Shown one piece after another: positions 1-64,000 of a stretch of 64,000 bases of DNA. Source of the DNA: Pseudomonadota bacterium (GTDB lineage: Bacteria > Desulfobacterota > Syntrophorhabdia > Syntrophorhabdales > Syntrophorhabdaceae); the NCBI GenBank assembly GCA_026388315.1, contig JAPLKA010000110.1, positions 1-64,000 on the forward strand. Reading direction: 5' to 3'. Under the pieces are notes generated by a model that saw only the letters and a list, made by a program, of their open reading frames with translations, was not told the origin of the DNA and searched no databases. Every line of letters starts with the position of its first letter. Position 1 is the stretch's first letter. Both the position numbers and the translations under genes were made by a program.

Positions 1-1767
1 GAGTTTCAGGTTGATTACGTCGAGGCTATACAGGAGCTCTTCTATATAGATAGTGCTATCTTCCTTTGTAAATACGAAACTTGCTTTACTTTTTATTCCG
101 GATTTTTTTTTTACAATGCCGGGGGCTTCGAAGGAGAGGTTGTCCATCACAATATCCCCGCTCAATTTAGTCCATTTGTTCTCCTGTTGAATCGCGAGGT
201 CCAGGTCTGTTGTACCCTCCATGTCTAAAGGGAGGGCAGTTAGAAAGGGCTTGGCATGGAATACATCCAGATCTCCTTTTATCTTAAAGTCCATAAATTT
301 TTTATGCCATTTTCCTCTGACCGTTATGTCCGTGCCGCCCCTGCTTAAGGTAAGCGGATCAAAGGCAATCTCATCGTTGGTGAATGTATAGGACCCTTTT
401 GCGTTAGCTGAAACCTTTTTCCAGATTGCGTCGGCATTATTCAGTTTCCCCGTTCCACGTAATGTGTATCCTTTCTTTTCATTCCCTCCGAATTCTATTG
501 TGCCATCGGTCTCCCCTTTTCTGAAGCTAAGCTCACCGAGGTCAAGCAGGGAGGGGACGTCTTTCAGATTAAAAACATAGTCCCCTTTAATGTTCATCTC
601 TTTGTCGTTTGTAAAGGGTATAACGCCTGATATATTACGAAACATACTTGTCTTGAACCACCCCTTGAAATTCGATAGATTTATCTTTTTGTCGTCGAAA
701 GTTATTGACCCTTCCACGTTTTTAAAATGGTGATTCTTGTATGATATGTCTCCGTCCTTAAATTCAAGGTCAGCATTTACAATATTTCCCTTTGAGAGGA
801 TGAATTTCTTTATTTTTACTTTTCCTTCATGGAGGTAATTCCATATATCGACCGGTGTTTTTGCGAGACGGTCAATCGTTATGTAGTGTTTTATATCCTG
901 GAGGTCGAGAAAGTCAGAACCAAGTTCTAACCGTGCTAAATCATTTTTTTCGAATTTCAAATCCAGCGTGAGGGGCGTGCCCTTAAACTGCATTTGACTC
1001 ATTTTAATATCTGTTACAGTGCCCGCGTAAGTAAGAAGAACATTCCCCCTCGTCTTACCAACGGAAAGAGCCTTTCTGAAAGGCTTATCTCTTTCCTCAT
1101 AGTCGAAGATTTCAAAAGGGCCGTTCAGAGAAAACTCCTTTTTTGTATAGATGAAGGGGCCATTAACATTCGCCTTGCCTTTTAAGTTATCTGAAAGTTT
1201 ATTCAAATTCAGTTGTGTCACATGAATCTGCCCTTTCAGATCAGGACCCCCGCTCTTATACATGCCTTCTCCCGAGGCCTTAAAACTTTTAAACCAGTAA
1301 TCATTTTCAACACCCATTTCAAAAGTGAAAGGTGTTCCGGGCTTGAAGTTGTTTATTCTTATCTCATGGACGATGAATGTATGGTTGCTGAATGCTACCT
1401 TGCCATTTTTTATCTCTAAGAGTTTGGTGAACAAGGGGACAAAACGTATTTTTCCTTTCAGGTCTGATATTTTAAGGTCAAAATCGGAAAAGACGACATT
1501 TTTAAGATGGAATCCTTCTTTGATTGCTACTGAAAAAAGCCACTTTTTTACATACCCCTCAACGTTTCCTTTTACGCTTAAATCGTTCAGGCTACAGATG
1601 ATGATTCCATCCGTGTACGTAAAATCAATCTTTGATATGCGAACTTCATAACCGGTGATTTTGCTTATCGCATAAGAACCGACAGAGGATATGTTCCCTT
1701 TTAAAATTCCTATGAAGAGCAAGGATAGAAAGACTATAATGAGGCAAATTATAAGAACTTTTTTCAT
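1..1767 (-). CDS. AsmA/TamB-like envelope protein, N-terminal part (cut by window edge)
   Basis: The minus-strand frame is open from an ATG at 1767 to the window edge (589 codons), so the C-terminus is missing. The start MKKVLIICLIIVFL is one N-terminal membrane anchor. The rest is a long series of beta-rich segments of the type DLKGKIRF, GSITFDDKKI and DITVRGKW, typical of AsmA/DUF748/TamB proteins that span the periplasm and carry or affect outer-membrane lipids. The start overlaps the comF stop by 4 bp (ATGA), so the two are translationally linked. Function is inferred from fold type only; the missing C-terminal domain would decide the subfamily. Confidence 0.72.
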   Translation of the reverse strand, partial: MKKVLIICLIIVFLSLLFIGILKGNISSVGSYAISKITGYEVRISKIDFTYTDGIIICSLNDLSVKGNVEGYVKKWLFSVAIKEGFHLKNVVFSDFDLKISDLKGKIRFVPLFTKLLEIKNGKVAFSNHTFIVHEIRINNFKPGTPFTFEMGVENDYWFKSFKASGEGMYKSGGPDLKGQIHVTQLNLNKLSDNLKGKANVNGPFIYTKKEFSLNGPFEIFDYEERDKPFRKALSVGKTRGNVLLTYAGTVTDIKMSQMQFKGTPLTLDLKFEKNDLARLELGSDFLDLQDIKHYITIDRLAKTPVDIWNYLHEGKVKIKKFILSKGNIVNADLEFKDGDISYKNHHFKNVEGSITFDDKKINLSNFKGWFKTSMFRNISGVIPFTNDKEMNIKGDYVFNLKDVPSLLDLGELSFRKGETDGTIEFGGNEKKGYTLRGTGKLNNADAIWKKVSANAKGSYTFTNDEIAFDPLTLSRGGTDITVRGKWHKKFMDFKIKGDLDVFHAKPFLTALPLDMEGTTDLDLAIQQENKWTKLSGDIVMDNLSFEAPGIVKKKSGIKSKASFVFTKEDSTIYIEELLYSLDVINLKL

Positions 1768-2471
1768 GAAGGTGTCCGCGCCAGGGCAAAAAAGATAATC
1801 CTTTCTGCGCCTGCCTTTAAAAGCATCCGTGACGCCTCTTTTGCCGTGTAGCCTGTAGTAAAAAGGTCGTCTACAAGCAATGCCCTTTTGCCCTTTATTT
1901 TATCACCATTTTTTACCGAAAAAACACCTTTGATATTTTTTTTCCTCTCATCCCTGTGGAGGGCGTATTGATCCTTTGTGCTCTTTGATTTGTAGAGGAC
2001 GGAGTGATGTAATGGTTTGTTTGTTATAGCAGAAATTTCTTCACCTATAATGAATGACTGGTTAAAGCCCCTCTCTTTCAGCCTCTTGTTTGTTACGGGA
2101 ACAGGGATTATGCAGTCAAATATTTCAGAGAAATATAAAATATTGTCTTTAAGGAGACGGGTAAGGTTTCTGCCTACGTCTATCCTGCCGTCAAATTTGA
2201 ATGCATGGATTGCATCGCGAAGGTGATTTTCAAAATAAAAACCATAGCGACCCTCCTGAAACCCCCTTTCTTCTTCGATGCATTCACCGCATACGATCTT
2301 TTTTCCGATCCGTCGTCCACAGAGGGGACATGCCGTCGCATCTTCTACGAATGCAAATGATGTGACGCAATTCTTGCAGAGTATTTCACCTTTAGAACCG
2401 CATCCGCCACAGTGTAGGGGGTATATGATTTCCGAAACGGCATTAAATAAGTTATGCACCGTATTTGTCAA
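1764..2471 (-). CDS. ComF family phosphoribosyltransferase-like protein
   Basis: A protein of 235 residues with an N-terminal double zinc ribbon (Cys21/24/32/35 and Cys48/51/61/64) followed by a type I phosphoribosyltransferase fold. The PRPP-binding motif ALLVDDLFTTGYTA lies near residue 200. This layout is that of ComFC/GntX proteins, linked to DNA uptake or DNA metabolism, although the reaction is not firmly known. The start lies 20 bp inside the upstream apgM gene and the stop overlaps the AsmA-like gene by 4 bp, so it sits in a tightly packed operon. Confidence 0.88.
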   Translation of the reverse strand: MTNTVHNLFNAVSEIIYPLHCGGCGSKGEILCKNCVTSFAFVEDATACPLCGRRIGKKIVCGECIEEERGFQEGRYGFYFENHLRDAIHAFKFDGRIDVGRNLTRLLKDNILYFSEIFDCIIPVPVTNKRLKERGFNQSFIIGEEISAITNKPLHHSVLYKSKSTKDQYALHRDERKKNIKGVFSVKNGDKIKGKRALLVDDLFTTGYTAKEASRMLLKAGAERIIFFALARTPS

Positions 2472-3648
2472 GCTTCAACCCATGGGCAAGGACGAGGGAC
2501 ATGAGTTGTTTGCTGTATATTGTTCCAATACTCCCGGTAATGCAGTTTTTTTCGTGAAAGGTCATCCCGTCTTTTTCGCCCGTTTGTGTAACAATCAGAA
2601 GCGGCACTGGATGCCAGCTATGACCTTTGAGCGGGCAGGGGGTTGAATGGTCACCGGTAATCACCAGAACATGAGGCTTGAGATCGTATATAGCAGGCAC
2701 TATTCTATCAACCTTCTCGATGGCATCGACTTTTGCAGCGAAATTTCCATCTTCTCCGGCAGTGTCGGTCTCTTTTATATGCATGAAGAAAAATTGATAC
2801 GAATTGTAATTGTCCTTCAAAATCTTAACCATTTCTTCATAGTCTTTCGGCTCTTCTTTGACATCCATGCCGAGCACCTTTGCTATCCCGCGGTACATAG
2901 GATATGTGGCAATTGCAAGGGCATTTAGGTTGTAGTTCACTGAAAAGGCCGGCATATCCGGTTTCATGGAAAAACCCCTTAACAGAACGCCGTTTGCTAT
3001 TTTCTCGTCTTTTAAAAGCCCCAGAGCACGTTTTATGAAGCTGTTAATTATTGTACTCGAGAATTCGGCTTCGCCCGATTTTGGGGATGAATAGGCAAGG
3101 GGCTTGTTGTCTTTGTGGGGATCTGCATCGGTTAGTTTATCCGAGAGATTTTTGCCTCTGAATATGAGTGCAAAACGGTGGGATTTTCCTGGTTTTACAA
3201 TGATCTTGACACCTTCAATCTCGGGAATAGCTTTTGCAATTGTCGCACATAGGCGCTCCGTTTCTTTTGTTTCAATTCTCCCGGCCCTCCGGTCTATGAC
3301 AACTCCGTCTTTTACGGTACAGAAGTTTGCGCGCGCCGCAAGGTCGCCATCCTGTAAATCCATATTGAGCCCCAACACCTCAAGGACGCCCCTGCCGATT
3401 TCATATGTTACAGGGTCATACCCGAAGAGACTCAGGTGGCCGGGCCCGCTCCCCGGTGTTATGCCTATATCGACGGGCATAATGCGCCCCAGAATACCGG
3501 TTTCCAAGGCAAGTTTATCGATGTTGGGTTTTTTTGCCGCTTCAAGGGGGGTAAGGAATGAAAATTGAGGATTCGGTATGTCTCCGAGTCCATCGAGGAT
3601 GAGGAATATAATCTTATTACTATTTGTTAATAAGAGGTCTTTAATCAT
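2452..3648 (-). CDS. apgM: 2,3-bisphosphoglycerate-independent phosphoglycerate mutase, archaeal type
   Basis: A protein of 398 residues in the alkaline-phosphatase superfamily. It interconverts 3- and 2-phosphoglycerate in glycolysis/gluconeogenesis without a bisphosphate cofactor. Visible landmarks are the metal-binding start FLILDGLGD, the family motif GSGPGHLSLFGYDP around residue 70, and the C-terminal metal site ITGDHSTPC followed by GHSWHPVP. Length and motif order match ApgM rather than the longer GpmI. It overlaps comF by 20 bp and abuts the upstream TPR gene (stop at 3648), so it is co-transcribed with them. Confidence 0.92.
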   Translation of the reverse strand: MIKDLLLTNSNKIIFLILDGLGDIPNPQFSFLTPLEAAKKPNIDKLALETGILGRIMPVDIGITPGSGPGHLSLFGYDPVTYEIGRGVLEVLGLNMDLQDGDLAARANFCTVKDGVVIDRRAGRIETKETERLCATIAKAIPEIEGVKIIVKPGKSHRFALIFRGKNLSDKLTDADPHKDNKPLAYSSPKSGEAEFSSTIINSFIKRALGLLKDEKIANGVLLRGFSMKPDMPAFSVNYNLNALAIATYPMYRGIAKVLGMDVKEEPKDYEEMVKILKDNYNSYQFFFMHIKETDTAGEDGNFAAKVDAIEKVDRIVPAIYDLKPHVLVITGDHSTPCPLKGHSWHPVPLLIVTQTGEKDGMTFHEKNCITGSIGTIYSKQLMSLVLAHGLKLDKYGA

Positions 3649-5015
3649 TATACTCCTTCTCTGTCCCAGTCTTCTCCTTCATAAAACATTTTCAGTTCCG
3701 ATGATTCGGTGTGAAGAAAATCTTCTTTCTTAACGCTGACTGTATCCCAACTGTTGCAATTTTCACAGAAATTGACCCATTCCACTTTCTTGGCCTGGCA
3801 ATTGGTGCAAATAAAGGGGATATAAACGTGTTCTGCGGGAAAGGCTTTCTTGAATTCCTCAACGGCATTTTCCATTTCGCCTCTGTGGATGTATGCTTCA
3901 GCCATTGCCTTATGCAAGCCCTTAAAATCTAATCCTTCTGCAAACAAGGTGTTTAACATATCTATAGCTTCATCGATCATCTCGAGTCTCAGACATAACC
4001 GTGCGTAAAGAAACGATACAAGATAGTTATTAGGTGATATATCGAGTATTCTTCTGTAAATTTTTAATATAACCTCAGGATTTCCTCTGTCGATATATAA
4101 ATCTTCCATTTTCAGAAGAAATACGATGTGACCTGTTTTGGAATAACCTCTTCCGTATACCCTGCCGGCTTCATTTAATTTGCCGGTTTTTTTGTACGCC
4201 TCAGCCAGCAGTATGTATGAGGGGATGAATCTCTTGTCTTCGCTTATAATCTCCTTTAATTCCTTGATGATTGCTTCAGAGTTTGCTTCAAACTTGTTGT
4301 TGAACAACGTCTCAGTCTTTTCGTACCGTATGCCCAGCACCCTCAGATTTTCGTCTTCTGTTTTGATAAACTTCTTTATCTTCTTTTCCACCTCGTACGC
4401 TTCATCCCAACTCTTGCCGGAGATATAAAAATCTCTGAGCATGGTCAAGGTTTCTAAATTCGATTCATTAAGTTGCAATGCCTCTTTAAGTTCATTTTCG
4501 ATTTTTTGGGTGTCCTTCGCAATGACCCGGACCTTAACCTTTTTCAACAGTATGGATTCTCTTTTTCCAAGATATGTTTCTGCAAGTTCCAGGGTCTCTA
4601 TTGCCTTACTGTAATCTTTTGCAGAAACGTATAAATCTGAGAGATGCATATATGTGTCTTCCACATCCGGGAGCCTTCTGATCAGTTTGTTCAGGCTCTC
4701 TATGGCCTTTTCCCTGTCTCCCCTCATCTCATACGATTTTGCCTTTTCGAATAATTCCTTAAACTCGTCTTTCTTTCTCCCTTTCCGGTCTTCCCTCCAT
4801 CCAACTATCAGCCTTTTGAGATCATAAAAGAAGCTTATTATAATCGAAAAAATTACCCCCAGGATGAACGATGCTACCACATAGGTTGCAACGCTCGTTT
4901 CATAAAACTTTCCATATCCAAAGTAAAGCTTTACGTTTTCAGGGTTAAGGTGGTCGACGTAAAGATAAAACAGGAGAAACAGTAGAAACAGAAAAAAGAA
5001 GATTTTAAATTTCAT
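3648..5015 (-). CDS. LapA-LapB-like fusion: membrane-anchored TPR protein with rubredoxin-type zinc ribbon
   Basis: A protein of 455 residues. Two hydrophobic segments (about 1-20 and 40-66) surround a short NPENVKLYFGYGKFYETS stretch, the pattern of a LapA (DUF1049) domain. A basic linker and a long array of TPR repeats (about 85-390) follow. The C-terminus holds a rubredoxin-like ribbon, CTNCQ...CENC, as in LapB/YciM. In enteric bacteria LapB controls LPS synthesis by steering LpxC proteolysis by FtsH; LapA is a separate small protein. Here both appear joined in one chain. The role in LPS control is inferred from family. Confidence 0.8.
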   Translation of the reverse strand: MKFKIFFFLFLLFLLFYLYVDHLNPENVKLYFGYGKFYETSVATYVVASFILGVIFSIIISFFYDLKRLIVGWREDRKGRKKDEFKELFEKAKSYEMRGDREKAIESLNKLIRRLPDVEDTYMHLSDLYVSAKDYSKAIETLELAETYLGKRESILLKKVKVRVIAKDTQKIENELKEALQLNESNLETLTMLRDFYISGKSWDEAYEVEKKIKKFIKTEDENLRVLGIRYEKTETLFNNKFEANSEAIIKELKEIISEDKRFIPSYILLAEAYKKTGKLNEAGRVYGRGYSKTGHIVFLLKMEDLYIDRGNPEVILKIYRRILDISPNNYLVSFLYARLCLRLEMIDEAIDMLNTLFAEGLDFKGLHKAMAEAYIHRGEMENAVEEFKKAFPAEHVYIPFICTNCQAKKVEWVNFCENCNSWDTVSVKKEDFLHTESSELKMFYEGEDWDREGV

Positions 5016-5018
5016 TGC

Positions 5019-5372
5019 TTATAGCCCCTTCTCTTCCATCTGTCGCTTGCATGTAATACAATAACGCGCCACTGGATTTGCCTCAAGTCTTTTTTCATTT
5101 ATTTTTTCATCACATTCTTCACATATCCCGTAAGTCTCATTTACTATCTTGTCGAGGGCATTGTCTATGTCCTTTAAGAGTTTTAAATCGTTATTGCTTA
5201 TACTCATAAGTATATCGGCATTATATGAATTGCTTGCGGCATCTGCCATATCCTGAATCCCGTCTGTCCCAAGTGTATATGAATCCTCTTTTAACTTCTT
5301 TGCCTTGGTCAGTATCTCGTCTCTCATCTTCAGCAATCTCTTCCTGAAATATTCAAGCTTCTCTTTTTCCAT
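5019..5372 (-). CDS. DksA/TraR-type C4 zinc finger protein
   Basis: A protein of 117 residues: a charged N-terminal helical region, a middle DGIQDMADAASNS segment and a C-terminal C4 zinc finger (CEEC, 17 residues, CITC). DksA-type proteins bind the RNA polymerase secondary channel and modulate initiation with ppGpp. This one is shorter than E. coli DksA (151), nearer to the short DksA/YteA group, so a general stringent-response role is likely but not certain. The start lies 20 bp inside rsfS. Confidence 0.85.
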   Translation of the reverse strand: MEKEKLEYFRKRLLKMRDEILTKAKKLKEDSYTLGTDGIQDMADAASNSYNADILMSISNNDLKLLKDIDNALDKIVNETYGICEECDEKINEKRLEANPVARYCITCKRQMEEKGL

Positions 5373-5742
5373 TGTCCACCTCTATATTGGTTGTTTTCTC
5401 TTTTTCCATTCTGTACCTTTTTGCTTCTATCCAGAGACTTTCAAGGTCATACAAATCTCTCAGGGGCTCGATGAATATATGAACAATTATGTCCCGGTAA
5501 TCTATAATCACCCATCTTCCTTCATTATATCCTTCTACTGAGTAAGGCAATATGCCATCTCCCTTCATACTTGTTTCGATATGTTCGGATATGGTTTTCA
5601 CATGCCTTTCACTCGTTCCGTTCACCAGCAGAAAAAAATCCGTAATATCCGTAAGGCCTTTAAGATCAAGCATCAGAACGTCTTTTGCTTTTTTTTCTTC
5701 CGCATACCTCGCACATGTTTTAATTTTTTCCAGTGTTTCCAT
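5353..5742 (-). CDS. rsfS: ribosome silencing factor RsfS
   Basis: A protein of 129 residues with the RsfS/Iojap core: DVLMLDLKGLTDITDFF, VNGTSERHV, a central EGYNEGRWVIIDYRDIIVH and the conserved end FYDLE-like segment YDLESLWIEA. RsfS binds ribosomal protein uL14 (L14) and prevents subunit joining during starvation. It lies directly after nadD (stop 5743, start 5742), the conserved nadD-rsfS pairing of many bacteria. Confidence 0.94.
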   Translation of the reverse strand: METLEKIKTCARYAEEKKAKDVLMLDLKGLTDITDFFLLVNGTSERHVKTISEHIETSMKGDGILPYSVEGYNEGRWVIIDYRDIIVHIFIEPLRDLYDLESLWIEAKRYRMEKEKTTNIEVDNGKREA

Positions 5743-6381
5743 TTATACCCTGTATAATCCCTTTTCGCTGATTATTTTTTCTACCGTTTGAGGAACAATA
5801 TACCTTGTCGTCTTCCCGTTTTTTACATTTTCCCGTATCCTGGTGGATGAGATATCGAGCTGAGTAACGCGATGTAAATAAATCTTATTTCCCGAGACAT
5901 GCTGAAACGAGCGGTTGTCCATCTTTTTCATTTTCACCTTCAAATCCTCAGGGAAAATATCTTTGATAAAAGTCTTTCCATTCGAGGGCCTGATCATGAT
6001 AATGAAATTAGTATGATGGAATATTTCCCTGTAGTCATGCCATGTATCAATTTCAGAAAAAGCATCGACGCCTATGATGAAGTACAATGTCTTAAAACGT
6101 TTCTCAAATGCCCTTACCGTGTCTATTGAATATGACACGCCCTCCCTTTTCAGTTCAATTTCAGAAGCACGCAGATAAGGGTTGCCCCTTATGGCGCTTT
6201 TTATCATTCTGAGCCTTATATCTGCACCGGTAATCCCCTGTCTTCTTTTGTGAGGAGGGATGTAAGCCGGTACGAAGTAGACTCTGTCTAACAGAAAAAA
6301 CTCCCGTATTTCCTCTGCAGCCCTCAAGTGTCCAATATGTACCGGGTCGAAGGTTCCTCCGAATAAGCCTATTTTCATCAT
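5743..6381 (-). CDS. nadD: nicotinate-nucleotide adenylyltransferase
   Basis: A protein of 212 residues that adenylates nicotinate mononucleotide in NAD synthesis. It has the nucleotidyltransferase motif GLFGGTFDPVHIGH at the N-terminus and the ISSTRIRE signature near the C-terminus. The start is a tandem ATGATG; the first overlaps the proA stop by 4 bp, so initiation is probably coupled to proA termination. Length is normal for the family. Confidence 0.95.
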   Translation of the reverse strand: MMKIGLFGGTFDPVHIGHLRAAEEIREFFLLDRVYFVPAYIPPHKRRQGITGADIRLRMIKSAIRGNPYLRASEIELKREGVSYSIDTVRAFEKRFKTLYFIIGVDAFSEIDTWHDYREIFHHTNFIIMIRPSNGKTFIKDIFPEDLKVKMKKMDNRSFQHVSGNKIYLHRVTQLDISSTRIRENVKNGKTTRYIVPQTVEKIISEKGLYRV

Positions 6382-7622
6382 TCCCTCAACTGTCCGTCAC
6401 CAAAGGCAATAAATTTTGTTACCGTAAGCTCTTCCAGTCCCATAGGGCCAAAGGCATGTAACTTTGTCGTGCTGATACCCATTTCAGCCCCAAGGCCCAA
6501 CTGATAGCCGTCATTTAACCTGGTGGACGCGTTAACGAGCACCAGTGATGAGTTAAGCTCCCTTAAAAACCTCCAGGCATTATTGTAATTTGCCGTTATG
6601 ATAGCCTCTGTATGGTCAGAGCCATATTTTCGTATATGGTGGATCGCTTCATCCATGTCCTTTACGGTTTTGATGGAAAGTACAAGATCGAGATACTCTT
6701 CATGCCAGTCGAACTCATTTGCCTCGTCGATACCCTCTATAATCTCTGTTGTTTTGTTGCAGCCCCTGAGTGTGACGCCGCTGTTCTTGAGTATTCTTGC
6801 CATCTCAGGCAAAAAGGCTTTTGCAATGGATTCATGGACGAGTAGTGTCTCCATGGCATTGCATGTGGCAGGCTTTTGTATCTTTGCATTAAGGCATACC
6901 TTATATGCAAGGTCAATATCTGCCCACTCATCGACATAGATGTGACACACACCCTTATAATGTTTCAGGACGGGGATGCTTGACTGTTCAACAACGTTCC
7001 TTATAAGGGCTTCGCCGCCCCTTGGTATGATAAGATCAATATACTGATCCTGCTTGAGAAGCTCGTAAATATATGCCCTGTCACCCGTTTCAACAAGCTG
7101 GGCTACCTCTTCGGAGATGCCTTCCTGCCTCAGGGATTCCATGATCAAATGAAAAAAGGCAATATTCGAGTAGTAGGCCTCGGAGCCCCCCTTGAGGATC
7201 ACGCAATTTCCACTTTTCAGGCAGAGGGAGAATGCATCAACGGTGACGTTAGGGCGGGATTCGTATATAACAAGGATAACCCCGATAGGAATTCTCATTT
7301 TTCCTACAAGAAGTCCATTTGGCCGCTTCCAGAGTCGCATCACCTCACCGACAGGGTCAGGCAGTGCGATAACATCTCTAATGCTTGTCTGCATCTCTTT
7401 TATGACCTTTTCATCGATCTTTAATCTTTCTATCAGACTTTTCTGAAGCCCTCCTTTTTCCGCCTCTTCTATATCTTTTTTGTTTTCAAGAAAAAGGTAA
7501 TCCATTTTTTCCGAAATGAGCCTTTCAAGCGTATTAAGAATACTATTTTTCTTTTCCGTAGAAAGATGTGCAAGTATATGGGATGCCTCTTTTGTCTTCT
7601 TTGCAAGCTCTATCGGTTTCAT
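6378..7622 (-). CDS. proA: glutamate-5-semialdehyde dehydrogenase (gamma-glutamyl phosphate reductase)
   Basis: A protein of 414 residues of the aldehyde dehydrogenase superfamily. It reduces gamma-glutamyl phosphate with NADPH, the second step of proline synthesis. Typical ProA segments are visible: IPIGVILVIYESRPNVTVDA, LKGGSEAYYSN, the catalytic-cysteine region KIQKPATCNAMETLLV and the C-terminal LGLGAEMGISTTKLHAFGPMG. It overlaps proB by 4 bp (stop of proB at 7619), giving a proB-proA operon. Confidence 0.96.
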   Translation of the reverse strand: MKPIELAKKTKEASHILAHLSTEKKNSILNTLERLISEKMDYLFLENKKDIEEAEKGGLQKSLIERLKIDEKVIKEMQTSIRDVIALPDPVGEVMRLWKRPNGLLVGKMRIPIGVILVIYESRPNVTVDAFSLCLKSGNCVILKGGSEAYYSNIAFFHLIMESLRQEGISEEVAQLVETGDRAYIYELLKQDQYIDLIIPRGGEALIRNVVEQSSIPVLKHYKGVCHIYVDEWADIDLAYKVCLNAKIQKPATCNAMETLLVHESIAKAFLPEMARILKNSGVTLRGCNKTTEIIEGIDEANEFDWHEEYLDLVLSIKTVKDMDEAIHHIRKYGSDHTEAIITANYNNAWRFLRELNSSLVLVNASTRLNDGYQLGLGAEMGISTTKLHAFGPMGLEELTVTKFIAFGDGQLRE

Positions 7623-8722
7623 ATGATTACCATGTTGTCCCGGTGCACTATTTCTTCAGCATATTTATACCCAAGCTTTTTTTCTATAGCAACACTTTTT
7701 AAGCCCTTTATTTTATTAATATCGGATGATGAGTAGTTTGTTATCCCTCTGGCAATAACCTGTCCGGACATATTATTCAACTCAATACACTCGCCCCTTG
7801 AAAAATCGCCTTCAACAGTTGTGATACCGGAAGGCAGGAGACTCTTTCCGTTGTGAACTAAGGCGCCCTCTGCTCCTTCGTCTACCCATATCTTGCCCTT
7901 CACTTTGAAGGCAAAGGCCGTCCACCACTTGTTCCTTGCCAGTTTTGCCTCCGGCTGAAACAGAGTGCCTATATTTTCCCCTTTGATCACCCGCCATGCG
8001 ATATTTTCAATGTCACCCCTCACAATCCTTGTAGGGATGCCGTAGCAACCTGCCTTCTTTGCCGCTTCGAGCTTACTCACCATGCCACCAATGCTCTTTT
8101 CGCTCCGTGTTCCGCTGGCTAATTTTTCAATTTTATCGTCAATTTTTTTTACAACGCTGATGATACATGCATCCGGGTATTTCTGGGGATCCTTATCGCA
8201 TAAACCATCAACGTCGGAGAGGAGCATGAGCAAATCGGAGTTTGAGATCTGCGCAATGAGGGCAGAAAGGTTGTCGTTGTCGCCAAACCGGATCTCCTTG
8301 AAAGAGAGGGCATCGTTTTCATTGATAACAGGGACGATATTCATGGACAGCAATGAGTTTAACGTATTCATGAGGTTTAAGCATCTGCTTTTACTCTTTA
8401 TATCCTCGTGGGTGAGGAGCACCTGCCCTATTTTCAATTTTTCCTTTTCAAAGGCATCCATATACATCTTCATAAGCTTAATCTGCCCTACTGATGCAAG
8501 GGCCTGTCTTTTTTCAATCTCTTTCGGTTTCTTTTTAAGTCCCAGCGTTTCCATGCCGCTCGCTATTGCGCCGCTTGAAACAATGATTGACTCGATCCCT
8601 TTGTCTTTAATGTTTTTTACCTGTTTTGCAAGGTTTCTCACCATGTCTGTGCTGATCTTTTTCTCTTTGTCCAGGAGCACTGATGTTCCTACTTTAATAA
8701 CAACCCTTTTTACGTTGAGCAT
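7619..8722 (-). CDS. proB: glutamate 5-kinase with C-terminal PUA domain
   Basis: A protein of 367 residues. The amino-acid kinase domain (about 1-255) shows VVIKVGTSVLLD, SSGAIASGM and PVINENDALSF; the C-terminal part (about 275-355) is a PUA domain, as in the full-length E. coli enzyme. It phosphorylates glutamate as the committed, usually proline-inhibited, step of proline synthesis. It is followed by proA with a 4-bp overlap and preceded by obgE 10 bp upstream. Confidence 0.96.
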   Translation of the reverse strand: MLNVKRVVIKVGTSVLLDKEKKISTDMVRNLAKQVKNIKDKGIESIIVSSGAIASGMETLGLKKKPKEIEKRQALASVGQIKLMKMYMDAFEKEKLKIGQVLLTHEDIKSKSRCLNLMNTLNSLLSMNIVPVINENDALSFKEIRFGDNDNLSALIAQISNSDLLMLLSDVDGLCDKDPQKYPDACIISVVKKIDDKIEKLASGTRSEKSIGGMVSKLEAAKKAGCYGIPTRIVRGDIENIAWRVIKGENIGTLFQPEAKLARNKWWTAFAFKVKGKIWVDEGAEGALVHNGKSLLPSGITTVEGDFSRGECIELNNMSGQVIARGITNYSSSDINKIKGLKSVAIEKKLGYKYAEEIVHRDNMVII

Positions 8723-8732
8723 GCGTTGCCTT

Positions 8733-9710
8733 TTATTCCTTCCTGCTTATTAATTTTCCTAAAACATCAACCCCGTGACCCGTTAATGCACTGATTTTAA
8801 CGACCTCTTCGCCCTTATCTGTAAAATATGCTTTCCATTTCCTGACCTTTGAGGGAGACGAAAGGTCTGTCTTGTTTAAGGCTAATACCCTTTCTTTCTT
8901 GAGCATTTCCTTGTTGTAGGAGGTGAGTTCGTTTAAAAGCATTGTGTAATCTTCTTCTATTGAAGGTGATGACAGGTCAAGCAAAACCAAAAGTTTCCCT
9001 GTCCTTTCGATGTGTTTTAAGAACATAAGGCCTAATCCCCTTCCTTTTGATGCACCGTCTATTATGCCAGGAATGTCAGCAATAACAAATGTCCTGTCGT
9101 TGTCCCTCATAACACCGAGGGTCGGGGTCAATGTGGTAAAGGGGTAATCACCTATCCGTGGTTTCGCATCTGTTAATCTGGATATAAGGGTTGATTTACC
9201 GGCATTGGGAAGGCCTACGATACCTATATCAGCAAGGAGTTTTAATACGAGGTATAAATCTTTCTCTTCTCCTTCTCCGCCGTAATCAAATTGAACAGGC
9301 GCCCTGTTTGTGGGTGTTGCAAAATGCGTGTTACCTCTTCCGCCCCTGCCGCCTTTTGCAATGATATGCGTTTCCTCATCCTCTGTAATATCGCATACAG
9401 GTATTGAATAATTCACATCATACACGATTGTACCAAGGGGGACAGAAATAAAAATATCCTTTCCGTCTCTGCCTTTTTTATTATTACCGCTTCCGTTTTT
9501 GCCGTTTTCTGCTTTGTAGATTTTTTTATATTTAAAATCTAAAAGGCTTGAGAGGCCTTTTTTACCAACTATGGTTACATCTCCCGCTTTGCCGCCATCA
9601 CCACCGTCAGGCCCACCCCTGGGGATAAATTTTGCCCTTCTGAAACTTGCGCAACCCTTCCCGCCATCTCCTGCTTTTACGTGTATCTTGGCTTCATCAA
9701 CAAACTTCAT
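8733..9710 (-). CDS. obgE: GTPase Obg/CgtA
   Basis: A protein of 325 residues. The glycine-rich Obg fold (1-155, with [14 protein letters not shown] and KGGRGGRGN) precedes the G domain with P-loop [14 protein letters not shown] and the NKTD specificity motif. It takes part in late 50S assembly and stringent control. The C-terminal extension of some Obg proteins is absent. The start overlaps the rpmA stop by 4 bp, the conserved rplU-rpmA-obgE order. Confidence 0.96.
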
Positions 9711-9961
9711 TCAGGGGGATAGACATTCGCCCTTTTTTTGTCGCTTTTAAATTCATATTTCACCACTCCGTCTGAAAGGGCGAATAATGTGTTGTCACGA
9801 CCTATTCCAACATTGTTTCCAGGGTGTATTTTTGTCCCGTGCTGTCTCACAATGATGCTTCCTGCCTTAACTGTCTGGCCACCGTATATCTTTACTCCAA
9901 GCCTCTGGCCGTCGCTATCCCTTCCGTTTCGTGAGCTTCCGCCTGCCTTTTTATGCGCCAT
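9707..9961 (-). CDS. rpmA: 50S ribosomal protein L27
   Basis: A protein of 84 residues beginning [18 protein letters not shown], with [19 protein letters not shown], diagnostic for bL27. The N-terminus starts directly with MAHKKAGG, so no cleaved N-terminal extension of the Firmicutes type is present. The start lies 11 bp inside rplU, and the stop overlaps obgE. Confidence 0.97.
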
Positions 9962-10280
9962 GAGGTGCCTCCATGTGTATCTTTTCTACGAGAACTTCTG
10001 TGTAGGGCTGCCGGTGTCCGTTTTTCTTCTTGTAATCTTTCCTCTTTTTGTGCTTGAAAATGATCACCTTTTTTGCCTTACCGTGTGATAAAACCTTACC
10101 CTGTATGGACGCGCCGCCAACGTAGGGGTTGCCAATAAGGGTGTTACTGCCGTCGCTAAACGCAAGAACTTCTTTTATTTGAATGTCTTCGCCTTCACCG
10201 GCTGCAAATTTCTCCAGTTTTACCTTTTCCCCTTCAGTAATTCTGTATTGCTTACCTCCATTTTCAATAATGGCATACAT
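9951..10280 (-). CDS. rplU: 50S ribosomal protein L21
   Basis: A protein of 109 residues with the bL21 start [20 protein letters not shown] and the basic C-terminal segment [16 protein letters not shown]. It is the first gene of the rplU-rpmA-obgE-proBA-nadD-rsfS run. A CAGGAG ribosome-binding site lies 6 bp upstream, and a good sigma-70-type promoter lies 38-67 bp upstream. Confidence 0.97.
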
Positions 10281-10317
10281 AACAAACTCCTGAACCTTTA
10301 TTTTGAAAAAACTACTT

Positions 10318-10347
10318 ATAATATGATAAACACACCGTAAAAGTCAA
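10318..10347 (-). promoter_or_regulatory. sigma-70-type promoter for rplU operon
   Basis: On the minus strand, TTGACT (10342-10347) is followed by an 18-bp spacer and TATTAT (10318-10323). It precedes rplU by 38 bp and sits in a 133-bp gap where a promoter is expected. It was found by eye; the transcription start is not known. Confidence 0.65.
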
Positions 10348-10413
10348 TAGTGTTTTGGGGTTATGGGGTGGAAACGGCTTAATTTATTGTCGGGCACTAT
10401 CTAAACGCGGTGG

Positions 10414-11079
10414 TCAGCCTTTGTTACTTTCCTGGATGGCCTCTCCAGATATTTTCTCCGTTGAGAGAGAGGTTTTTGTGTAAAGCTGTGTAAAGTAATA
10501 CGTGGCCAACAGTAGTGCATAGTAAGTGAACACTATCCATATGAAGAAACCAAGAAAAGGTATGTGGAGCACTGTTTTGTAAAAGACGAACAGAACAAAA
10601 CCGGTTCCGGCATAGCCACCGAGGTAGGGGATAAATACTTCCTTAATACCTTTTGTTATCTTTTCGAATTCCAGCGCCTTTCTTAAATCCATATACTCGG
10701 CAAAGGTTGCAAATGCGAATGGCAGGAAGAAAGAAAAGATCAGAAGCGCAATATAGGCAACGTTTTTGATAATGTGACCGAAAAAGGCGGTGACGCTATG
10801 AAGGGCTACCAGAAAGAACCCGAAAGAGAAAAGAAAGAATGGAATTGCTTCATAGAGGATGAATATGAAAAGAATTTTAACCCCTTCCATCCAGATTTCG
10901 TTTTTCTGCTCCCATGTGGGAAGGCCGATACTTCCAATAGTGAGAAGTCGTGATGACTTGGACAGATAGCCCAGAGACAGGAAATTTGCAACAGGGATAA
11001 AGAAAATTATCCCACCGGCGACCCATCTCAGGACGTATCGGGTGTTAAGGGTAAACTGGATAAAAGGGATAATATCCAT
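10414..11079 (-). CDS. DUF4013-type polytopic membrane protein
   Basis: A protein of 221 residues with about five strongly hydrophobic segments (roughly 12-38, 60-95, 95-120, 150-175 and 175-200). The early part reads GYLSKSSRLLTIGSIGLPTWE, with a short amphipathic stretch ending in P-W-E, as in DUF4013 proteins. No catalytic motif is seen and the function is unknown. It ends about 330 bp from rplU and starts 2 bp after the SDR gene, so it is likely co-transcribed with that gene. Confidence 0.68.
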   Translation of the reverse strand: MDIIPFIQFTLNTRYVLRWVAGGIIFFIPVANFLSLGYLSKSSRLLTIGSIGLPTWEQKNEIWMEGVKILFIFILYEAIPFFLFSFGFFLVALHSVTAFFGHIIKNVAYIALLIFSFFLPFAFATFAEYMDLRKALEFEKITKGIKEVFIPYLGGYAGTGFVLFVFYKTVLHIPFLGFFIWIVFTYYALLLATYYFTQLYTKTSLSTEKISGEAIQESNKG

Positions 11080-11080
11080 G

Positions 11081-11866
11081 TTATTTTCCTTTCATGATGA
11101 AATCCACGAGCGATTCCGGTGTATATCCTGTCATGCCGCCATCCATGGTGAGGGTCTCACCATTTATGTATTGGGCGCCGTCAGAAGCAAGGAACAAGAT
11201 GCAGGACACAAATTCCTCAACCTTGGCCATCCTCCCGATAGGTGTCCTTTTTGAGAGGTAATCAACAAATATCTCTTTTCTGATAAGGCCCTCATTCATA
11301 CCGCCCTTTATAAAACCAGGAGCGATAGCACATAAGGTTACCCCGTGTTTTGACCATTCATAAGCCAGAGATCTTGTCATAAGCATTACTGCCGATTTAC
11401 TGATAGAATAGGGTAAAAAGCCTTTTTCTCCAAAGAGTGCTACCTGCGAGGCAACGCTGATGATCCGGCCTGATTTTTGCTCAATCATCTTTTTGCCAAA
11501 GATCTGTGTGACATAAAAGGTGCCTTTCAGGTTAACATCAATTACCTTGTCAAAATCAGCCTTTTTCATCTTTTCCGATGGGACAAGAGGGTTTACAACG
11601 CCGGCATTGTTAAAGAGTATATCTACTTTACCCCATGCTTCTATGGTCTTTCCCAGCACATTCTCCATCTCTTCGTAATTTGTAATATCAGCATGAAAGG
11701 CAAGGACAGGTTTTCCTTTAAACTCTTCCTCAAATTTTAATACGGCCTCTTTGTGTGTGCCGCACACAGCCACCCGTGCACCTTCTTCGAGAAATGCCAT
11801 TGCCGTTGCCTTCCCGAGGCCTTTTGCTCCGCCTGTTATGAATATAACTTTGTCTTTGAATTTCAT
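11081..11866 (-). CDS. short-chain dehydrogenase/reductase (FabG-like)
   Basis: A protein of 261 residues, classical SDR: cofactor motif TGGAKGLG near the N-terminus, NNAG at about 90, catalytic Ser and YSISK in the middle, and the C-terminal GETLTMDGGMTG. It should oxidise or reduce an alcohol/ketone with NAD(P)H; the substrate cannot be read from sequence. It overlaps the SPL-like gene by 4 bp (11863-11866). That neighbourhood gives no substrate hint. Confidence 0.88.
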   Translation of the reverse strand: MKFKDKVIFITGGAKGLGKATAMAFLEEGARVAVCGTHKEAVLKFEEEFKGKPVLAFHADITNYEEMENVLGKTIEAWGKVDILFNNAGVVNPLVPSEKMKKADFDKVIDVNLKGTFYVTQIFGKKMIEQKSGRIISVASQVALFGEKGFLPYSISKSAVMLMTRSLAYEWSKHGVTLCAIAPGFIKGGMNEGLIRKEIFVDYLSKRTPIGRMAKVEEFVSCILFLASDGAQYINGETLTMDGGMTGYTPESLVDFIMKGK

Positions 11867-12810
11867 ATGTTCCCTCCGTATAGGTTTTTTATTCTGTTAT
11901 CAAAGAGCCCAGTGAGGGCTTCATTATCCTCCAGTGTGAGGCCTGCAACACCTCTCCATATGTCTTCCCTTTCCATGCAGAGATATATAAAGAGATCTTC
12001 GTCCTGTCTTTTTAAAAGCCCGTAAAGCATGCTGTATATCTTCATCCGTTCTTTTTTTATGTATCGGTATTTCCCGTCTTCGCCCCTGATAAACTCCCCA
12101 TAAAGGAGGTTTTTTCTCCCTTCCTCCAGAAACCGGTCAAAAAGCCGTGGCGGGAATCTCAAGAGGCCGAGGCTTACCCACAGGACCTTTTTGAGATCAA
12201 GTATTCTGCCTATGTCTCCAATGAGATATTCATAGTCCTTCTCAAACCCCTCGTAAATAATAACGGGGTCGAAATGCAACCCGACAAAACACCCTGAATC
12301 CTGTGCCTTTTTTGCAGCCTTTAATCTTTTATAAAGAGGGCTTGTCCTTTTTTCTTCATTGTCAATTATCTTTTGAGGCGCAAGGGAAAATGAGATGACC
12401 GTATAAGGATTCAGGTATGGAACAAGATGATCAATGGATGCCCATTTGGATTTCAGCTCCAGGAGGGCCTTTTTTGTTTCACCGAAAAATTCTATGAGCG
12501 GTCGGTTAAGGCCGTATCTCCTGTCAAGGGCAAGACTATCCGAAAGTTCGCCGGTTCCAAATCTCAGGATATGTGTTTTTTCAGCCTCAATTGTCTCCTT
12601 TATCTGTGACAGGATGTATGGCATATCCCGGTTTATTTTGATATTCGGAGCATTGATGTATTCTTTGAGGATGCAGTAGGAACAGGAAAGAACACAACCC
12701 TCAATAAGATCAATCGTTTTGTAACCACAGCATATGTGATTTTTTGTGCCCGGGCAATTCCTTACGATGTTTCCCCTTGTTTCAACAAAATCAATCTTTT
12801 GCAAGCCCAA
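11863..12810 (-). CDS. spore photoproduct lyase-like radical SAM protein
   Basis: A protein of 315 residues. Near residue 40 it has the radical SAM cysteine motif CVLSCSYC (C-x3-C-x2-C), preceded by CPGTKNHICCGYKTID, the layout of the spore photoproduct lyase (SPL) family. SPL repairs thymine dimers in endospores with a 5'-deoxyadenosyl radical. Nothing else in the window points to sporulation, so the substrate may differ. Its start lies 20 bp inside the ParB-like gene and its stop overlaps the SDR by 4 bp. Confidence 0.78.
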   Translation of the reverse strand: MGLQKIDFVETRGNIVRNCPGTKNHICCGYKTIDLIEGCVLSCSYCILKEYINAPNIKINRDMPYILSQIKETIEAEKTHILRFGTGELSDSLALDRRYGLNRPLIEFFGETKKALLELKSKWASIDHLVPYLNPYTVISFSLAPQKIIDNEEKRTSPLYKRLKAAKKAQDSGCFVGLHFDPVIIYEGFEKDYEYLIGDIGRILDLKKVLWVSLGLLRFPPRLFDRFLEEGRKNLLYGEFIRGEDGKYRYIKKERMKIYSMLYGLLKRQDEDLFIYLCMEREDIWRGVAGLTLEDNEALTGLFDNRIKNLYGGNI

Positions 12811-13690
12811 ATATGCTCCTTATGTGTCCGGCATCAAAAACTCCGTTGAGTTTTAACAATGCCTCTCTGATTTCATCAGGGTTTTTTGCTCTTATAAGTA
12901 TATCAATATACTCCTTTTCGAAAAAAGGGTCTACTTTTATGTCTATATTAGGCGGGAGCGCACACTTGATTTTTATATCTTTTAACCCCTTTTCGAGTGA
13001 GGAGAGTATGGGGTATGTGAGATTTTTAAGCCTTGTTTTCAGGTCGTACGCATCGTCTGCTCCGACCATTATAGAGAAATCGATGGCACCGTTCCTCACT
13101 TTTATTAAATGGAGCATCCGGAGAATCTCGCGTATGGTGCTCTCTGTGGTGTGAAGAGGGGTAAGTATTCCAATTATTTGGTCTTTCTCCTCAGAGGTGA
13201 ATCGTAAAAGGGTTTCGATATTTTGCATTGAGAGGTCTTTTTTTAATATGAAATTTTTCATGGTCTCATCAGAACCTGCTATATCCCGGAGCCTCCCTGT
13301 GATCTTTTCGTGTCTGCTGAGGGAGAGCAGCGTCATTACATCGTACACCTCTTCCGTTGAAAAGACCATGTGCAGCATCTTTTCGATGCAGTTTGCCTTT
13401 TCAATAATATTCAGCGCCCGCCCCATATTGTCGTGGATGGAGCGGAGGAGGGCATCTTTTTCATCCATATTTACAATGATGCAGGGGATATGTGTAAGCC
13501 CCAGACGTAATGCAGCCTCGAGCCTTTTAAAGCCTGCAACAATCGTGTAGGGTGGCGGAGCGAGGAGTATCGGGGGCTGGATGATACCAATTTTTTTGAT
13601 GGATGCGAGGAGTATGCCGTCTTCAAGCGGATAAGATATACAAAATCTTTTGTCGCTGACGTTTATCCGGGTAATCGGTATGATTTGCAT
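12791..13690 (-). CDS. ParB-like N-terminal domain protein
   Basis: A protein of 299 residues. The first 90 residues match a ParB/Sulfiredoxin-type domain: ILLASIKKIGIIQPPILL, then VAGFKRLEAALRLG where chromosomal ParB has a GERR-type box. A central helical region could hold a helix-turn-helix (about 120-180). The C-terminal half is not recognised. No parA partner is adjacent, so this is probably not the segregation ParB. It may be a CTPase/nuclease-like regulator. It is coupled to the SPL-like gene by a 20-bp overlap. Confidence 0.7.
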   Translation of the reverse strand: MQIIPITRINVSDKRFCISYPLEDGILLASIKKIGIIQPPILLAPPPYTIVAGFKRLEAALRLGLTHIPCIIVNMDEKDALLRSIHDNMGRALNIIEKANCIEKMLHMVFSTEEVYDVMTLLSLSRHEKITGRLRDIAGSDETMKNFILKKDLSMQNIETLLRFTSEEKDQIIGILTPLHTTESTIREILRMLHLIKVRNGAIDFSIMVGADDAYDLKTRLKNLTYPILSSLEKGLKDIKIKCALPPNIDIKVDPFFEKEYIDILIRAKNPDEIREALLKLNGVFDAGHIRSIFGLAKD

Positions 13691-13702
13691 ATAACCTTTT
13701 GA

Positions 13703-15829
13703 CTAAGCCCCCACAACGGGAAGCTCAATGATGAACTTTGCACCTTCAGGAATGTTGTCTTCCACATATATTCGTCCATGGTGCTCCAGAATGATGGAAT
13801 GGACGATGGCGAGCCCGAGGCCCATGCCGTCCTTGTCCCTGGTAAAATAAGGGTCGAAAACCTTTCCCTTATCTTCATCGGCAACGCCGCTCCCATTGTC
13901 TGCTATCACAATAATGCCAACCCCCTTATCGGCATCAAATTTTGTGCTAATGGTGATGATGCCCTCTTTGTTGTTCAGCGCCTTTGCCGAATTGGTTATG
14001 AGGTTTATCATGGCCCTTTTTATCCCGTCTCTGTCCATCCGGAACATCGGGATGAGAGACTGCTCGAATCTGAACGTGATATTATGATAGAGGTTCTTAT
14101 ATATAGAGATTGTCTCTTCAAGAACGGAATTGATATCTTCGATGATCATTGTCTGCGAACTGTGTGTTAACTTTGTAAGTTCGTTGACTATCCCTTTTAT
14201 GTCTCCTACCGATTTGATTATGACCGATGTTGTCTCGTCGAGGATTTCCTTGTCGCTGTCTGTCATACGTGTAAGCAACCTTCGCCGTATTCTCTCTGCC
14301 GATAAGATGATGGGGGTCAGAGGGTTTTTTATCTCGTGGGTTAATTTTTTTGCTACCTCTCTCCATGTGGCAAGTTTTTCAGCCCGGACAACGTGTGTAA
14401 TATCGTCAAAAGTGATGATAAAGCCCTCTGTTTTGCTTGTATCATCTTTCAGGATTGTGAGAGAAGCCCTTATATATTTAATATCTTTTTGTAAATTAAG
14501 CCTCATATCCTTTGTAACGCTTCCGTCGCCCGTGCCTCTGGCTTCTTTCAGGAAAGACTTCATATATTTTTTAAAATCACCACCCAGAACTTCCTTCAGA
14601 GGCGTTCCTTCCAATGTTTCCTTTTCGACCCCGAGAATGTTCTGTGCTGCCTTATTCAGAAAAAGAATATCCCCCCTTTTGTCCGTAGATATGATCCCTG
14701 TTGTAACATTGTCGAGTATAATCTCCATATATCTTCTTTTTGCTTCAATCTCGTCTTTTGTTACCTTTAACTCTTTTGCCATGCTGTTAAAGGCGCTCAC
14801 CAGGGTTCCTATCTCATCCTTCCCTCTGTCTTCGAGGTTTACGTCAAATTTACCTTTTGCGATAATGGAGACACCTTCCTTCACCCTTTCGATGGGGATT
14901 GTTATCTCCGTAGCCATCTTTATCCCTACCCAGACACAAAAGAATATCGTCATAACGGTAATGAGGGACAGGGGTATATAAAAGCTGTATTTCAAAATCT
15001 TTTTAAATGCCCGGGATTCTTTGAATTCCTTGTGCGTGGAGGTTATCTCCTTTATTCTCGCTGTGCTTTGAATTTTTAGTATATCCCCCGTAAAGAGGAT
15101 AGCCTGAGTGTTACCGTATTCGTTCGGTATCCTCGTGCCGGCGACGATGATTTCCCCGTCTTTCATGGGGATTACTTCCCTTATTATGTTATCTTTTTTC
15201 AAGGCTGACTCTATTTTGCCGGAAAGCCTGCCGTCTATCCCTTGCGGAAGATTGCTTACAACTACATTACCGGAAAGATCGTGTACTGAGAAATATTCAT
15301 TGAGTTTTGCATATCTGTCGCTCCGGAGGTATGTGTTGAGTTCCTTTTCTTTTTCGAGAAGTTTTCTCTTGTCAATATTGCCTGCAAGCAACTTCCCGGT
15401 TTTTTCGTACCGTTGAAAGAGATCATCGTAATAGTAATGGGAAAGGATTAAGGCGCTGTCCATTGTGTCTTCAATCTTCTGTCCGAACCATTTGTCCATA
15501 CTTATATGGAAAAAACCTGTTGCAAGTATGGAGAGCGTAAAGGATGGTACAATGGAGATAATGAGCATTGTGACCGTTAATTTTGTTTTAAGACCGGAGC
15601 CCCATATTCCCCTCTTTTTTTCGATATATGCCTTAAAAAGTGTCCTCGTTATAAGGAAAATGAGGAGTAAAATCAAGAGGAGGTTGATATTTAATACGAT
15701 GACGATGAGTTTGTTTTCTTCAATGGGAAGGAATTTTTTAAAGAACGGGAGATGTGTCTCGAGGTAGATAAAAAGACCGAATATTAATAAAATCAGTGCA
15801 GAAAAAATCCATTCTTTTTTATATTTCAT
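13703..15829 (-). CDS. NtrY-like membrane sensor histidine kinase
   Basis: A protein of 708 residues. Transmembrane segments lie near 8-25, 38-62 and 85-110, followed by an extracytoplasmic sensor region and another membrane segment near 285-310. A HAMP domain (about 310-365), a PAS domain (about 375-485) and a kinase core complete the chain. The phosphoacceptor box reads THEIKNPLTP, the NtrY form; NLITNSAKAL, DNGSGV and GLGLAIV are the ATP-binding boxes. No response regulator is adjacent, so the partner (NtrX-like) is elsewhere. The stop lies 12 bp before the ParB-like gene. Confidence 0.9.
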   Translation of the reverse strand: MKYKKEWIFSALILLIFGLFIYLETHLPFFKKFLPIEENKLIVIVLNINLLLILLLIFLITRTLFKAYIEKKRGIWGSGLKTKLTVTMLIISIVPSFTLSILATGFFHISMDKWFGQKIEDTMDSALILSHYYYDDLFQRYEKTGKLLAGNIDKRKLLEKEKELNTYLRSDRYAKLNEYFSVHDLSGNVVVSNLPQGIDGRLSGKIESALKKDNIIREVIPMKDGEIIVAGTRIPNEYGNTQAILFTGDILKIQSTARIKEITSTHKEFKESRAFKKILKYSFYIPLSLITVMTIFFCVWVGIKMATEITIPIERVKEGVSIIAKGKFDVNLEDRGKDEIGTLVSAFNSMAKELKVTKDEIEAKRRYMEIILDNVTTGIISTDKRGDILFLNKAAQNILGVEKETLEGTPLKEVLGGDFKKYMKSFLKEARGTGDGSVTKDMRLNLQKDIKYIRASLTILKDDTSKTEGFIITFDDITHVVRAEKLATWREVAKKLTHEIKNPLTPIILSAERIRRRLLTRMTDSDKEILDETTSVIIKSVGDIKGIVNELTKLTHSSQTMIIEDINSVLEETISIYKNLYHNITFRFEQSLIPMFRMDRDGIKRAMINLITNSAKALNNKEGIITISTKFDADKGVGIIVIADNGSGVADEDKGKVFDPYFTRDKDGMGLGLAIVHSIILEHHGRIYVEDNIPEGAKFIIELPVVGA

Positions 15830-15866
15830 TGTGAATTCCGTTTAAAGACACGGTATTTATTATACT

Positions 15867-16577
15867 TCATCCTGTTAAGGAAACAAAGTTTATCTGCCTT
15901 TTTTCTTTTTCTCCACCCCTGTAAGAGTTGAAAATATCTCTGCTGCACCGGGTGCACAGATTAATATCGTATATATCCTCAATACCTTCATTATTCAATA
16001 TCTCCATATTCGCCTGTCTGATATCTAAAAACAGGGTGTTATTTTTCCTTTTAAAGATGTCATCGGAAAACCCCTCCTCCATGAAAATATTGCGTACGTC
16101 GTTTTTTACCTCATAACAGCACGGGCCAATAGAGGGACCCAGAATGGCTTTTATTTTTTTTCTGTTAACCCCGAATTCCGACATTTTATCGATCGCCTTT
16201 TTGGCAATCTTTTTTGCGGTTCCACGCCAGCCCGCATGGATGATAGATACGACAGGACAGTCCATTCCACATATGATGATGGGGAGGCAGTCTGCTGTTT
16301 TCACTATGCCTGCTATGCCTTTTGAGATAATAATAAGGCCATCCCCCGATACCGGCCTGTGTCCGTCTTGAATAACATGCACATCAACCCCATGTTCCTG
16401 TTTCATGATAACGAAATCATTAAGACCAAAGGCCCCGAGGAACTCAGCTTTTTCATCTCCCTGTAATGTATGCGATGGCGATTGTGCTGTAAAAAAACCG
16501 TGCTTTATCCCCCCCTGCTCAAGCTCAGGGACGTAGTAATAGGACCAATTATTGATATTTTTCAGTTTAAACTGCAT
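15867..16577 (-). CDS. pgeF: peptidoglycan editing factor / purine nucleoside phosphorylase family (YfiH/YlmD)
   Basis: A protein of 236 residues from the ATG at 16577. An in-frame ATG 60 bp further upstream exists, but that extension is repeat-derived, so the shorter form (MQFKLKN) is preferred. Family motifs: MKQEHGVDVHVI, VKTADCLPI with the zinc-binding Cys, HAGWRGTAKKI and GPSIGPCCYEV. Members are multi-copper-fold proteins that act on purine nucleosides or edit peptidoglycan precursors. The leader runs into repeat A1, between this gene and the rluD-type gene upstream. Confidence 0.88.
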   Translation of the reverse strand: MQFKLKNINNWSYYYVPELEQGGIKHGFFTAQSPSHTLQGDEKAEFLGAFGLNDFVIMKQEHGVDVHVIQDGHRPVSGDGLIIISKGIAGIVKTADCLPIIICGMDCPVVSIIHAGWRGTAKKIAKKAIDKMSEFGVNRKKIKAILGPSIGPCCYEVKNDVRNIFMEEGFSDDIFKRKNNTLFLDIRQANMEILNNEGIEDIYDINLCTRCSRDIFNSYRGGEKEKRQINFVSLTG

Positions 16578-16589
16578 GTTTTTCCATTT

Positions 16590-16740
16590 CCGGGGCTTGC
16601 GTCGCCCCCTCTTGCCACCCGCGGAATGGTATATCACTCCGATATTCAGTCAGGGGGGCGCGGGTGCCCGGCCAAGACAGTTCTTCTCTCCTCTTCATGG
16701 CCGTGTGAGCCTCCCCCTCATGCTCGCTTATGCTCGCAGG
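16590..16740 (-). repeat. repeat family A, copy A1
   Basis: Read on the minus strand this copy starts GCGAGCATAAGCGAGCATGA and ends with the core GAGGGGGCGACGCAAGCCCC. The two ends match copies A3 and A4. The interior is longer than in the other copies and differs in sequence. The TAA stop of the rluD-type gene (16728-16730) lies inside the repeat, so its last codons are repeat-derived. Confidence 0.75.
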
Positions 16741-17924
16741 GTTGACTCCCACTGGTAAACCCCATGGGAGTCTATAAACTCCTCAATATCCGCCGGTACT
16801 GGCGCCTCAATGAAAACCGGCATGCCCGTGACCGGATGTATGAACTCTATCCTGTGTGCGTGTAAAAGCGGTCTTTCGGTGACATGTTTTGCCCTTTTAC
16901 CGTATGCTTCGTCGCCGACGATGGGATGACCCATGTGTGTCAGGTGGACTCTTATCTGATGGGTTCTCCCCGTCTTCGGATACGCCTCAATATAGGTGAA
17001 ACCGTTCAATCTTTTTATAACCTTGAAGGCCGTAGAGGCATCCCTTCCACCTTCTTTCAGCACAGCCATCTTCTTTCTGTTCGTGGGGTGTCGCCCGATA
17101 TTCCCTTCGATTATGCCCTCATTTTTCATAACAATTTCTTCTACTACTGCTCTATACGTTTTGCGGACACTTCTCTCTTTAAAAAGAGCAGAAAGCATCT
17201 CCTGCGTCCTGGAATCTTTTGCGACGATAATAACACCGGTGGTGTCTTTGTCGAGCCGGTGGACAATGCCGGGACGATGAGCCGCTGACGCGGAATTTCG
17301 GATTGTCCCTCCGCTGTCGGGATTAAACCGTACGGATTTCGGATTTCTATCATTCCTGTCTTCTATCGCCGATACGCCGATACGCCGATACGCCGTTTCT
17401 GACCCATCCGACCCCTTTTTCGCCTCTGTATCTTTAGCCTCCCCTTCCCCTATCTTCGTAACTTCGCAACTTCGGCCTTTCTCCTTCCCCTCTACACTCT
17501 CTCCTCTACGCTCTTTGCTCCTCTCTCCTGACCCCTTGAACCCTCGAACCCTCGAACCCTGCTTTGTTAGGTACGCCAGTACCGCATTTACCAGCGTTCC
17601 ATCCCTGTGCCCGAATGATGGATGTACTACCATCCCTTTCGGTTTGTTAATGGCAAGGAAATATTCATCTTCATAGAGGATGTTCAGAGGAATTTCCTGT
17701 GGTTCCAGCATTAATGGCTCTTCCTCCGGGATTTCACCATCAATCTCGATGAACTTCTTCATCTTTGTCGATGGTTTCGGCGGTTTGCCTGTAATGCGTA
17801 TATGTCCCCCCTCGATCATACTCTTGATTTTTGTCCGTGTAATGGAAAGCTTTTCCGAGAGATATGTATCCAACCTCTTCCCTTCCTCATTACATATTAT
17901 ATGGAATTGTCTTTCCGGACTCAT
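16728..17924 (-). CDS. RluD-family 23S rRNA pseudouridine synthase with a large in-frame insertion
   Basis: A protein of 398 residues; family members usually have about 300-330. An S4 RNA-binding domain (15-75) precedes the catalytic domain, which has HRLDKDTTG with the catalytic Asp (near 225), GRTHQIRVHL and GHPIVGDEAYG. Between AVLAYLT (to about 120) and RPGIVHRLD (from about 217) lie about 95 highly charged residues with no counterpart in the family. Their DNA (about 17280-17564) consists of short tandem words. The stop lies in repeat A1. The target uridine is unknown; RluD-like action is inferred. Confidence 0.88.
   Translation of the reverse strand: MSPERQFHIICNEEGKRLDTYLSEKLSITRTKIKSMIEGGHIRITGKPPKPSTKMKKFIEIDGEIPEEEPLMLEPQEIPLNILYEDEYFLAINKPKGMVVHPSFGHRDGTLVNAVLAYLTKQGSRVRGFKGSGERSKERRGESVEGKEKGRSCEVTKIGEGEAKDTEAKKGSDGSETAYRRIGVSAIEDRNDRNPKSVRFNPDSGGTIRNSASAAHRPGIVHRLDKDTTGVIIVAKDSRTQEMLSALFKERSVRKTYRAVVEEIVMKNEGIIEGNIGRHPTNRKKMAVLKEGGRDASTAFKVIKRLNGFTYIEAYPKTGRTHQIRVHLTHMGHPIVGDEAYGKRAKHVTERPLLHAHRIEFIHPVTGMPVFIEAPVPADIEEFIDSHGVYQWESTLRA
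17280..17564 (-). repeat. mosaic of 7/8-bp tandem words inside the rluD-type gene
   Basis: The minus strand shows GGGTTCGA repeated three times (period 8), GTAGAGG/GTGTAGA words, CGAAGTTG/CGAAGTTA (period 8), GTATCGGC three times (period 8) and AATCCGA-type words (period 7). The reading frame stays open through all of it. The same words recur in the gene-free stretch 23195-24000. Confidence 0.75.
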
Positions 17925-19315
17925 TCTTGGAGGGCAGTTTTTATACCTGAAACAACAATATGTTCTTCTTCTCTGAGTATTGTCCTCATGTCGAGGAGAA
18001 ACCGGTCTTTCTCGATCCTTCCGATAACGGGGATTTCAAGGTTTCTTAGCCTTTGCTCAAGGATTTCAACGCTTATTGCATGTGGTGTGATGGCAACACC
18101 GTATGAAGGGATAGATACATCAGGGAGGCTGCCGCCGCCAACCTCTGAAAGCATTGCCACAGGTGTGGCAGTAACCTTTTCGGATAAGTGTTTCAAGACC
18201 TTCACAATTCGCTGAGACCTCGTCTTGAGAGTCTTTTGGTTTTCGTATATCATTCTTAACGTTGGTATTTCATGCCTTGCAGTTTCTTCGTCGAGATAAA
18301 GCAGGAGCGTGCTTTCAAGTGCTGCAAGTGTGAATTTATCGGGTCTCAATGCCCTTGTAATGGGGTTTTTTTTCATTGCATCTATATAAGATTTTTCTCC
18401 AAGGATCAGACCGGCCTGTGGAGCCCCAAGGAGTTTATCTCCGCTGAAGGATATGATATCCCACCCCTTTTTTAGTTCCACGGTAATGCAGGGCTCATCA
18501 TGCACACCGATTCCTTGAATGGGGAAGAGGAGGCCGCTTCCGGCATCGTAAACTGTTGGCAGGTTATGCCTCTTTCCGAGGGAGATCAATTCTTCTGCTA
18601 CTGTTTCATGGACAAAGCCCTTAATCCTGTAATTACTCGTATGTACTTTCATGAGAAGACCTGTGGAGTCGCTGATGGCGCGTTCGTAATCTCCTGCGTA
18701 TGTTCTGTTTGTTGTGCCAACCTCTTTCAATATGGCCCCGCTTTTTTTAATAACATCGGGCACCCTGAAACTGCCTCCAATCTCAACGAGTTCACCCCTT
18801 GAAATAATCGCCTCTTTCCCGTCTGCAAGGGTGTTGAGTATGAGAAAGACTGCCCCGGCATTGTTATTGACGACGAGGGCGCTCTCGGCGCCGGTGAGTT
18901 TTTTCAGGATAGAGGTGCAGTGGTCGTACCTGTCCCCTCTTGAGCCTTTTTGAAGGTCATACTCGAGGTTTGTATAATGGGTGGCTGCATTGATAATGGC
19001 CTCTATGGCAGATTTTGCAAGCAAAGAGCGTCCGAGATTTGTGTGTATTATCACGCCTGTGCCGTTTATCACCCTTTTTAATCCCGGGGAGGTGGATGCA
19101 ATGACCTGCTTTCGTGTATTTTCGACGATTTCATTCAATAAGGGTATGGCGGCGATTCTGTTTTCTTTTATAGATGTTCTCAGTTCATCGAGATAATTTC
19201 TGAGAGCGTCCTTCACTATGCTTTCAGGATAAATCGTTGTGAGTTTTCCCCACTCTTCGTGCTTTAATATCTCGTCAACTTTTGGTATGTTTCTGAGAAG
19301 TTGTTTGTCTGCCAT
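17921..19315 (-). CDS. selA: L-seryl-tRNA(Sec) selenium transferase
   Basis: A protein of 464 residues from the ATG at 19315, giving the family-like start MADKQLLRNIPKVDEIL. A GTG at 19366 would add 17 residues; neither start has a clear ribosome-binding site. It is a PLP enzyme that converts seryl-tRNA(Sec) to selenocysteinyl-tRNA(Sec). Visible: GTGVIIHTNLGRSLL, the NNNAGAVFL segment and SFSGDKLLGAPQAG with the PLP lysine. The stop overlaps the rluD-type start by 4 bp. No selB, selD or selenoprotein gene was seen in the window. Confidence 0.94.
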   Translation of the reverse strand: MADKQLLRNIPKVDEILKHEEWGKLTTIYPESIVKDALRNYLDELRTSIKENRIAAIPLLNEIVENTRKQVIASTSPGLKRVINGTGVIIHTNLGRSLLAKSAIEAIINAATHYTNLEYDLQKGSRGDRYDHCTSILKKLTGAESALVVNNNAGAVFLILNTLADGKEAIISRGELVEIGGSFRVPDVIKKSGAILKEVGTTNRTYAGDYERAISDSTGLLMKVHTSNYRIKGFVHETVAEELISLGKRHNLPTVYDAGSGLLFPIQGIGVHDEPCITVELKKGWDIISFSGDKLLGAPQAGLILGEKSYIDAMKKNPITRALRPDKFTLAALESTLLLYLDEETARHEIPTLRMIYENQKTLKTRSQRIVKVLKHLSEKVTATPVAMLSEVGGGSLPDVSIPSYGVAITPHAISVEILEQRLRNLEIPVIGRIEKDRFLLDMRTILREEEHIVVSGIKTALQE

Positions 19316-19375
19316 TGATACATTTGTAACATACAAATAAAATGTAATCAACGGGTTTAGCTGCACCGGATTTGA

Positions 19376-19404
19376 TTGTTCTTTTCAGGCGGTTTTCATA
19401 TAAT
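19376..19404 (+). promoter_or_regulatory. possible promoter of the SafE/CcdA-like gene
   Basis: TTGTTC (19376-19381), a 17-bp spacer and a perfect TATAAT (19399-19404). The predicted start of transcription is only a few bases before the ATG at 19415, and no Shine-Dalgarno sequence is present. Confidence 0.45.
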
Positions 19405-19414
19405 AACTTTAGAT

Positions 19415-20047
19415 ATGCAGGCCTTTATTCTTGGCATAAGTAACGGAGCGATATGCGTGGCGTATTGTTCGCCTATCCTTATCCCTTATCTGGTAGGAGA
19501 AGGGGGTAATATCCGGCGGAACTTCATGCTAATCGGGCAGTTTCTCTCCGGGAGGTTTGTAGGCTATCTTGTTTTTGCTGGGCTGGCCTGGGGAATCAAC
19601 AAATCGATAATTCATGCAGGGGGCCAGCGCGAGCTGTTTATCGGATTTGCCTATGTAATTCTTTCGTTGTTTCTGGTTGCCTATGGTTTTTTTCATATAA
19701 GGCCATCTTGTTCGGCCGGATTTCTAAAGGGTTCTCTCCAAAAAGCAATAAATATGCATCCGATTTTCCTCCCTGCATTCATGGGTTTTGCAACAGGCTT
19801 AAGCTTTTGTCCGCCCTTTCTCCTTGCCGTAGCCGGCGCCATTGAAAAAGGCAGTTTGCTGGGAAGCATGTATTTCTTTTTTGCATTTTTCCTCGGCACT
19901 TCCCTCTTTTTTATTCCCATACCTTTTATCGGGGTATTGCGGAGGTTCTCTGTTCTCCCGATAATCGGAAAGATGGCAACAGGTATAATAGGTATTTACT
20001 ATTTCTATTCAGGTGCTATAATGCTGATAAGAGGCGTGAAATGGTAA
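19415..20047 (+). CDS. SafE/CcdA/UreH-type polytopic membrane protein
   Basis: A protein of 210 residues from the ATG at 19415; an upstream TTG frame is less likely. It has six hydrophobic segments. The start FILGISNGAICVAYCSPILIPYL carries the N-terminal Cys/Pro pattern of the DsbD/CcdA-like transmembrane family, and a second CPPFLLA lies about 130 residues later. Such proteins move reducing equivalents or metal/sulfur compounds across the membrane. It overlaps the NapH-like gene by 7 bp, suggesting the pair works together. Confidence 0.75.
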   Translation: MQAFILGISNGAICVAYCSPILIPYLVGEGGNIRRNFMLIGQFLSGRFVGYLVFAGLAWGINKSIIHAGGQRELFIGFAYVILSLFLVAYGFFHIRPSCSAGFLKGSLQKAINMHPIFLPAFMGFATGLSFCPPFLLAVAGAIEKGSLLGSMYFFFAFFLGTSLFFIPIPFIGVLRRFSVLPIIGKMATGIIGIYYFYSGAIMLIRGVKW

Positions 20048-21165
20048 AATCTTTTCTGCTTGCCTTTCCCATGATGGTCTTGACTTTTGTGATGCTTTCC
20101 GGCGGCAAGATGTCGGATGACCCGGCAAAAATGTTTGCCTTTGCCATCACTTTTCTCTTTGTCAATATTTTATTTTTTTTGATGATCCGCACTGGAAAGA
20201 CCGATAAGTATAGGTCTATACTGTTTATAAGTTACGCCGTCTGTTTTATAATATCCTTTATTACTCACCTGATTGAGCTCAGAGGCAGTATGGCAATAAG
20301 CGAGGCAAATATGCTCGATGGACGGACACCGTTCTGCCATATTGTCATACCCATGACCCTGATCCCTGCAGCGCTTACGAAAACAATAATATTTCCGGGC
20401 ACCATTATCGGCAGTTTTGCTTCCATTGCAAGCATGTTTGTTCTGTGGATCGGCGCATCTCTGGCGCTTGGTCGCGGTTTTTGCAGTTGGGCATGTTTTT
20501 TTGGAGGTCTTGATGACGGGTTTTCCCGAATCTTTAAAAAACCTCTCATTAAAAATATTAACCTGAAGTGGACATATTTACCTTATGCAGTTCTTTTTGT
20601 GGTGGTTGTGACGGCAGCGCTTACCCTTTCGCCGACCTACTGTGAATGGTTGTGCCCTTATAAAACCGTTACAGAATTTGCTGAGGTCACATCGGTAAAG
20701 ATTCTCATGCAGACCATCATCTTTGTCTCTCTCTTTATCGCCCTTGTCATCGTTCTGCCTCTCCTCACGAAAAGAAGAACACAATGCGGCCTTTTCTGCC
20801 CCTTCGGCGCCTTTCAGTCTTTCACCAACAAGGTGAATGCCTTTGAAGTGCGGATCGATCAGGAAAAATGCGTGAAGTGTAAACGATGTTTACAGGTATG
20901 CCCAACATTCTCTGTTGACGAAGGAAGCATTGATGAAGGAAAGATGCGCATAACCTGCACAAAATGTGGAAAATGTGTAGATGCATGTCCAAAAAAGGCG
21001 ATATTTTTCCATGTAAAATGTACACCCTTGAACAGTACTTTCGATAGATACCGGGTGCTTTTTCTCTATCCTGCATTTTTATTCCTCACTACGATGGCTG
21101 GCGGTAATATTCAGGACGCAATAGTAAAAACGATAAAGCTTTTGACAACAGGGAGTATGTTTTAA
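20041..21165 (+). CDS. NapH/NosR-like membrane ferredoxin (4Fe-4S) protein
   Basis: A protein of 374 residues with about five to six membrane segments. The membrane part has cysteine pairs typical of NapH/NosR/CcoG: SWACFFGG, CEWLCPYK and CGLFCPFGAF. Two classical 4Fe-4S motifs follow, CVKCKRCLQVCP and CTKCGKCVDACP, and a last hydrophobic stretch. It probably passes electrons between the membrane and an extracytoplasmic partner. It is translationally coupled to the SafE/CcdA-like gene; no nitrate, nitrous-oxide or cytochrome genes are adjacent. Confidence 0.82.
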   Translation: MVKSFLLAFPMMVLTFVMLSGGKMSDDPAKMFAFAITFLFVNILFFLMIRTGKTDKYRSILFISYAVCFIISFITHLIELRGSMAISEANMLDGRTPFCHIVIPMTLIPAALTKTIIFPGTIIGSFASIASMFVLWIGASLALGRGFCSWACFFGGLDDGFSRIFKKPLIKNINLKWTYLPYAVLFVVVVTAALTLSPTYCEWLCPYKTVTEFAEVTSVKILMQTIIFVSLFIALVIVLPLLTKRRTQCGLFCPFGAFQSFTNKVNAFEVRIDQEKCVKCKRCLQVCPTFSVDEGSIDEGKMRITCTKCGKCVDACPKKAIFFHVKCTPLNSTFDRYRVLFLYPAFLFLTTMAGGNIQDAIVKTIKLLTTGSMF

Positions 21166-21182
21166 TGTAACTACCAAGGTAT

Positions 21183-21226
21183 GAAGGCTGAAGGCAAGGA
21201 AGGCAGTGAATAGTGAATAGTGAAAA
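21183..21226 (+). repeat. heptad tract (GAAGGCT/GTGAATA words)
   Basis: GAAGGCT and GAAGGCA are followed by AGGAAGGCA and then GTGAATA GTGAATA GTGAA. The period is mainly 7 bp. It lies in the 5' leader of the small anchored protein and contributes the alternative GTG start codon at 21220. Confidence 0.7.
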
Positions 21227-21231
21227 AGGCA

Positions 21232-21690
21232 ATGAATAAATTAAAAACAGTTTTGGGTTATACCTGGGGATTCCTTGCCATCTTTATAGTGCTTGCCACA
21301 TTTATGGGAAGAGCGTATTTCAGCCGTACATTGGCAAACGCCACAGGCGTCACGGTTTCCCCATGGTACTCCGGCGGCGAAATTGCAATGACAGTGGACC
21401 ATGGTTCATACAAAACGTTTGTACACCGCCCTGTTTTTGACGGCTTGATATGGGATAGAAAAAACGGTTTTATACAGATCAACTGGGAACCATTTTCCGG
21501 CTTGCCGCCGGTTGTTGAAGAAAGGATCGATTACAACGGAGACAGACAGGAAGATTTTCTCGTTAAACTTGATACCACAACGGGCAACGCTTCTCTTGTT
21601 GCATACAGCCCTGATGTTGTTTCTGTTGAAAACACATACAAGTTGACAAAGGGCTGGGCAGTAAGGGTCCTGCTAAAGAAAAAACCGTAG
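21232..21690 (+). CDS. small membrane-anchored protein of unknown function
   Basis: A protein of 152 residues from the ATG at 21232. The in-frame GTG at 21220 is inside a repeat tract and is less likely. One membrane segment (about 8-30) is followed by an extracytoplasmic domain with NYNGDRQEDFLV-like acidic segments (DYNGDRQEDFLVKLDT) that resemble a repeat found in calcium-binding FG-GAP/EF-hand-like proteins. No family is recognised. It directly follows the SafE/NapH-like pair and may be its extracytoplasmic partner. Confidence 0.6.
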   Translation: MNKLKTVLGYTWGFLAIFIVLATFMGRAYFSRTLANATGVTVSPWYSGGEIAMTVDHGSYKTFVHRPVFDGLIWDRKNGFIQINWEPFSGLPPVVEERIDYNGDRQEDFLVKLDTTTGNASLVAYSPDVVSVENTYKLTKGWAVRVLLKKKP

Positions 21691-21760
21691 CCGATTATAC
21701 CCTTGATTTTTTAACCTCTAAGCCTTAACATTCTCTACTGTTTTACTTCGACAATACTTT

Positions 21761-23194
21761 ATGCTGATAGAACGATTTATTGCCAATTATGCCCGTAAAA
21801 AAAATGAGAGCTATCTACAGTTTGCTCCTTCTGCATCCATTACAATCCCCCGCAGTTCAGGCGATATGCCGACACTTCTTTATATGCATGTTCCTTTTTG
21901 CGAGGAGCTTTGCCCGTATTGTTCATTTAACAGGGTAACATTTCAGGAGGGACTTGCCCGGTCATATTTCGCCGCCTTACGCAAAGAGATTATAATGTAC
22001 AAAGAGCTGGGATATGACTTTAAGGCCCTTTATGTAGGAGGGGGCACACCAACGGTATTGATTGACGAACTCGAAGAGACAATCAATCTGACCAGACAAA
22101 AATTCAATATTATTGAAGTTTCTGTAGAGACAAACCCGAATCACCTTACGCCTAATAACATTGAAATGTTGAAGAAAATGGGGGTAAATCGACTTTCTGT
22201 AGGGGTTCAGACCTTTGATGACGGCCTTCTTGAGACGATTGAACGGTATCACAAATACGGAAGCGGCCAGGAGATAGCAGAGAGGCTGCAATATACGCAG
22301 GGAAACTTCCAGACGCTTAATGTGGATATGATATTTAATTTCCCCACACAGACGATGGAAATACTTGAAAAAGACCTGTCCACGCTTATCGGATTAAAGG
22401 TAGACCAGGTGACATATTACCCGCTTATGGTATCCTCCTTTACGCGGGACATAATGAATAGTAAGCTTGGAAGCGTGGATTACGACAGAGGGAAGGATTT
22501 TTACCAAAAGATAACAGAGATGTTTTCCGCCCAATATAAGGCATCTACCGCATGGTGTTTTTCACGGAACAACAAGATAGCGGATTCCCGCAACCCTGCT
22601 CGCGGCAACCTCGCCGGTGTGCAAGCCCCGGTAGGCGAAATCCTTAGCACGCAAGGCGTGCGAGAAGGGGAGGCTCCGGCAGCTTGGCTGCCGGAGGGGG
22701 CGACCCCCTTACGGGGACAGGCGCAAGCCCCGGTAATAGACGAGTATGTAGTCAATTATGAGGAATATGCGGGTCTCGGGAGCGGTTCCATCGGATACCT
22801 CGGCGGGAGCGCATATGCTAATACATTTGATATCAGGGCATATATCGAGAGAATAAATGAAGGGCTGCTGCCGGTAGCTGCAAAAAAGGCATTTTCCATG
22901 AAGGAGAGGCTTTGCTATGATCTTTTAATGAAGCTTTTTGGCTTGAGTCTCGATATTGAACAGCTTAGCGCAAAGCATGGCGTAAATATATACAGGTACT
23001 TATGGCCTGAAATTGTATTTTTCAGACTCACCGGCGGGATGGAAAAACATGGCAATCTCCTTACACTCACTAAAAAGGGACAATATTACTGGGTTCTTAT
23101 GATGCGTGAATTCTTTGTCGGTGTCAATAACTTCAGAGACTACTGCAGGGCGCAACTTGGGGCGGAAGACAGAAGTCAGATGACAGAAGGCTGA
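21761..23194 (+). CDS. HemN/HemW-like radical SAM enzyme with in-frame repeat insertion
   Basis: A protein of 477 residues. The radical SAM cluster motif is Cys47-x3-Cys51-x2-Cys54 (FCEELCPYCSF), followed by YVGGGTPTVL, SVETNPNHL and LSVGVQTFDD, as in coproporphyrinogen dehydrogenase relatives. After CFSRNNKIA (about 270) comes a Gly/Ala/Pro-rich segment of about 50 residues that is absent from the family. The normal sequence resumes at IDEYVVNYEEYAGLG. Its DNA is repeat A2. The last residues (DRSQMTEG) come from a heptad tract. Function as a heme-pathway or heme-chaperone-like enzyme is inferred. Confidence 0.82.
   Translation: MLIERFIANYARKKNESYLQFAPSASITIPRSSGDMPTLLYMHVPFCEELCPYCSFNRVTFQEGLARSYFAALRKEIIMYKELGYDFKALYVGGGTPTVLIDELEETINLTRQKFNIIEVSVETNPNHLTPNNIEMLKKMGVNRLSVGVQTFDDGLLETIERYHKYGSGQEIAERLQYTQGNFQTLNVDMIFNFPTQTMEILEKDLSTLIGLKVDQVTYYPLMVSSFTRDIMNSKLGSVDYDRGKDFYQKITEMFSAQYKASTAWCFSRNNKIADSRNPARGNLAGVQAPVGEILSTQGVREGEAPAAWLPEGATPLRGQAQAPVIDEYVVNYEEYAGLGSGSIGYLGGSAYANTFDIRAYIERINEGLLPVAAKKAFSMKERLCYDLLMKLFGLSLDIEQLSAKHGVNIYRYLWPEIVFFRLTGGMEKHGNLLTLTKKGQYYWVLMMREFFVGVNNFRDYCRAQLGAEDRSQMTEG
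22621..22735 (+). repeat. repeat family A, copy A2, inside the HemN-like gene
   Basis: The copy begins and ends with the same 13-bp word GCAAGCCCCGGTA (22621-22633 and 22723-22735), 102 bp apart, which is exactly 34 codons. Between them are GCACGCaagGCGTGC, the hairpin CTCCGGCAG/CTGCCGGAG and GAGGGGGCGAC. The reading frame passes through without a stop. Confidence 0.8.
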
Positions 23195-23296
23195 AGGGGA
23201 AAGACCGAAGTTGCGAAGATGCGAAGATGGGGGAAGGGAAGAGCGGATGAAGGGAAGAGCGGATGAAGGTAGTGAATGGTGAATAGTTTATAGTTG

Positions 23297-23321
23297 AACC
23301 TCCACATAATAATACTAACCA
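23297..23321 (+). repeat. 25-bp inverted repeat, left copy
   Basis: Starts AACCTCCACATA and ends ATACTAACCA. It is the exact reverse complement of 26420-26444. The pair brackets 3.1 kb with two genes. Confidence 0.9.
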
Positions 23322-23657
23322 TCTCAAATCAGCATCAGTGATTTTGTCTGTTTTTAACTTAAAACTTAAAACTTCCACTTACCAATGCCCGCACCCGTAA
23401 GGAAAAGCTGGTCAAGAAAAAGCCCCCTCAGGTGTGAAAGGAGCGGAGAGCGTAGAGTATAGAGCGTAGAGCAGGCAAGAAGAGCCGAACCGGCGAGACG
23501 GTGTATCGGCGAAACAGTGATGAAGACAAATGATAAAAGCAGTGAATAGTGAATAGTGAATGGCAATCAGAAAACATTGAACCTTGAACAGCTTTTTGCA
23601 ATCCGCAATCTGAAATCAACAATCCGAAATGAGATGGGGGAAATGCCGTGCAAAGGT

Positions 23658-23819
23658 CTTGATTCTCGACTTCAAGCATGCCTTGGGCACCTTGCTGGTA
23701 AGCAGAAACGTGCCCGCGGTCAGTGCCGCGTCTGGGCCGGCCTGATTTGTTCGAAGCCCAGCTACAAGTTAGAAGGCCGAATGGATGCGGACCGCTGCAA
23801 GGGTAAGGAAGCGCAGCGG
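23658..23819 (+). repeat. structured repeat family B, copy B1
   Basis: It aligns by eye with the minus strand of 25500-25658. Shared blocks include TTGGGCACCTTGCTGGTAAG (TTGGGACCCTGCCGATAAG in B2), GTGCC...GCGG...CCGCG, GAAGCCC...CAAGTT and CGCTGCAAGGGTAA (CGCTGTAAGGGTAA in B2). Hairpins such as GCGGtcagtgCCGC are retained although the bases differ. The edges are approximate. Confidence 0.65.
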
Positions 23820-24000
23820 AGCAGCGAGGGAAACAGTGTTCCGGCCATACAGAATGAACAAAAACAGGAAACTTCAGAAAAACATTCCCTTGACAATAAG
23901 CATAAAGGATGGCTAAAAAGTATCTGACTATATGTTTGTAGAGTTGCAAGAAGCCCTAAATTTGCAGCAGTGACAAAATTATGAAAAGGAGAGCGAGATT

Positions 24001-25383
24001 ATGAAGATACGTTTTTTAGGAGCGGCAAGGACAGTAACGGGTTCTTGTTATCATATGCTGGCGGATGGTTTACAGATGCTTGTGGATTGCGGAATGTATC
24101 AGGGACGTAATTCTGACGATGTGAACAGGATTCCTTTTCAATTTGACCCCGGACAGATAGATTATCTCCTCCTCACCCATGCGCATCTCGACCATTCGGG
24201 TTTATTGCCGAAGCTCGTTGCGGATGGGTTTAAAGGAAAGATAATAACCACTGTCGGCACTGCTGAACTTGTTGAAATCATGCTCCTCGATTCTGCACAT
24301 ATCCAGGAAAAAGATGCAGAGTGGCTGACGAAAAAATCCTTCAGGACCGGAAGGGACCAGGTATTTGAGCCTCTCTACACCGAAGAAGATGCGAAAAAGG
24401 TTACCCCTTTTATCAAAAAAGCGAATTACGGGGAGATAGGACAACTGGGCGAGGGCGTTAGATACAGATTTGTAGATGCAGGTCATATCCTCGGCTCCGG
24501 TTCGCTGGAGGTTTGGTATAGTAGCGGAGGCAAGGAGAAAAAGATTGTTTTTTCAGGCGATATCGGTAAAAACGACAACCCCATCATTAATGACCCGCAG
24601 CATATAGAAGAGGCCGACTATGTGCTTGTGGAGTCCACCTATGGCAACAGGTTACATAAGGGCGTGGAGGAGAGCATAGAGGAAATGGTGCAGGCCATTA
24701 AGACGACCTTTAAGAGGGGAGGCAATGTCCTTATACCCGCCTTTGCTATCGGGAGAACACAGGACATTCTCTACATATTGAATAAGCTTGTAAAGGAAGG
24801 GAGACTCCATGACCTTGATGTCTATGTGGATAGCCCCCTTGCCGATAAGGCAACAAAAATCTATATGGCACATCCGGAGTATTTTGACGCCGAGGCAGTG
24901 ACGGTATTCAAATTCAGGAGCAGTGAAGGGATGAAGCTCCACTTTACAACCACGGTCGAAGAATCACAGAAGGTAAATAGAATAAAGTCGGGGGCAATCA
25001 TCATTGCAGGAAGCGGGATGTGTGATGGTGGACGGATACAGCATCATTTCAAACACAATATATGGAGACCGGAAAGCAGTATTATCTTTTCAGGTTTTCA
25101 GGCGAAGGGAACCTTGGGACGGCATATTGTAGATGGTGCAAAGAGCGCGCGTATTCTCGGCGAGGAAATGGCTATACGGGCGAAGGTTTACACCATCGGT
25201 GGATTTTCAGCACATGCCGACCAGAAGGAATTGCTTGAATGGCTTGGCACATTTACGAATAAACCGAAGGTATTTATAGTCCACGGTGAGGAATCTGTCT
25301 GTCTTGAATTTGAGAAGATTGTTCAGGAAAAGCTTGCCCTTGAGACACATGTCCCGCACAAAGGGGAAGAGTTGGAGATATAG
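24001..25383 (+). CDS. beta-CASP metallo-beta-lactamase fold ribonuclease
   Basis: A protein of 460 residues. The metallo-beta-lactamase metal motif LTHAHLDHSG lies near residue 58, and DAGHILGSGS and FSGDIGKND follow. The beta-CASP insertion has IPAFAIGRTQ and SGMCDGGRIQHH, and the end carries GGFSAHADQ and a terminal HGEE. This is the RNA-processing type (YSH1/CPSF-like bacterial group), so it probably cuts or trims RNA. An AAGGAGAG ribosome-binding site lies upstream. The gene stands alone between inverted copies of repeat B. Confidence 0.9.
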   Translation: MKIRFLGAARTVTGSCYHMLADGLQMLVDCGMYQGRNSDDVNRIPFQFDPGQIDYLLLTHAHLDHSGLLPKLVADGFKGKIITTVGTAELVEIMLLDSAHIQEKDAEWLTKKSFRTGRDQVFEPLYTEEDAKKVTPFIKKANYGEIGQLGEGVRYRFVDAGHILGSGSLEVWYSSGGKEKKIVFSGDIGKNDNPIINDPQHIEEADYVLVESTYGNRLHKGVEESIEEMVQAIKTTFKRGGNVLIPAFAIGRTQDILYILNKLVKEGRLHDLDVYVDSPLADKATKIYMAHPEYFDAEAVTVFKFRSSEGMKLHFTTTVEESQKVNRIKSGAIIIAGSGMCDGGRIQHHFKHNIWRPESSIIFSGFQAKGTLGRHIVDGAKSARILGEEMAIRAKVYTIGGFSAHADQKELLEWLGTFTNKPKVFIVHGEESVCLEFEKIVQEKLALETHVPHKGEELEI

Positions 25384-25715
25384 GAACGCTCAGAGCCAAA
25401 TTAAGAATTAAGAATGAAGAGTTAAGAATTGAAATTCGCAATGGTTTATTCTAATGTGCGATCAAGTTGATACAAATATGGAAAACCATTCCTTTTGCTT
25501 CCACTCCGGGCGGATTACCCTTACAGCGATTCGCCTCCATTCAATTTCCGAACTTGCCACGGGGCTTCAAACAGCGGAAATTGGCCAAGCCGCGGCCTAG
25601 CCGCGTGGCACATTGCGACTTATCGGCAGGGTCCCAATCCGTCCTCGATGTTCGCTGCAAGAAACAGTTTTCCCCTTACGCATAGGAGCATTATGATAGC
25701 AACTTGGAATTAAAT
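25384..25715. other. intergenic stretch with heptad tract and repeat B2
   Basis: A heptad tract (TTAAGAA TTAAGAA TGAAGAG TTAAGAA, about 25402-25431) is followed by repeat B2. Two overlapping plus-strand frames of 72 codons (25467-25685 and 25495-25713) run through B2. I do not accept them as genes, because they have no ribosome-binding sites and follow the repeat edges. Confidence 0.65.
25500..25658 (-). repeat. structured repeat family B, copy B2 (inverted relative to B1)
   Basis: Homologous to B1 but on the other strand; the clearest shared blocks are at 25619-25637 and 25515-25528. The stem CGCGGctaggCCGCG occupies the same place as the GCGG/CCGC stem of B1. Confidence 0.65.
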
Positions 25716-26399
25716 ATGGATTATCGTTTGATTCGGAGTAAAAAGAGAAAGAGAACCATGACCATCCGGATTAAGGCGGATGGGGCAGTTGAGATTCGAG
25801 CACCTTATAAAACTCCTCAAAAAGAGATAGATGCTTTTTTCAAAGAGAAAACCCCATGGGTTCATAAAATTTTGATGGAGCGGGAAAGGCGGTTGCAGGG
25901 CGAGACAGCTCGGCCAAAACAGTTTATCTCCGGCGAAACATTCCTCTATCTGGGCGAGGGATATCCCCTGGAATTGTGCGATATGAACGGGAGGAGAGAT
26001 GCCCTTATTCTGTCGTACGGGAAATTTTTATTTGATGAAAAGAGGGCAGGTGAAGCGGAGGAAGTTTTTGTAAATTGGTATAAAAAGAGGGCAAGAGAGT
26101 TGTTCGTGGAGAGGGTTGCCCATTACAGCAGGCAACTCAGCCTTTTTCATGAGGGCATCAAGATAACGAGTGCACTCTCCCGTTACGGTTCCTGCTCACC
26201 AAAAAACCACCTCTCTTTTACATGGAGACTTATGATGGCCCCGCTTGTCGTGATTGATTACATTATTGTCCATGAACTCATCCATATCAAAGTAAAGAAT
26301 CATTCGAAGGAATTCTGGGAATCGGTAAGGATTGCAATCCCCGACTTCAGGACGCACAAACGATGGCTGAAAGAGAACGGACACTCCCTGAAACTCTAA
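25716..26399 (+). CDS. YgjP-type (M48/DUF45) zinc metallopeptidase-like protein
   Basis: A protein of 227 residues from the ATG at 25716; a TTG 12 bp upstream is in frame but less likely. The zinc-binding motif HELIHIKVKNHSKEFW (HExxH-x-IK-x-NHS) lies near residue 182, preceded by YGSCSPKNHLSFTWRL, both hallmarks of the DUF45/YgjP family. Homologues often sit near restriction systems, but none is here. Physiological substrate unknown. It lies inside the 25-bp inverted repeats, 21 bp before the right copy. Confidence 0.88.
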   Translation: MDYRLIRSKKRKRTMTIRIKADGAVEIRAPYKTPQKEIDAFFKEKTPWVHKILMERERRLQGETARPKQFISGETFLYLGEGYPLELCDMNGRRDALILSYGKFLFDEKRAGEAEEVFVNWYKKRARELFVERVAHYSRQLSLFHEGIKITSALSRYGSCSPKNHLSFTWRLMMAPLVVIDYIIVHELIHIKVKNHSKEFWESVRIAIPDFRTHKRWLKENGHSLKL

Positions 26400-26419
26400 C
26401 CAAACACATTTGAAATTTT

Positions 26420-26444
26420 TGGTTAGTATTATTATGTGGAGGTT
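26420..26444 (+). repeat. 25-bp inverted repeat, right copy
   Basis: Exact reverse complement of 23297-23321, starting TGGTTAGTATTA. It follows the YgjP-type gene by 20 bp and precedes the stop of the AI-2E transporter by 36 bp. Confidence 0.9.
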
Positions 26445-26480
26445 TACCAGTTCGCTGAATTATCGAGAGAATCAAGCAAT

Positions 26481-27554
26481 TCACGTTTTCTTCTGGACAT
26501 CAGTACCTCCCTCTTCGATCCAGGCACGAAGCAGAGTGAGGGCTACAGCCAGTACCACCGGACCAACAAATATGCCTACGATACCGAAGGTGATAAGACC
26601 TCCTATGACACCGGCAAGGATGAGCAGGAGCGGCAGGTCTGCCCCTTTCCTGATAAGCACGGGACGGAGCACATTGTCAAGGCTCACGACAACGACCGTC
26701 AATACGAGCAATACTGTCCCAGCCACAGCGTGGTTGCTCCAATAGAGCCAAATGATGGATGGAATCAGCACGAACCCCGGTCCAAGCTGTGCTACACAGA
26801 GCATGAACATGACGGCAGTGAAGATGGATGCAGCCGGCACGCCGGTCACCGCAAGACCGATGCCACCCAGGAGGGACTGTACCAGGGCCGTAACGACCAC
26901 ACCGAGTGCAACGCCCCGGATTGCCTTTGCAGCGAGGATGGTAACCTCTTCGCCATGATGGCCGGCAAGCCGCCGTGCGAAGCGGCGTATAGCATTGGCA
27001 GCAGCATCTCCTTTAGCATACAGTATCGCGGCAATGACCACTGTCAGCAGAAACTGGACGAATATTTTGCCGACGCTGCCAGCCTGAGCCACAAACCATT
27101 CGGCCAGCTTTCCGGCGTAGGGTTTGAGCCACAGGATTAGCCCCTGTGGGCCGGCAGAGGAAACATCCTGCCATGCCCCTGAAAGCCTGGGACCTATCAT
27201 TGGCAGCTTCCCCACCCAGTGAGGGGGCAATGGTAAGGTGCTTTTATGGAAGGATTCCTCCAAGGCACCGATCCTGTCATAATTGTCTATGATGGTTGCC
27301 ACCGCGAGCCAGAATGGTATGACAAAAACGAGTACCAGCGCCACTGTCATCACCAGGGCAGCGAGCCCTCGTTTACCCCACAGCCGTGCCTGAACTCGTA
27401 GCATGAACGGCCAGGTTGTTACAACGATCATGGTTGCCCAGATTAATGAGGGCAGGAAAGGGTGGATGATCCAGAAGACGGCGACGATGAGAATGCCAAT
27501 TAGCAAAACACTCAGCGTTGTGCGTGTGATGTCACGAGAAGTCGGTCTCTCCAT
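26481..27554 (-). CDS. AI-2E family transporter (YdiK/PerM-like), copy 1
   Basis: A protein of 357 residues from the ATG at 27554, which has a strong AAAGGAG site; longer in-frame starts up to 27623 lack one. It has about seven to eight hydrophobic segments and the family pattern ILAGVIGGLITFGIVGIFVGP near the C-terminus. Members export AI-2 or act as sodium/proton exchangers; substrate unknown. The gene is visibly richer in GC than its neighbours and lies just outside the 25-bp inverted repeat, so it may have been acquired. Confidence 0.85.
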   Translation of the reverse strand: MERPTSRDITRTTLSVLLIGILIVAVFWIIHPFLPSLIWATMIVVTTWPFMLRVQARLWGKRGLAALVMTVALVLVFVIPFWLAVATIIDNYDRIGALEESFHKSTLPLPPHWVGKLPMIGPRLSGAWQDVSSAGPQGLILWLKPYAGKLAEWFVAQAGSVGKIFVQFLLTVVIAAILYAKGDAAANAIRRFARRLAGHHGEEVTILAAKAIRGVALGVVVTALVQSLLGGIGLAVTGVPAASIFTAVMFMLCVAQLGPGFVLIPSIIWLYWSNHAVAGTVLLVLTVVVVSLDNVLRPVLIRKGADLPLLLILAGVIGGLITFGIVGIFVGPVVLAVALTLLRAWIEEGGTDVQKKT

Positions 27555-27680
27555 GATTCTCCTTTCTTTGTTTGACTTTTCCATCCGTGAATCTATTTTC
27601 TCGTAATCGAGAGTAGATTTCAAGGGGAAAATCCTGACAAAGTTATTGCAGCCTATAGGAGGTCCCTGATACGAAAAGCG

Positions 27681-27709
27681 TTGACAATCAAGATAAATAA
27701 ACGTTATTT
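27681..27709 (+). promoter_or_regulatory. possible promoter of the HNH gene
   Basis: TTGACA (27681-27686), 17-bp spacer, TTATTT (27704-27709). The ATG is 12 bp after the -10 box and has no Shine-Dalgarno sequence, so the transcript may be nearly leaderless. Confidence 0.45.
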
Positions 27710-27720
27710 TCTAATGGTTT

Positions 27721-28233
27721 ATGGATAGAACCCTTCTTTTGAATGCAACGTTTGAACCCTTAAATGTATTGTCTTGGAAAAAGGCAGTGACCCTTCTTTA
27801 TCTTGGCAAGGTTGCGGTTGTAAAAGAGTATGAGAAAGAGATAAAGGGGGTTTCGATCACTATACGACAGCCGTCTGTTATAAGGCTTCTGAGGCTTGTC
27901 AGGGGTAACCACAGGAACGTTAAGTTTTCAAGAAGGAATATATTTTTGAGAGACGATTATGTCTGCCAGTATTGCGGGGAGAGATTTGACCCGAAATATC
28001 TTACCTGCGACCACATCATACCAAAATCGCGAGGCGGGATAACGGAATGGTCAAATATTGTGACTTCATGTAACCGATGTAACCTGAAAAAGGGTGATAA
28101 GCTGACGGATGAGATTGAAATGTACCCGAGGAAGAGGCCATCACGGCCGAATGGATTTTATTTACTCATGCTCCATGTAGGCGTGAAGATATTCCCGGAG
28201 CATTGGAAAGATTATATTTTTATGAGGGATTGA
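27721..28233 (+). CDS. HNH endonuclease family protein
   Basis: A protein of 170 residues. The N-terminal part (LLLNATFEPLNVLSWKKAV) is the usual lead of the small housekeeping HNH proteins. The HNH core begins at CQYCGERF, with CDHIIPKSRGG, WSNIVTSC and CNRC giving the zinc-binding cysteines and catalytic histidine. It is probably a DNA nuclease; the biological role of this group is not settled. Stop 28233 is 1 bp from the HIT gene start, so they form one operon. Confidence 0.9.
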   Translation: MDRTLLLNATFEPLNVLSWKKAVTLLYLGKVAVVKEYEKEIKGVSITIRQPSVIRLLRLVRGNHRNVKFSRRNIFLRDDYVCQYCGERFDPKYLTCDHIIPKSRGGITEWSNIVTSCNRCNLKKGDKLTDEIEMYPRKRPSRPNGFYLLMLHVGVKIFPEHWKDYIFMRD

Positions 28234-28234
28234 G

Positions 28235-28726
28235 ATGGATAGAATATGGGCGCCATGGAGAATGGAGTATATCAGCAGCACCACCGTTAAGGGTGATAAA
28301 AAGTGTTTCCTCTGCATTGACAGTAAGAATGACGAGAAATTGCTTGTTGTCGGCAGAAAGGGTACGGCATTTGTTATCATGAACAGGTTCCCTTACACGA
28401 ACGGACACGTAATGGTTGTACCGGTAAGACATACAGGGTTACTTGAAGAGCTGACCGATGAAGAGACCATGGATATGATGGGGCTTGTAAAGATTATGAC
28501 TACTATTTATAAAGAGGAGTTCAAGGTAGACGGTATTAATGTAGGCATAAATGTGGGAAGGGCTGCCGGAGCCGGGCTTGAAGAACATATACACATTCAC
28601 ATGGTCCCGCGGTGGTTCGGGGATGCGAATTTCATGACCGTTGTAGGTGAAACGAGGGTCATTTCGGAACATATAGAGGCAACATACCAAAAATTGAAGA
28701 GTAAGTTTATTGAGAAGATTCTTTGA
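28235..28726 (+). CDS. HIT-domain nucleotide hydrolase/phosphorylase (Ap4A phosphorylase-like)
   Basis: A protein of 163 residues starting MDRIWAPWRMEYI, the typical lead of FHIT/Ap4A-type HIT proteins, with a CFLC zinc-like pair near 27. The histidine triad is EEHIHIHMVPRW near residue 120. It should split dinucleoside polyphosphates or similar nucleotides. It is overlapped by 17 bp by the nucleoside phosphorylase gene, a sensible nucleotide-salvage pairing. Confidence 0.92.
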   Translation: MDRIWAPWRMEYISSTTVKGDKKCFLCIDSKNDEKLLVVGRKGTAFVIMNRFPYTNGHVMVVPVRHTGLLEELTDEETMDMMGLVKIMTTIYKEEFKVDGINVGINVGRAAGAGLEEHIHIHMVPRWFGDANFMTVVGETRVISEHIEATYQKLKSKFIEKIL

Positions 28727-29456
28727 TTCATCCCCCCCTCTCTTAAATCCTGTTGATCTGGTATCAGCTTTCACAGGAAGGACAGCAGAGGAGCTTGCCC
28801 TCCCAGAGAGGGTAATCATCGTCTTCGATTCAGGCGATTTAAAGCGTGTCTTAAACAAGAAAAAACATAGACTTATTGATGCGTGGTTGAATTTCCGTTG
28901 GCTATACAGGATCGAAGAGAGTAATACCATAATTACAAGATCATATTTCGGCGGTCCCAATATCGCTGCCCTTGTGGAAGAACTTGCGGTTTTCGGCGTG
29001 AAAGAATTTGTCATCTGGGGCTATGCGGGCGGAATTGACAACCAGTTAAAGATTGGCGATGTGATTGTGGCAAAGGGTGCGTTAAGGGAGGATGGGATAT
29101 CCTATCACTACGTTGACGATGAAGATGATTTTGTCTATTCGGACTGGTTCGAAGAATGGGAACAACATACCAAAGAGTGGGGCTTCAGAGAAGGCATAAT
29201 CTGGAGTTGCGATGCCATCTACAGGGAGACCAGGGAAAAAATCAGAAAATATCGTAAAGCAGGTATCTCTGCCGTAGAGATGGAGGTGGCCTCTTTCTAT
29301 GCAGTATGCACATTCAAAGGGGTAAAAGGCATTGCCCTTTTAATTGTTTCTGACCTTCTGAACGATGAGGGATGGACAGGCGGTTTCCATACAAAACCCT
29401 TTCGGGAAGGTGTAAAAAAAATGTCGAAGTTTATGCAGGAAATGGTCGTGAAATAA
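28710..29456 (+). CDS. nucleoside phosphorylase family protein
   Basis: A protein of 248 residues with a TTG start inside the HIT gene. Phosphorylase superfamily I features: GGPNIAALVEELAVFG, VIWGYAGGI and the ribose-binding VEMEVASFYAV. It resembles uridine/purine nucleoside phosphorylases more than MTA nucleosidases. The base specificity cannot be read. The overlap with the HIT gene suggests joint translation. Confidence 0.85.
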   Translation: MRRFFDSSPPLLNPVDLVSAFTGRTAEELALPERVIIVFDSGDLKRVLNKKKHRLIDAWLNFRWLYRIEESNTIITRSYFGGPNIAALVEELAVFGVKEFVIWGYAGGIDNQLKIGDVIVAKGALREDGISYHYVDDEDDFVYSDWFEEWEQHTKEWGFREGIIWSCDAIYRETREKIRKYRKAGISAVEMEVASFYAVCTFKGVKGIALLIVSDLLNDEGWTGGFHTKPFREGVKKMSKFMQEMVVK

Positions 29457-29513
29457 GGATAGTGAGAGGCTTTAGTTTTAATCTGTACCCATATTCCCCG
29501 TATGAGTGAGTCT

Positions 29514-30560
29514 TTATGTTTTAAGAATATTTTTAAGGGTTTTTATAAACTGTGCATTCAACTTGTGTCTCTTTAAAGGCACCTTCAGATAGGTGTTGGC
29601 TGATTCGCTTGAATATTCGTCGATTATGATGTGGTATTTGATAAAAAGGCTTGCCAGATCAGGTATTTGCCTTTCGATTTTCAGGAGGAGAAAATTGCAG
29701 GCTGTATCAAATATTTGAAGACCATCAATCTGCTTCAGTTTTTCAATGAAGTATTTCTTTTCTTCTTTGACAAGTTTCATGGTTCTCGTTTTGTGCCCCT
29801 TGTCTTTGAGGGATACTATAGCAGCAGCATAAACGAGTGCATTGCCTTGCGGCGGGATCAGGTTGTTACTCAATTTTTTCATCAGCGCCGGGGAACCTGC
29901 TCCATATCCCAAGGGCAGTCCCTTCAGCGCATGAAATACGGAAAATGTACGGAGTATAAGGGTGTTTTGTGATTCTGTGACAAGTTTAACGAAAGATCTA
30001 TAAGGGGCAAAATCCATGTACCTCTCATCGATGACTAATATCTTTCCGGTTTTCTCTGTTGCTTCAATCAGAGAACCAAGGTTTTCTGCAGGCATTATGG
30101 TGCCGGTCACATCGTGCGGGTTTGGCAGAATAACCATATCAACAGTTTTGAGACGATCGATGAGTCCGGTGATGTCTATTGAAAATTGAGGAGGATGCTT
30201 CTCTTCCACAGGGAACAACTGAATATCCATCCGGTAATTATGCAAGATATCTCTAAACCTTTTCGAAACCGGTGAAACGAGGAGTATGGTCTTTGGTTCT
30301 GTTGCCTTGAGAAGACTATGGAGCAACGAAGATGAGCCCTGCCCGAAAACGATACAGCCTTCCTCTATCCGTTCTTGCTTACATATGTAACGTTTTAGAT
30401 ACCTTATTTTCTCGTCAGGCGGGAATTCGAGGAATTTAATGGACTTTCTTATGGCGTTTTTTGCTTTATTTGAAGGGCCCAGAGGGTTAACACTTGAGGT
30501 AAAATCAAGTACCTGCCTGAGAGAAAGCCTTTTGCTTTCAGCGTAATTGTGAATATCCAT
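29514..30560 (-). CDS. fold-type I aminotransferase homologue (HisC/CobD-like), catalytic residues altered
   Basis: A protein of 348 residues aligned by eye with histidinol-phosphate aminotransferase and CobD. The Asp that binds the PLP ring nitrogen is kept (Asp179 in VIDERYMDF). The Schiff-base lysine normally found in RTFSK is a valine (Val208 in RTFSVFHALKG). The NPNNPTG motif reads NPHDVTG (147-153), and the C-terminal substrate Arg in YLRV-type motifs is Lys (TYLKV). It may be a non-catalytic homologue or use Lys213. It is joined to the TPR gene upstream (stop 30560). Confidence 0.75.
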   Translation of the reverse strand: MDIHNYAESKRLSLRQVLDFTSSVNPLGPSNKAKNAIRKSIKFLEFPPDEKIRYLKRYICKQERIEEGCIVFGQGSSSLLHSLLKATEPKTILLVSPVSKRFRDILHNYRMDIQLFPVEEKHPPQFSIDITGLIDRLKTVDMVILPNPHDVTGTIMPAENLGSLIEATEKTGKILVIDERYMDFAPYRSFVKLVTESQNTLILRTFSVFHALKGLPLGYGAGSPALMKKLSNNLIPPQGNALVYAAAIVSLKDKGHKTRTMKLVKEEKKYFIEKLKQIDGLQIFDTACNFLLLKIERQIPDLASLFIKYHIIIDEYSSESANTYLKVPLKRHKLNAQFIKTLKNILKT

Positions 30561-31024
30561 TATTTCTTATCAATCTGCTGGATGGCTTTCTCGGAGATTG
30601 ACATAATGACAGGGTCATTGGATTGACTCTGGACTTCCTGATAAAGTTTTTTTGCCTCTTCAGGCTTTCCTTTCATATAACTGATTTTAGCGAGGTAAAG
30701 CCGTGCAATAATACTTATTTTTTTATGATTTTCCTTGAGAATTGAATTGAATAAGGTTTCAGCGATGTTCATCTTTTCCACGCTGCCGGATGCCATGGAT
30801 TCGCCAAAGGCTTGTATGGCCTGCGATAACATGAACTGCATTTTGTCGTCCTGTCTTTTAGCATAGAAACTATATCCAAAAAGGGATGAACAGACGACAA
30901 ATACGATGATGAGCCCGACAATGCAAGCCTTCATATTATTTTTAATCCAGTCGATGGCGAAGGTGACTGTCCTGATGACGATATCCGGTTTTTTTATCTC
31001 TTCCTTTACTTTTCTCTTTGTCAT
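30560..31024 (-). CDS. membrane-anchored TPR protein (YfgM/TPR_21-like)
   Basis: A protein of 154 residues: a basic cytoplasmic start, one membrane segment (about 35-55) and a helical TPR-like part with ARLYLAKISYMKGKPEEAKKLYQEV. YfgM-type proteins assist protein export at the Sec translocon; that role is inferred. The gene shares its stop base region with the aminotransferase homologue start at 30560. Confidence 0.65.
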   Translation of the reverse strand: MTKRKVKEEIKKPDIVIRTVTFAIDWIKNNMKACIVGLIIVFVVCSSLFGYSFYAKRQDDKMQFMLSQAIQAFGESMASGSVEKMNIAETLFNSILKENHKKISIIARLYLAKISYMKGKPEEAKKLYQEVQSQSNDPVIMSISEKAIQQIDKK

Positions 31025-31079
31025 GAAAGGTATTTCACCATATAAGGTTAATCTATGTCAACATGAATACTGCTCAATC

Positions 31080-31137
31080 GTGAATAGTGAACAGTGAACA
31101 AGTTCTTTTAACTAACAGCTATTCACTATTCACTGTT
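31080..31137. repeat. heptad tract arranged as an inverted repeat
   Basis: GTGAATAGTGAACAGTGAA (31080-31098) and its near-perfect complement CTATTCACTATTCACTGTT (31119-31137) can form a stem with a loop of about 20 nt. The minus-strand gene below takes its last codons and stop (AGT GAA TAG) from the right arm. Confidence 0.75.
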
Positions 31138-32319
31138 TTTTGCGGCCTTTATATATAACCTTACCCTTCGCATGTTATCCTCATCGAGAATTTTCGAGAG
31201 CGCTGTGTCATCGAGTCTCGAAAGATCGCCGATGTTTTGTATCCCCTGGTCTTTCAGTTTTAAAAATTTTTGTAACCCTAACCCTTTAAGATGGAGAAGC
31301 TTGAGGTCTTCCCTTTCCTGGAGACTGAGCAGGTTCATGTTAATCCCGAAGCTTGTCCGAACACCAATCATTTTCAAATAATTCAGCTTTTCTTTCCCGA
31401 TGAAGGCAATATCCTCGATTTCAGGTGCGCAGGAAAAAACAGTATATCTATCTATGAGCGTGAAGGAGAGGGCGGAGAAGAGAATGCTGATCAAGGCAAT
31501 GACAGGGATCGATGCTCTATATGATTTTATGCCATCAAGGAGGCTTACAAAGGTTATAGTTTCAAGTCCGAATACAAGAAAGCCTATATAACCTGGTACC
31601 GGCATTTCAAAGATCTTTACATCTTCAAGGAATGGGACCGAATATACCCATTTGGAGACCGAAAGGGAATTCCAAGCTTCCCACAGCAGACCGCAGACAA
31701 GCCCGGATATTATTGTGGCAACAAAATGGGTTGCATTCCCTTCTTCAAAGTCCCTCATAAATGAGGCATAACCCTTTCGATAATTATAACCATCCAGAAT
31801 CAAAGCAAGAAAAATCCATGTAAGGGGAAAAAAATAGTCAGGAAAAAACCAGGTAAAGAAAAATGTAATAATGCCGAGCAATATGGAGTAAAAAGTGTAG
31901 TTTTTTACATGAAAAGGCTTCATCCTTATTTCTCCAAGCATAGTTCTGATGAATTCTTTTGTGACATATAAAGCAGGAATTACGGTTCCATATGCGAGGA
32001 GATACCCGGTATACCTGTAATACATTTTGCCCGGGAGATTAATATAGAACCAGTTCTGCAAACGTATGTTGATAATTTCAAAAAGACACCAGAAACCACA
32101 GGAGATAACGATAAGGAAAGGAAGGCGCCTGTTCAGGACCAGGAGCCTTTTTGTTTTCATTGCCAGAATTGCATCAATGAAAAATATATAAGACCACCAT
32201 GCGGTGAGATAGAAGTAATACAAAAATGGCTCTATTTTATGGAGGAGTACATAATACCCCGCTAAATGAAGAAGAAAAGAAAAGATAATCAGCGATACGC
32301 ATTGCCGGGCGGTAACCAT
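31126..32319 (-). CDS. polytopic membrane protein with C-terminal helix-hairpin-helix-like domain
   Basis: A protein of 397 residues. Nine or so hydrophobic segments fill residues 1-290. The last 100 residues are soluble: LLHLKGLGLQKFLKLKDQGI followed by IGDLSRLDDTALSKIL, a pattern like the DUF4332/helix-hairpin-helix domains that bind nucleic acid or proteins. I do not recognise the full-length family. The final NSE and the stop come from a heptad tract, so the original end may differ. Confidence 0.65.
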   Translation of the reverse strand: MVTARQCVSLIIFSFLLHLAGYYVLLHKIEPFLYYFYLTAWWSYIFFIDAILAMKTKRLLVLNRRLPFLIVISCGFWCLFEIINIRLQNWFYINLPGKMYYRYTGYLLAYGTVIPALYVTKEFIRTMLGEIRMKPFHVKNYTFYSILLGIITFFFTWFFPDYFFPLTWIFLALILDGYNYRKGYASFMRDFEEGNATHFVATIISGLVCGLLWEAWNSLSVSKWVYSVPFLEDVKIFEMPVPGYIGFLVFGLETITFVSLLDGIKSYRASIPVIALISILFSALSFTLIDRYTVFSCAPEIEDIAFIGKEKLNYLKMIGVRTSFGINMNLLSLQEREDLKLLHLKGLGLQKFLKLKDQGIQNIGDLSRLDDTALSKILDEDNMRRVRLYIKAAKNSE

Positions 32320-32378
32320 AAAACACCCTGTATTTTTGAGAAGTTTGATTTAATTATAGCAGAAAAGAACTTTTGGTT

Positions 32379-33368
32379 TCAGGAATTGTTAGTAGCTTTT
32401 TCAGAAGCTTTTGTCGTATCAGCACTTTCCTCAGATGTTTTTTTTACCCTTACAGCCCCTATAAATGTCCTGCCATAAAAATCAGATAAAAGCGAATCGA
32501 TCTTAACGCCAAGCTTGTTATACCCCGAGGATGAGTGGATAAAATTACCTTCCCCGATATAGATACCGACATGTGTGGGGTATTTTATATATCTTTTTGT
32601 TCTGAAGAAAACGAGGTCTCCAACGGCAAGATCGTCTTTTGTGATTTTTTCGCCTACGTTGAACTGCTCCCGCGCACTCCTCGGAAGCGGAACATCAAAA
32701 ATGTCATAGATCTTTTTTACATAGGCAGAACAGTCGAGACCTCTGACACTCTCCCCACCATACCTGTACGGCGCTCCCATGAAACTCTTTGCCACCTTTA
32801 CCAGCATGTATTTTTCATCATTACTTTTCCATGGTTTAATTGTTTTGCCGGCAAGGGTTACAAATTCATCGTCTTTATCTTCAATGATCTTCGGAATAAG
32901 AATGACTTTTCCGGGTTTAAACTTTTTATCTGTCAGGTTATTTGCTTCCAGGATATCTTCTGTGTCGATGTTGAACTGCGTGGCGATTTTGTCAATGGTG
33001 TCGCCCTTTTTTGTCTTGTATTCGATAAACTCGCCATCGTTCTCCGTGATAACGACCTCAACCGGCTGGGTATTTTTCACTTCTTTTCTTGTTTTTGTTG
33101 TTGGTTTTGTTTTTGTTGTTGCCTTTGTTGTCCCTGTAGCCCCTGTTGAGTCGCTCTTTATAGTGATTTGCTGGCCGATGCTTAGTTTGTTTGTTTTTAA
33201 ATTGTTCTGGCTTTTCAGTTTATCGACATGGATCTGATGCTTTTTTGCGATGCTGCATAAGCTATCGCCTGATTTTACCTTATATGTTATTGGCGCAGAG
33301 AATGCGAGGCCGTATGTGATTGTGATTAAGAAGGTGGCTACGATTATGGTCAGGATGGATTTTTTCAT
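32379..33368 (-). CDS. secreted LysM-NlpC/P60 peptidoglycan hydrolase
   Basis: A protein of 329 residues. A signal peptide (1-26, ending near FSA) is followed by two LysM domains (about 28-72 and 115-160) separated by a Thr/Lys-rich linker. The C-terminal NlpC/P60 domain has the catalytic Cys in LDCSAYVKKIY and His in HVGIYIGEGNFIHS. It should cut cell-wall stem peptides. A good promoter lies upstream. Confidence 0.92.
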   Translation of the reverse strand: MKKSILTIIVATFLITITYGLAFSAPITYKVKSGDSLCSIAKKHQIHVDKLKSQNNLKTNKLSIGQQITIKSDSTGATGTTKATTKTKPTTKTRKEVKNTQPVEVVITENDGEFIEYKTKKGDTIDKIATQFNIDTEDILEANNLTDKKFKPGKVILIPKIIEDKDDEFVTLAGKTIKPWKSNDEKYMLVKVAKSFMGAPYRYGGESVRGLDCSAYVKKIYDIFDVPLPRSAREQFNVGEKITKDDLAVGDLVFFRTKRYIKYPTHVGIYIGEGNFIHSSSGYNKLGVKIDSLLSDFYGRTFIGAVRVKKTSEESADTTKASEKATNNS

Positions 33369-33386
33369 GTAAGAGTGTATACACCT

Positions 33387-33414
33387 TTTATCAGAATGGT
33401 TAAATATGTGTCAA
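33387..33414 (-). promoter_or_regulatory. promoter of the NlpC/P60 gene
   Basis: On the minus strand TTGACA (33409-33414), a 16-bp spacer and GATAAA (33387-33392), ending 18 bp from the start codon. Confidence 0.55.
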
Positions 33415-33576
33415 GAAGTTTTTTTGGTAAATTTTTGGTAAAACAGATGACAAATGTCTCAATGTGTTGCAAGCCGCAGTTTTGCGAACGATATATTTTT
33501 ATTGATTATGTGATCTTTTTTATTTTATATTCATTTGTGAAAATTATAACAAATCAAAACTGTTAGGAGGCATATA

Positions 33577-35577
33577 ATGGAAATCATCGGGAGAGAAATC
33601 TTCTGGAATGTGGGAGAAGGGGCAAGATGGTTATCATATGCATTAATGGTAGTTACCTTTATTGTTCTCATCGTGGGTCTGAAAAAGAGGTACGCCATGT
33701 GGAAGATTGCGAAAGGCAAGTGCGCCCCTTTCGATTTTTCAAAGAGGCTGGGGGAAAGAATAGCCTATTTCATTGATAATGGTATTTTTCATAAATCCAT
33801 TTTACGTGAGTCATTCCCCGGCTCAATGCACCTTTTCATTTTCTGGGGCTTCCTCTTTCTTGCTATAGGCACCGCACTTGTAGCTATTCAGGATGATGTC
33901 ATCAGGCCGCTCTTTAAAGCGAACATCCTTCAGGGTAGTTTTTATCTGATCTTCTCTGCAGTGCTCGATGCAGCAGGCCTTGTGGCCATCATCGGCATCA
34001 TGATGGCAATATGGAGAAGGTATGTTACCAGACCTTCAAGGCTTGATAATAAACCCGATGATGCAATTACATTAGTCTGGATACTGGCGGTTCTCGTAAC
34101 GGGCTTCCTCGTGGAAGGTGCAAGGATTGCATCATCAAGGCCGGATTTCGAGGTATGGAGCTTCGTAGGCTGGATTACATCCTATCTTTTCCTTGGTCTT
34201 GGTCAGGACGGGATTAAGGCTGCTCACAAATTTTTCTGGTATTTCCACATGCTCATATCCTTCGGACTCATCGCATATATTGCCTATTCAAGGCTGCTCC
34301 ATATCATTACATCATCGCTGAACATGATGTTCAGGGGCGTTGAAGATAGCCCGCGCGGGGCTATTGTACCCATTGAAGATTTTGAGAATGCTGAAGAATT
34401 TGGTGTGAATTCCATAGAAAATTTTACATGGAGACAAACATTTGACCTCGATGCATGCACACGGTGCGGCAGGTGTCAGGACCTGTGCCCTGCCTATGCA
34501 ACCGAAAAACCGCTTTCACCGAAGAAATTCATCCAGGACCTGAAGGCCGAATGGGAGAGGGCAGCGGCAGGGGTAAAAAATGAGGATGGCTTAATTGACA
34601 AAGTTATTGAAGAAGAAACCCTCTGGTCATGTACTGCATGTCTTGCCTGCCAGGTAAACTGTCCTGTTTCAATACCTACCTTTGACAAAAACATTGAGAT
34701 GAGAAGATACCTGACATTGACACTCAGCAAGACAACCCCTGAAACAAGACTTCTTTTCAAAAACCTGCAGCAGAAGGGTGACCCTTACGGGATGGGAAAG
34801 AGACAGAGGACAGAATGGATAGAAGACCTTGAGATAAAAAATGCCGGTGCAGAAGAGGTGGAATACCTCTACTGGGTAGGGTGTGTTGCATCCCTCGATG
34901 ACAGGAACAGGAAGGTTGCCAAGGCATTTTCCACAATACTCAATAAGGCTGGCATTTCGTTCGGTACCCTCGGCCAGGATGAGACATGCTGCGGCGATCC
35001 TGCACGGAGATGTGGGAACGAAGACCTGTATCTTGGCATCGCACAGGGCAATGTTGAACTTCTCAATGAACTTGGCATCAAGAAGATAATTACCACATGT
35101 CCCCATTGCTACCACACATTAAAGAATGAGTATCCCCAGATCGGTGGAAACTTCGAGGTATATCATCAAGGAGAATTTCTCTGGAAACTTATCAATGAGG
35201 GTAAAATCGCAGTCAATCCTTCAATCGAAGGGACTATCACATACCATGACCCATGCTATCTCGGTCGTGCCAACAAGGTTTTCGAACAGCCAAGAAATGT
35301 TGTCAATAAAGTGAAAAAGGGCAACTATGTTGAACTGGAAAGAAACCATGACAGAAGCTTCTGCTGCGGCGGCGGCGGCGGCAGGATATGGATGGAGGAA
35401 CACCATAAGAGGATTAACCACGCAAGAATCGATGAGGCCATAAACGTATCTGCAAATACCGTTGTTACTGCCTGTCCTTACTGCCTGATTATGATGGAAG
35501 ATGCTATCAAGGATAAGGAAAAGATTGAAACGATGAAGGCATTGGATTTGTCGGAGATATTGGTAAAATCTTTGTAA
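33577..35577 (+). CDS. membrane-bound FeS oxidoreductase, ETF:menaquinone oxidoreductase (EMO) type
   Basis: A protein of 666 residues. A NarI-like membrane domain with about five helices and spaced histidines (1-250) is followed by two 4Fe-4S motifs, CTRCGRCQDLCP and CTACLACQVNCP. Two CCG domains come last (DETCCGDPARRCG, CPHCYHTL; then FCCGGGGGRIW, CPYCLIMM). In syntrophs and aromatic degraders this family passes electrons from EtfAB to (methyl)menaquinone during acyl-CoA oxidation. No etf genes are adjacent. A strong TTAGGAGG site precedes the start. Confidence 0.9.
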   Translation: MEIIGREIFWNVGEGARWLSYALMVVTFIVLIVGLKKRYAMWKIAKGKCAPFDFSKRLGERIAYFIDNGIFHKSILRESFPGSMHLFIFWGFLFLAIGTALVAIQDDVIRPLFKANILQGSFYLIFSAVLDAAGLVAIIGIMMAIWRRYVTRPSRLDNKPDDAITLVWILAVLVTGFLVEGARIASSRPDFEVWSFVGWITSYLFLGLGQDGIKAAHKFFWYFHMLISFGLIAYIAYSRLLHIITSSLNMMFRGVEDSPRGAIVPIEDFENAEEFGVNSIENFTWRQTFDLDACTRCGRCQDLCPAYATEKPLSPKKFIQDLKAEWERAAAGVKNEDGLIDKVIEEETLWSCTACLACQVNCPVSIPTFDKNIEMRRYLTLTLSKTTPETRLLFKNLQQKGDPYGMGKRQRTEWIEDLEIKNAGAEEVEYLYWVGCVASLDDRNRKVAKAFSTILNKAGISFGTLGQDETCCGDPARRCGNEDLYLGIAQGNVELLNELGIKKIITTCPHCYHTLKNEYPQIGGNFEVYHQGEFLWKLINEGKIAVNPSIEGTITYHDPCYLGRANKVFEQPRNVVNKVKKGNYVELERNHDRSFCCGGGGGRIWMEEHHKRINHARIDEAINVSANTVVTACPYCLIMMEDAIKDKEKIETMKALDLSEILVKSL

Positions 35578-35604
35578 AGCTTAAAAAACAGGCAATCGAG
35601 CCCG

Positions 35605-35647
35605 ATAAATAAAAGGGTGAGGCAAAACGCCTCACCCTTTTATTTAT
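35605..35647. terminator. bidirectional terminator between EMO gene and ferredoxin gene
   Basis: A 19-bp perfect stem (35605-35623 with 35629-35647) and a 5-nt loop. The core is AAAAGGGTGAGGC/GCCTCACCCTTTT, giving A- and T-rich flanks on both strands between two convergent genes. Confidence 0.9.
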
Positions 35648-35662
35648 TGCGGGAAAGTAAAA

Positions 35663-35836
35663 TTATACTTCCAGGGAAATTGCCTCAACCGGGCATTCTT
35701 CTACACATGCACCACATTCCGTGCAGAGCTCAGAGTCGACCTTAGCCGTATCGTCAACGGTTATAGCATCGGCAGGGCATACTTCTGCGCACGCTCCACA
35801 TCCTGTGCAGGCATCTTCATCAATTCTTGCTGGCAT
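35663..35836 (-). CDS. 2[4Fe-4S] ferredoxin
   Basis: A small gene of 57 codons with MPARIDEDACTGCGACAEVC at the start. Two C-x2-C-x2-C-x3-CP motifs are present: CTGCGACAEVCP and CTECGACVEECP. This is a low-potential clostridial-type electron carrier. A strong GGAGGT ribosome-binding site lies 8 bp upstream. It follows pycB by 73 bp on the same strand and may be co-transcribed with it. Confidence 0.95.
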   Translation of the reverse strand: MPARIDEDACTGCGACAEVCPADAITVDDTAKVDSELCTECGACVEECPVEAISLEV

Positions 35837-35909
35837 TTTCTATTACCTCCTTTCTTTTTAAAAATTCCTAAACAAATAAACAAAAAATGTCAATAAAAAA
35901 ATTGAGGGA

Positions 35910-37289
35910 TTATTGAATCCCATATTTCTTTTTTAGAAATTCCAGTCCTGTCATCGGGTAAAGCGCATAGATAAGGATATCTTCCATCCTGGCGCTTATC
36001 CCCTTTAACGCCTCTCTTGCCTTTGGCAATTCCGGCTCAAGGATATCTCCCGGTCTTGTTTTGATTGGTGTCTCTCCCCTTTCGTAACCCTTTAAAGCCT
36101 TTTTACTGATTTCTTCGCTTACCTCAACGGGCGGCTTTCCGTAAAGGCCATAAAAATAATCTTTAACCTCTTTGGAAATCATCTTGTATCTCCCTGCTAT
36201 AACATTGAAGACTGCCTGAACACCGACGATCTGGCTTGTAGGTGTTACAAGGGGAGGGAAGCCCAGATCCTGTCTCGTTCTCGGTATCTCTTCGTAGACT
36301 TCTTTGAGGCGGTTCAAGGCCTTTGCCTGTTTTAGCTGGCTCACAAGGTTGCTTATCATGCCGCCGGGAATCTGGTGCATGAGAACCCCTATGTCAATAA
36401 CGGAGAACCTCGTTGTATCGGCAAAGGACATGTAGTCGGGAACAATTGTTTCAAGATATTCATCAATCTCTGCTATTGTTTCAAGATTAAAGTGGGTGTC
36501 ATAAGGGGTGTTTTTCAGTGTGATAACAAATGGTTCAACTGCAGGATGTGAAGAGCGCAGGGCAAAAGGTGCAAGGCATGTATCTATCCCGTCTGCACCT
36601 GCTTCAATCGCCTTCAGGCAGGACATGGAAGCCATGCCGCTTGTATAGTGGGTATGGAGGTGAACGGGTATCTTTAAACTATTTTTTAGGGCTGATATAA
36701 GTTCATATGCGTCATAAGGGGAAATGATACCAGCCATGTCCTTAATACAAAGGGAATGCGCACCCATATCCTCGATGCGTTTGGCCTTGTTGATATAGTA
36801 GTCGATGTTGAAGATGGGACCCCCAAGCCTTTTTTCCGTGAGCGAATAAGAGAGGGCACCCTGAACATGCCTGCCGCATTTCTGTATTGCCTTAAAGGCA
36901 GCGATAAAGTTCCTTTCGTCATTGAGGGCATCGAATACCCTGAATATGTCAATTCCCACCTCAGCAGCTTTCTCAACAAATGCGTCCACTACATCATCCG
37001 CATAATTTCTATAGCCCACAAGGTTTTGTCCACGTAAAAGCATCTGAAATTTTGTATTCGGCATCTTTTTCCTAAGGAGTCTTACCCTGTCCCAGGGGTC
37101 TTCATTGAGAAACCTTGTCATTACATCAAAGGTGGCCCCACCCCAAACCTCCATGGAATAGAAACCAATGCTGTCCATCTTTTCTGCGATGGGTAGCATA
37201 TCCTCTGTCTTCATGCGTGTGGCGAAGAGTGACTGGTGACCGTCTCTCAAAGTGAGATCGGTAATTTTAACGGGTTTTTTCTCTACCAT
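35910..37289 (-). CDS. pycB: pyruvate/oxaloacetate carboxyltransferase subunit (PycB/OadA-like), no biotin domain
   Basis: A protein of 459 residues. The carboxyltransferase TIM barrel has TDLTLRDGHQSLFATRM, the lysine in CIKDMAG and the metal-binding HLHTHYTSG. The chain ends at about the point where the biotinyl domain would begin, so the biotin carrier must be separate. Pyruvate carboxylase subunit B, oxaloacetate decarboxylase alpha, or a transcarboxylase 5S subunit are all possible; the neighbourhood does not decide. The start has an AGGAGGTT site. Confidence 0.85.
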   Translation of the reverse strand: MVEKKPVKITDLTLRDGHQSLFATRMKTEDMLPIAEKMDSIGFYSMEVWGGATFDVMTRFLNEDPWDRVRLLRKKMPNTKFQMLLRGQNLVGYRNYADDVVDAFVEKAAEVGIDIFRVFDALNDERNFIAAFKAIQKCGRHVQGALSYSLTEKRLGGPIFNIDYYINKAKRIEDMGAHSLCIKDMAGIISPYDAYELISALKNSLKIPVHLHTHYTSGMASMSCLKAIEAGADGIDTCLAPFALRSSHPAVEPFVITLKNTPYDTHFNLETIAEIDEYLETIVPDYMSFADTTRFSVIDIGVLMHQIPGGMISNLVSQLKQAKALNRLKEVYEEIPRTRQDLGFPPLVTPTSQIVGVQAVFNVIAGRYKMISKEVKDYFYGLYGKPPVEVSEEISKKALKGYERGETPIKTRPGDILEPELPKAREALKGISARMEDILIYALYPMTGLEFLKKKYGIQ

Positions 37290-37383
37290 AGTTAACCTCC
37301 TCGGAAAAAGTGTGAATAACTATCATGTCCATATAGAAAAATCAATGGAATTTTTTGTGTGAGTCTGTTATTCTAAAGAACTT

Positions 37384-37462
37384 CGGGATGTAGCTCAGCA
37401 TGGTGTAGAGCGCTTGCTTCGGGAGCAAGAGGCCGCTGGTTCAAATCCAGTCATCCCGACCA
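37384..37462 (+). tRNA. tRNA-Pro (anticodon CGG)
   Basis: The acceptor stem CGGGATG pairs with CATCCCG, the D-arm is GCTC/GAGC, the anticodon stem CTTGC/GCAAG holds loop TTCGGGA (anticodon CGG), and the T-arm is CTGG TTCAAAT CCAG. Discriminator A and CCA are encoded. A TATTCT box at 37369-37374 with a weak -35 region (37346-37351) could be its promoter. Confidence 0.93.
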
Positions 37463-37802
37463 TTCTATATTCAACCCTGCATAACCTTTTGCAATATGTT
37501 AAACTATTGCATAAATCTCTCAATGTTACGAAATGTTGTTCAAAATACTTGACTTGTGTATACTATGTAATTAAAGACAAAGGGATAAACCCAAATATGT
37601 CGTTAGGAAGGTGTCGGGGTATCCCGGAGCAAACCGTCGAGAAGCGAGGAAGCTTGGTCTTTTGCGTATGCAAAAGTTCCGAAGCCGAACGCGAGCGATT
37701 GAAGCCGCTGGAACGGAATGAGCGTGTTTGAGAGGGATGGTCCGACACCCATATGATTCTAATGATAAATCCGGGATAATGAGATAGAGAGAGGTATGTG
37801 AA
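37463..37802 (+). other. intergenic stretch between tRNA-Pro and the LysM-FecR-DctP gene
   Basis: No gene is seen. It holds a small hairpin GCAATA/TATTGC (about 37490-37512), a possible promoter (TTGACT at 37549-37554 with a poor -10), and the structured element 37610-37749. The ribosome-binding site GAGAGAGG lies just before 37803. Confidence 0.6.
37610..37749 (+). other. structured 140-nt element with complementary ends (ncRNA, leader or repeat)
   Basis: The ends GGTGTCGG and CCGACACC are complementary, and the pairing extends imperfectly (GTATCCC with GGGATGG). Inside is a perfect hairpin CTTTTGCgtatGCAAAAG. It lies between tRNA-Pro and a plus-strand coding gene. It matches no riboswitch I know well. 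Confidence 0.5.
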
Positions 37803-39842
37803 ATGAAAAAAATCTTATTAATCCTCATAGCAGTTTTTTTATTTTTGCCGTATCCACTTCAATGCATTGCAAAGAGCAAAGAAAAAGCCCCCGGTGTTTT
37901 TTACAGTCCTGAGGATATGATAGAACTCACTGTCGTAAAGAAGGATTGGCTCATAAAAATTTGTAATAAATACCTTGAGTATCCGAAAAAATGGCGCGAG
38001 ATAGCAAGGATAAATAATCTGAAAAACCCTCATCTTATCTATCCGAAAGAAAAATTGAATATTCCCATTGAACTGTTAAAGGGAACGCCATTAGATGGAA
38101 AAGTTACGTTCATAAAAGGCGATGCCCAGTTGCAGGACGGAGGCAAGGGTGCATGGATACCTCTCAAGCTTGATGACAAGGTAAAGCAGAAGAGCTTTAT
38201 TAAGACCGGAGAAGAGAGTGCGCTTGAGGTTACTTTCGAAGATGGCAGTTCTTTCTTTTTACGACCCAATACAGAACTCGGCCTGACAACTGTACAGAGG
38301 AAGATTACCTCCCATTTGATCCGCGATCTCTCTGTTCAGGCCGGGCGTGTTCTTACCAAAGTCAGAGAAGCGACGGGCGCAGGCTCCCGTCTCAAGATTA
38401 AAACACCATCATCTACCGCTGCTGTTCGGGGAACGGAATTCAGGGTGGCCGTGGACCAGGAGAAGAAGACATTCACAGAAGTGTTGGATGGACATGTTGC
38501 TGTAGATGCCATGCAGAAGAAAATTGCATTACAACGTGAAGAAGGTACGATGACCAAAAAAGGTGAACCCCCTCTGGACCCTAAAAAACTTCTCCCTCCT
38601 CCAGCGCCGGTTGATCCTGAACCCCAGTACAACCCTCCTGTCAGATTTGCCTTCAGTACGGTTGAAGGTGCAACCTCATACAGGGTTATGGTGGCGAAAG
38701 ACAAAGAAGGGAAGGACTTATATCATGAACGGATAATCAAATCCGGCGAAGCAATGGACATCAACAGTATTCCTGACGGCCCATACTATCTTTTATCTCA
38801 GAGTATTGATAATATAGGGCTTGAAGGCCTTCCGTCTCAACCCTATCCTTTCAATGTAATAAATGTAATAAAAGAAGACCCGCCAAAGCCATACCGCGCA
38901 AGCGCCTTAAGAAAGATACAATATGGACATTACGAAATGTCCTCACACCCCCAGAACCTTGGTGCGCTTGCATTTGCAAACTATATACGTGAACGTTCAC
39001 AGGGGGACATCACTGTTGAGGTATTTCCCTGGGGACAGCTCGGTGGTGAACGTTCAATGGCAAACCAGGTTAAAAACGGAACGCTCCACATAACTGCTGT
39101 TACCGCCGATGTTCTCGGAGACTTTATTCCAGAGTTGAATATCCTTGAGCTGCCCTTCATATACCCCGATAGAACAACTGCCCATAGGGTGCTCGATGAT
39201 AAAGAAGTGAAAGAAAGAATTTCAAAACTTTGCTATGCACATGGCTTTGTATTCATCGGCTATGCAGAGGCTGAGCTCAGAGACATTACGAATTCACGAA
39301 GACCCATTAAAACACCTGATGATTTGAAGGGAATGAAAATCAGAACAATCCAGGCCCCTATTTTCATTGACACCTTCAAAACCCTCGGCGCAAACCCGAC
39401 CTACCTACCTTCCCAGGAAATTTACTATGCCCTGAAGCAAGGTGCGATCGATGGACAGGACAACCCCTTATCCGCTGCCGCATTTATGAAATTTTTTGAG
39501 GTCAATAAATATGCAACACTATTAAACCATATCCTGACAGTACGTCTTGTTGTGGTAAATAAAAAATACTGGGAGACACTTTCTCCCGAACAACAGAAGA
39601 TTTTCATAGAAGCGGCAGAGATCCAGGCGAAGGTCAACAGGGAAGAGAGCGCAAAAGATATGGCTGAAGTCTTCATTAAGGCAAAGACTCAGCTCGTCGA
39701 AATTACAGGATTAACCGGTGCAGAACGGGATATCTTCAGAAAAGCGGTGAAGCCCCTCCTTGATAAATATAGAGGTATCTGCGGGGCGGACTGGTATGAT
39801 TTTTTCATGAGTAAGATAGACCCCTATTCCGGGAAGAAATAA
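37803..39842 (+). CDS. LysM-FecR-TRAP solute-binding (DctP) fusion protein
   Basis: A protein of 679 residues. Signal peptide (1-24), a LysM-like domain (about 38-92, with WREIARINNLKNPHLIYP) and a FecR domain (about 95-240, with KTPSSTAAVRGTEFRV and a DGSSFFLRP core). Next a fibronectin-like region (about 280-355), then a full TRAP-type DctP domain (about 365-679) with YYALKQGAIDGQDNP. DctP proteins normally deliver organic acids to DctQM. No dctQ or dctM is near. The joining of a wall-binding and a FecR module to DctP is unusual. Confidence 0.85.
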   Translation: MKKILLILIAVFLFLPYPLQCIAKSKEKAPGVFYSPEDMIELTVVKKDWLIKICNKYLEYPKKWREIARINNLKNPHLIYPKEKLNIPIELLKGTPLDGKVTFIKGDAQLQDGGKGAWIPLKLDDKVKQKSFIKTGEESALEVTFEDGSSFFLRPNTELGLTTVQRKITSHLIRDLSVQAGRVLTKVREATGAGSRLKIKTPSSTAAVRGTEFRVAVDQEKKTFTEVLDGHVAVDAMQKKIALQREEGTMTKKGEPPLDPKKLLPPPAPVDPEPQYNPPVRFAFSTVEGATSYRVMVAKDKEGKDLYHERIIKSGEAMDINSIPDGPYYLLSQSIDNIGLEGLPSQPYPFNVINVIKEDPPKPYRASALRKIQYGHYEMSSHPQNLGALAFANYIRERSQGDITVEVFPWGQLGGERSMANQVKNGTLHITAVTADVLGDFIPELNILELPFIYPDRTTAHRVLDDKEVKERISKLCYAHGFVFIGYAEAELRDITNSRRPIKTPDDLKGMKIRTIQAPIFIDTFKTLGANPTYLPSQEIYYALKQGAIDGQDNPLSAAAFMKFFEVNKYATLLNHILTVRLVVVNKKYWETLSPEQQKIFIEAAEIQAKVNREESAKDMAEVFIKAKTQLVEITGLTGAERDIFRKAVKPLLDKYRGICGADWYDFFMSKIDPYSGKK

Positions 39843-39889
39843 CGTTGTAATGCAAAACCGTTCTTTGTTTAAATGTAATGGCTGCGGGT

Positions 39890-40393
39890 TTATAAGCTAA
39901 ATCTCCACTTACAGAAACAGTCAGCCGGGTGGTCGGGCGGCGCAAAGATGCATTCCACTTTAATCCCTTTGTCGACTGCGCGGGCAAAGGATTCGAATTC
40001 CGTCTGGTGCATATCACGACAGAAAAATTCAGGCAAGCTGCTCTTTGCCCGTGCAACCTGTGTCACACATTGAGGCACCGTGATGATAACTTCGTCCTCA
40101 TTTTCTTTAATCTGATAGCCCACAATCATCGTCCATGGACAATACTGCATAGCCCGGGCAAATCCTTTCAACCCTTTTTCCTTAATGTGAAACCGGTGTA
40201 TAATATCTTTTGCCGATATGCCGGCAATCTTTCCCCACACTGTCTCATCGAGATGTTCCGCTGCCATGCGGTCATATTTTTCTTCCACAGAAAGGAACCA
40301 GAATCCATCGACGACCCTGTAGTGCCAGAGGAGAAATCTCAGATAGCTTTTAAGTTCCGTTGCTTCTAAATGTTCAAGTATGCCTATGTCCAT
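39890..40393 (-). CDS. conserved hypothetical protein (DUF6125-like)
   Basis: A protein of 167 residues, soluble, without signal peptide. Cysteines are grouped in the C-terminal half: YCPWTMI, VPQCVTQ, FFCRDMHQ, VECIF and a final CFCKW. This resembles DUF6125 and L-2-amino-thiazoline-4-carboxylic acid hydrolase-like proteins, a weak assignment made by memory of the pattern. It is convergent with the DctP fusion gene, 47 bp apart. Function unknown. Confidence 0.55.
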   Translation of the reverse strand: MDIGILEHLEATELKSYLRFLLWHYRVVDGFWFLSVEEKYDRMAAEHLDETVWGKIAGISAKDIIHRFHIKEKGLKGFARAMQYCPWTMIVGYQIKENEDEVIITVPQCVTQVARAKSSLPEFFCRDMHQTEFESFARAVDKGIKVECIFAPPDHPADCFCKWRFSL

Positions 40394-40412
40394 AGCTACC
40401 TCTAAAATACAA

Positions 40413-40487
40413 TTACTGGGGCTTGCGTCGCCCCCTCCACAGGCTAAGCCCGCGGAGCCTTCCCCTCATGCTCGCGGTGCTCGCTGT
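40413..40487 (-). repeat. repeat family A, copy A3
   Basis: On the minus strand: GCGAGCaccGCGAGCATGAG, then GGGGAAGGCTCC, a hairpin GCGGGCTtAGCCTGT and the core GAGGGGGCGACGCAAGCCCC followed by AGTAAT. It lies between comM and the hypothetical gene, outside coding sequence. Confidence 0.78.
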
Positions 40488-40520
40488 GTAGATTCCAGCG
40501 GGCTTGCCCGTGAAATCTAC
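40488..40520 (-). terminator. hairpin at the comM 3' end
   Basis: GTAGATT...GCGGGC, a TT loop, GCCCG...AATCTAC. The right arm overlaps the comM stop codon. There is no T run, so termination is not assured; it could equally be part of repeat A3. Confidence 0.4.
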
Positions 40521-42055
40521 TATACTGTCATCCTCTTATCCAGCGACCTATACTGGATCGCTTCAGCGAGATGCGACTCCTCAATGTGTTCCTTTGCCTC
40601 AAGGTCGGCGATAGTGCGGGCAACCTTGAGTATTCTGTGATAGGCGCGGGGCGAGAGACCAAACTTTTCTACGGCCTTTTCGAGGAGGTTTTTTCCGCCT
40701 TCATTTAAGACACAGTATTTCTTGATTAACCGTGGAGGCATATGGCTGTTTGAATATATCTTTTTCCCCTGAAACCTTTCTCCCTGAACTTTACGCGCAC
40801 CAAGCACCCTTTCCCGTATCTTCTCGGATGACTCTTCCTCCCGCTCGATAGAAAGTTCCCTTACCGTAACAGGCGGTACTTCAATGTGTATATCCATCCT
40901 GTCGAGGAGTGGACCGGAAACTCTTGACCTGTACTTGCGAATCTGCGTGCCGCTGCAACTGCATGTCCTCCGGGAATTACCCCAATAGCCGCATGGACAG
41001 GGATTCATTGCAGCGATAAGCATGAACCGTGCCGGAAATGTGATGGTATGGGTAACCCTCGAAATCGTCACATAACCATCTTCAAGGGGCTGACGCAAAG
41101 AATTGAGAACATTCCTTTTAAACTCAGGAAATTCGTCGAGGAACAGAACACCATTGTGGGCAAGGCTCACTTCACCAGGTTTCGGAACGTGACCGCCTCC
41201 TATCAGTCCTGCATCGGAGACGGTATGATGGGGTGACCTGAAAGGCCTTTCGAGTACAAGGTATCTGCTTGAATCCAAAAGACCGGCAATGCTGTGTATC
41301 TTCGTTGTTTCAATTGCTTCTTCGTAACCAGGTGGAGGGAGGATTGTGGGTATCGCCCTTGCAAGCATAGTCTTGCCTGACCCGGGTGGGCCGATCATAA
41401 GGACATTATGCCCCCCGCTCGCTGATATCTCCAGGGCACGTTTCGCCTGTGCCTGTCCTTTAATATCTGAAAAATTGAGCCTGTCGCTTATCACATGTTG
41501 ATTCAATAAAAAGTCGTCACCGGCAGTGAATTCCTGAAGTTCGCATTCGCCCCTGAAATAATGGACGATATCAAGAAGATGGGTTGCTCCCTGTACTTTA
41601 ACGCCTTTTACGATTGATGCCTCATTCCCGTTCTCCTGCGGCACAATCAGGTTTTTTATACCCGCCCTTTTTGCCAGCATGGCGATTGGCAAGACACCCT
41701 TAATGCTTTTCACCCTTCCGTCAAGAGAAAGTTCGCCTGCGATAAGATAACTTCTTATAGTCTCTTCTTTTATGACACCCAATGACACGAGTATACCGAT
41801 GGCAATGGGAAGATCAAAGGAGGAACCTTCTTTCCTGACATCTGCAGGGGCAAGATTTATGGTAATCCTGTCGTTCGGAAATTCAAACCCTGCATTTTTT
41901 ATGGCAGCCCTTACCCTCTCCTTACTCTCCTTCACAGATGTTTCAGGTAAACCCACAATATTAAAAGCAGGCAACCCGAACGATATGTCGACCTCTACGT
42001 CTATCTTTATGCCATCAATACCATAAATTGTAGCTGTGGAAATTTTTGAAATCAT
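40520..42055 (-). CDS. comM: YifB/ComM family Mg-chelatase-like AAA+ ATPase
   Basis: A protein of 511 residues. An N-terminal Lon-protease-like domain (1-170, without an evident Ser-Lys dyad) is followed by an AAA+ module with Walker A GPPGSGKTM (about 218) and Walker B LFLDEFPEF, and a C-terminal Mg-chelatase domain. CPCGYWG and CSCSGTQIRKY form the usual Cys cluster. ComM acts as a branch-migration helicase during natural transformation in Vibrio; the ComF-like gene elsewhere in the window fits competence but does not prove it. Confidence 0.94.
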   Translation of the reverse strand: MISKISTATIYGIDGIKIDVEVDISFGLPAFNIVGLPETSVKESKERVRAAIKNAGFEFPNDRITINLAPADVRKEGSSFDLPIAIGILVSLGVIKEETIRSYLIAGELSLDGRVKSIKGVLPIAMLAKRAGIKNLIVPQENGNEASIVKGVKVQGATHLLDIVHYFRGECELQEFTAGDDFLLNQHVISDRLNFSDIKGQAQAKRALEISASGGHNVLMIGPPGSGKTMLARAIPTILPPPGYEEAIETTKIHSIAGLLDSSRYLVLERPFRSPHHTVSDAGLIGGGHVPKPGEVSLAHNGVLFLDEFPEFKRNVLNSLRQPLEDGYVTISRVTHTITFPARFMLIAAMNPCPCGYWGNSRRTCSCSGTQIRKYRSRVSGPLLDRMDIHIEVPPVTVRELSIEREEESSEKIRERVLGARKVQGERFQGKKIYSNSHMPPRLIKKYCVLNEGGKNLLEKAVEKFGLSPRAYHRILKVARTIADLEAKEHIEESHLAEAIQYRSLDKRMTV

Positions 42056-42068
42056 AGACCCCCAGTTT

Positions 42069-42153
42069 TCTTAGCGTTTAGCGGATAGCGTTTAACCCTT
42101 ACCCACGCAATAAATATTCTCTATGCTATGTGCTCTACGCTCTACGCTATTTT
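42069..42153. repeat. heptad tracts TAGCGTT and GCTCTAC
   Basis: TAGCGTT TAGCGGA TAGCGTT TAAC (about 42071-42095) and GCTCTAC GCTCTAC GCTATTT (about 42130-42150). The TAG stop of manC (42147-42149) is supplied by the second tract. Confidence 0.7.
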
Positions 42154-43265
42154 TCAGACAGCTGTTTTACTATTTCCCTTACTTCCTGCGCCCTGTCTGC
42201 ATTACACACAAGAATACCCTTTTTTGAAACGACGATTACAAGATCTGATACACCGATAGTACCTACTGGCAAATCTTCGCTGAATATCACACAATCTTTT
42301 GTGTCCACACGTATGACATTGCCTTTTACATAATCCCCGTTCTCGTCAAGCTCCAGAACCCTCAGAAGTGATGACCATGTTCCCACATCGTCCCAGATGA
42401 ATTGTGCCGGTAACATTAAAACGTTATCCGCCTTTTCCATAAGCCCGTAATCGATGGATTTTCTCTGAAGGCTTCTATAGATACCGGCAATTTTCTCTGA
42501 ATCCTTTGATGTCATGGTATTTTTAAGATTCATAAGCCCGCTGTATAACTCCGGCATATGTCTTTTTATACCCGCCATTACAGCCTTTGCCTGCCAGATA
42601 AAAATACCGCCATTCCAGTAATAATTTCCTTCATCAATATATTTTATTGCAGTTTTTCTGTCCGGTTTTTCAACATATCTGCTTACCCTGTAGCAGACAT
42701 CATCTCCAATGACATTGAATGCCTCGTATGCATTTATGTAGCCATAACCGGTCTCGGGTCTCACGGGTTTTATACCGATTGCAATGAGGTGATCACCTGT
42801 TTTTGCACATTCAACTGCCCTGGAAATCGTTTTAACGAAATTATCCACATCGGGGATATACTGGTCAGCAGGTAGAACCACCATAACAGACTCTTTATCC
42901 CGTTCTAAAACAGAGAGCGCAGAATAGCCGATGCAGGGTGCCGTATCTCTTCCTTCGGGTTCAACAATGAAATTTTCATCGGGTAGCATTTTAAGCTGTT
43001 CCCGGGCCACATCAAGGTGGTGTTGGCCGAGTACAACTAATACCCTCTCAAGGGGTACTACTCTGCTTGCCCGCTCAACAGTAAGCTGTATGAGGGTCTT
43101 ATCACCCATAATTTTCAGGAAGGGCTTTGGGACAGACTCTGTGCTTAAAGGCCAGAACCTTTCCCCTTTGCCGCCAGCCATGATTACGACATATACATGT
43201 TGTAATAGTTTTGAGTTTTGAGTTTTGAGTTTTGAGTTAGAAACTTTCACTTTCGGGTTTCTCAT
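42147..43265 (-). CDS. manC: mannose-1-phosphate guanylyltransferase
   Basis: A protein of 372 residues that makes GDP-mannose for surface polysaccharides. The nucleotidyltransferase signature MAGGKGERFWPLS is at about 29-41, with VEPEGRDTAPC, DQYIPD and KPDRKTAIKYI. The C-terminal cupin (isomerase) domain of bifunctional enzymes is absent. The first 22 residues are encoded by a CTCAAAA heptad tract; no alternative in-frame start lies between the tract and the active-site motif. The stop is also from a tract. Confidence 0.92.
   Translation of the reverse strand: MRNPKVKVSNSKLKTQNSKLLQHVYVVIMAGGKGERFWPLSTESVPKPFLKIMGDKTLIQLTVERASRVVPLERVLVVLGQHHLDVAREQLKMLPDENFIVEPEGRDTAPCIGYSALSVLERDKESVMVVLPADQYIPDVDNFVKTISRAVECAKTGDHLIAIGIKPVRPETGYGYINAYEAFNVIGDDVCYRVSRYVEKPDRKTAIKYIDEGNYYWNGGIFIWQAKAVMAGIKRHMPELYSGLMNLKNTMTSKDSEKIAGIYRSLQRKSIDYGLMEKADNVLMLPAQFIWDDVGTWSSLLRVLELDENGDYVKGNVIRVDTKDCVIFSEDLPVGTIGVSDLVIVVSKKGILVCNADRAQEVREIVKQLSEK
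43208..43245 (-). repeat. heptad tract CTCAAAA in the manC 5' coding region
   Basis: On the minus strand CTCAAAA is repeated about four times (period 7). Being 7 bp, its translation cycles through three frames (SKLKTQNSKL). Confidence 0.8.
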
Positions 43266-43307
43266 TTAGTTAATCACTGTTAATTACACATTCACATAAT
43301 TACTCAA

Positions 43308-44048
43308 TTACTCGATATACTTAATTATCTTCGGCAATACGTCCGATGCCGTTCCTTTGAAAAAGTAGTCAGAAATGGAGGAAGTAAAGGGTGTGTTCTC
43401 CGGATTTATTTCAACTATTGTTGCCCCGTTGGATTTCGATGTATAAGGTATCTCCGCCGCAGGGTACACTACTCCTGAAGTCCCGATTATGAACATTACT
43501 TTACATTTGTTTGCCGCATCGCTCGCCCTGATCATCTCAAGCATGGGGATTCCTTCGCCAAAAAACACTACATCCGGTTTTAAGGCACTGTTACACTTCT
43601 CGCACCTTGGATATGGCTGAATGCTTACTATTTCAGGTGAAAGAGGGGTTCTTTTTGAACAGCTCATGCAGATAAGCCACCTGTGATTGCCGTGGTATTC
43701 AATAACATTGCTGTTACCTGCAATATGATGCAGGCCATCGACATTTTGAGTTATAACGGCCTTTAAATACCCTTTCCTCTGTAATTCACTCAAGGCAAGA
43801 TGGGCCGGGCTCGGTGAAGAATCAAGGATAACCTGTGACATCTCGCGGAGCATTACCCAGACCTTTTCCGGATTATTATTGAACGCCCTGATGTGGGCAT
43901 ATTCCATGGGATCGTACTTTTCCCACAGACCCTGCCCGCCCCTGAAGGCCGGGATGCCGCTGTCTACAGATATGCCAGCGCCTGTAAATGCCACCACATA
44001 ACCCTTCTCTTTTATAAGGTCCGCTACTTTTTGGTAATCATCTATCAT
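43308..44048 (-). CDS. cobB: NAD-dependent protein deacylase (sirtuin)
   Basis: A protein of 246 residues. NAD-binding motif TGAGISVDSGIPAFRG at the N-terminus, the catalytic TQNVDGLHHIAG, and a zinc ribbon CMSC...CEKC. It should remove acyl groups from lysines using NAD; class III-like sirtuins of syntrophs probably handle acyl-CoA-derived modifications, which is inference. It lies between two short-period tracts. Confidence 0.93.
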   Translation of the reverse strand: MIDDYQKVADLIKEKGYVVAFTGAGISVDSGIPAFRGGQGLWEKYDPMEYAHIRAFNNNPEKVWVMLREMSQVILDSSPSPAHLALSELQRKGYLKAVITQNVDGLHHIAGNSNVIEYHGNHRWLICMSCSKRTPLSPEIVSIQPYPRCEKCNSALKPDVVFFGEGIPMLEMIRASDAANKCKVMFIIGTSGVVYPAAEIPYTSKSNGATIVEINPENTPFTSSISDYFFKGTASDVLPKIIKYIE

Positions 44049-44056
44049 TTTTTCCC

Positions 44057-44101
44057 TTTGAACCGTTTAAACTGTTTAAACCGTTCAAACCGCTTAAACT
44101 G
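44057..44101. repeat. nonamer tract CCGTTTAAA
   Basis: CCGTTTAAA CTGTTTAAA CCGTTCAAA CCGCTTAAA CTG, period 9. It is related in sequence to the nonamer tract at 61558-61595, 17 kb away. It ends at the stop codon of the P1 peptidase. Confidence 0.78.
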
Positions 44102-45079
44102 TCAGTTCGTTTTCCATCCCTTATTAATATCTTTGAAGGCAGGGATAATGCCGAAGCCGTCTGCCTTTTTGACAGCCCTCTTCACTGCTTCGCCAATAAC
44201 AAAATCACTTAAAACCCCTACTCTGTTGATGTCCGCTTCCACTTCGCCTGCCGAGACAGCAAAAATCAGGTCTCCATCAAAGGTGGTATGGACGGGGATG
44301 ATTGTTTTGATAAGGCCTCCCTGCGCCATCTGAGCAATTTTTGTTATGTCCCTTTTGTTAAATTTTGCATTTGTTGCAACCACGCCGAGTGTAGTGTTTA
44401 CCGGGCCGAATTGTTTTTTTGTATATCCTTTTTTCAGAGTCTCAACGGTGTGGGCAAATTCAAGACTTTGTTCTGAAACTCGTGCGCCGGCAATGATCTT
44501 GCCTGTAATGTTGTCGATTATATCACCAAACGCATTTACCACAACAAGGGCTCCCACAATCAACCCGTCAGGCAAAACAATGCTGCTTGTTCCTGTGCCG
44601 CCCTTCATTGACCTGGGGACTTCAAAGAGTTTACCCAGCGCTGCGCCTACGCCTACGCCGACGCTCCCTTCTTCCACGTGTTCGCCGGCATTAATGCAGG
44701 CTTCATATCCCATTGCCGGTGTTGGTCTTGCTTTAGGGTCGCCAAAAAAGAGGTCAAATATTACAGCAGTTGGAACGATGGGTATCTTTGCGACACCTAC
44801 ATCAAATCCAACCCCTTTTTCTTCAAGGTATCTCATTACTCCTGAAGCGGCATCAAGACCGAAGGAACTTCCACCGCTTAAGAGGATCGCGTGAACCTGT
44901 TCCACGATATGGCTTATATTCAGGGCGTCAACCTGTCGTGTACCGGAGGCGCTCCCCCTGACGTCTAAACCACAAACCCCGCCTTTTTCACAGAGGACAA
45001 CAGTACAACCGGTGTACCCTGTTAAGTCGGAAGCATGACCTACTTTTATCCCCGGGACGTCTGTAATCGCATTAAACAT
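44102..45079 (-). CDS. P1 family (DmpA-like) N-terminal nucleophile peptidase
   Basis: A protein of 325 residues. It starts ITDVPGIKVGHASD, has the LLSGGSSFGLDAA segment and GGTGTSSIVLPDG. The conserved NTTLGVVATNA motif puts a predicted self-cleavage and nucleophile at Asn228-Thr229, by analogy with NylC-type enzymes. Members are aminopeptidases or amide hydrolases; the substrate is unknown. The stop lies at the edge of a nonamer tract. Confidence 0.9.
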   Translation of the reverse strand: MFNAITDVPGIKVGHASDLTGYTGCTVVLCEKGGVCGLDVRGSASGTRQVDALNISHIVEQVHAILLSGGSSFGLDAASGVMRYLEEKGVGFDVGVAKIPIVPTAVIFDLFFGDPKARPTPAMGYEACINAGEHVEEGSVGVGVGAALGKLFEVPRSMKGGTGTSSIVLPDGLIVGALVVVNAFGDIIDNITGKIIAGARVSEQSLEFAHTVETLKKGYTKKQFGPVNTTLGVVATNAKFNKRDITKIAQMAQGGLIKTIIPVHTTFDGDLIFAVSAGEVEADINRVGVLSDFVIGEAVKRAVKKADGFGIIPAFKDINKGWKTN

Positions 45080-45110
45080 TTGAAAAACCTAACAGAAGGA
45101 AAATGTATTG

Positions 45111-45611
45111 TCAACCCTGTAAATGTTGATTTATCTTTAAAGAACCCTCATCGTTCTGCTTTTTCAGGTCCTCTTTCATCTTTACGAGCTTTTCTCTGAT
45201 TCCATCATGTTTAATGGAGAGTATTTCACATGCAAGGATTGCGGCATTCTTTGAGGCATTAATACCGACCGTTGCAACAGGTATACCTTTCGGCATTGAC
45301 ACGATAGAGAGAAGTGCATCGATGCCGTTGAGTGAGCCGCTACCGGTGGGTACCCCGATAACCGGCAATATTGTATGAGATGCAATCACGCCAGGGAGAT
45401 GCGCTGCCATCCCTGCCACAGCGATAATGACCTCAAACCCTTCTTCCTGCGCATTTTTTGCATACGTTATGGTTTTTTCGGGATTACGGTGAGCTGAAGA
45501 TATATCCAGTTTAAAGGATATACCCATTTCCTTCAGGAAAGTTGTTGCATCCTTTACTACGGGAAGATCGCTGTCACTCCCCACGAGAATAAGTATTTTT
45601 GCCTTTTCCAT
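45111..45611 (-). CDS. purE: N5-carboxyaminoimidazole ribonucleotide mutase
   Basis: A protein of 166 residues from the ATG at 45611, which has a GGGAG site; an ATG 15 bp upstream is weaker. PurE hallmarks: LVGSDSDLPV, SAHRNPEKT, AGMAAHLPGVIA and PVIGVPTGSGSLNGIDALLS. It rearranges N5-CAIR to CAIR in purine synthesis. No purK is adjacent. Confidence 0.95.
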   Translation of the reverse strand: MEKAKILILVGSDSDLPVVKDATTFLKEMGISFKLDISSAHRNPEKTITYAKNAQEEGFEVIIAVAGMAAHLPGVIASHTILPVIGVPTGSGSLNGIDALLSIVSMPKGIPVATVGINASKNAAILACEILSIKHDGIREKLVKMKEDLKKQNDEGSLKINQHLQG

Positions 45612-45733
45612 AAAATCTCCCTGCATGCAACATTCAGCTTTTATTTAATTTACATGAAAGTCTATTTTTTTGCTACAACAATAAATAAAGTATTTTTCAT
45701 AAAATACATATTTTGATATATAATTCTAAGGAA

Positions 45734-46444
45734 ATGAAAGAGGGCGATGCTAAACCGTGCAAAATCATTGATACATTTATCGAAAAAGCCCCTCTTTTCA
45801 ATGGATTGCCCGAGAAACAACTCGAAGAATTATCTCACATAGCAACAAATTCTCTTTTTAAACGTGGCGAAACAATCTTCTCTGAAGGGGATGAAGCTAA
45901 CGGTTTTTACGTTTTACGATCAGGCCGGGTTAAGATTTTTAAGCTTTCCTTTGAGGGGAAAGAGCAGACCCTTCATATCATTGTGCCGGGAGAGCCTTTT
46001 GGAGAAGTACCGGTCTTCGCAGGCGAGACTTTCCCTGCCCATGCCGAGGCGTTAGAGGAAAGCAGGACAATCTTCTTTTCAAAAAAGGCCTTTATGGAAT
46101 TGATTAAAAAAGATCCCTCCATTGCCCTGAATATGCTTGCCATCCTGTCACGGAGGCTGAAACAATTTACCAAGCTCGTTGAAAACCTATCCCTCAAAGA
46201 GGTGCCACAAAGGCTTGCATCGTATTTTCTTTTTGTAAGCAGCAGGGAAAATGAGGATTCCGTGGAATTAGACATGGCAAAGGGACAACTGGCAAGCATC
46301 CTTGGCACGATCCCTGAGACACTTTCACGTATTCTCAGCAAAATGGTGAATCAAGACCTTATCCGCGTTCAGGGACGCACGATAAAGCTCATTGATAAAA
46401 AGGGGCTCGAAGAGGTTGTAACCGGGGAAAAGACCCTGCTGTAA
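45734..46444 (+). CDS. Crp/Fnr family transcriptional regulator
   Basis: A protein of 236 residues from the ATG at 45734; a TTG 21 bp upstream is in frame. An N-terminal cyclic-nucleotide-type beta roll (about 15-130, GEPFGEVPVFAGETFPA) and a C-terminal winged helix with recognition region QLASILGTIPETLSRIL. It lacks the N-terminal cysteine cluster of Fnr, so it is not an Fnr-type oxygen sensor; the ligand is unknown. A TATAAT at 45719-45724 is very close to the start. It is divergent from purE. Confidence 0.88.
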   Translation: MKEGDAKPCKIIDTFIEKAPLFNGLPEKQLEELSHIATNSLFKRGETIFSEGDEANGFYVLRSGRVKIFKLSFEGKEQTLHIIVPGEPFGEVPVFAGETFPAHAEALEESRTIFFSKKAFMELIKKDPSIALNMLAILSRRLKQFTKLVENLSLKEVPQRLASYFLFVSSRENEDSVELDMAKGQLASILGTIPETLSRILSKMVNQDLIRVQGRTIKLIDKKGLEEVVTGEKTLL

Positions 46445-46495
46445 GGCGATGCACGTTTCATGGTGCACGATGGAGAAACGTTTCCGCAATCTGTT

Positions 46496-47506
46496 TCATT
46501 TTGGTTGTACCCGCTCCTCCTCGGTATACCGCCAGATTTCAACAACCGAGACAAAGAGGGCGAGCACAAGTGGACCCATGATGAAACCTATTAAGCCAAA
46601 AAGCTTTATTCCTCCGAGAATACTGAAGAAAATGGCGAGGATAGGCATTTTCATTTTACCCTTGATGATAAGCGGCCTCAAGATATTATCCACCATACTG
46701 ATGACAAATATGCCGATGAGAATCAGGATAACAGCCTTGATATAACTACCATTTAATAAGAGGTAACCCGTTGCCGGCCCCCATATTATAAATGTCCCGA
46801 GCATGGGGACAAAAGAAGTAATGAACATTGCAAGCCCCCATAAAACCGGAGAGGGGATGCCGAGGATAGAAAAGACGATGCCTCCGATGGCCCCTTGAAC
46901 AAGCGCAACGGTAACCCCACCATAAATGGTTGATATAACAATATCCTTTACCTGCTTAATGAGCTTATCACGCTCTCTTTTTCCAAAGGGCATGTAGCCG
47001 CTCAATCTGTCGAGAAATTTCGGACCATCTTCAAGGAAGAAAAAGATCGAAAAGAACATAAAAATAAAATTCAATGCGGCAGAGGCAACATTTCCCAGAC
47101 CGCTCTTGATAATCCCCATAGATTCATTGCCCAGTAGAGAGATGTTACGAGAAACAGTCTTTTGAAGCTCTGCGCTGCTCATATTGAAAAAAGGCGATAG
47201 CTTATCGAGGATATTGCTGATAACCGGATGTTCGAATAGTTTCTCAACAGTATCAAAATGCCCGTTTTTTAAATGTTCAATCAAAGAGTTTAACTCCTGG
47301 GTGAGCAAGTACGATAAATATGAAAATGGCCCGAATATAACAAGCATTATCAGGAAAAGTGTTGCAAGCGATGTTAGAGGTTGCCACTTGAGGTATTTAA
47401 GAAGAAAGGCATAAACCGGATAAAAAACTATTGAAAGCACAATAGCCCATGCAATCGAGGATATAAAAGGCATTAATATCTGATAGCTTAAATACCCCAG
47501 AAGCAA
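46496..47506 (-). CDS. AI-2E family transporter, copy 2
   Basis: A protein of 336 residues with about seven membrane segments. The PerM-like C-terminal pattern ILGGIKLFGLIGFIMGPL is clear. It differs in base composition from copy 1 (26481-27554), which is GC-richer. Substrate unknown. It is convergent with the Crp-family gene. Confidence 0.87.
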   Translation of the reverse strand: MLLGYLSYQILMPFISSIAWAIVLSIVFYPVYAFLLKYLKWQPLTSLATLFLIMLVIFGPFSYLSYLLTQELNSLIEHLKNGHFDTVEKLFEHPVISNILDKLSPFFNMSSAELQKTVSRNISLLGNESMGIIKSGLGNVASAALNFIFMFFSIFFFLEDGPKFLDRLSGYMPFGKRERDKLIKQVKDIVISTIYGGVTVALVQGAIGGIVFSILGIPSPVLWGLAMFITSFVPMLGTFIIWGPATGYLLLNGSYIKAVILILIGIFVISMVDNILRPLIIKGKMKMPILAIFFSILGGIKLFGLIGFIMGPLVLALFVSVVEIWRYTEEERVQPK

Positions 47507-47626
47507 AACAAGAAAAAAAAGCGCAATGGTATAAAATCTGTTTGTAACTATATAGATACCCTTTTATCCTGTTATAAAACTATTCTACAGCTAAGTATGT
47601 TGTATCTGCCGACAAGGCCTCGGGGT

Positions 47627-47926
47627 TTATCCCTTTTCTTTTTCGTATGCCTCTTTGCCTGCGTCGATTGCAGCAGATATGACAGTTTTTTCCTTTTCAA
47701 GCAGCTCTTTGCCTTTTTCCACTACGGTGGATGCCTTGCTTTTCACATCTTCAATGTAAACCTCTGCCTTTTGTTTAGCTTCATCGGCTAATTTTTTTAT
47801 CTGTTCCCTCGTTTCCTGCCCCAATTTAGGTGCCGTTAATAATGCTATCCCTGCACCAACCACTCCTCCAAGGAAAAATGCAAGAAGTACTGAACCGGTA
47901 CTGCAACCTTTTTCTTCCTGTCCCAT
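47627..47926 (-). CDS. YtxH domain-containing protein
   Basis: A protein of 99 residues. One membrane segment (GVVGAGIALLTAPKLGQETR, the classic YtxH signature) is followed by a charged coiled coil. YtxH proteins are general-stress-associated; the precise role is unknown. It is paired with the DUF948-like gene 23 bp upstream, a common combination. Confidence 0.85.
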   Translation of the reverse strand: MGQEEKGCSTGSVLLAFFLGGVVGAGIALLTAPKLGQETREQIKKLADEAKQKAEVYIEDVKSKASTVVEKGKELLEKEKTVISAAIDAGKEAYEKEKG

Positions 47927-47949
47927 ATTTGCCTCCTTTTTCTTTAATT

Positions 47950-48333
47950 TTATTTTTTTGAAAAAAGTCCTTTCAACAATACTGCCGAAGCAGCCCTTAT
48001 GCCGGCCCTCAAACAGGATGCGCGAAGGGTGCAGGTTGTTGTTATTTCGTTTATCGATTTACTCACCTGCTGTGCATTTTGACCGATTTCCTTTACGGAA
48101 CCCGATAGTGTCTTCACATCATCCGTAACAATACCAACGTTATCAGTGATCCGTCTCACGCTTATTAAGGTCTGCTGGAGTTCTTCAAACGTAGGTTTCA
48201 ATGTGTCGTCCGAGGTCTTGATAAACTGCCTTAAAGATTTTATCGTTTCTTTCAGCTCCATCAGGACATATATCAATGCACAAACCAAGGCAATGGTTGA
48301 AAGGGCAATGATACCGAGAAAAAAGTTACTCAT
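47950..48333 (-). CDS. DUF948-like membrane protein
   Basis: A protein of 127 residues: one N-terminal membrane helix (1-27), then a long helical region with heptads (VGIVTDDVKTLSGSVKEIGQ) and a small C-terminal hydrophobic part. The pattern and pairing with YtxH match DUF948 proteins. Function unknown. Confidence 0.7.
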   Translation of the reverse strand: MSNFFLGIIALSTIALVCALIYVLMELKETIKSLRQFIKTSDDTLKPTFEELQQTLISVRRITDNVGIVTDDVKTLSGSVKEIGQNAQQVSKSINEITTTCTLRASCLRAGIRAASAVLLKGLFSKK

Positions 48334-48424
48334 GATGGCTCCCCCGTTCGTTTAATCCTCACTGGCTGCGTTGTCATAATCCTTTATTATACCATTAACC
48401 GGATGCATTGTGGATAATTTTCTT

Positions 48425-48718
48425 TTATTCCCTCGCTTTGATGAAAAACCCGAAAACGGCAATAATTGCCATCCCGATACCGGAAATGGCATACAAATAC
48501 AACCCCCATGTCATATTACCAAAGATGTCCGTAAAGACCCCCCTGTTAAAAATAAAGCCCCAGTAGAAGACAAACAGATAAGAAATGATGAGTCCAAGCT
48601 TGTGTCTGCCCAAGAGCAGACATCCGGAATTAAGAAGCACAAGCAACACCACTTCCCACAACGGCACAGCAAACTCTTTGCCTGAAAAAAAACCTAAAAA
48701 AGAGACTGTCGATTCCAT
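48425..48718 (-). CDS. small membrane protein, three predicted helices
   Basis: A protein of 97 residues. Hydrophobic segments at about 18-38, 42-58 and 70-93. The start MESTVSFLGFFSGKEF has no signal peptide. No family recognised. It sits alone between the DUF948-like gene and the MFS carrier, both on the same strand. Confidence 0.55.
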   Translation of the reverse strand: MESTVSFLGFFSGKEFAVPLWEVVLLVLLNSGCLLLGRHKLGLIISYLFVFYWGFIFNRGVFTDIFGNMTWGLYLYAISGIGMAIIAVFGFFIKARE

Positions 48719-48804
48719 GGCACTGTCACCTCGTTAATAAATTTTCTCTTGATATCTTGATATATAGTATACATTACCTGTCAACTGACCTTTATTGAGA
48801 AAAG

Positions 48805-50022
48805 CTATGTCTTTTTCCTCAGAATCAGAGAGCCCAGTGCGCCTGCGAAGGAGACTATTGCAGACAGGATAAAAGCATTTGTGAAAGTGCCCGTCACATC
48901 CTTTATATATCCACCTATTGCCGGTCCCAACGCCTGGCCTATGCCGAAAAAGAGCGTGATAAAGCCGAGGCCTGCCGGTGCCAATCTGCCGCCTACCGCA
49001 TCACCAGAGGCTGCTGCCATAATTGTGGGTATTGAGAAAGCAGCAATGCCAAACACCACTGCAGAAATATAAAAACCTGTGTAATCCTTCCAGAAGGCAA
49101 AGATGATGTATGAGAGCGTGAGGGTGAGATATGCAATCATGGAGCCGTACCTCCTGCCGAGCACATCTGATATCCAGCCATAAATAACGCCGCAAAAGAT
49201 ACTGAAAACGCCGAGCACAGCAAATATCCTTCCTGCGGCAACAGGAGCTACGCCCATTTCTTTTGTAAGGTATGCGACAAAAAATGTGAGGTAAATGATA
49301 TAGGAAAACCCGTACATGAAATAAACACAGCCAAGCTTCCATATCTCCGGTTCTACCACTACATCCTTGAATGCAGAAAACAGGGTAACCTTTGGTCCGC
49401 CTTTTTGTTCCTCTTCTCCACCATAAATAGATAGACCTTTTTCTTTCGGGTTATTTCTTAAAAACGCATAACAGACGAATGCAAGAATAAATACAGTAAT
49501 TCCCAGCAAGAACCATGCATATCTCCATCCTTCCTTCCCGAAGGCCGATATGACAGGCGGGAGAACGATCCCTGAAAAAAAGAGTCCGGTTCCTATACCA
49601 CCAGAAACTATGCCCGTTGCAAGACCTCTTTTTTTCATAACAAACCAGGCAGCAGGGAGCGCCATAATGGGAACATAGCTCCCTCCGTTTCCTGTTCCTG
49701 TGATGAGTCTCATAAAAAATGCGTAAATGAAAGAATTTGAAAACCCTGTAAGAAAAAGACTTACACCTATTACAAGAAGAGATATGAAGACAACCCTCCT
49801 TATCCCGAAACGGGCTGCAAGAAACCCTCCGATGATGGCGAGGCAGAGATACCCTATAAAGTTACCCGTTGCAATAGAGCCTAACTGTGTATAACTCAGC
49901 GTCAAACCATCCTTCATAGACGGCAATATTACAGAATATGACATCCTCCCGAAGCCATGGGCAAGGATTGTAACAAGTGCCCCTGTAAATGCAATACCCC
50001 ATGCGTAATGTAACTTTTTCAT
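48805..50022 (-). CDS. MFS transporter
   Basis: A protein of 405 residues with 12 hydrophobic segments. The MFS loop 2-3 motif reads GGFLAARFGIRRV, and the mirrored motif in the second half is GWISDVLGRRYG. It resembles the oxalate/formate antiporter (OFA) and related monocarboxylate families, but the substrate is not determined. Its start is preceded by AGGAGGGG. Confidence 0.87.
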   Translation of the reverse strand: MKKLHYAWGIAFTGALVTILAHGFGRMSYSVILPSMKDGLTLSYTQLGSIATGNFIGYLCLAIIGGFLAARFGIRRVVFISLLVIGVSLFLTGFSNSFIYAFFMRLITGTGNGGSYVPIMALPAAWFVMKKRGLATGIVSGGIGTGLFFSGIVLPPVISAFGKEGWRYAWFLLGITVFILAFVCYAFLRNNPKEKGLSIYGGEEEQKGGPKVTLFSAFKDVVVEPEIWKLGCVYFMYGFSYIIYLTFFVAYLTKEMGVAPVAAGRIFAVLGVFSIFCGVIYGWISDVLGRRYGSMIAYLTLTLSYIIFAFWKDYTGFYISAVVFGIAAFSIPTIMAAASGDAVGGRLAPAGLGFITLFFGIGQALGPAIGGYIKDVTGTFTNAFILSAIVSFAGALGSLILRKKT

Positions 50023-50037
50023 ATACCCCTCCTTTTT

Positions 50038-50136
50038 TCAATAACCAATCATCAATCTTTCAAATTACACCTGTCTGCCTCGTCCAAGGCATAGGCAGAA
50101 AAGTCCGGATATTGTTATCCGGTTATTGGTTATTGC
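50038..50136. repeat. heptad tracts in inverted arrangement (CAATAACCAAT / ATTGGTTATTG)
   Basis: AATAACC AATCATC AATCTTT (from about 50039) faces GGTTATT GGTTATT (to about 50135). An 11-bp perfect inverted pair, CAATAACCAAT with ATTGGTTATTG, results. It lies between the MFS carrier and the Memo-family gene (divergent). Confidence 0.65.
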
Positions 50137-50274
50137 CGCTTCCTTTTTTCATGTTACTTTTGACATTATCTCATTGTTATATTTCATGTGCATATTGTCA
50201 ACAGTTTTAAGCATTCACAGAAAGTGTTTTTGTTCAGCTTTTACCTTGAACCCTTTTATGTTATAAACATTGTC

Positions 50275-51462
50275 ATGGATTACCCCAGGATACGGTATAT
50301 TGAGGCATTACCCATAAGACAGGAAGGCAGGGAAATGATATTGCTCAGGGACACTGAGGGGATCATGGAAAACTCTCTTGTTGTGTCGAAGGACGCTTTG
50401 TTTCTTCTTTCTTTAATGGACGGGACAAGGTCATTAAGAGATATTCAGGCAGAATACATGAGGACACTCGGAAACCTCATTTATATTGAACATATCCAGA
50501 ATTTTATGGAAACATTGGATGCACATTATCTTTTATTCAACGACAACTTCAAAAACCACCTCATGCAGTTAAGGGAAGAATATGGAAATGAACCCGTAAG
50601 AAAGGCATGCCTGGCGGGTAAGAGTTATGCATCAAATAAGATTGAATTTCTTGCGTTTCTCGATGAAATGTTCAAGAAAATAGGGGAGTCGTCAGTCAAT
50701 ATAACCGGCATCCTCGCCCCCCATATTGATTACGCAAGGGGAATGGAAGTGTATCAGGAAACTTACCGGTATTTAAAAAATACGGATAAGACCCTCATAA
50801 TCATACTGGGCACCTGTCACCACCACATGGAAAAAATATGGAGCATATCAGCTAAAGATTTTTCAACACCTCTCGATGTGATCCCCGGTTCAAGAGATTT
50901 GATCCGACGTATAAAAGAAAATACAATCCTGCGACAATACATTGATGAATGGCCCCACAGAAATGAGCACTCCATAGAATTACAGTTGCCTCTCCTGCAA
51001 TTTGTTATGCAGAAAGACATTGAGATTCTCCCTATCCTTACAGGTTCAATGCACGAATATATTGCCGGCGAAAAAGATTTACCGGATCAGGAAATAGAAG
51101 ATATTATCGGGAATTTTAAAGATATGCTTGCTCAGCATGGAAAACCTTATATTATCATATCAGGCGCTGATCTTGCACATATTGGCGCCCAGTTTGGCGA
51201 TACGTTTCCACTCAATTCATTCACACTCAGCGAATCGAAGTCAAAAGACGAAGAAATCCTTGAAGACATAAAAAACATTGATGCTGATACCTTTATCAAA
51301 ACGATACAAAATGAGAAGGACAGGAGAAGGATATGCGGCTTAACGCCCATTTATTTCCAGCTAAGACTGCTGAATGACTCCCTTTGCCGGATTGTAAGTT
51401 ATAAACAGTGGACTGATGGCCAATCATCAGTAAGCTTTGCAGGGGGGATTTTTTACAGATAG
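50275..51462 (+). CDS. Memo/AmmeMemoRadiSam system protein B
   Basis: A protein of 395 residues from the ATG at 50275 (MDYPRIRYIEAL). A frame-open extension upstream is not family-like. The N-terminal 100 residues resemble a PqqD-like domain (LLSLMDGTRSLRDIQAEYM). The Memo domain has ILAPHIDYARG, ILGTCHHHM and ISGADLAHIG. Memo proteins carry iron or copper and are related to ring-opening dioxygenases; in bacteria they travel with an AMMECR1 and a radical SAM protein, neither of which is here. Confidence 0.88.
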   Translation: MDYPRIRYIEALPIRQEGREMILLRDTEGIMENSLVVSKDALFLLSLMDGTRSLRDIQAEYMRTLGNLIYIEHIQNFMETLDAHYLLFNDNFKNHLMQLREEYGNEPVRKACLAGKSYASNKIEFLAFLDEMFKKIGESSVNITGILAPHIDYARGMEVYQETYRYLKNTDKTLIIILGTCHHHMEKIWSISAKDFSTPLDVIPGSRDLIRRIKENTILRQYIDEWPHRNEHSIELQLPLLQFVMQKDIEILPILTGSMHEYIAGEKDLPDQEIEDIIGNFKDMLAQHGKPYIIISGADLAHIGAQFGDTFPLNSFTLSESKSKDEEILEDIKNIDADTFIKTIQNEKDRRRICGLTPIYFQLRLLNDSLCRIVSYKQWTDGQSSVSFAGGIFYR

Positions 51463-51545
51463 TAATTTATCCGGATGCTTCCTTGAACCAACATCAAGCA
51501 TTCAGGATTGTGACCGGGCGATTACAATTTTTTTAAAAATTATGC

Positions 51546-51574
51546 TTGACAAAGCTTTATCTTTTGCCTAAATA
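51546..51574 (+). promoter_or_regulatory. likely promoter of the NuoEFG-Nfn cluster
   Basis: TTGACA (51546-51551), a 17-bp spacer and TAAATA (51569-51574). The -10 box is poor. It gives a leader of about 140 nt before 51720. Confidence 0.45.
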
Positions 51575-51633
51575 TTGTATACAAGGGGATTATGAAAGAA
51601 GCGAGGAGAATTATTTTTTTTGTGTAATCTATC

Positions 51634-51719
51634 AAAATTCCCCCCATTTTCTCTTCAGAAAAAATCAAAGTTTGCAGTATCAAAATATACGCGTATAGCG
51701 TGATGTCAGGGGGAATTTT
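51634..51719 (+). promoter_or_regulatory. leader stem that would hide the ribosome-binding site of the first cluster gene
   Basis: AAAATTCCCCC (51634-51644) is the exact complement of GGGGGAATTTT (51709-51719), which contains the ribosome-binding site and touches the ATG at 51720. The 64-nt loop holds a perfect 12-bp palindrome TATACGCGTATA (51686-51697). It could act as an RNA switch or thermometer, or the palindrome could be an operator. Confidence 0.55.
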
Positions 51720-52169
51720 ATGCCCGAAGTTATTGAAGTGATCTTCGAGAAGTATCAACGTAAGCCGGATCAACTCATACCGATTCTTCAGAATGTTCAG
51801 AGGGAATTTGGCTACATCACTCCTGAATCAGTAAAACACATCTCCAGATACCTCCGTATTTCTGAAAACCAGATTTTTGGTGTCTCCTCCTTTTATGCCC
51901 AGTTTCGTTTCACTGCTCCGGGGCGCCATTCCGTAAGGGTATGTCTCGGAACAGCCTGTCATGTGAGAGGGGGTGCCACTTTGCTTGAAATGCTGGAGCG
52001 TGAATTGGAGATCGTTTGCGGGGAAACCACCCCGGACAGACGTTTCGACCTGGAGCGGGTTGCATGTCTTGGATGCTGCGCATTATCTCCTGTTGTTCAA
52101 ATTGATGCCGATATATACAGCAGAATGACCGTAAACAAATTATCGGAGCTATTAAAACAATATGAATAA
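51720..52169 (+). CDS. NuoE-like [2Fe-2S] subunit
   Basis: A protein of 149 residues with the thioredoxin-like fold. The [2Fe-2S] ligands are Cys75-x4-Cys80 (CLGTAC) and Cys116-x3-Cys120 (CLGCC). This is the NuoE/HndA/HydC type, the small partner of NuoF. Its stop overlaps the NuoF-like start by 8 bp. It opens the electron-transfer cluster. Confidence 0.93.
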   Translation: MPEVIEVIFEKYQRKPDQLIPILQNVQREFGYITPESVKHISRYLRISENQIFGVSSFYAQFRFTAPGRHSVRVCLGTACHVRGGATLLEMLERELEIVCGETTPDRRFDLERVACLGCCALSPVVQIDADIYSRMTVNKLSELLKQYE

Positions 52170-54042
52170 ACTAAAAAAGAAAATCACATCGGCAAAGAAG
52201 AAATGGGAAGGGATAGAGAACAATAAAGAGCCCATCGTCTATATTGGCGCTGCATCCTGCGGGAGGGCTGCCGGGGCGCTTGAGCTGATATCGGAGACTG
52301 AAAAGTTCATAAAAGAAAATAACATTTCTGCAAGGGTGATTCAGGTCGGGTGTATAGGCCCCTGCTACCTCGAGCCCCTTGTGGATATCAAGATGCCGGG
52401 ACAACCGAGGGTGAGCTACTCCAACGTGAATGTCAGAACGCTCAATAACATCTTGAAATCTCAATTGCTCGAAGGGGTTCCCTTTACAAAGGCCGCTATT
52501 GGTAATTTCGGGAGCAGCGCCTTCAACGGTATACCTCCCTTTTATGAACTCCCCATGTTGAAACCCCAGGTGAGGATCGTACTCAGAAACTGCGGTCTTA
52601 TTGACCCTGAGGATATTGACCAGTATCTTGCCATGGAAGGCTATCAGGGTTTGATGAATGCCTTAGAGATGTCCCCTGAGGATGTTATAGGTGTTGTCCG
52701 CCAGGCTGGCATCCGGGGCAGGGGAGGCGCAGGATTCCCGACCTTTAAAAAATGGACTGTCTGCAGGAATACACCCGGTGAGCAAAAATATCTGATCTGC
52801 AATGCCGACGAAGGCGACCCCGGTGCGTTCATGAACAGGTCACTCATCGAGTCTGACACCCATGCGGTGCTTGAAGGCATGATGATTGCCGGATATGCCA
52901 TAGGGGCAAGCAAAGGCATTGTCTATATCAGGGCCGAATATCCCCTTGCTATAGAGAGATTGAAGACTGCCATAAAACAGATGAAGGAATACGGACTCCT
53001 CGGAAAAAATATTCTCGGGTCAACATTCAATTTTGATATAACGATAAAAGAGGGGGCAGGCGCCTTTGTATGTGGCGAAGAGACAGCCCTTATCGCATCC
53101 ATTGAAGGCAAGAGGGGTATGCCCCGTTCACGTCCGCCGTTTCCGGCTATATCGGGTCTTTTCGGATGCCCCACAATCATCAACAATGTGGAAACGCTCG
53201 GAACGCTCCCCAACATCCTGCGGAACGGCGCCGAGTGGTACAACAGATTCGGCAAGGAAGGAAACAGGGGGACCAAGACATTCTCATTAGTCGGAAAGAT
53301 ACGCCGCACTGGTCTTATTGAAGTCCAGCTCGGCACAACGTTGAGGGAGATCATATTTGATATCGGCGGAGGTGTGCAGAAACCTTTTAAGGCGATACAG
53401 ACAGGAGGGCCCTCCGGCGGATGCCTGTCTGAAGAATTCCTCGACCTTGCCGTAGACTATGAATCGCTTGCATCGGCAGGCTCGATTATGGGTTCCGGCG
53501 GCCTCATCATCATGGACGAAGATACCTGTGTCGTTGATGTAGCGAAATATTTCCTCGATTTTACACAGAAGGAATCATGCGGCAAATGCATACCGTGCCG
53601 TGTGGGAACGAGGCATATGGTGGAGATATTGGAGAGGATAACCCACGGTGAAGGTGTTCCTGAAGACCTGCTAACATTAAGGACACTGGGCGACACGATC
53701 AAAAAAGGTTCGCTCTGCGGCCTTGGTCAGACAGCCCCTAATCCGGTTCTTACGACGCTCAGGTATTTCAGGAATGAATATCTGGAACACATCAAGGATG
53801 GCCTATGCAGGGCTGTTGTCTGTAAAGACCTTATCGAGTACCGTGTGATAAAAGAGAAATGCACAGGGTGTCAATCCTGTGTGAAGGCTTGTCCCACAGG
53901 GGCAATATCGGGACCGAGATCAGAACCGCACAATCTTGATAAGACAAAATGTATCAAGTGCCGTTCCTGCTATGAAATCTGCCGTTTTGAAGCCATTGCC
54001 GGCGATGCTATCGTTATTAGGACTGCGGAGAAGAGATCATGA
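52162..54042 (+). CDS. NuoF-like NADH-oxidising flavoprotein with FeS domains
   Basis: A protein of 626 residues. An N-terminal [2Fe-2S] thioredoxin-like domain (about 1-110, with AASCGRAAG and GCIGPCYLEP) precedes the NuoF core with GRGGAGFP and FKKW (NADH/FMN), NADEGDPGAFM and GAGAFVCGEETALI. The 4Fe-4S motif CGKCIPCRVGT follows, and two ferredoxin motifs close the chain (CTGCQSCVKACP, CIKCRSCYEIC). This is the layout of HndC/HydB subunits of electron-bifurcating enzymes. It overlaps the next gene by 4 bp. Confidence 0.93.
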   Translation: MNKLKKKITSAKKKWEGIENNKEPIVYIGAASCGRAAGALELISETEKFIKENNISARVIQVGCIGPCYLEPLVDIKMPGQPRVSYSNVNVRTLNNILKSQLLEGVPFTKAAIGNFGSSAFNGIPPFYELPMLKPQVRIVLRNCGLIDPEDIDQYLAMEGYQGLMNALEMSPEDVIGVVRQAGIRGRGGAGFPTFKKWTVCRNTPGEQKYLICNADEGDPGAFMNRSLIESDTHAVLEGMMIAGYAIGASKGIVYIRAEYPLAIERLKTAIKQMKEYGLLGKNILGSTFNFDITIKEGAGAFVCGEETALIASIEGKRGMPRSRPPFPAISGLFGCPTIINNVETLGTLPNILRNGAEWYNRFGKEGNRGTKTFSLVGKIRRTGLIEVQLGTTLREIIFDIGGGVQKPFKAIQTGGPSGGCLSEEFLDLAVDYESLASAGSIMGSGGLIIMDEDTCVVDVAKYFLDFTQKESCGKCIPCRVGTRHMVEILERITHGEGVPEDLLTLRTLGDTIKKGSLCGLGQTAPNPVLTTLRYFRNEYLEHIKDGLCRAVVCKDLIEYRVIKEKCTGCQSCVKACPTGAISGPRSEPHNLDKTKCIKCRSCYEICRFEAIAGDAIVIRTAEKRS

Positions 54043-56345
54043 CAAAAGAAAAGACAATCCAAATCACAATCGACAACAAAAAGGTAGATGCCCGGCCGAA
54101 TCAGACCATATTGCAGGCCGCACGGGAACATCAGATCTATATTCCCTCTTTGTGTGCCATGGAACATTTATCTTCCTACGGCGCGTGCCGTCTTTGTGTG
54201 GTAGAGGTGGACGGTTTAAGGGGCTTCCCTACATCATGCACCACACCTGTTGAAGAGGGGATGGTTATCCGCACTGACACTGCTGAAGTGAAGAGCCTGC
54301 GGCAGGAAGTGCTTAAACTGCTCCTGAGCGAACACCCGGCAAGCTGTCTCTTCTGTACCGAACAGGATGAATGTAAACAGTATATGGGGACAATACGCAA
54401 AGTGGGTGCAACGACAGGGTGCCGATACTGTCCCAACGATCATCGTTGCGAACTTCAGCAGATTGCAGAGAATATCGGTTTGACGGAGACTTCATATCCC
54501 GTCTATTACCGCAATTTTCCTGTTGAAAAATATGACCCCTTCTATGACCGTGATTATAACCTCTGCATCCTGTGCGGGCGTTGTGTCCGTGTCTGCAACA
54601 ACGTACGTCTCAACGGCACACTGAGCTTCAAGCAGCGCGGAAGGGTGACCACCATAGGCCCTGCCTTTGATCGCTCCCATATTGATGCCGGGTGCGAGTT
54701 CTGCGGCGCCTGCGTTACGGCATGCCCCACAGGGGCTTTAAGCGTAAAGGTAAGCAAATGGTACGGAAAGCCGGAAGGACAGGTCGCAACGACCTGCAAT
54801 TATTGCTCTGCAGGGTGCAGGTTAATCCTCCAGACGACGAAAACCGATGTCATAGATGCCCTGCCAGATTACGATTCGGCAGTGGAGCACGGTATTATCT
54901 GTGTAAAAGGGAGGTTTGGAATCACTGAATATGTTCACAGTCCACTCCGCTATGGCACACCCAAAGAAATGACGTCAGCAGGATACAATGATATATCCTG
55001 GGAAGAGGCTATCGCAAAAGCTGCCGGGAAATTATCAGGTCTGAAACCCGATGATTGCCTGATTGTGGTTTCACCGCAACTCCTGAATGAGGATCTTTTT
55101 ATAGCGCAGCAGTTTATAAGGCAGGTCACAGGCTCTGAAGAAGTAGCATCATCCTTTATCTTTGACCTTGATGGAGATGCTGCATCTTTCATAAATCTGG
55201 CCCTTGCCTCTGAGCCCTTTGAAACAATTGAAAAGGCGCAGGGCATCCTGGCCGTTGGTTTTGATTCTACCTATGGCTATTCCCCTATCGGGGTAAAGGC
55301 CAAACAGGCCGCCCAGGCAGGAGCCTCTCTAATGAGTCTCAATTCCTTTGAATCCAACCTTGATCTTCTCTCAGGGATGGCCTTTGTTGTAGATTCATCG
55401 AGATGGGCCGATGTGTTAGACCTCACGATGAGCCGCATGTCAAAAGGTAAGGCGGAGAAACGTTTTGCCGACCTTATGGAGATGTGGGGGAGTGACATTG
55501 ATAAGACATGCGAAACATTCTCCCGTTCATCACATAATGTACTGATTGTGGGACCAGGGATCATCGATTCACCTGACAGGGGAAAGATTCTGAGAAGCAT
55601 TGAAAGAATGAAAAATGAGTACTCATGGAAGGTTGTCGTTGCCCATCAATATACAAACCTCGCAGGGATGTTTGCAATGGGCGCCTGTCCGGGCATTAAA
55701 CCGGGCGAAATGATTAAAGAGGCTTCAGCAGACAAGGCCGTAGTTATCAAGGCTGAACTGATACATATTGACCTCAGGAAAAAACGGAAACTCATTTACC
55801 TTATTGGCGATGCTTCTTTTGATTCCCTTCCTGAATGCGAGTTCCTCATTTACCAGAACGCACTGCCTCCACAATGTTCCCGTCAACCTGATTTAATACT
55901 CCCGGTGAGTCTTTTCACCGAGGCATCGGGGACGGTTATCAGTGCTGAAGGAAGGGTTTTGCAGGTGAAAGAGGCGGTAGCACCGTACATGGATTCAAAG
56001 CCTGACTGGTGGATATTGAAGAGTATTGCCGAAAAGATGAGCAAGGGAAAGATGAAGTTCAATGATGTGTCTTCAATCCAGGGGGAGATTAAAAAAATAA
56101 TAAAAGGGTTCCCCGCCGTGAAAAAGCGGATTGAATTCAAGCAAATTGAGGTAAAGGGCAATGTTAAGACCCACGGGAAGGGGAAACCTGCAGCATGGAA
56201 AAGTAGTTACAGGGGCATACCCCTCGGGGAGGTTGTATCGGGAATAAAGGTCATAGAGTTAAATAGCACGCACAGTGTGCGAGAGAGGGTGGCCGGGTAC
56301 CCCGCTTGCGGGTGTCCCAGTGATGCCGTGATGCGTGATCGGTGA
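54039..56345 (+). CDS. NuoG-like FeS/molybdopterin-fold subunit with a repeat-derived C-terminus
   Basis: A protein of 768 residues. An N-terminal [2Fe-2S] domain (CAMEHLSSYGACRLC), a His-Cys-type 4Fe-4S site (HPASCLFCTEQDEC), two 4Fe-4S motifs (CILCGRCVRVC, CEFCGACVTACP), then a molybdopterin-type fold beginning CNYCSAGCRL. The fold is short and no catalytic Cys/Sec of formate dehydrogenases was found, so it is probably an electron-conducting NuoG/HymC type. The native end appears to be near GVVSGIKVIE; the last 26 residues (from about 743) come from repeat A4 and a heptad tract. Confidence 0.87.
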   Translation: MTKEKTIQITIDNKKVDARPNQTILQAAREHQIYIPSLCAMEHLSSYGACRLCVVEVDGLRGFPTSCTTPVEEGMVIRTDTAEVKSLRQEVLKLLLSEHPASCLFCTEQDECKQYMGTIRKVGATTGCRYCPNDHRCELQQIAENIGLTETSYPVYYRNFPVEKYDPFYDRDYNLCILCGRCVRVCNNVRLNGTLSFKQRGRVTTIGPAFDRSHIDAGCEFCGACVTACPTGALSVKVSKWYGKPEGQVATTCNYCSAGCRLILQTTKTDVIDALPDYDSAVEHGIICVKGRFGITEYVHSPLRYGTPKEMTSAGYNDISWEEAIAKAAGKLSGLKPDDCLIVVSPQLLNEDLFIAQQFIRQVTGSEEVASSFIFDLDGDAASFINLALASEPFETIEKAQGILAVGFDSTYGYSPIGVKAKQAAQAGASLMSLNSFESNLDLLSGMAFVVDSSRWADVLDLTMSRMSKGKAEKRFADLMEMWGSDIDKTCETFSRSSHNVLIVGPGIIDSPDRGKILRSIERMKNEYSWKVVVAHQYTNLAGMFAMGACPGIKPGEMIKEASADKAVVIKAELIHIDLRKKRKLIYLIGDASFDSLPECEFLIYQNALPPQCSRQPDLILPVSLFTEASGTVISAEGRVLQVKEAVAPYMDSKPDWWILKSIAEKMSKGKMKFNDVSSIQGEIKKIIKGFPAVKKRIEFKQIEVKGNVKTHGKGKPAAWKSSYRGIPLGEVVSGIKVIELNSTHSVRERVAGYPACGCPSDAVMRDR

Positions 56346-56450
56346 CGCGTGACAGGTAAATATGACGTAAGCCTTTAGCACGCACAGCGTGCGAGAGGGG
56401 AAGTCTCTTCGGGCTTTGCTCGAAGAGGGGGCGACGTGAGCCCCAGTGAT
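56264..56450 (+). repeat. repeat family A, copy A4 (two half copies with a GTGATNN tract between)
   Basis: First half (about 56266-56330): GCACGCacaGTGTGCGAGAG and a variant tail. Heptads GTGATGC GTGATCG GTGACGC GTGACAG follow (about 56323-56357). Second half (about 56377-56450): GCACGCacaGCGTGCGAGAG, the hairpin TCTTCGGGCT/GCTCGAAGA and the core GAGGGGGCGACGTGAGCCCC. The first half and the heptads encode the tail of the NuoG-like protein; the second half lies in the leader of the next gene. Confidence 0.8.
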
Positions 56451-56465
56451 TGAAGGGAGGGTAAG

Positions 56466-57323
56466 ATGAACAAGATTATTGAACGTAAAATGATTGTTCC
56501 CAATATGCACCTTCTCACCCTTGAGGCGCCTGATATAGCTTCCAAGGTGAAACCGGGGCAGTTTGTCATTGTCCGGGCAAATGATGAGGGTGAGCGTATC
56601 CCCTTGTCTGTTGCTGACTGGGACGAAGAAAAGGGCACGGTTACCATTATCTTCATGGAGGTGGGTGCATCAACGGGCGCCCTCGCCTGCCTTGCTGCGG
56701 GGGATTCTGTGGCAACATGCGTTGGTCCGCTGGGAAATGAAACAGAGATAGGTAACTTCGGCACGGTCATGTGTGTAGGGGGTTGCTACGGCATCGGAAG
56801 CCTCTATCCTGTTGTAAAGGCGCTGAAAAAGGCCGGGAACAGGGTCATCATGGTCTTCGAGGCCAGGAGCAATTATCTCATTTACTGGGTTGATAAATAT
56901 ATCAAATTGGCTGATAAGATTTTCAATGTTACGCGGGATGGAAGCCTTGGTTTGAAGGGGCACATAAGCCGTCTGCCGGACATCATCAACGGCCTGCCCA
57001 ACCCTCCCGACAGGGTCATCGTAAACGGGTGTACCTTTCTCATGGCCCGCACATCGGAGATGACAAGGGACCCTAGCATCCCGACGGTTGTGAATCTTAA
57101 CCCTATAATGATTGATGGTACAGGGATGTGCGGCGTCTGTCGTGTCACAATAAACGGGAAAATGAAGTTTGCATGTGTCGATGGTCCTGAATTTAGCGGT
57201 CATGAAGTGGATTGGAAGGAATTTCTCTCTCGCAGAAAGGCTTATCTCGAGGAAGAAGTGCTCTTTTTCAGGCGCAGTGAACCAAAACAGGCAGTCCATA
57301 AAGAGGGGAAGTGTCAAGCATGA
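56466..57323 (+). CDS. NfnA-like FAD/[2Fe-2S] subunit, divergent copy
   Basis: A protein of 285 residues. Flavodoxin-reductase fold with the FAD segment RIPLSVAD. The glycine-rich nucleotide motif is altered: GGCYGIGS here against GGGVGVAP in the second copy at 63156. The [2Fe-2S] segment DGTGMCGVCRV...FACVDGPEF is intact, with the Asp and three Cys expected of NfnA. The NADH-binding part may have lost its role. A GGAGGG site precedes the start. It overlaps the NfnB-like gene by 13 bp. Confidence 0.88.
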   Translation: MNKIIERKMIVPNMHLLTLEAPDIASKVKPGQFVIVRANDEGERIPLSVADWDEEKGTVTIIFMEVGASTGALACLAAGDSVATCVGPLGNETEIGNFGTVMCVGGCYGIGSLYPVVKALKKAGNRVIMVFEARSNYLIYWVDKYIKLADKIFNVTRDGSLGLKGHISRLPDIINGLPNPPDRVIVNGCTFLMARTSEMTRDPSIPTVVNLNPIMIDGTGMCGVCRVTINGKMKFACVDGPEFSGHEVDWKEFLSRRKAYLEEEVLFFRRSEPKQAVHKEGKCQA

Positions 57324-58741
57324 ATCCTGAAAAAACTGAAAAAACATCAAAAATCGATTTGAACCGTAATGATATGCCGAGACAGTCTCCTGAAATTCGG
57401 CGTCATAATTTCAACGAAGTGGCCCTCGGCTACACGGAGGAAATTGCCGTTAAAGAAGCAAAGCGGTGCTTGCAATGCAAGAAGCCGAAGTGTAAAACGG
57501 GCTGTCCCGTGGAGATCGATATTCCTGATTTTATTTCCTGCATTGTGAAAGGAGATTTTTCATCAGGGATTAAGAAGCTTAAAGAGAAGAACTGTCTCCC
57601 CGCTGTCTGCGGAAGGGTCTGCCCTCAGGAGGCACAGTGTGAATCGCAGTGTATCCTTGCGAATAAAAAGGGAGAGGTGGCCATCGGAAGACTGGAGAGG
57701 TTCCTTGCCGACTGGGAAGCAAAGGAGGGGAAGGTTGATATACCCACCAAGGCAAAGCCCACCGGTAAAAAGATTGCTATTGTCGGTTCCGGCCCTGCAG
57801 GGGTTACCGTAGCAGGCGACCTGATACTTCTCGGCCATGAAGTGACCATATTTGAGGCGCTCCATAAGGCGGGAGGGGTTCTCGTTTACGGAATTCCCGA
57901 ATTTCGTCTTCCCAAGGCAATCGTTGCCAGAGAAGTTGACTATATAAGGCAACTGGGCGCAAAGGTGATAACAGACTATGTTGTCGGCAAGACGCGTTCG
58001 ATAGACGAATTATTGAAGGAATTTGATGCCGTGTTTGTCGGCACAGGTGCGGGACTTCCATGGTTTATGGATATACCGGGGGAGAATTTGAATGGTGTCT
58101 ATTCGGCGAATGAGTACCTTACCCGTATGAACCTTATGAGGGGATACCAGTTTCCCATGTCATCCACCCCGGTAAAGAAGCATGTCAGGGTGGCCGTTGT
58201 CGGGGGCGGCAATGTTGCCATGGACTCTGCACGGACAGCGCTCCGCATGGGCGCAGATGAGTCAAGGATTATTTACAGGCGGTCTCATGCAGAACTGCCT
58301 GCCAGGCTTGAAGAGAGTGAGAACGCCGAGGAAGAAGGTGTAATCTTCAACATGCTTACCCTGCCGGTTAGATACATCGGTGATGAAAACGGCTGGCTCA
58401 AAGAGATTGAGTGTCTCAAAATGGAACTGGGAGAGCCTGACGCATCAGGGAGGAGGCGGCCCATCGAGATACCGAATTCGAATTTTCGTATGGAGATGGA
58501 TGCAGTAGTCTGCGCCATCGGAAACAGCCCGAACCCGCTGGTACCGTCCACTACACCAGGTCTCCAGACAACACGTCGCGGGACGCTTGTGGCCGATCAG
58601 GAGACAGGAAAGACTACGAAAGAGCGTGTCTGGGCAGGCGGGGATATTGTGACAGGTGCAGCGACAGTTATCCTTGCCATGGGTGCGGGGAGAAAGGCGG
58701 CCCGCTCAATCCACGAATACCTCGAAACCGGGAAGTGGTAA
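57311..58741 (+). CDS. NfnB/GltD-like FAD-dependent NADPH oxidoreductase subunit
   Basis: A protein of 476 residues. An N-terminal 2x[4Fe-4S] domain (CLQCKKPKCKTGCP and CGRVCPQEAQCESQC), the FAD-binding IVGSGPAGVTVAG and the NADPH-binding VVGGGNVAMDSARTALRMG. In Nfn, this subunit bifurcates electrons between NADPH, ferredoxin and the NAD site of NfnA. Length and order fit NfnB. It sits after the divergent NfnA-like gene; the stop is followed by a 302-bp gap. Confidence 0.91.
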   Translation: MSSMNPEKTEKTSKIDLNRNDMPRQSPEIRRHNFNEVALGYTEEIAVKEAKRCLQCKKPKCKTGCPVEIDIPDFISCIVKGDFSSGIKKLKEKNCLPAVCGRVCPQEAQCESQCILANKKGEVAIGRLERFLADWEAKEGKVDIPTKAKPTGKKIAIVGSGPAGVTVAGDLILLGHEVTIFEALHKAGGVLVYGIPEFRLPKAIVAREVDYIRQLGAKVITDYVVGKTRSIDELLKEFDAVFVGTGAGLPWFMDIPGENLNGVYSANEYLTRMNLMRGYQFPMSSTPVKKHVRVAVVGGGNVAMDSARTALRMGADESRIIYRRSHAELPARLEESENAEEEGVIFNMLTLPVRYIGDENGWLKEIECLKMELGEPDASGRRRPIEIPNSNFRMEMDAVVCAIGNSPNPLVPSTTPGLQTTRRGTLVADQETGKTTKERVWAGGDIVTGAATVILAMGAGRKAARSIHEYLETGKW

Positions 58742-59043
58742 GGGGAGAACCAATTTAGAATTAAGAATTTTCTCAATCGGTACCTTACCGAAAAAGAAAT
58801 TGAAGAGCAATAGCCGATAACTAATATCCACATTCCAAAGTAATTAACATGCTGATAGTGTTTGTATTTGGACATTGGCCATTGGAATTTGCAGTTCTGT
58901 CTGGTTATTTGAAATTGGTTATTGAAATTTGTTTGTAAATTGTACATATTATCACAAGCATAAATTATCAATACACAGGTGTTGTTGACAAAAGGTCTTT
59001 ATTCGTTTAACATAACAATATCTCATAGGTTATTTGAATTTAC
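58742..59043 (+). other. 302-bp intergenic stretch with heptad tract
   Basis: No gene is seen. It contains AATTAAGAATTT words (about 58758-58775) and a heptad tract GGACATT GGCCATT GGAATTT followed by GGTTATT TGAAATT GGTTATT GAAATTT (about 58868-58932). Sequence before 59044 (TTGTTGACAAAAGG at about 58982) may include a -35 box TTGACA (58985-58990) without a clear -10 box. Confidence 0.6.
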
Positions 59044-61173
59044 ATGGAACGGGCAAAGGTAGAAAAAGAAAGCGTGTATTTTCCTCACGGGGACTCCCGC
59101 GAAATTACCGTCAATCGCAGCAAGTGCAGGAAATGTTCTTATTGTATCCAGATATGTCCTGCAAAGGCTATCCAGCTGGGAAAAGAGAGCATAAAAATTC
59201 TCCCGGAACGTTGTATCCTCTGTGGAAGCTGCATCACATCCTGCCCACAACAAGCCCTCGATTATAAAAGTGCCCTTGACAAGGTAAGGGGGCTTCTGGC
59301 AACTAACGAAAAAACCATAGCCTGCCTTGACCCAGCCTTCCCGGTGGTTCTCGATGTCGGAACCCCCAGGCAACTGGTAACAGCCTTGAAAAATGCAGGA
59401 TTTACCGAGGTGTGGGAAGGGGCCTTTGGTGCCGAACTGGTAAGCCAGGCATATAGAAAGCTCCTCACCGACAATATTGACAGACCCTTAATATCATCGT
59501 TCTGCCCGGTTATTGTTACTTACATACAGAAATACCTCCCCCAGCTTATCCCAAATATTGCGCCCATTGTATCACCGATGATTGCTATCGGAAGGATTGC
59601 CCGTGAAATAAAGGGCCCGGACTGGAAGGTCATCTATATAACACCCTGTTTGGCGCAGATGAGAGAGATGGTGACCCCTGAAGCTGCCGGTGCTATCGAT
59701 GATGTGATTACATTCCGCGATGTGCGACAATTGCTTGATGGCGGAGGGATAAACAGCGCTGACCTGGCGGAGACAGATTTTGATGGTCCTAAGCCATTTC
59801 TTGGAAGAGTTATATCCGTCATAGGCGGGTTATACCGGAGTACCGGTGCACTCTTTGATATATTGATGGATGAAATCAGCGTAACCTATGGGCACAAAAG
59901 GGTTATAGGGGCGCTCAACCAGCTGGCATCAGGACACATACAGCCCAAGTTTCTCGATTTTGTGTATTGTTTCGGTTGTGTAGACGGTCCTTTTGCGGAC
60001 CGTGAATTGTCTGTCCTCGGCCGCAGGCAGCTTGTAGTCCGTTATGCGAAGGATGAAATGAGCCGTCAGGATGTTTCAAAGGTTACTGCTGAATTGGACC
60101 GTTTTGAACATGTTGATCTGCACCGTGACTTTTCCAGTATGGAGGAGAAACTCCCCACTCCCACAGAAGAAGAAATTAGGGCGATCCTGAAAAGGATTGG
60201 CAAACTCCCCCCGAATCATAACATGGATTGTCGGGCTTGTGGTTATCCGACATGTAGGGATAAGGCTATTGCCGTTGCCCAGGGAATAGCAGAGGCTGAA
60301 TACTGCCTCCCCTATCTGCTTGAACAGAGCAAAAAAATCTACCAGCAGCTCAAAAAATCGCATAGTCAGTTACAAATCTCACACCAGGAGCTTGAGCAGG
60401 CACAGGCACACCTCCTTAGGACAGAAAAGCTTGCATCCCTTGGCCAGCTCTCTGCAGGCGTTGCCCATGAGATTAATAACCCTCTTGGAACAATCATGAT
60501 ATATGCCCATCTTCTCCTGAAGGGCCTTGATAAAGAGGACCCCAGGAGAGAGGATTTAGAATTGATCATCAGCGAAGCGAACAGGGCTAAAGAGATCGTT
60601 CAGGGTCTTTTAAGCTTTGCCCGTGAGACAAAACTTCGTCAGGGCCAGATGAATGTAAATGATTTGCTCGAAGATGTGCTTGGCCTTATTGTCAATCAAT
60701 CACTGTTTCACAATATTAAAATGGAAAAATCCTTTGCCCAGGACATGCCGACCATCATTGCTGATGAAACGAAACTGAAACAGGTTTTTCTCAATATTAT
60801 CTTAAATGCAGCACAAGCCATGGAAGGAAATGGAAAATTGACAATCAGCACAATAATTGATAAAAAACGGATTAAGATTAAGATTCAGGATACTGGTCCC
60901 GGTATTCCCCCGGAGATTATGGGCAAACTTTTTTCCCCATTTTTTACGACAAAGGAGAAAGGGACGGGCCTTGGACTTGCAATTTCATATGGTATTGTCG
61001 AACGTCATGGCGGTAAGATTGACGTAAACTCAGAGTTGGGCAAAGGAAGTACTTTTACTATTTCTTTACCAATCTCTACCGATGAGGAAGGGGCAAAGGA
61101 AGAAACACATCTAAATAGATTATCGTTTCAAAATAAAATTACAGGGAGAAGGAACTATGGGCAAAAAAACTAA
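59044..61173 (+). CDS. sensor histidine kinase with ferredoxin and iron-hydrogenase-like domains
   Basis: A protein of 709 residues. Two ferredoxin 4Fe-4S motifs (Cys28/31/34/38 and Cys57/60/63/67), an iron-hydrogenase large-subunit-like domain (about 75-350), a small FeS domain (Cys396, 399, 404, 421, in MDCRACGYPTC), a coiled linker and a kinase core with His475 (AHEINNPLG) and GTGLGLAISYG. Hydrogenase motifs are degraded: SSFCPV for TSCCPxW, TPCLAQMRE for MPCxxKxxE and YCFGCVDGP for the third motif. It is therefore probably a redox or H2 sensor, not a hydrogenase. It overlaps the receiver gene by 17 bp. Confidence 0.88.
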   Translation: MERAKVEKESVYFPHGDSREITVNRSKCRKCSYCIQICPAKAIQLGKESIKILPERCILCGSCITSCPQQALDYKSALDKVRGLLATNEKTIACLDPAFPVVLDVGTPRQLVTALKNAGFTEVWEGAFGAELVSQAYRKLLTDNIDRPLISSFCPVIVTYIQKYLPQLIPNIAPIVSPMIAIGRIAREIKGPDWKVIYITPCLAQMREMVTPEAAGAIDDVITFRDVRQLLDGGGINSADLAETDFDGPKPFLGRVISVIGGLYRSTGALFDILMDEISVTYGHKRVIGALNQLASGHIQPKFLDFVYCFGCVDGPFADRELSVLGRRQLVVRYAKDEMSRQDVSKVTAELDRFEHVDLHRDFSSMEEKLPTPTEEEIRAILKRIGKLPPNHNMDCRACGYPTCRDKAIAVAQGIAEAEYCLPYLLEQSKKIYQQLKKSHSQLQISHQELEQAQAHLLRTEKLASLGQLSAGVAHEINNPLGTIMIYAHLLLKGLDKEDPRREDLELIISEANRAKEIVQGLLSFARETKLRQGQMNVNDLLEDVLGLIVNQSLFHNIKMEKSFAQDMPTIIADETKLKQVFLNIILNAAQAMEGNGKLTISTIIDKKRIKIKIQDTGPGIPPEIMGKLFSPFFTTKEKGTGLGLAISYGIVERHGGKIDVNSELGKGSTFTISLPISTDEEGAKEETHLNRLSFQNKITGRRNYGQKN

Positions 61174-61561
61174 AATCTTACTTGTTGACAACGATGTAGA
61201 TTTTATCGACCTCAACAAGGCAGTCCTCGAAAACAGTGGATTTGAGGTAGCCGTTGCATTTGCTGGCCGGGAAGTAATGGACAAGGTCAAATTTGAGCAG
61301 CCGGATTTAATTGTCCTTGACCTTATGATGGAAAAGCATGATACGGGTTTTGGTGTTGCAAAGGCGTTGAAGGCAGACCCGGTTTACAGAGACATACCGA
61401 TTTTGATGCTTACTGCAGTGTTGGGTGAAACCGGTATGGATTTTAATCAGGACCTCGATGGTTACTGGATGAAGACGGATTCTTTTGCAAACAAGCCGCT
61501 GTCGCCTGAAGAGTTGATAAAGAGAATCAATGAACTGCTGGCCAGGAATAAATCGGCTTAA
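61157..61561 (+). CDS. stand-alone response regulator receiver
   Basis: A protein of 134 residues with the receiver fold: LLVDNDVDFIDL (acidic pocket), phospho-acceptor in LIVLDLMM, Thr in MLTAVLG and Lys in FANKPLSPEE. No output domain. The start is inside the sensor kinase gene with a GGGAGAAGG site, so it is the likely phosphate acceptor. The TAA stop lies in a nonamer tract. Confidence 0.92.
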   Translation: MGKKTKILLVDNDVDFIDLNKAVLENSGFEVAVAFAGREVMDKVKFEQPDLIVLDLMMEKHDTGFGVAKALKADPVYRDIPILMLTAVLGETGMDFNQDLDGYWMKTDSFANKPLSPEELIKRINELLARNKSA

Positions 61562-61595
61562 TCGGTTCGAACGGCTTAATCGGCTTGAACAATTA
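61558..61595 (+). repeat. nonamer tract CGGCTTAAT
   Basis: CGGCTTAAT CGGTTCGAA CGGCTTAAT CGGCTTGAA, period 9. It overlaps the receiver stop codon and fills the gap to the next gene. It resembles the tract at 44057-44101 read on the other strand. Confidence 0.78.
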
Positions 61596-61617
61596 AAATT
61601 TTAACCGAGGGTCTGAA

Positions 61618-63111
61618 TTGAGTGAAACGATACATATTTTAGTTGTTGATGACGAGAAGGGTATCCGTGAGGGGTGCCGCCGGATTCTTATCAGTGAAGG
61701 CTACTCGGTAGATGTGGGCAGCAACGGCAAGGAAGGTCTTGAATTAGCAAAGGCAAAACAGTATGACCTTTTGCTTGTGGATCTGATGATGCCTATAATG
61801 GGTGGCATTGAGTTGATGGGACAGGTAAGACAACTCGATCCCGAAATCATTATGATCGTTGTAACGGGTTTTGCCACAATTGAAACAGCAGTTGATGCAA
61901 TGAGGCATGGCGCTTATGACTATGTCCCCAAACCCTTTACCCCGGACCAGTTGCTTGCAGTAGTAAACCGTGGTCTGGAAAAACGCAGATTAAGTCAACA
62001 GGCGCGACGGCTTATGGAGGAGAGGGACCAGAAACTCCTCGAAGTGGCAAACGAAAAGTCAAAACTCCATACGATTGTGAGTTCTATAGCCGACGGAATC
62101 CTTGTCATCAACAGAGAACATCAGCTTGTATTGTGGAACCCTGCAGCTATAAAGATGTTAAACTTCAGCGGGCAATCAGAGGCAGGGAAAGAAATAAGCA
62201 AAATCATCCCCGAGAAGGATCTGATTAAGATTATTGACAAAGGTTTCAGCCCTGAATCATCCCAGTACACTACCATCTCTGAAGAGATTGTACTGCCTCC
62301 CCCCGGCAAGAAGACAATAATGGTAAATGTCTCCAAGGTGAGGGATGAAACAGGCAAAGACCTCGGTGTTGTGAGCACATTAAGTGATATTACGGTCCTC
62401 AAAGAGATAAACGAAATCAAATCCCAGTTTGTTGCCATGGTAACCCATGAATTGCGGGCCCCTCTTTCAGCCATTGAGGGTTATCTTTCTGCCTATCTTA
62501 CAGGTGCGGCCGGGAGTGACCCCAAGATGTACCAGCAGATGATGGAACGTGCAAAACAACGGGCGCACTCACTGCTTGATCTGGTAAATGACCTTCTCCA
62601 ATACAGCAGGTTGGAGTCGAAAAGTGTAGCAAGGAAAAAAGAACTCCTTGATATTTCAGACATCATTACCGGTACTGTTGAGTTGTTGAAAGGCCAGGGG
62701 GCAGCAAAGGATATTCGATTTGAGGTTAATATCCCGGGGCCGCTCCCTCTTACTGAGGCAGACAGGGCAGAAATTGAGCAACTCTTCACTAATCTTGTTT
62801 CAAATGCGATTAAATACAATGTGAAAAATGGCAAGGTGGTTGTTAATGCTCAGTCTGATAGCCATTTTTTGAACATCACTGTGGCTGATACAGGGATCGG
62901 GATTGATGAGGAGAGCCTGCCCTGTGTATTTGATGAGTTTTACAGGGTATGCGGACCGGAAACGAGATATGTGACAGGAACGGGACTTGGTTTATCCATT
63001 GTAAAAAAGATTGTGGAATCACATTTCGGTCACATAAAAGTTGACAGCAAGCCGGGCAAAGGCACCACCTTTACGGTCATGTTGCCGATTAAACAGGATA
63101 AAAATAAATGA
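61618..63111 (+). CDS. hybrid receiver-PAS-histidine kinase
   Basis: A protein of 497 residues with a TTG start after GAGGGT. Receiver domain (1-125, Asp in LLLVDLMMP, Lys in PKPFTPDQ), a coiled linker, a PAS domain (about 145-255) and a kinase core with His in VTHELRAPLSA and GTGLGLSIVKK. It can receive phosphate at the receiver and sign on by its own kinase, so it could be the next step of the relay. No DNA-binding output is seen. NfnA copy 2 follows after 44 bp. Confidence 0.92.
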   Translation: MSETIHILVVDDEKGIREGCRRILISEGYSVDVGSNGKEGLELAKAKQYDLLLVDLMMPIMGGIELMGQVRQLDPEIIMIVVTGFATIETAVDAMRHGAYDYVPKPFTPDQLLAVVNRGLEKRRLSQQARRLMEERDQKLLEVANEKSKLHTIVSSIADGILVINREHQLVLWNPAAIKMLNFSGQSEAGKEISKIIPEKDLIKIIDKGFSPESSQYTTISEEIVLPPPGKKTIMVNVSKVRDETGKDLGVVSTLSDITVLKEINEIKSQFVAMVTHELRAPLSAIEGYLSAYLTGAAGSDPKMYQQMMERAKQRAHSLLDLVNDLLQYSRLESKSVARKKELLDISDIITGTVELLKGQGAAKDIRFEVNIPGPLPLTEADRAEIEQLFTNLVSNAIKYNVKNGKVVVNAQSDSHFLNITVADTGIGIDEESLPCVFDEFYRVCGPETRYVTGTGLGLSIVKKIVESHFGHIKVDSKPGKGTTFTVMLPIKQDKNK

Positions 63112-63155
63112 ATTCCGGGATACCGGAATCCCTAAATTTAATAAAAGGAGATATC

Positions 63156-64000
63156 ATGGCAAAAGAACCAAAAATGAATGAAATCGTTGAAAAACGGCAG
63201 TTAGCACCTTCAGTCACACTTTTTAAGCTCTATGTACCCGATATTGCGAAAAAGGCCAAACCCGGGCAGTTTGTGGTGTTGAGGGTCGATGATTATGCAG
63301 AAAGAATACCGCTCACCATCGCTGATTTCAACCGGGAAGAAGGTCTGGTTACGGTTATTTTTCAGGTAGTGGGAACGTCAACACAAAAAATGGACAAGTT
63401 TGAACAGGGTCAGACGGTTCTGGATGTGGTGGGACCACTCGGAAAACCCAGTCACATCGAAAAGTTCGGGACAGTTATTTGTGTCGGCGGCGGCGTTGGT
63501 GTTGCCCCTGTGTATCCCATTGCAAAGGCCCTCTATGAAAAAGGAAATGAGGTTATTAACATTATCGGTGCGCGTACAAAAGAGATGTTGATCCTCGAAG
63601 AAGAGATGAAGGCGATAAGCAGTGAATTGTTTGTGACCACAGACGATGGAACATATGGCCATCATGGCTTTGTTACAGATGTGCTGAAAAAGCTCATCGC
63701 AGAAAAGAAAAAAATCGACCTCGTTATCGGGATTGGGCCGGTAATCATGATGAAAGCTGTCGTGGAAGTGACCCGCCCCCACAACATACATACAGTGGTA
63801 AGCCTTAACACAATCATGGTTGATGGCACTGGCATGTGCGGTTGCTGCCGTGCCACCGTTGGCGGAGAAACCAAGTTTGTTTGTGTCGATGGTCCTGAAT
63901 TTGACGGCCATAAAGTTGAATTCAACGAGTTGATACTCCGTGGAAAAATGTATAACAGGGAAGAACGCCGTGCCATGTGGGATCACAAGTGCAAACTCGA
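63156..64000 (+). CDS. NfnA-like FAD/[2Fe-2S] subunit, canonical copy (cut by window end)
   Basis: Open from the ATG at 63156 to the window edge, 281 codons. An AAGGAG site lies 5 bp upstream. RIPLTIADF (FAD), the canonical nucleotide motif GGGVGVAPVYP and the [2Fe-2S] segment DGTGMCGCCRA...FVCVDGPEF are present. It resembles the copy at 56466 over its full length but keeps the NAD-site residues. The NfnB partner of this copy, if separate, should lie just beyond the window. Confidence 0.93.
   Translation, partial: MAKEPKMNEIVEKRQLAPSVTLFKLYVPDIAKKAKPGQFVVLRVDDYAERIPLTIADFNREEGLVTVIFQVVGTSTQKMDKFEQGQTVLDVVGPLGKPSHIEKFGTVICVGGGVGVAPVYPIAKALYEKGNEVINIIGARTKEMLILEEEMKAISSELFVTTDDGTYGHHGFVTDVLKKLIAEKKKIDLVIGIGPVIMMKAVVEVTRPHNIHTVVSLNTIMVDGTGMCGCCRATVGGETKFVCVDGPEFDGHKVEFNELILRGKMYNREERRAMWDHKCKL

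What the first reader, a model, noticed from the sequence alone, without database searches (positions are those of the whole stretch)
22580..22738. Repeat A2 inserted in frame in a HemN-like radical SAM gene
Seen: about 50 codons of hairpin DNA between conserved segments CFSRNNKIA and IDEYVVNYE, bounded by 13-bp direct repeats exactly 102 bp (34 codons) apart. The frame is open. The rest of the enzyme looks intact. Known parallel: Rickettsia palindromic elements inserted in frame in genes. Inferred: a protein-tolerated selfish repeat outside the Rickettsiales.
Basis: partly seen in the sequence, partly recalled or inferred. Interest (0 to 1): 0.72.

Follow-up and report, generated by a model that had tools for sequence, protein, structure and literature searches.

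The report
Mobile hairpin repeat inside enzyme gene
A short, many-copy, hairpin-forming DNA repeat has jumped into the gene of a heme-related radical SAM enzyme without breaking its reading frame, and the same repeat sits in frame in several other genes of related bacteria, so it is a new example of a known but rare habit of small mobile repeats.

Summary
Relative to its same-genus orthologue, the PRK08629-type radical SAM gene (21761-23194) carries 52 extra codons (22574-22735). They are one complete long-form copy plus a 3' remnant of a second copy of a three-hairpin repeat with 49 BLAST matches in this genome; the 13-bp direct repeats are the 3' ends of the two copies. 26 of 28 orthologue loci from relatives lack the insert, the same-genus one included. 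Two species of another genus carry a separate copy at the same codon junction. The repeat also lies inside GltD-like, HdrA-like, DUF4922, ThpR and UvrA genes: every internal case found is sense and in one frame. The hairpins covary. AlphaFold models the insert as a disordered loop in an otherwise confident HemN fold. So 'protein-tolerated mobile repeat' holds. It is not the first outside the Rickettsiales: in-frame REPs and ERICs are published. One result is unexpected: in five orthologous pairs the insert changes evenly at all codon positions (9, 13, 11 of 111) while host fourfold sites differ at 417 of 1056, which suggests constraint on the nucleic acid, or conversion between copies, rather than selection on the peptide. 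Mobilising enzyme, translation and host cost remain unshown.

The parts
21761..23194 (+). HemN-family radical SAM gene (NCBIfam NF006385, PRK08629), 477 aa with the insert
   Evidence: NCBIfam 480.5 bits, cut-off 355; Radical_SAM Pfam 75 bits; model matches 1olt HemN
22574..22735 (+). Whole insert: 54 codons in place of 2 codons of the orthologue (net +156 nt); edges uncertain by about 6 nt
   Evidence: DNA comparison with the same-genus orthologue; pLDDT below 50 for residues 271-326
22580..22636 (+). 3' remnant of a first repeat copy, ending in GCAAGCCCCGGTA (22621-22633) plus a short spacer
   Evidence: the 11-158 match to L133 shows the same head-to-tail order; tandem copies also in L138 and in UvrA of G005
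22637..22743 (+). Complete long-form copy of the three-hairpin repeat (the last bases of the model match overlap the target IDE codons)
   Evidence: CM R1 81.5 bits, E 4.6e-29; alignment
22705..22722 (+). 18-nt extra hairpin module (6 codons, keeps the frame) that separates long from short copies
   Evidence: alignment of long and short copies
22723..22735 (+). Second GCAAGCCCCGGTA, the 3' end of the complete copy
40406..40494 (-). Intergenic full-length copy of the same repeat
   Evidence: CM R1 92.9 bits; context
56368..56456 (+). Intergenic full-length copy, 14 nt upstream of a called gene
   Evidence: CM R1 92.4 bits; context
16580..16747 (-). Interrupted copy of the same repeat
   Evidence: CM R1 46.3 bits; inverted repeats I4, I5
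56256..56330 (+). Weak, degenerate copy beside the 56368 copy
   Evidence: CM R1 27 bits, E 2.3e-8

Best explanation
The insert is a compound (3' remnant plus one complete copy) of a small structured mobile repeat of the Syntrophorhabdales. It entered a permissive loop between the radical SAM barrel and the C-terminal part of a HemN-family enzyme after this lineage split from its same-genus relative. Shown: multicopy, covarying hairpins, absence in orthologues, open frame, several other in-frame cases in one frame. Inferred: the repeat moves as DNA with the help of an enzyme acting in trans; only insertions that add the hydrophilic, disordered sense-frame peptide (EREGEAPAALLLEGATQAP type) in a surface loop survive; the peptide is translated and tolerated. 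The mobilising enzyme is unknown. A single-strand HUH (Y1) transposase is a candidate, at perhaps 0.3, because of the subterminal hairpins and because no target duplication is visible at the one exact empty site.
For: Insert absent in 26 of 28 relative loci and, among 79 measurable genome-contig loci, no extra codons in 57 and unrelated loop sequence (judged by eye) in 22. Same-genus orthologue empty. 49 matches in own genome; 28 of 60 genomes. In-frame copies with insert-free orthologues in GltD-like, HdrA-like, DUF4922 and ThpR proteins; UvrA profile split at 443-450/451 around a tandem array. Covariation: 8 of 19 pairs changed on both sides, 97.8% of cells paired against 91.6% shuffled, score .260 against .139, 0 of 500 shuffles. 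Purifying selection on the interrupted gene: pN .032, pS .245 for G000/G002 over 191 codons; pN .071, pS .534 for G005/G016 over 424 codons, both of these with an insert. Model: mean pLDDT 81.7, insert blocks about 21-33.
Against: No transposition was seen. No carrier enzyme was identified: the core is absent from all 36 fetched Y1-transposase loci, and G005, with 59 matches and 99% completeness, has no Y1 match. The insert shows no codon periodicity, so nothing shows that the peptide itself is selected. Translation is not shown.
Confidence: 0.82

Rival explanations
1. Functional structured element: the copies, also those inside genes, are kept by selection on the DNA or RNA hairpins (for example a processing, pausing or protein-binding site), so it is not simply selfish.
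For: Five orthologous insert pairs: differences 9, 13, 11 of 111 at codon positions 1, 2, 3, against 417 of 1056 host fourfold sites. Upstream of pdxA in G042, G009 and G046 the element is 54-55 of 55 identical although pdxA pS is .43-.55. Stems covary.
Against: Gene conversion or concerted evolution could give the same pattern; orthologue copies are only slightly closer than the best other copies (.93 against .91-.93.98 against .93-.95). 12 of 39 family genomes have no A1 match, so it is not needed for life. In G042/G048 (pdxA pS .09) element and flank differ. The histidine-kinase-tail pair alone is weak (third positions p .63).
Confidence: 0.2
2. RNA splicing or translational bypass removes the segment, so it is not in the protein.
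For: The segment is strongly structured. Recalled, from no call: mobile bypass elements in yeast mitochondria are hairpin inserts.
Against: All seven inferred internal events are in the same sense frame and stop-free, apart from the frame break inside the UvrA array; a removed segment would not need that. No Rfam intron family at gathering score in the window.
Confidence: 0.04
3. The gene is inactivated and the open frame is luck.
For: The insert is large and new; G008's orthologue (L071), which lacks the repeat, has an in-frame stop.
Against: The frame stays open over 54 codons; gene pN/pS is low in pairs with and without the insert; the CEELCPYC cluster motif and the conserved columns are present; the model is confident outside the insert.
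Confidence: 0.06
4. Ancient native loop or domain of this enzyme family, lost in most relatives.
For: G005 and G016 carry a homologous segment at the same junction; Eggerthellales-type orthologues have 27-171 nt loops there.
Against: The segment is the multicopy repeat. The same-genus G002 lacks it and G000's flank is G002-like, not G005-like. The Eggerthellales loops look unrelated in sequence (by eye).
Confidence: 0.03
5. Assembly or binning artefact.
For: The genomes are fragmented, and the UvrA array in G005 shows a truncated copy that shifts the frame.
Against: Independent genomes carry in-frame copies with gene-specific flanks and shared variants.
Confidence: 0.02

Closest known systems
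Rickettsia palindromic elements (RPE families) and the Wolbachia elements
   Same: About 100-150 bp palindromic repeats found both between genes and in frame inside unrelated genes; encoded peptides in solvent-exposed places; same gene and site in several species (passages of PMC3767692, PMC10969869, PMC3733652)
   Different: Different phylum; one three-hairpin unit of about 80-105 nt plus tandem compounds; all internal cases found are in one frame; one passage says RPEs lose repeat identity with time (PMC6649704), whereas here orthologous inserts change little. No sequence comparison with RPEs was made.
Intragenic GTAG/CGTC REPs, e.g. Opitutus terrae and Thioalkalivibrio uvrA
   Same: Small palindromes inside genes outside the Rickettsiales, often dimers, uvrA among the targets (passages of PMC3733652)
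   Different: REPs are 20-40 bp palindromes tagged GTAG or CGTC, the GTAG ones often near RAYT genes; this unit is longer, shows no such terminal tag in the consensus, and was not found beside 36 Y1 genes
Enterobacterial ERIC (RU-1), RU-2, RU-3
   Same: About 100-170 bp mobile repeats whose frames fuse to genes (passages of PMC2759123)
   Different: The cases in the passages seen are fusions in enterobacteria, several at gene ends; different host group; sequences not compared here

Membership tests
Rickettsia palindromic elements | In-frame insertion in otherwise conserved genes, orthologues without it | tested here: met
Rickettsia palindromic elements | Rickettsiales host | tested here: not met
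Rickettsia palindromic elements | Sequence homology to a named RPE family | not tested
   No RPE sequences were fetched
GTAG/CGTC REP | 20-40 bp palindrome tagged by GTAG or CGTC | tested here: not met
   Consensus of 55 copies, about 80 nt, running from TAGC... to ...CCCCnGTAATAG
GTAG REP | Linked RAYT (Y1) transposase gene | tested here: not met
   0 of 36 fetched Y1 loci hold the core at E 0.1; copy number and Y1 count correlate, Spearman .52, p 6e-4, n 39, but G005 has 59 matches and no Y1 gene
MITE | Terminal inverted repeats of 10 bp or more | tested here: inconclusive
   None in the consensus; some copies are framed by GGAATCTATT and AATAGATTCC, which look like a neighbouring palindrome (read by eye)
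MITE | Target-site duplication | tested here: inconclusive
   None visible at the one exact empty site (window 37585-37780 against L160, L161)
Rfam families | Match at gathering score | tested here: not met
   Only a tRNA in the window
PRK08629 HemN-family protein (host gene) | Score above the curated cut-off | tested here: met
   480.5 bits against 355

The most novel reading that the evidence does not exclude
The repeat is a functional structured nucleic-acid element, not just selfish DNA: wherever it lands, including inside coding sequence, selection holds its hairpins, so the host protein carries a peptide whose sequence is dictated by RNA or DNA structure. Selection on the protein acts only as an entry filter for one frame.
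Probability: 0.18. Interest if true: 0.75.

Novelty: new member of a known kind. Interest (0 to 1): 0.48.

Why it matters
It extends in-frame mobile repeats to a largely uncultured anaerobic lineage with many copies, empty sites and several interrupted enzymes, which makes the tolerance of such peptides testable outside obligate intracellular bacteria. The lack of codon periodicity in orthologous inserts gives a direct way to ask whether such repeats are selfish or maintained for structure.

Tried and rejected
Target duplication as the meaning of the 13-bp repeats: rejected, they are the 3' ends of two copies.

Antisense frames as carriers: alignments A2 and A3 were searched in 39 genomes (lists cut). 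The long-open-frame candidates that I opened (12 items, one of them sense, and 6, partly the same loci) were upstream regions, apparently spurious frames, or overlapped the known sense tails. One, G005:C11, looks like an antisense C-terminal tail on a LysE-like protein (name by eye). None was internal to a conserved gene. These calls were made by reading the translations, without family searches.

RAYT linkage: core not found at E 1 in 7 own Y1 loci nor at E 0.1 in 36 family loci. Phages and plasmids: no match. Literature: searches listed no paper on this repeat; RepRanger (PMC12306157, term search of the main text) does not mention Syntroph- or Deltaproteobacteria. I did not see the original RPE papers (PMC186582 not held).

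Gene-disruption test: 41 full-length own copies were tested for open frames of 70 codons on both sides; 10 were flagged; 3 are the in-frame genes, the other 7 look intergenic or were not resolved one by one.

Full report
WHAT IS THERE. The gene at 21761-23194 encodes a 477-aa HemN-family radical SAM protein. Between CFSRNN and IDEYVV it has 54 codons where the same-genus orthologue G002 has two, NNAMIDEY. The two GCAAGCCCCGGTA copies start at 22621 and 22723, 102 nt apart. Reading all copies side by side shows that this 13-mer is the 3' end of a repeat unit. The insert is therefore a head-to-tail compound: the 3' part of one copy followed by a complete copy at 22637-22743 (CM 81.5 bits). The same tandem order occurs in L138 and in a UvrA gene of G005.

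THE REPEAT. Own genome: 49 BLAST matches. Relatives: 28 of 60 genomes matched, namely 24 of 37 in the same family (own included), 4 of 4 in a second family of the order, 0 of 3 in a third, 0 of 16 elsewhere in the phylum. A covariance model (R1) over 198 phylum genomes hit 10: four of the same family, five weak hits of 26-30 bits in one other family (only L305 looked at), and one strong single copy in G074 upstream of what looks like an electron-transfer flavoprotein gene, perhaps by transfer. The short form runs from TAGC through three hairpins to CCCCnGTAATAG; the long form adds 18 nt in the third hairpin. Of 61 matches in the loci at hand I kept 55 that span the core. In 27 short copies, 19 pairs are predicted and 8 show changes on both sides; 97.8% of cells pair against 91.6% in shuffles and at most 52% when slid. 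Hairpin 3 hardly varies and so is not supported by covariation. In helix 1, six copies break one pair.

INSERTION SITE. Of 28 orthologue loci from relatives (L010-L037), 26 lack the insert and 2 (G005, G016, one other genus) have a homologous one at the same junction. Of 80 genome-contig loci, 79 were measurable (L114 lacks the right flank): 57 have no extra codons to speak of, 21 Eggerthellales-type loci have loops of 27-171 nt that look unrelated, and one Desulfosporosinus record has 30 nt that look unrelated. Some of these contigs are the same genomes as the relatives. The site is thus a permissive loop. G000's flank resembles G002, not G005, so I infer two separate insertions at one site. 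An exact empty site comes from another repeat: window 37585-37780 and L130 are unfilled, L160 and L161 carry the core between GCGAGC and ATTGAAG, with no visible target duplication.

OTHER IN-FRAME COPIES. A search with the sense-frame peptide (A1) over 39 family genomes matched 27 (the list is cut). I read 27 items: the listed stop-free loci in open frames of 200 aa or more, plus G008 with one stop. Internal to conserved sequence: HemN in G000, G005, G016; GltD-like in G000 and G011; HdrA-like; a DUF4922 protein; ThpR; and UvrA with four tandem copies, one truncated, which breaks the frame in the assembly. Insert-free orthologues were aligned for four of these besides HemN. Ammonium transporters of G020 and G012 carry copies before the transporter domain. 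Three items are C-terminal tails (an ABC protein and two histidine kinases). A four-helix protein of G011 is probably internal, but its flank was not tested. The remaining eleven stop-free items lie at or before the probable start codon and may be untranslated (by eye). So there are seven inferred internal events (HemN twice, GltD-like, HdrA-like, DUF4922, ThpR, UvrA), all sense and in one frame. In 41 own copies that frame is open in 23, the two antisense frames I searched in 37 and 25, so chance alone would give about (23/85)^7, roughly 1e-4. The lists were cut, and two sense frames and one antisense frame were not searched as such, so this is only a guide. Between genes, orientation is 12 sense to 7 antisense in same-direction gaps by a crude gene caller, so the bias is probably a filter by the protein.

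PROTEIN. AlphaFold2 from 29 aligned sequences gives mean pLDDT 81.7, pTM .82; residues 271-326 are below 50. The best PDB fold is HemN, 1olt, TM .65 by query length. Outside the insert, pN/pS is .032/.245 for G000/G002 (191 codons only, the G002 gene is cut by its contig) and .071/.534 for G005/G016.

EVOLUTION OF THE INSERT. Five orthologous pairs were compared (HemN, GltD-like, histidine-kinase tail, ABC N-terminus, ammonium transporter). Codon positions 1, 2, 3 differ at 9, 13, 11 of 111 each; host fourfold sites differ at 64/143, 122/390, 57/205, 45/121, 129/197, together 417/1056. The tail pair alone is not significant at third positions (p .63). The orthologous copy is the best or joint-best match among 116 others for HemN and GltD, by a small margin; for one of the two ABC copies one other copy is closer. 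Upstream of pdxA, G042, G009 and G046 keep 54-55 of 55 bases with pdxA pS .43-.55, but the close pair G042/G048 differs. I read this as constraint on the nucleic acid or conversion between copies; the data do not separate the two.

MOVEMENT. Y1 transposases occur in 32 of 39 family genomes. Counts correlate with copy number (Spearman .52, p 6e-4; not corrected for relatedness). Against: G005 has 59 matches and no Y1 gene, and 0 of 36 fetched Y1 loci hold the core.

COMPARISON WITH PRINT. Seen as passages: PMC3733652 (intragenic REPs in several species, uvrA included), PMC2759123 (ERIC-type frame fusions), PMC10969869 (review; RPEs), PMC3767692 (RPEs, solvent-exposed, same sites), PMC6649704 (RPEs lose identity). 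None of the searches listed a paper on this repeat. The kind is known; this family appears undescribed in the library searched.

Noticed in passing
window 37588-37775; L130:2853-3041; L160, L161: A second structured-looking repeat of about 190 nt, just downstream of a tRNA (37384-37459) in the window; two of the four copies seen carry the hairpin repeat inside them.
   Followed up: partly
window 23195-23640 and 17439-17487: Intergenic text of degenerate short phrases (gtgaatagtgaatagtgaatg, gaagtcagaag...) and an 88% inverted pair with 17439-17487.
   Followed up: no
L153 (G000:C45) and L213 (G011:C32): GltD-like proteins of two genera are 94% identical while the HemN halves of the same pair are 68-72%: possible gene transfer carrying the insert along.
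   Followed up: partly
L207 (G005:C22): UvrA interrupted by four tandem copies, one truncated so that the two halves of the gene are in different frames; assembly collapse or real break.
   Followed up: partly
L071 / L169 (G008): Orthologue of the radical SAM gene with an in-frame stop but without the repeat.
   Followed up: no
L103-L128 (Eggerthellales and similar): Most of these orthologues carry unrelated-looking loops of 27-171 nt at exactly the insertion site: a naturally variable loop.
   Followed up: partly
L166 (G005:C12): The insert in this orthologue also contains a nested GGACGTAGGACG-type stretch, still in frame.
   Followed up: no
L303 (G074): Single strong copy of the repeat in a distant family, upstream of an electron-transfer flavoprotein-like gene.
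   Followed up: partly

Follow-up and report, generated by a model that had tools for sequence, protein, structure and literature searches.

The closest described relatives of the protein reported here are putative sensory [FeFe]-hydrogenases. HydDB group C1, annotated as histidine kinase-linked proteins that may sense H2, joins two [4Fe-4S] motifs, a hydrogenase-like H-domain and a C-terminal FeS domain to a histidine kinase, and its sensory assignment is putative (PMC5037454). For sensory hydrogenases of groups C and D there is little physiological evidence on what they sense, and a sensory role is described as putative (PMC8924675). Enzymes of the TmHydS type share with our sensor two N-terminal 4Fe-4S motifs, an H-domain lacking C299 and a C-terminal Cx2Cx4Cx16C cluster with an Asp before its first Cys. 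They differ in that they bind the H-cluster and turn over H2 and are neither fused to a kinase nor linked to the transhydrogenase Nfn, and TmHydS also has a PAS domain. In TamHydS, H2 at 1 atm fails to reduce the C-terminal cluster, whereas a stronger reductant succeeds (PMC13104023), behavior that by analogy would fit a signal in the ferredoxin range.

The window, a stretch of 64,000 nucleotides, encodes a sensor histidine kinase followed by two receiver proteins and the start of a fused transhydrogenase gene (Table 1). Pfam bears out the composite architecture proposed in the preliminary description: two Fer4 motifs (residues 22-75), an H-domain (Fe_hyd_lg_C, residues 90-316, scoring 132 bits where the cut-off is 22.1), a Cx2Cx4Cx16C FeS domain (PF04060, residues 394-423), HisKA (residues 466-528) and HATPase_c (residues 574-677). 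A coiled coil precedes HisKA. Neither the sequence nor the Pfam result shows a transmembrane stretch, and the protein is predicted to be soluble and cytosolic. An AF2 model of the sensor part, built from a sensor-only alignment of 52 diverse rows, reached pLDDT 90 and matches [FeFe]-hydrogenases; a full-length model based on 28 close orthologues was weak (pLDDT 66) and was left out of the structure search. Judged by sequence this is the architecture already known as group C1, and it retains the four cubane and bridging cysteines that serve as a criterion for that group, with C154, C202, C309 and C312 all intact. It departs from group C1 in two residues, as had been read from the motifs beforehand: F153 (SSFCPV) occupies the position of C299, and Q205 (TPCLAQ) that of K358, the Lys of PCxxK that holds the [2Fe] subcluster. 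It departs further in that its operon partner is Nfn and no hydrogenase, and in being kept in genomes without HydA or HydEFG. H2 is unlikely to be its signal.

Table 1. Features of the sensor locus and its surroundings, in window coordinates.
Feature	Position	Strand	Remarks
NuoE, NuoF, NuoG-like, NfnA-like, NfnB-like block	51720..58741	+	Stn/Bfu-like transhydrogenase; cf. StnABC, PMC10482914
Sigma-70-like promoter candidate, TTGACA-17-TAACAT	58985..59013	+	10/12 match, by consensus match only
Sensor histidine kinase gene	59044..61173	+	709 aa; ORF call, Pfam, orthologues
Two ferredoxin-type [4Fe-4S] motifs (C28, 31, 34, 38 / C57, 60, 63, 67)	59122..59268	+	Pfam; invariant in 34 orthologues
H-domain (Fe_hyd_lg_C) of sensor	59311..59991	+	Pfam, alignment, AF2 model
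C-terminal FeS motif CxxCx4Cx16C (C396, 399, 404, 421)	60223..60312	+	PF04060; invariant
Kinase core, HisKA (H475, AHEINNPL) and HATPase_c	60439..61074	+	Pfam; H475 and nucleotide-binding boxes invariant
Lone receiver RR1 (phospho-acceptor D55, K113)	61157..61561	+	134 aa; Response_reg (Pfam)
Receiver-PAS-histidine kinase, RR-PAS-HK (D55, H277)	61618..63111	+	497 aa, TTG start; residues conserved
Fused NfnA-NfnB transhydrogenase gene, start	63108..64000	+	Continues beyond window to 65414, 768 aa

The reading frames and Pfam likewise agree with the lone receiver and the receiver-PAS-kinase described earlier. RR1 overlaps the end of the sensor gene by 17 bp, its D55 and K113 are retained in 42/42, and the next protein has the order Response_reg-PAS-HisKA-HATPase_c. 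The two-component signature is complete, with the H-box His, the N and G boxes and the receiver Asp, Thr and Lys present, and the cassette encodes no output domain or DNA-binding output, as had been noted. The Nfn gene overlaps the stop of this kinase by 4 bp and is visible in whole at locus L005; its product scores 1129 bits against the PRK12778 profile (cut-off 1103) and is homologous to the solved T. maritima Nfn (8e-186 to chain B and 2e-83 to chain A of PDB 4ylf). The operon thus contains a homologue of NfnA-NfnB, as in NfnAB and StnABC (PDB 4ylf; PMC10482914), although here the subunits are fused and share an operon with a two-component cassette. The promoter candidate lies 31 bp before the sensor start within a gap of 302 bp that follows the NfnB gene, which suggests that the four-gene cassette may be transcribed on its own.

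Full-length orthologues of the sensor were found in about 35 genomes at 62-95% identity, indicating that the architecture is real and far beyond chance. The order sensor, RR1, RR-PAS-HK, fused Nfn is preserved in 31/31 orthologous contexts examined, with RR-PAS-HK and Nfn genes overlapping in most of them, and it recurs in a Fischerbacteria MAG (L126) whose sensor is 44% identical. Nfn occurs without the sensor in three genomes (G004, G019, G042); among the orthologues of the surveyed families with complete flanks, none was found without Nfn. What stays constant beside the sensor is the fused Nfn gene downstream of it. On the upstream side, the Nuo/Nfn block is present in some genera only and, being missing from many contexts, was rejected as a general partner. 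The earlier placement of all the signaling genes between NfnA/B-like genes holds in that Nfn lies on both sides, but the upstream side is a NuoE-NuoF-NuoG-like-NfnA-NfnB series and the downstream side a single fused gene. Across 34 orthologues of the sensor, none of the 16 cluster cysteines varies. In place of C299 these proteins have Phe in 33 cases and Val in one, and in place of K358 they have Gln in 15, Arg in 11 and His in eight, never Lys.

In seven genomes, six of them 96-99% complete (G005, G016, G007, G010, G014, G029) and one 79% complete (G041), the sensor is the sole Fe_hyd_lg_C protein, and none of the seven has a HydE, HydF or HydG above the cut-off. The chance that at least six of 20 sensor genomes at least 96% complete miss a hydrogenase/maturase island through assembly gaps is P ~3e-6 in a one-island approximation. 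Because HydG was not found in some HydA-bearing MAGs (G093, G244, G334), such absence calls carry an error rate. The H-domain is under purifying selection in maturase-free genomes, with dN/dS of ~0.14 between G005 and G016 and ~0.10 between G007 and G010. The genome that contains the window, like those of most relatives, does have HydA and HydEFG, and so in these hosts genome content formally permits an H-cluster. K358 is also retained by HsfB-like H-domain sensors from MAGs without maturases; alone it is therefore no clean marker, and its loss was rejected as sole proof of H-cluster loss.

A related cassette of H-domain kinase, RR and RR-PAS-HK follows HydABC in relatives within the phylum (family f22; L153, L155). 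It contains the same three signaling genes at ~37-45% identity, but its motifs read SSPCPA and PCIAKK, with K358 kept, it adjoins a bifurcating hydrogenase, its genomes have HydG, and no Nfn was found at its loci. Family f22 is a sister lineage of the Nfn-linked sensors. New here are this sister cassette, the invariant Nfn operon, the retention of the cysteines with loss of C299 and K358, and the hydrogenase- and maturase-free genomes; a literature search that covered few subscription journals returned no report of H-domain kinases with Nfn or kept without HydEFG.

From these comparisons we conclude that the sensor is a putative derivative of group C1 that carries only [4Fe-4S] clusters and does not depend on H2; most likely it senses the ferredoxin redox state in association with Nfn. 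The complete account, in which a soluble histidine kinase derived from group C1 senses redox state, lacks the [2Fe] half of the H-cluster and is linked to Nfn, we regard as probable. The ancestor would have been a kinase-linked (group C1) sensory [FeFe]-hydrogenase that lost this half, leaving an ordinary [4Fe-4S] cluster presumably held by Cys 154, 202, 309 and 312. Reduced ferredoxin or the operon's own Nfn flavoprotein, or perhaps another low-potential donor, would pass electrons into the two N-terminal clusters, and the H-domain cluster would relay them to the C-terminal Cx2Cx4Cx16C cluster beside the coiled coil, whose redox state may set autophosphorylation of H475. Phosphate could then move to RR1, to the receiver of RR-PAS-HK or to both, with RR-PAS-HK as a second kinase tier that could also pass phosphate to unlinked regulators. 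The output might adjust synthesis or activity of Nfn (reaction given as NADH + 2 Fd(red) + 2 NADP+), and perhaps wider electron flow. The inference made beforehand on the cluster and on redox sensing is largely supported by these sequence data: the Nfn partner, the maturase-free genomes and the conserved cysteines with C299 and K358 lost favor a domain that reads the ferredoxin or NAD(P)H redox state through a simple cluster, whereas the invariance of all 16 cysteines speaks against the option of no cluster. The Nfn and Nuo enzymes may themselves be the target, as had been suggested; Nuo is not a constant partner.

That the sensor is instead an ordinary group C1 protein, in which a complete H-cluster signals H2 to the kinase, is suggested by an architecture shared with the putative sensory groups C and D, by the retained bridging Cys (312) and by the hydrogenase and HydEFG of the window's genome; loss of C299 is also seen in groups C and D, which yet turn over H2 (PMC8163306, PMC10407848). 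We consider this quite improbable, since the H-domain remains under purifying selection where hydrogenase and maturases are missing, K358 is lost throughout and the partner is not a hydrogenase. The kinase might also report cluster integrity, being switched by FeS breakdown through O2, NO or iron shortage and not by reversible redox change. Proteins with several [4Fe-4S] clusters are labile to O2 and NO, the hosts are presumably strict anaerobes judging by family, and gas-sensing FeS proteins are known (PMC13104023). However, the sensor is invariably paired with Nfn and was formerly paired with HydABC; both are ferredoxin/NAD(P) enzymes, which suggests electron-carrier balance rather than stress, and four clusters in series exceed the needs of such a device, which leaves this explanation unlikely.

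We likewise give little weight to sensing of Nfn activity by contact, whereby the sensor would dock on the fused Nfn and read its flavin or FeS state, or control Nfn via RR1, with no part for free ferredoxin. The four-gene operon, the overlap between the kinase gene and that of Nfn in almost every genome and the lack of an encoded DNA-binding output would suit this arrangement, but Nfn is missing from the sister cassette beside the hydrogenase, and ferredoxin or a similar soluble donor shared by both is therefore simpler. If ferredoxin-redox sensing is right, anaerobes own a dedicated two-component system that controls or accompanies an electron-bifurcating transhydrogenase, and genome and metagenome surveys that count its proteins among the H2-sensing hydrogenases misjudge this clade. 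Evolution would have removed the H2 chemistry and kept every FeS ligand and the kinase, which would separate the two halves of the problem and imply that signaling can run on [4Fe-4S] clusters alone.

The same sensor part occurs in H-domain-sigma54 activator fusions (L157-L164; L130, L131), which differ in having an AAA sigma54 activator and HTH output, no kinase and no Nfn; in L157-L164 K358 is also lost and the genomes are maturase-free. Parsimony counts the K358 losses as two changes, but a single clade is also compatible with the AU test (p 0.365), and there may have been one loss or two. We see about an even chance that such 'hydrogenases without hydrogen', the [FeFe]-hydrogenase fold minus its [2Fe] site, form a general cytosolic gauge of low-potential carriers, deployed in Nfn operons or sigma54 fusions and retained by anaerobes devoid of [FeFe]-hydrogenase; if so, many group C 'H2 sensors' would be ferredoxin sensors. 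RNase G and radical-SAM-like genes, recognized by eye from the reading frames, recur beside the sigma54 fusions; considered as targets of these activators, they were set aside as housekeeping neighbors.

The sensor contains, by Pfam, two Fer4 domains, Fe_hyd_lg_C, FeS (PF04060), HisKA and HATPase_c. Its gene, the receiver gene that overlaps it and the receiver-PAS-kinase gene are real and as the preliminary description had them, by ORF reading and Pfam. The accompanying interpretation of the H-domain as a redox sensor near Nfn is largely supported and can be sharpened, in that the H-domain is kept without maturases, its cysteines are invariant and the Nfn partner is constant.

Genes of the sensor cassette in the window
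Feature	Position	Strand	Basis and remarks
Sensor	59044-61173	+	ORF reading
Receiver RR1	61157-61561	+	ORF reading; 17-bp overlap with sensor gene
Receiver-PAS-kinase	61618-63111	+	ORF reading
Fused NfnA-NfnB gene	start 63108	+	768 aa once read past the window (locus L005)

The four H-domain positions that ligate the H-cluster cubane and its bridge are all Cys; the C299 position is Phe, and that of K358, the residue that holds a cyanide ligand, is Gln. The AF2 model of the sensor part alone (pLDDT 90, pTM 0.90) finds its best PDB matches among [FeFe]-hydrogenases (E 7e-23, TM ~0.7). A promoter-like TTGACA-17-TAACAT lies 31 bp upstream of the sensor start. The fused Nfn matches PRK12778 above cut-off and is homologous to both chains of T. 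maritima Nfn (solved structure 4ylf; 8e-186 and 2e-83).

The window belongs to a draft genome of 3.80 Mb (contig C110), and the sensor is present in 35 of the 44 genomes of its order, the G025 copy being split across two contigs; the closest named relatives with the gene are Syntrophorhabdaceae and 'Deltaproteobacteria' MAGs from sediment and digester, which suggests that the host is Syntrophorhabdaceae-like. All 16 cluster cysteines are invariant among 34 aligned orthologues, in which the C299 position is F (33) or V (1) and the K358 position Q (15), R (11) or H (8), never K. A full-length alignment of 28 rows shows no change at the kinase His, and conservation extends to the receiver Asp/Lys and the H/N/G residues of the second kinase.

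With regard to hydrogen INDEPENDENCE, the question put was whether genomes carrying the sensor can build an H-cluster. The sensor is the only Fe_hyd_lg_C protein in G005, G016, G007, G010, G014 and G029 (96-99% complete) and G041 (79%), and none of these seven has HydF, HydG or HydE over cut-off. Taking each genome's incompleteness as its probability of losing such an island, at least six such absences among the 20 genomes at ≥96% completeness have P ~3e-6, and at least seven among all 35 sensor genomes P ~0.0016, so missing contigs are a poor explanation. HydA is present and maturases missing in G020 (88% complete) and G011, and three further genomes (G093, G244, G334) have a clear HydA, yet neither HydG nor HydE was found in them, which points either to gaps in the assemblies or to an unusual way of maturation. 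Single absences are thus unreliable, and the joint absence is what counts. H-domain dN/dS values in these genomes indicate purifying selection, at ~0.14 for the G005-G016 pair and ~0.10 for G007-G010, where synonymous sites are near saturation; such selection in maturase-free genomes argues that the role of the H-domain needs its cysteines and not the [2Fe] site.

HydDB group C1, which is histidine-kinase-linked and of 'undetermined role, may sense H2' (PMC5037454), matches the sensor in architecture but differs in K358, a hydrogenase partner and maturase dependence, all of which the sensor lacks; the sensor is most aptly described as a derivative of that group without the H-cluster. For group A, PMC10407848 states that alterations near the active site often prevent the H-cluster from forming. 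That the sensor is not an H2 sensor is very probable, and is a stronger claim than that it reads ferredoxin, which we consider somewhat favored. Under the ferredoxin reading, low-potential electrons would enter via the two ferredoxin clusters and be relayed by the H-domain [4Fe-4S] to the C-terminal cluster, which borders the coiled coil and whose change of state would drive or block H475 autophosphorylation. In TamHydS, 1 atm H2 leaves the C-terminal cluster oxidized, and its reduction takes a stronger reductant (PMC13104023). Such behavior would presumably handicap an H2 sensor but suit a ferredoxin gauge. The invariant Asp that precedes the first Cys of the sensor's C-terminal FeS motif (D395) has a counterpart in TamHydS (D378).

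Nfn balances NADH, NADPH and ferredoxin, and a ferredoxin-reading kinase in its operon therefore makes sense. RR1 might act directly on Nfn, and unlinked regulators might be reached through the second kinase. Gene order from sensor through RR1 and receiver-PAS-kinase to fused Nfn is identical in 31 of 31 orthologous contexts read, the last two genes overlapping by a few bases in most. The cassette recurs in Smithella (L117) and a Fischerbacteria MAG (L126; sensor identity 44%). A KSB1 MAG (L116) has a 1049-aa ORF (L116:11418-14564) between receiver-PAS-kinase and a partial Nfn, another MAG (L115) has sensor then RR1 alone within the stretch read, and an Aminicenantes contig (L148) stops after the receiver-PAS-kinase. 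G004, G019 and G042 have Nfn but no sensor, so the dependence is one-way. The upstream NuoE-NuoF-NuoG-like-NfnA-NfnB block is restricted to part of the family. In the window these genes are consecutive (51720-58741, the last three NuoG-like, NfnA-like and NfnB-like), and from sequence the block looks like a Stn/Bfu-type transhydrogenase with StnC split into two genes and an extra NfnA subunit absent from Stn. Downstream of the Nfn gene, a frame with near-identical repeats (L005:2999-3448; GADSSVAPFTAGVPFGAALPGVVLA...) is probably a repeat stretch and not a real protein.

Across 297 genomes of the phylum and a named collection, H-domain sensors form a family with swapped outputs. In the f22 lineage a kinase that keeps K358 (SSPCPA/PCIAKK) is encoded directly downstream of HydABC (L153) and upstream of receiver and receiver-PAS-kinase genes resembling those of the window. 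Firmicutes sigma54 fusions that keep K358 are located before HydABC. PAS- or phosphatase-type sensors (~34% identity) follow HydABC. Families f27, f49 and f84 have H-domain-sigma54 activator fusions (L157-L164, e.g. L158:7702-10122) with SSHCP/CIA[GA]K, placing His at the C299 position and Gly/Ala at that of K358. In eight genomes of these families (99-100% complete) the fusion is the sole H-domain protein and neither HydE nor HydG scores over cut-off, and no hydrogenase is among the fusions' neighbors; these are probably a second set of sensors that lack an H-cluster, and their DNA-binding output is direct. A 55-row tree supports the Nfn-linked clade at 100/99 and the K358-less sigma54 clade at 100/100. 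Parsimony on this tree gives two losses of K358, and a single K358-less clade is not rejected by the AU test (p 0.365). HsfB-like H-domain proteins of 430-465 aa that keep K358 (L171:2743-4137, L172:2847-4220, L173:2383-3720, L174:1865-3157) share a module with genes for an RsbW-like kinase, PHP and HATPase. They are also found in MAGs that have neither HydE nor HydG, and there the H-cluster may be missing too; the window's own genome encodes one such protein (L006:15415-16776).
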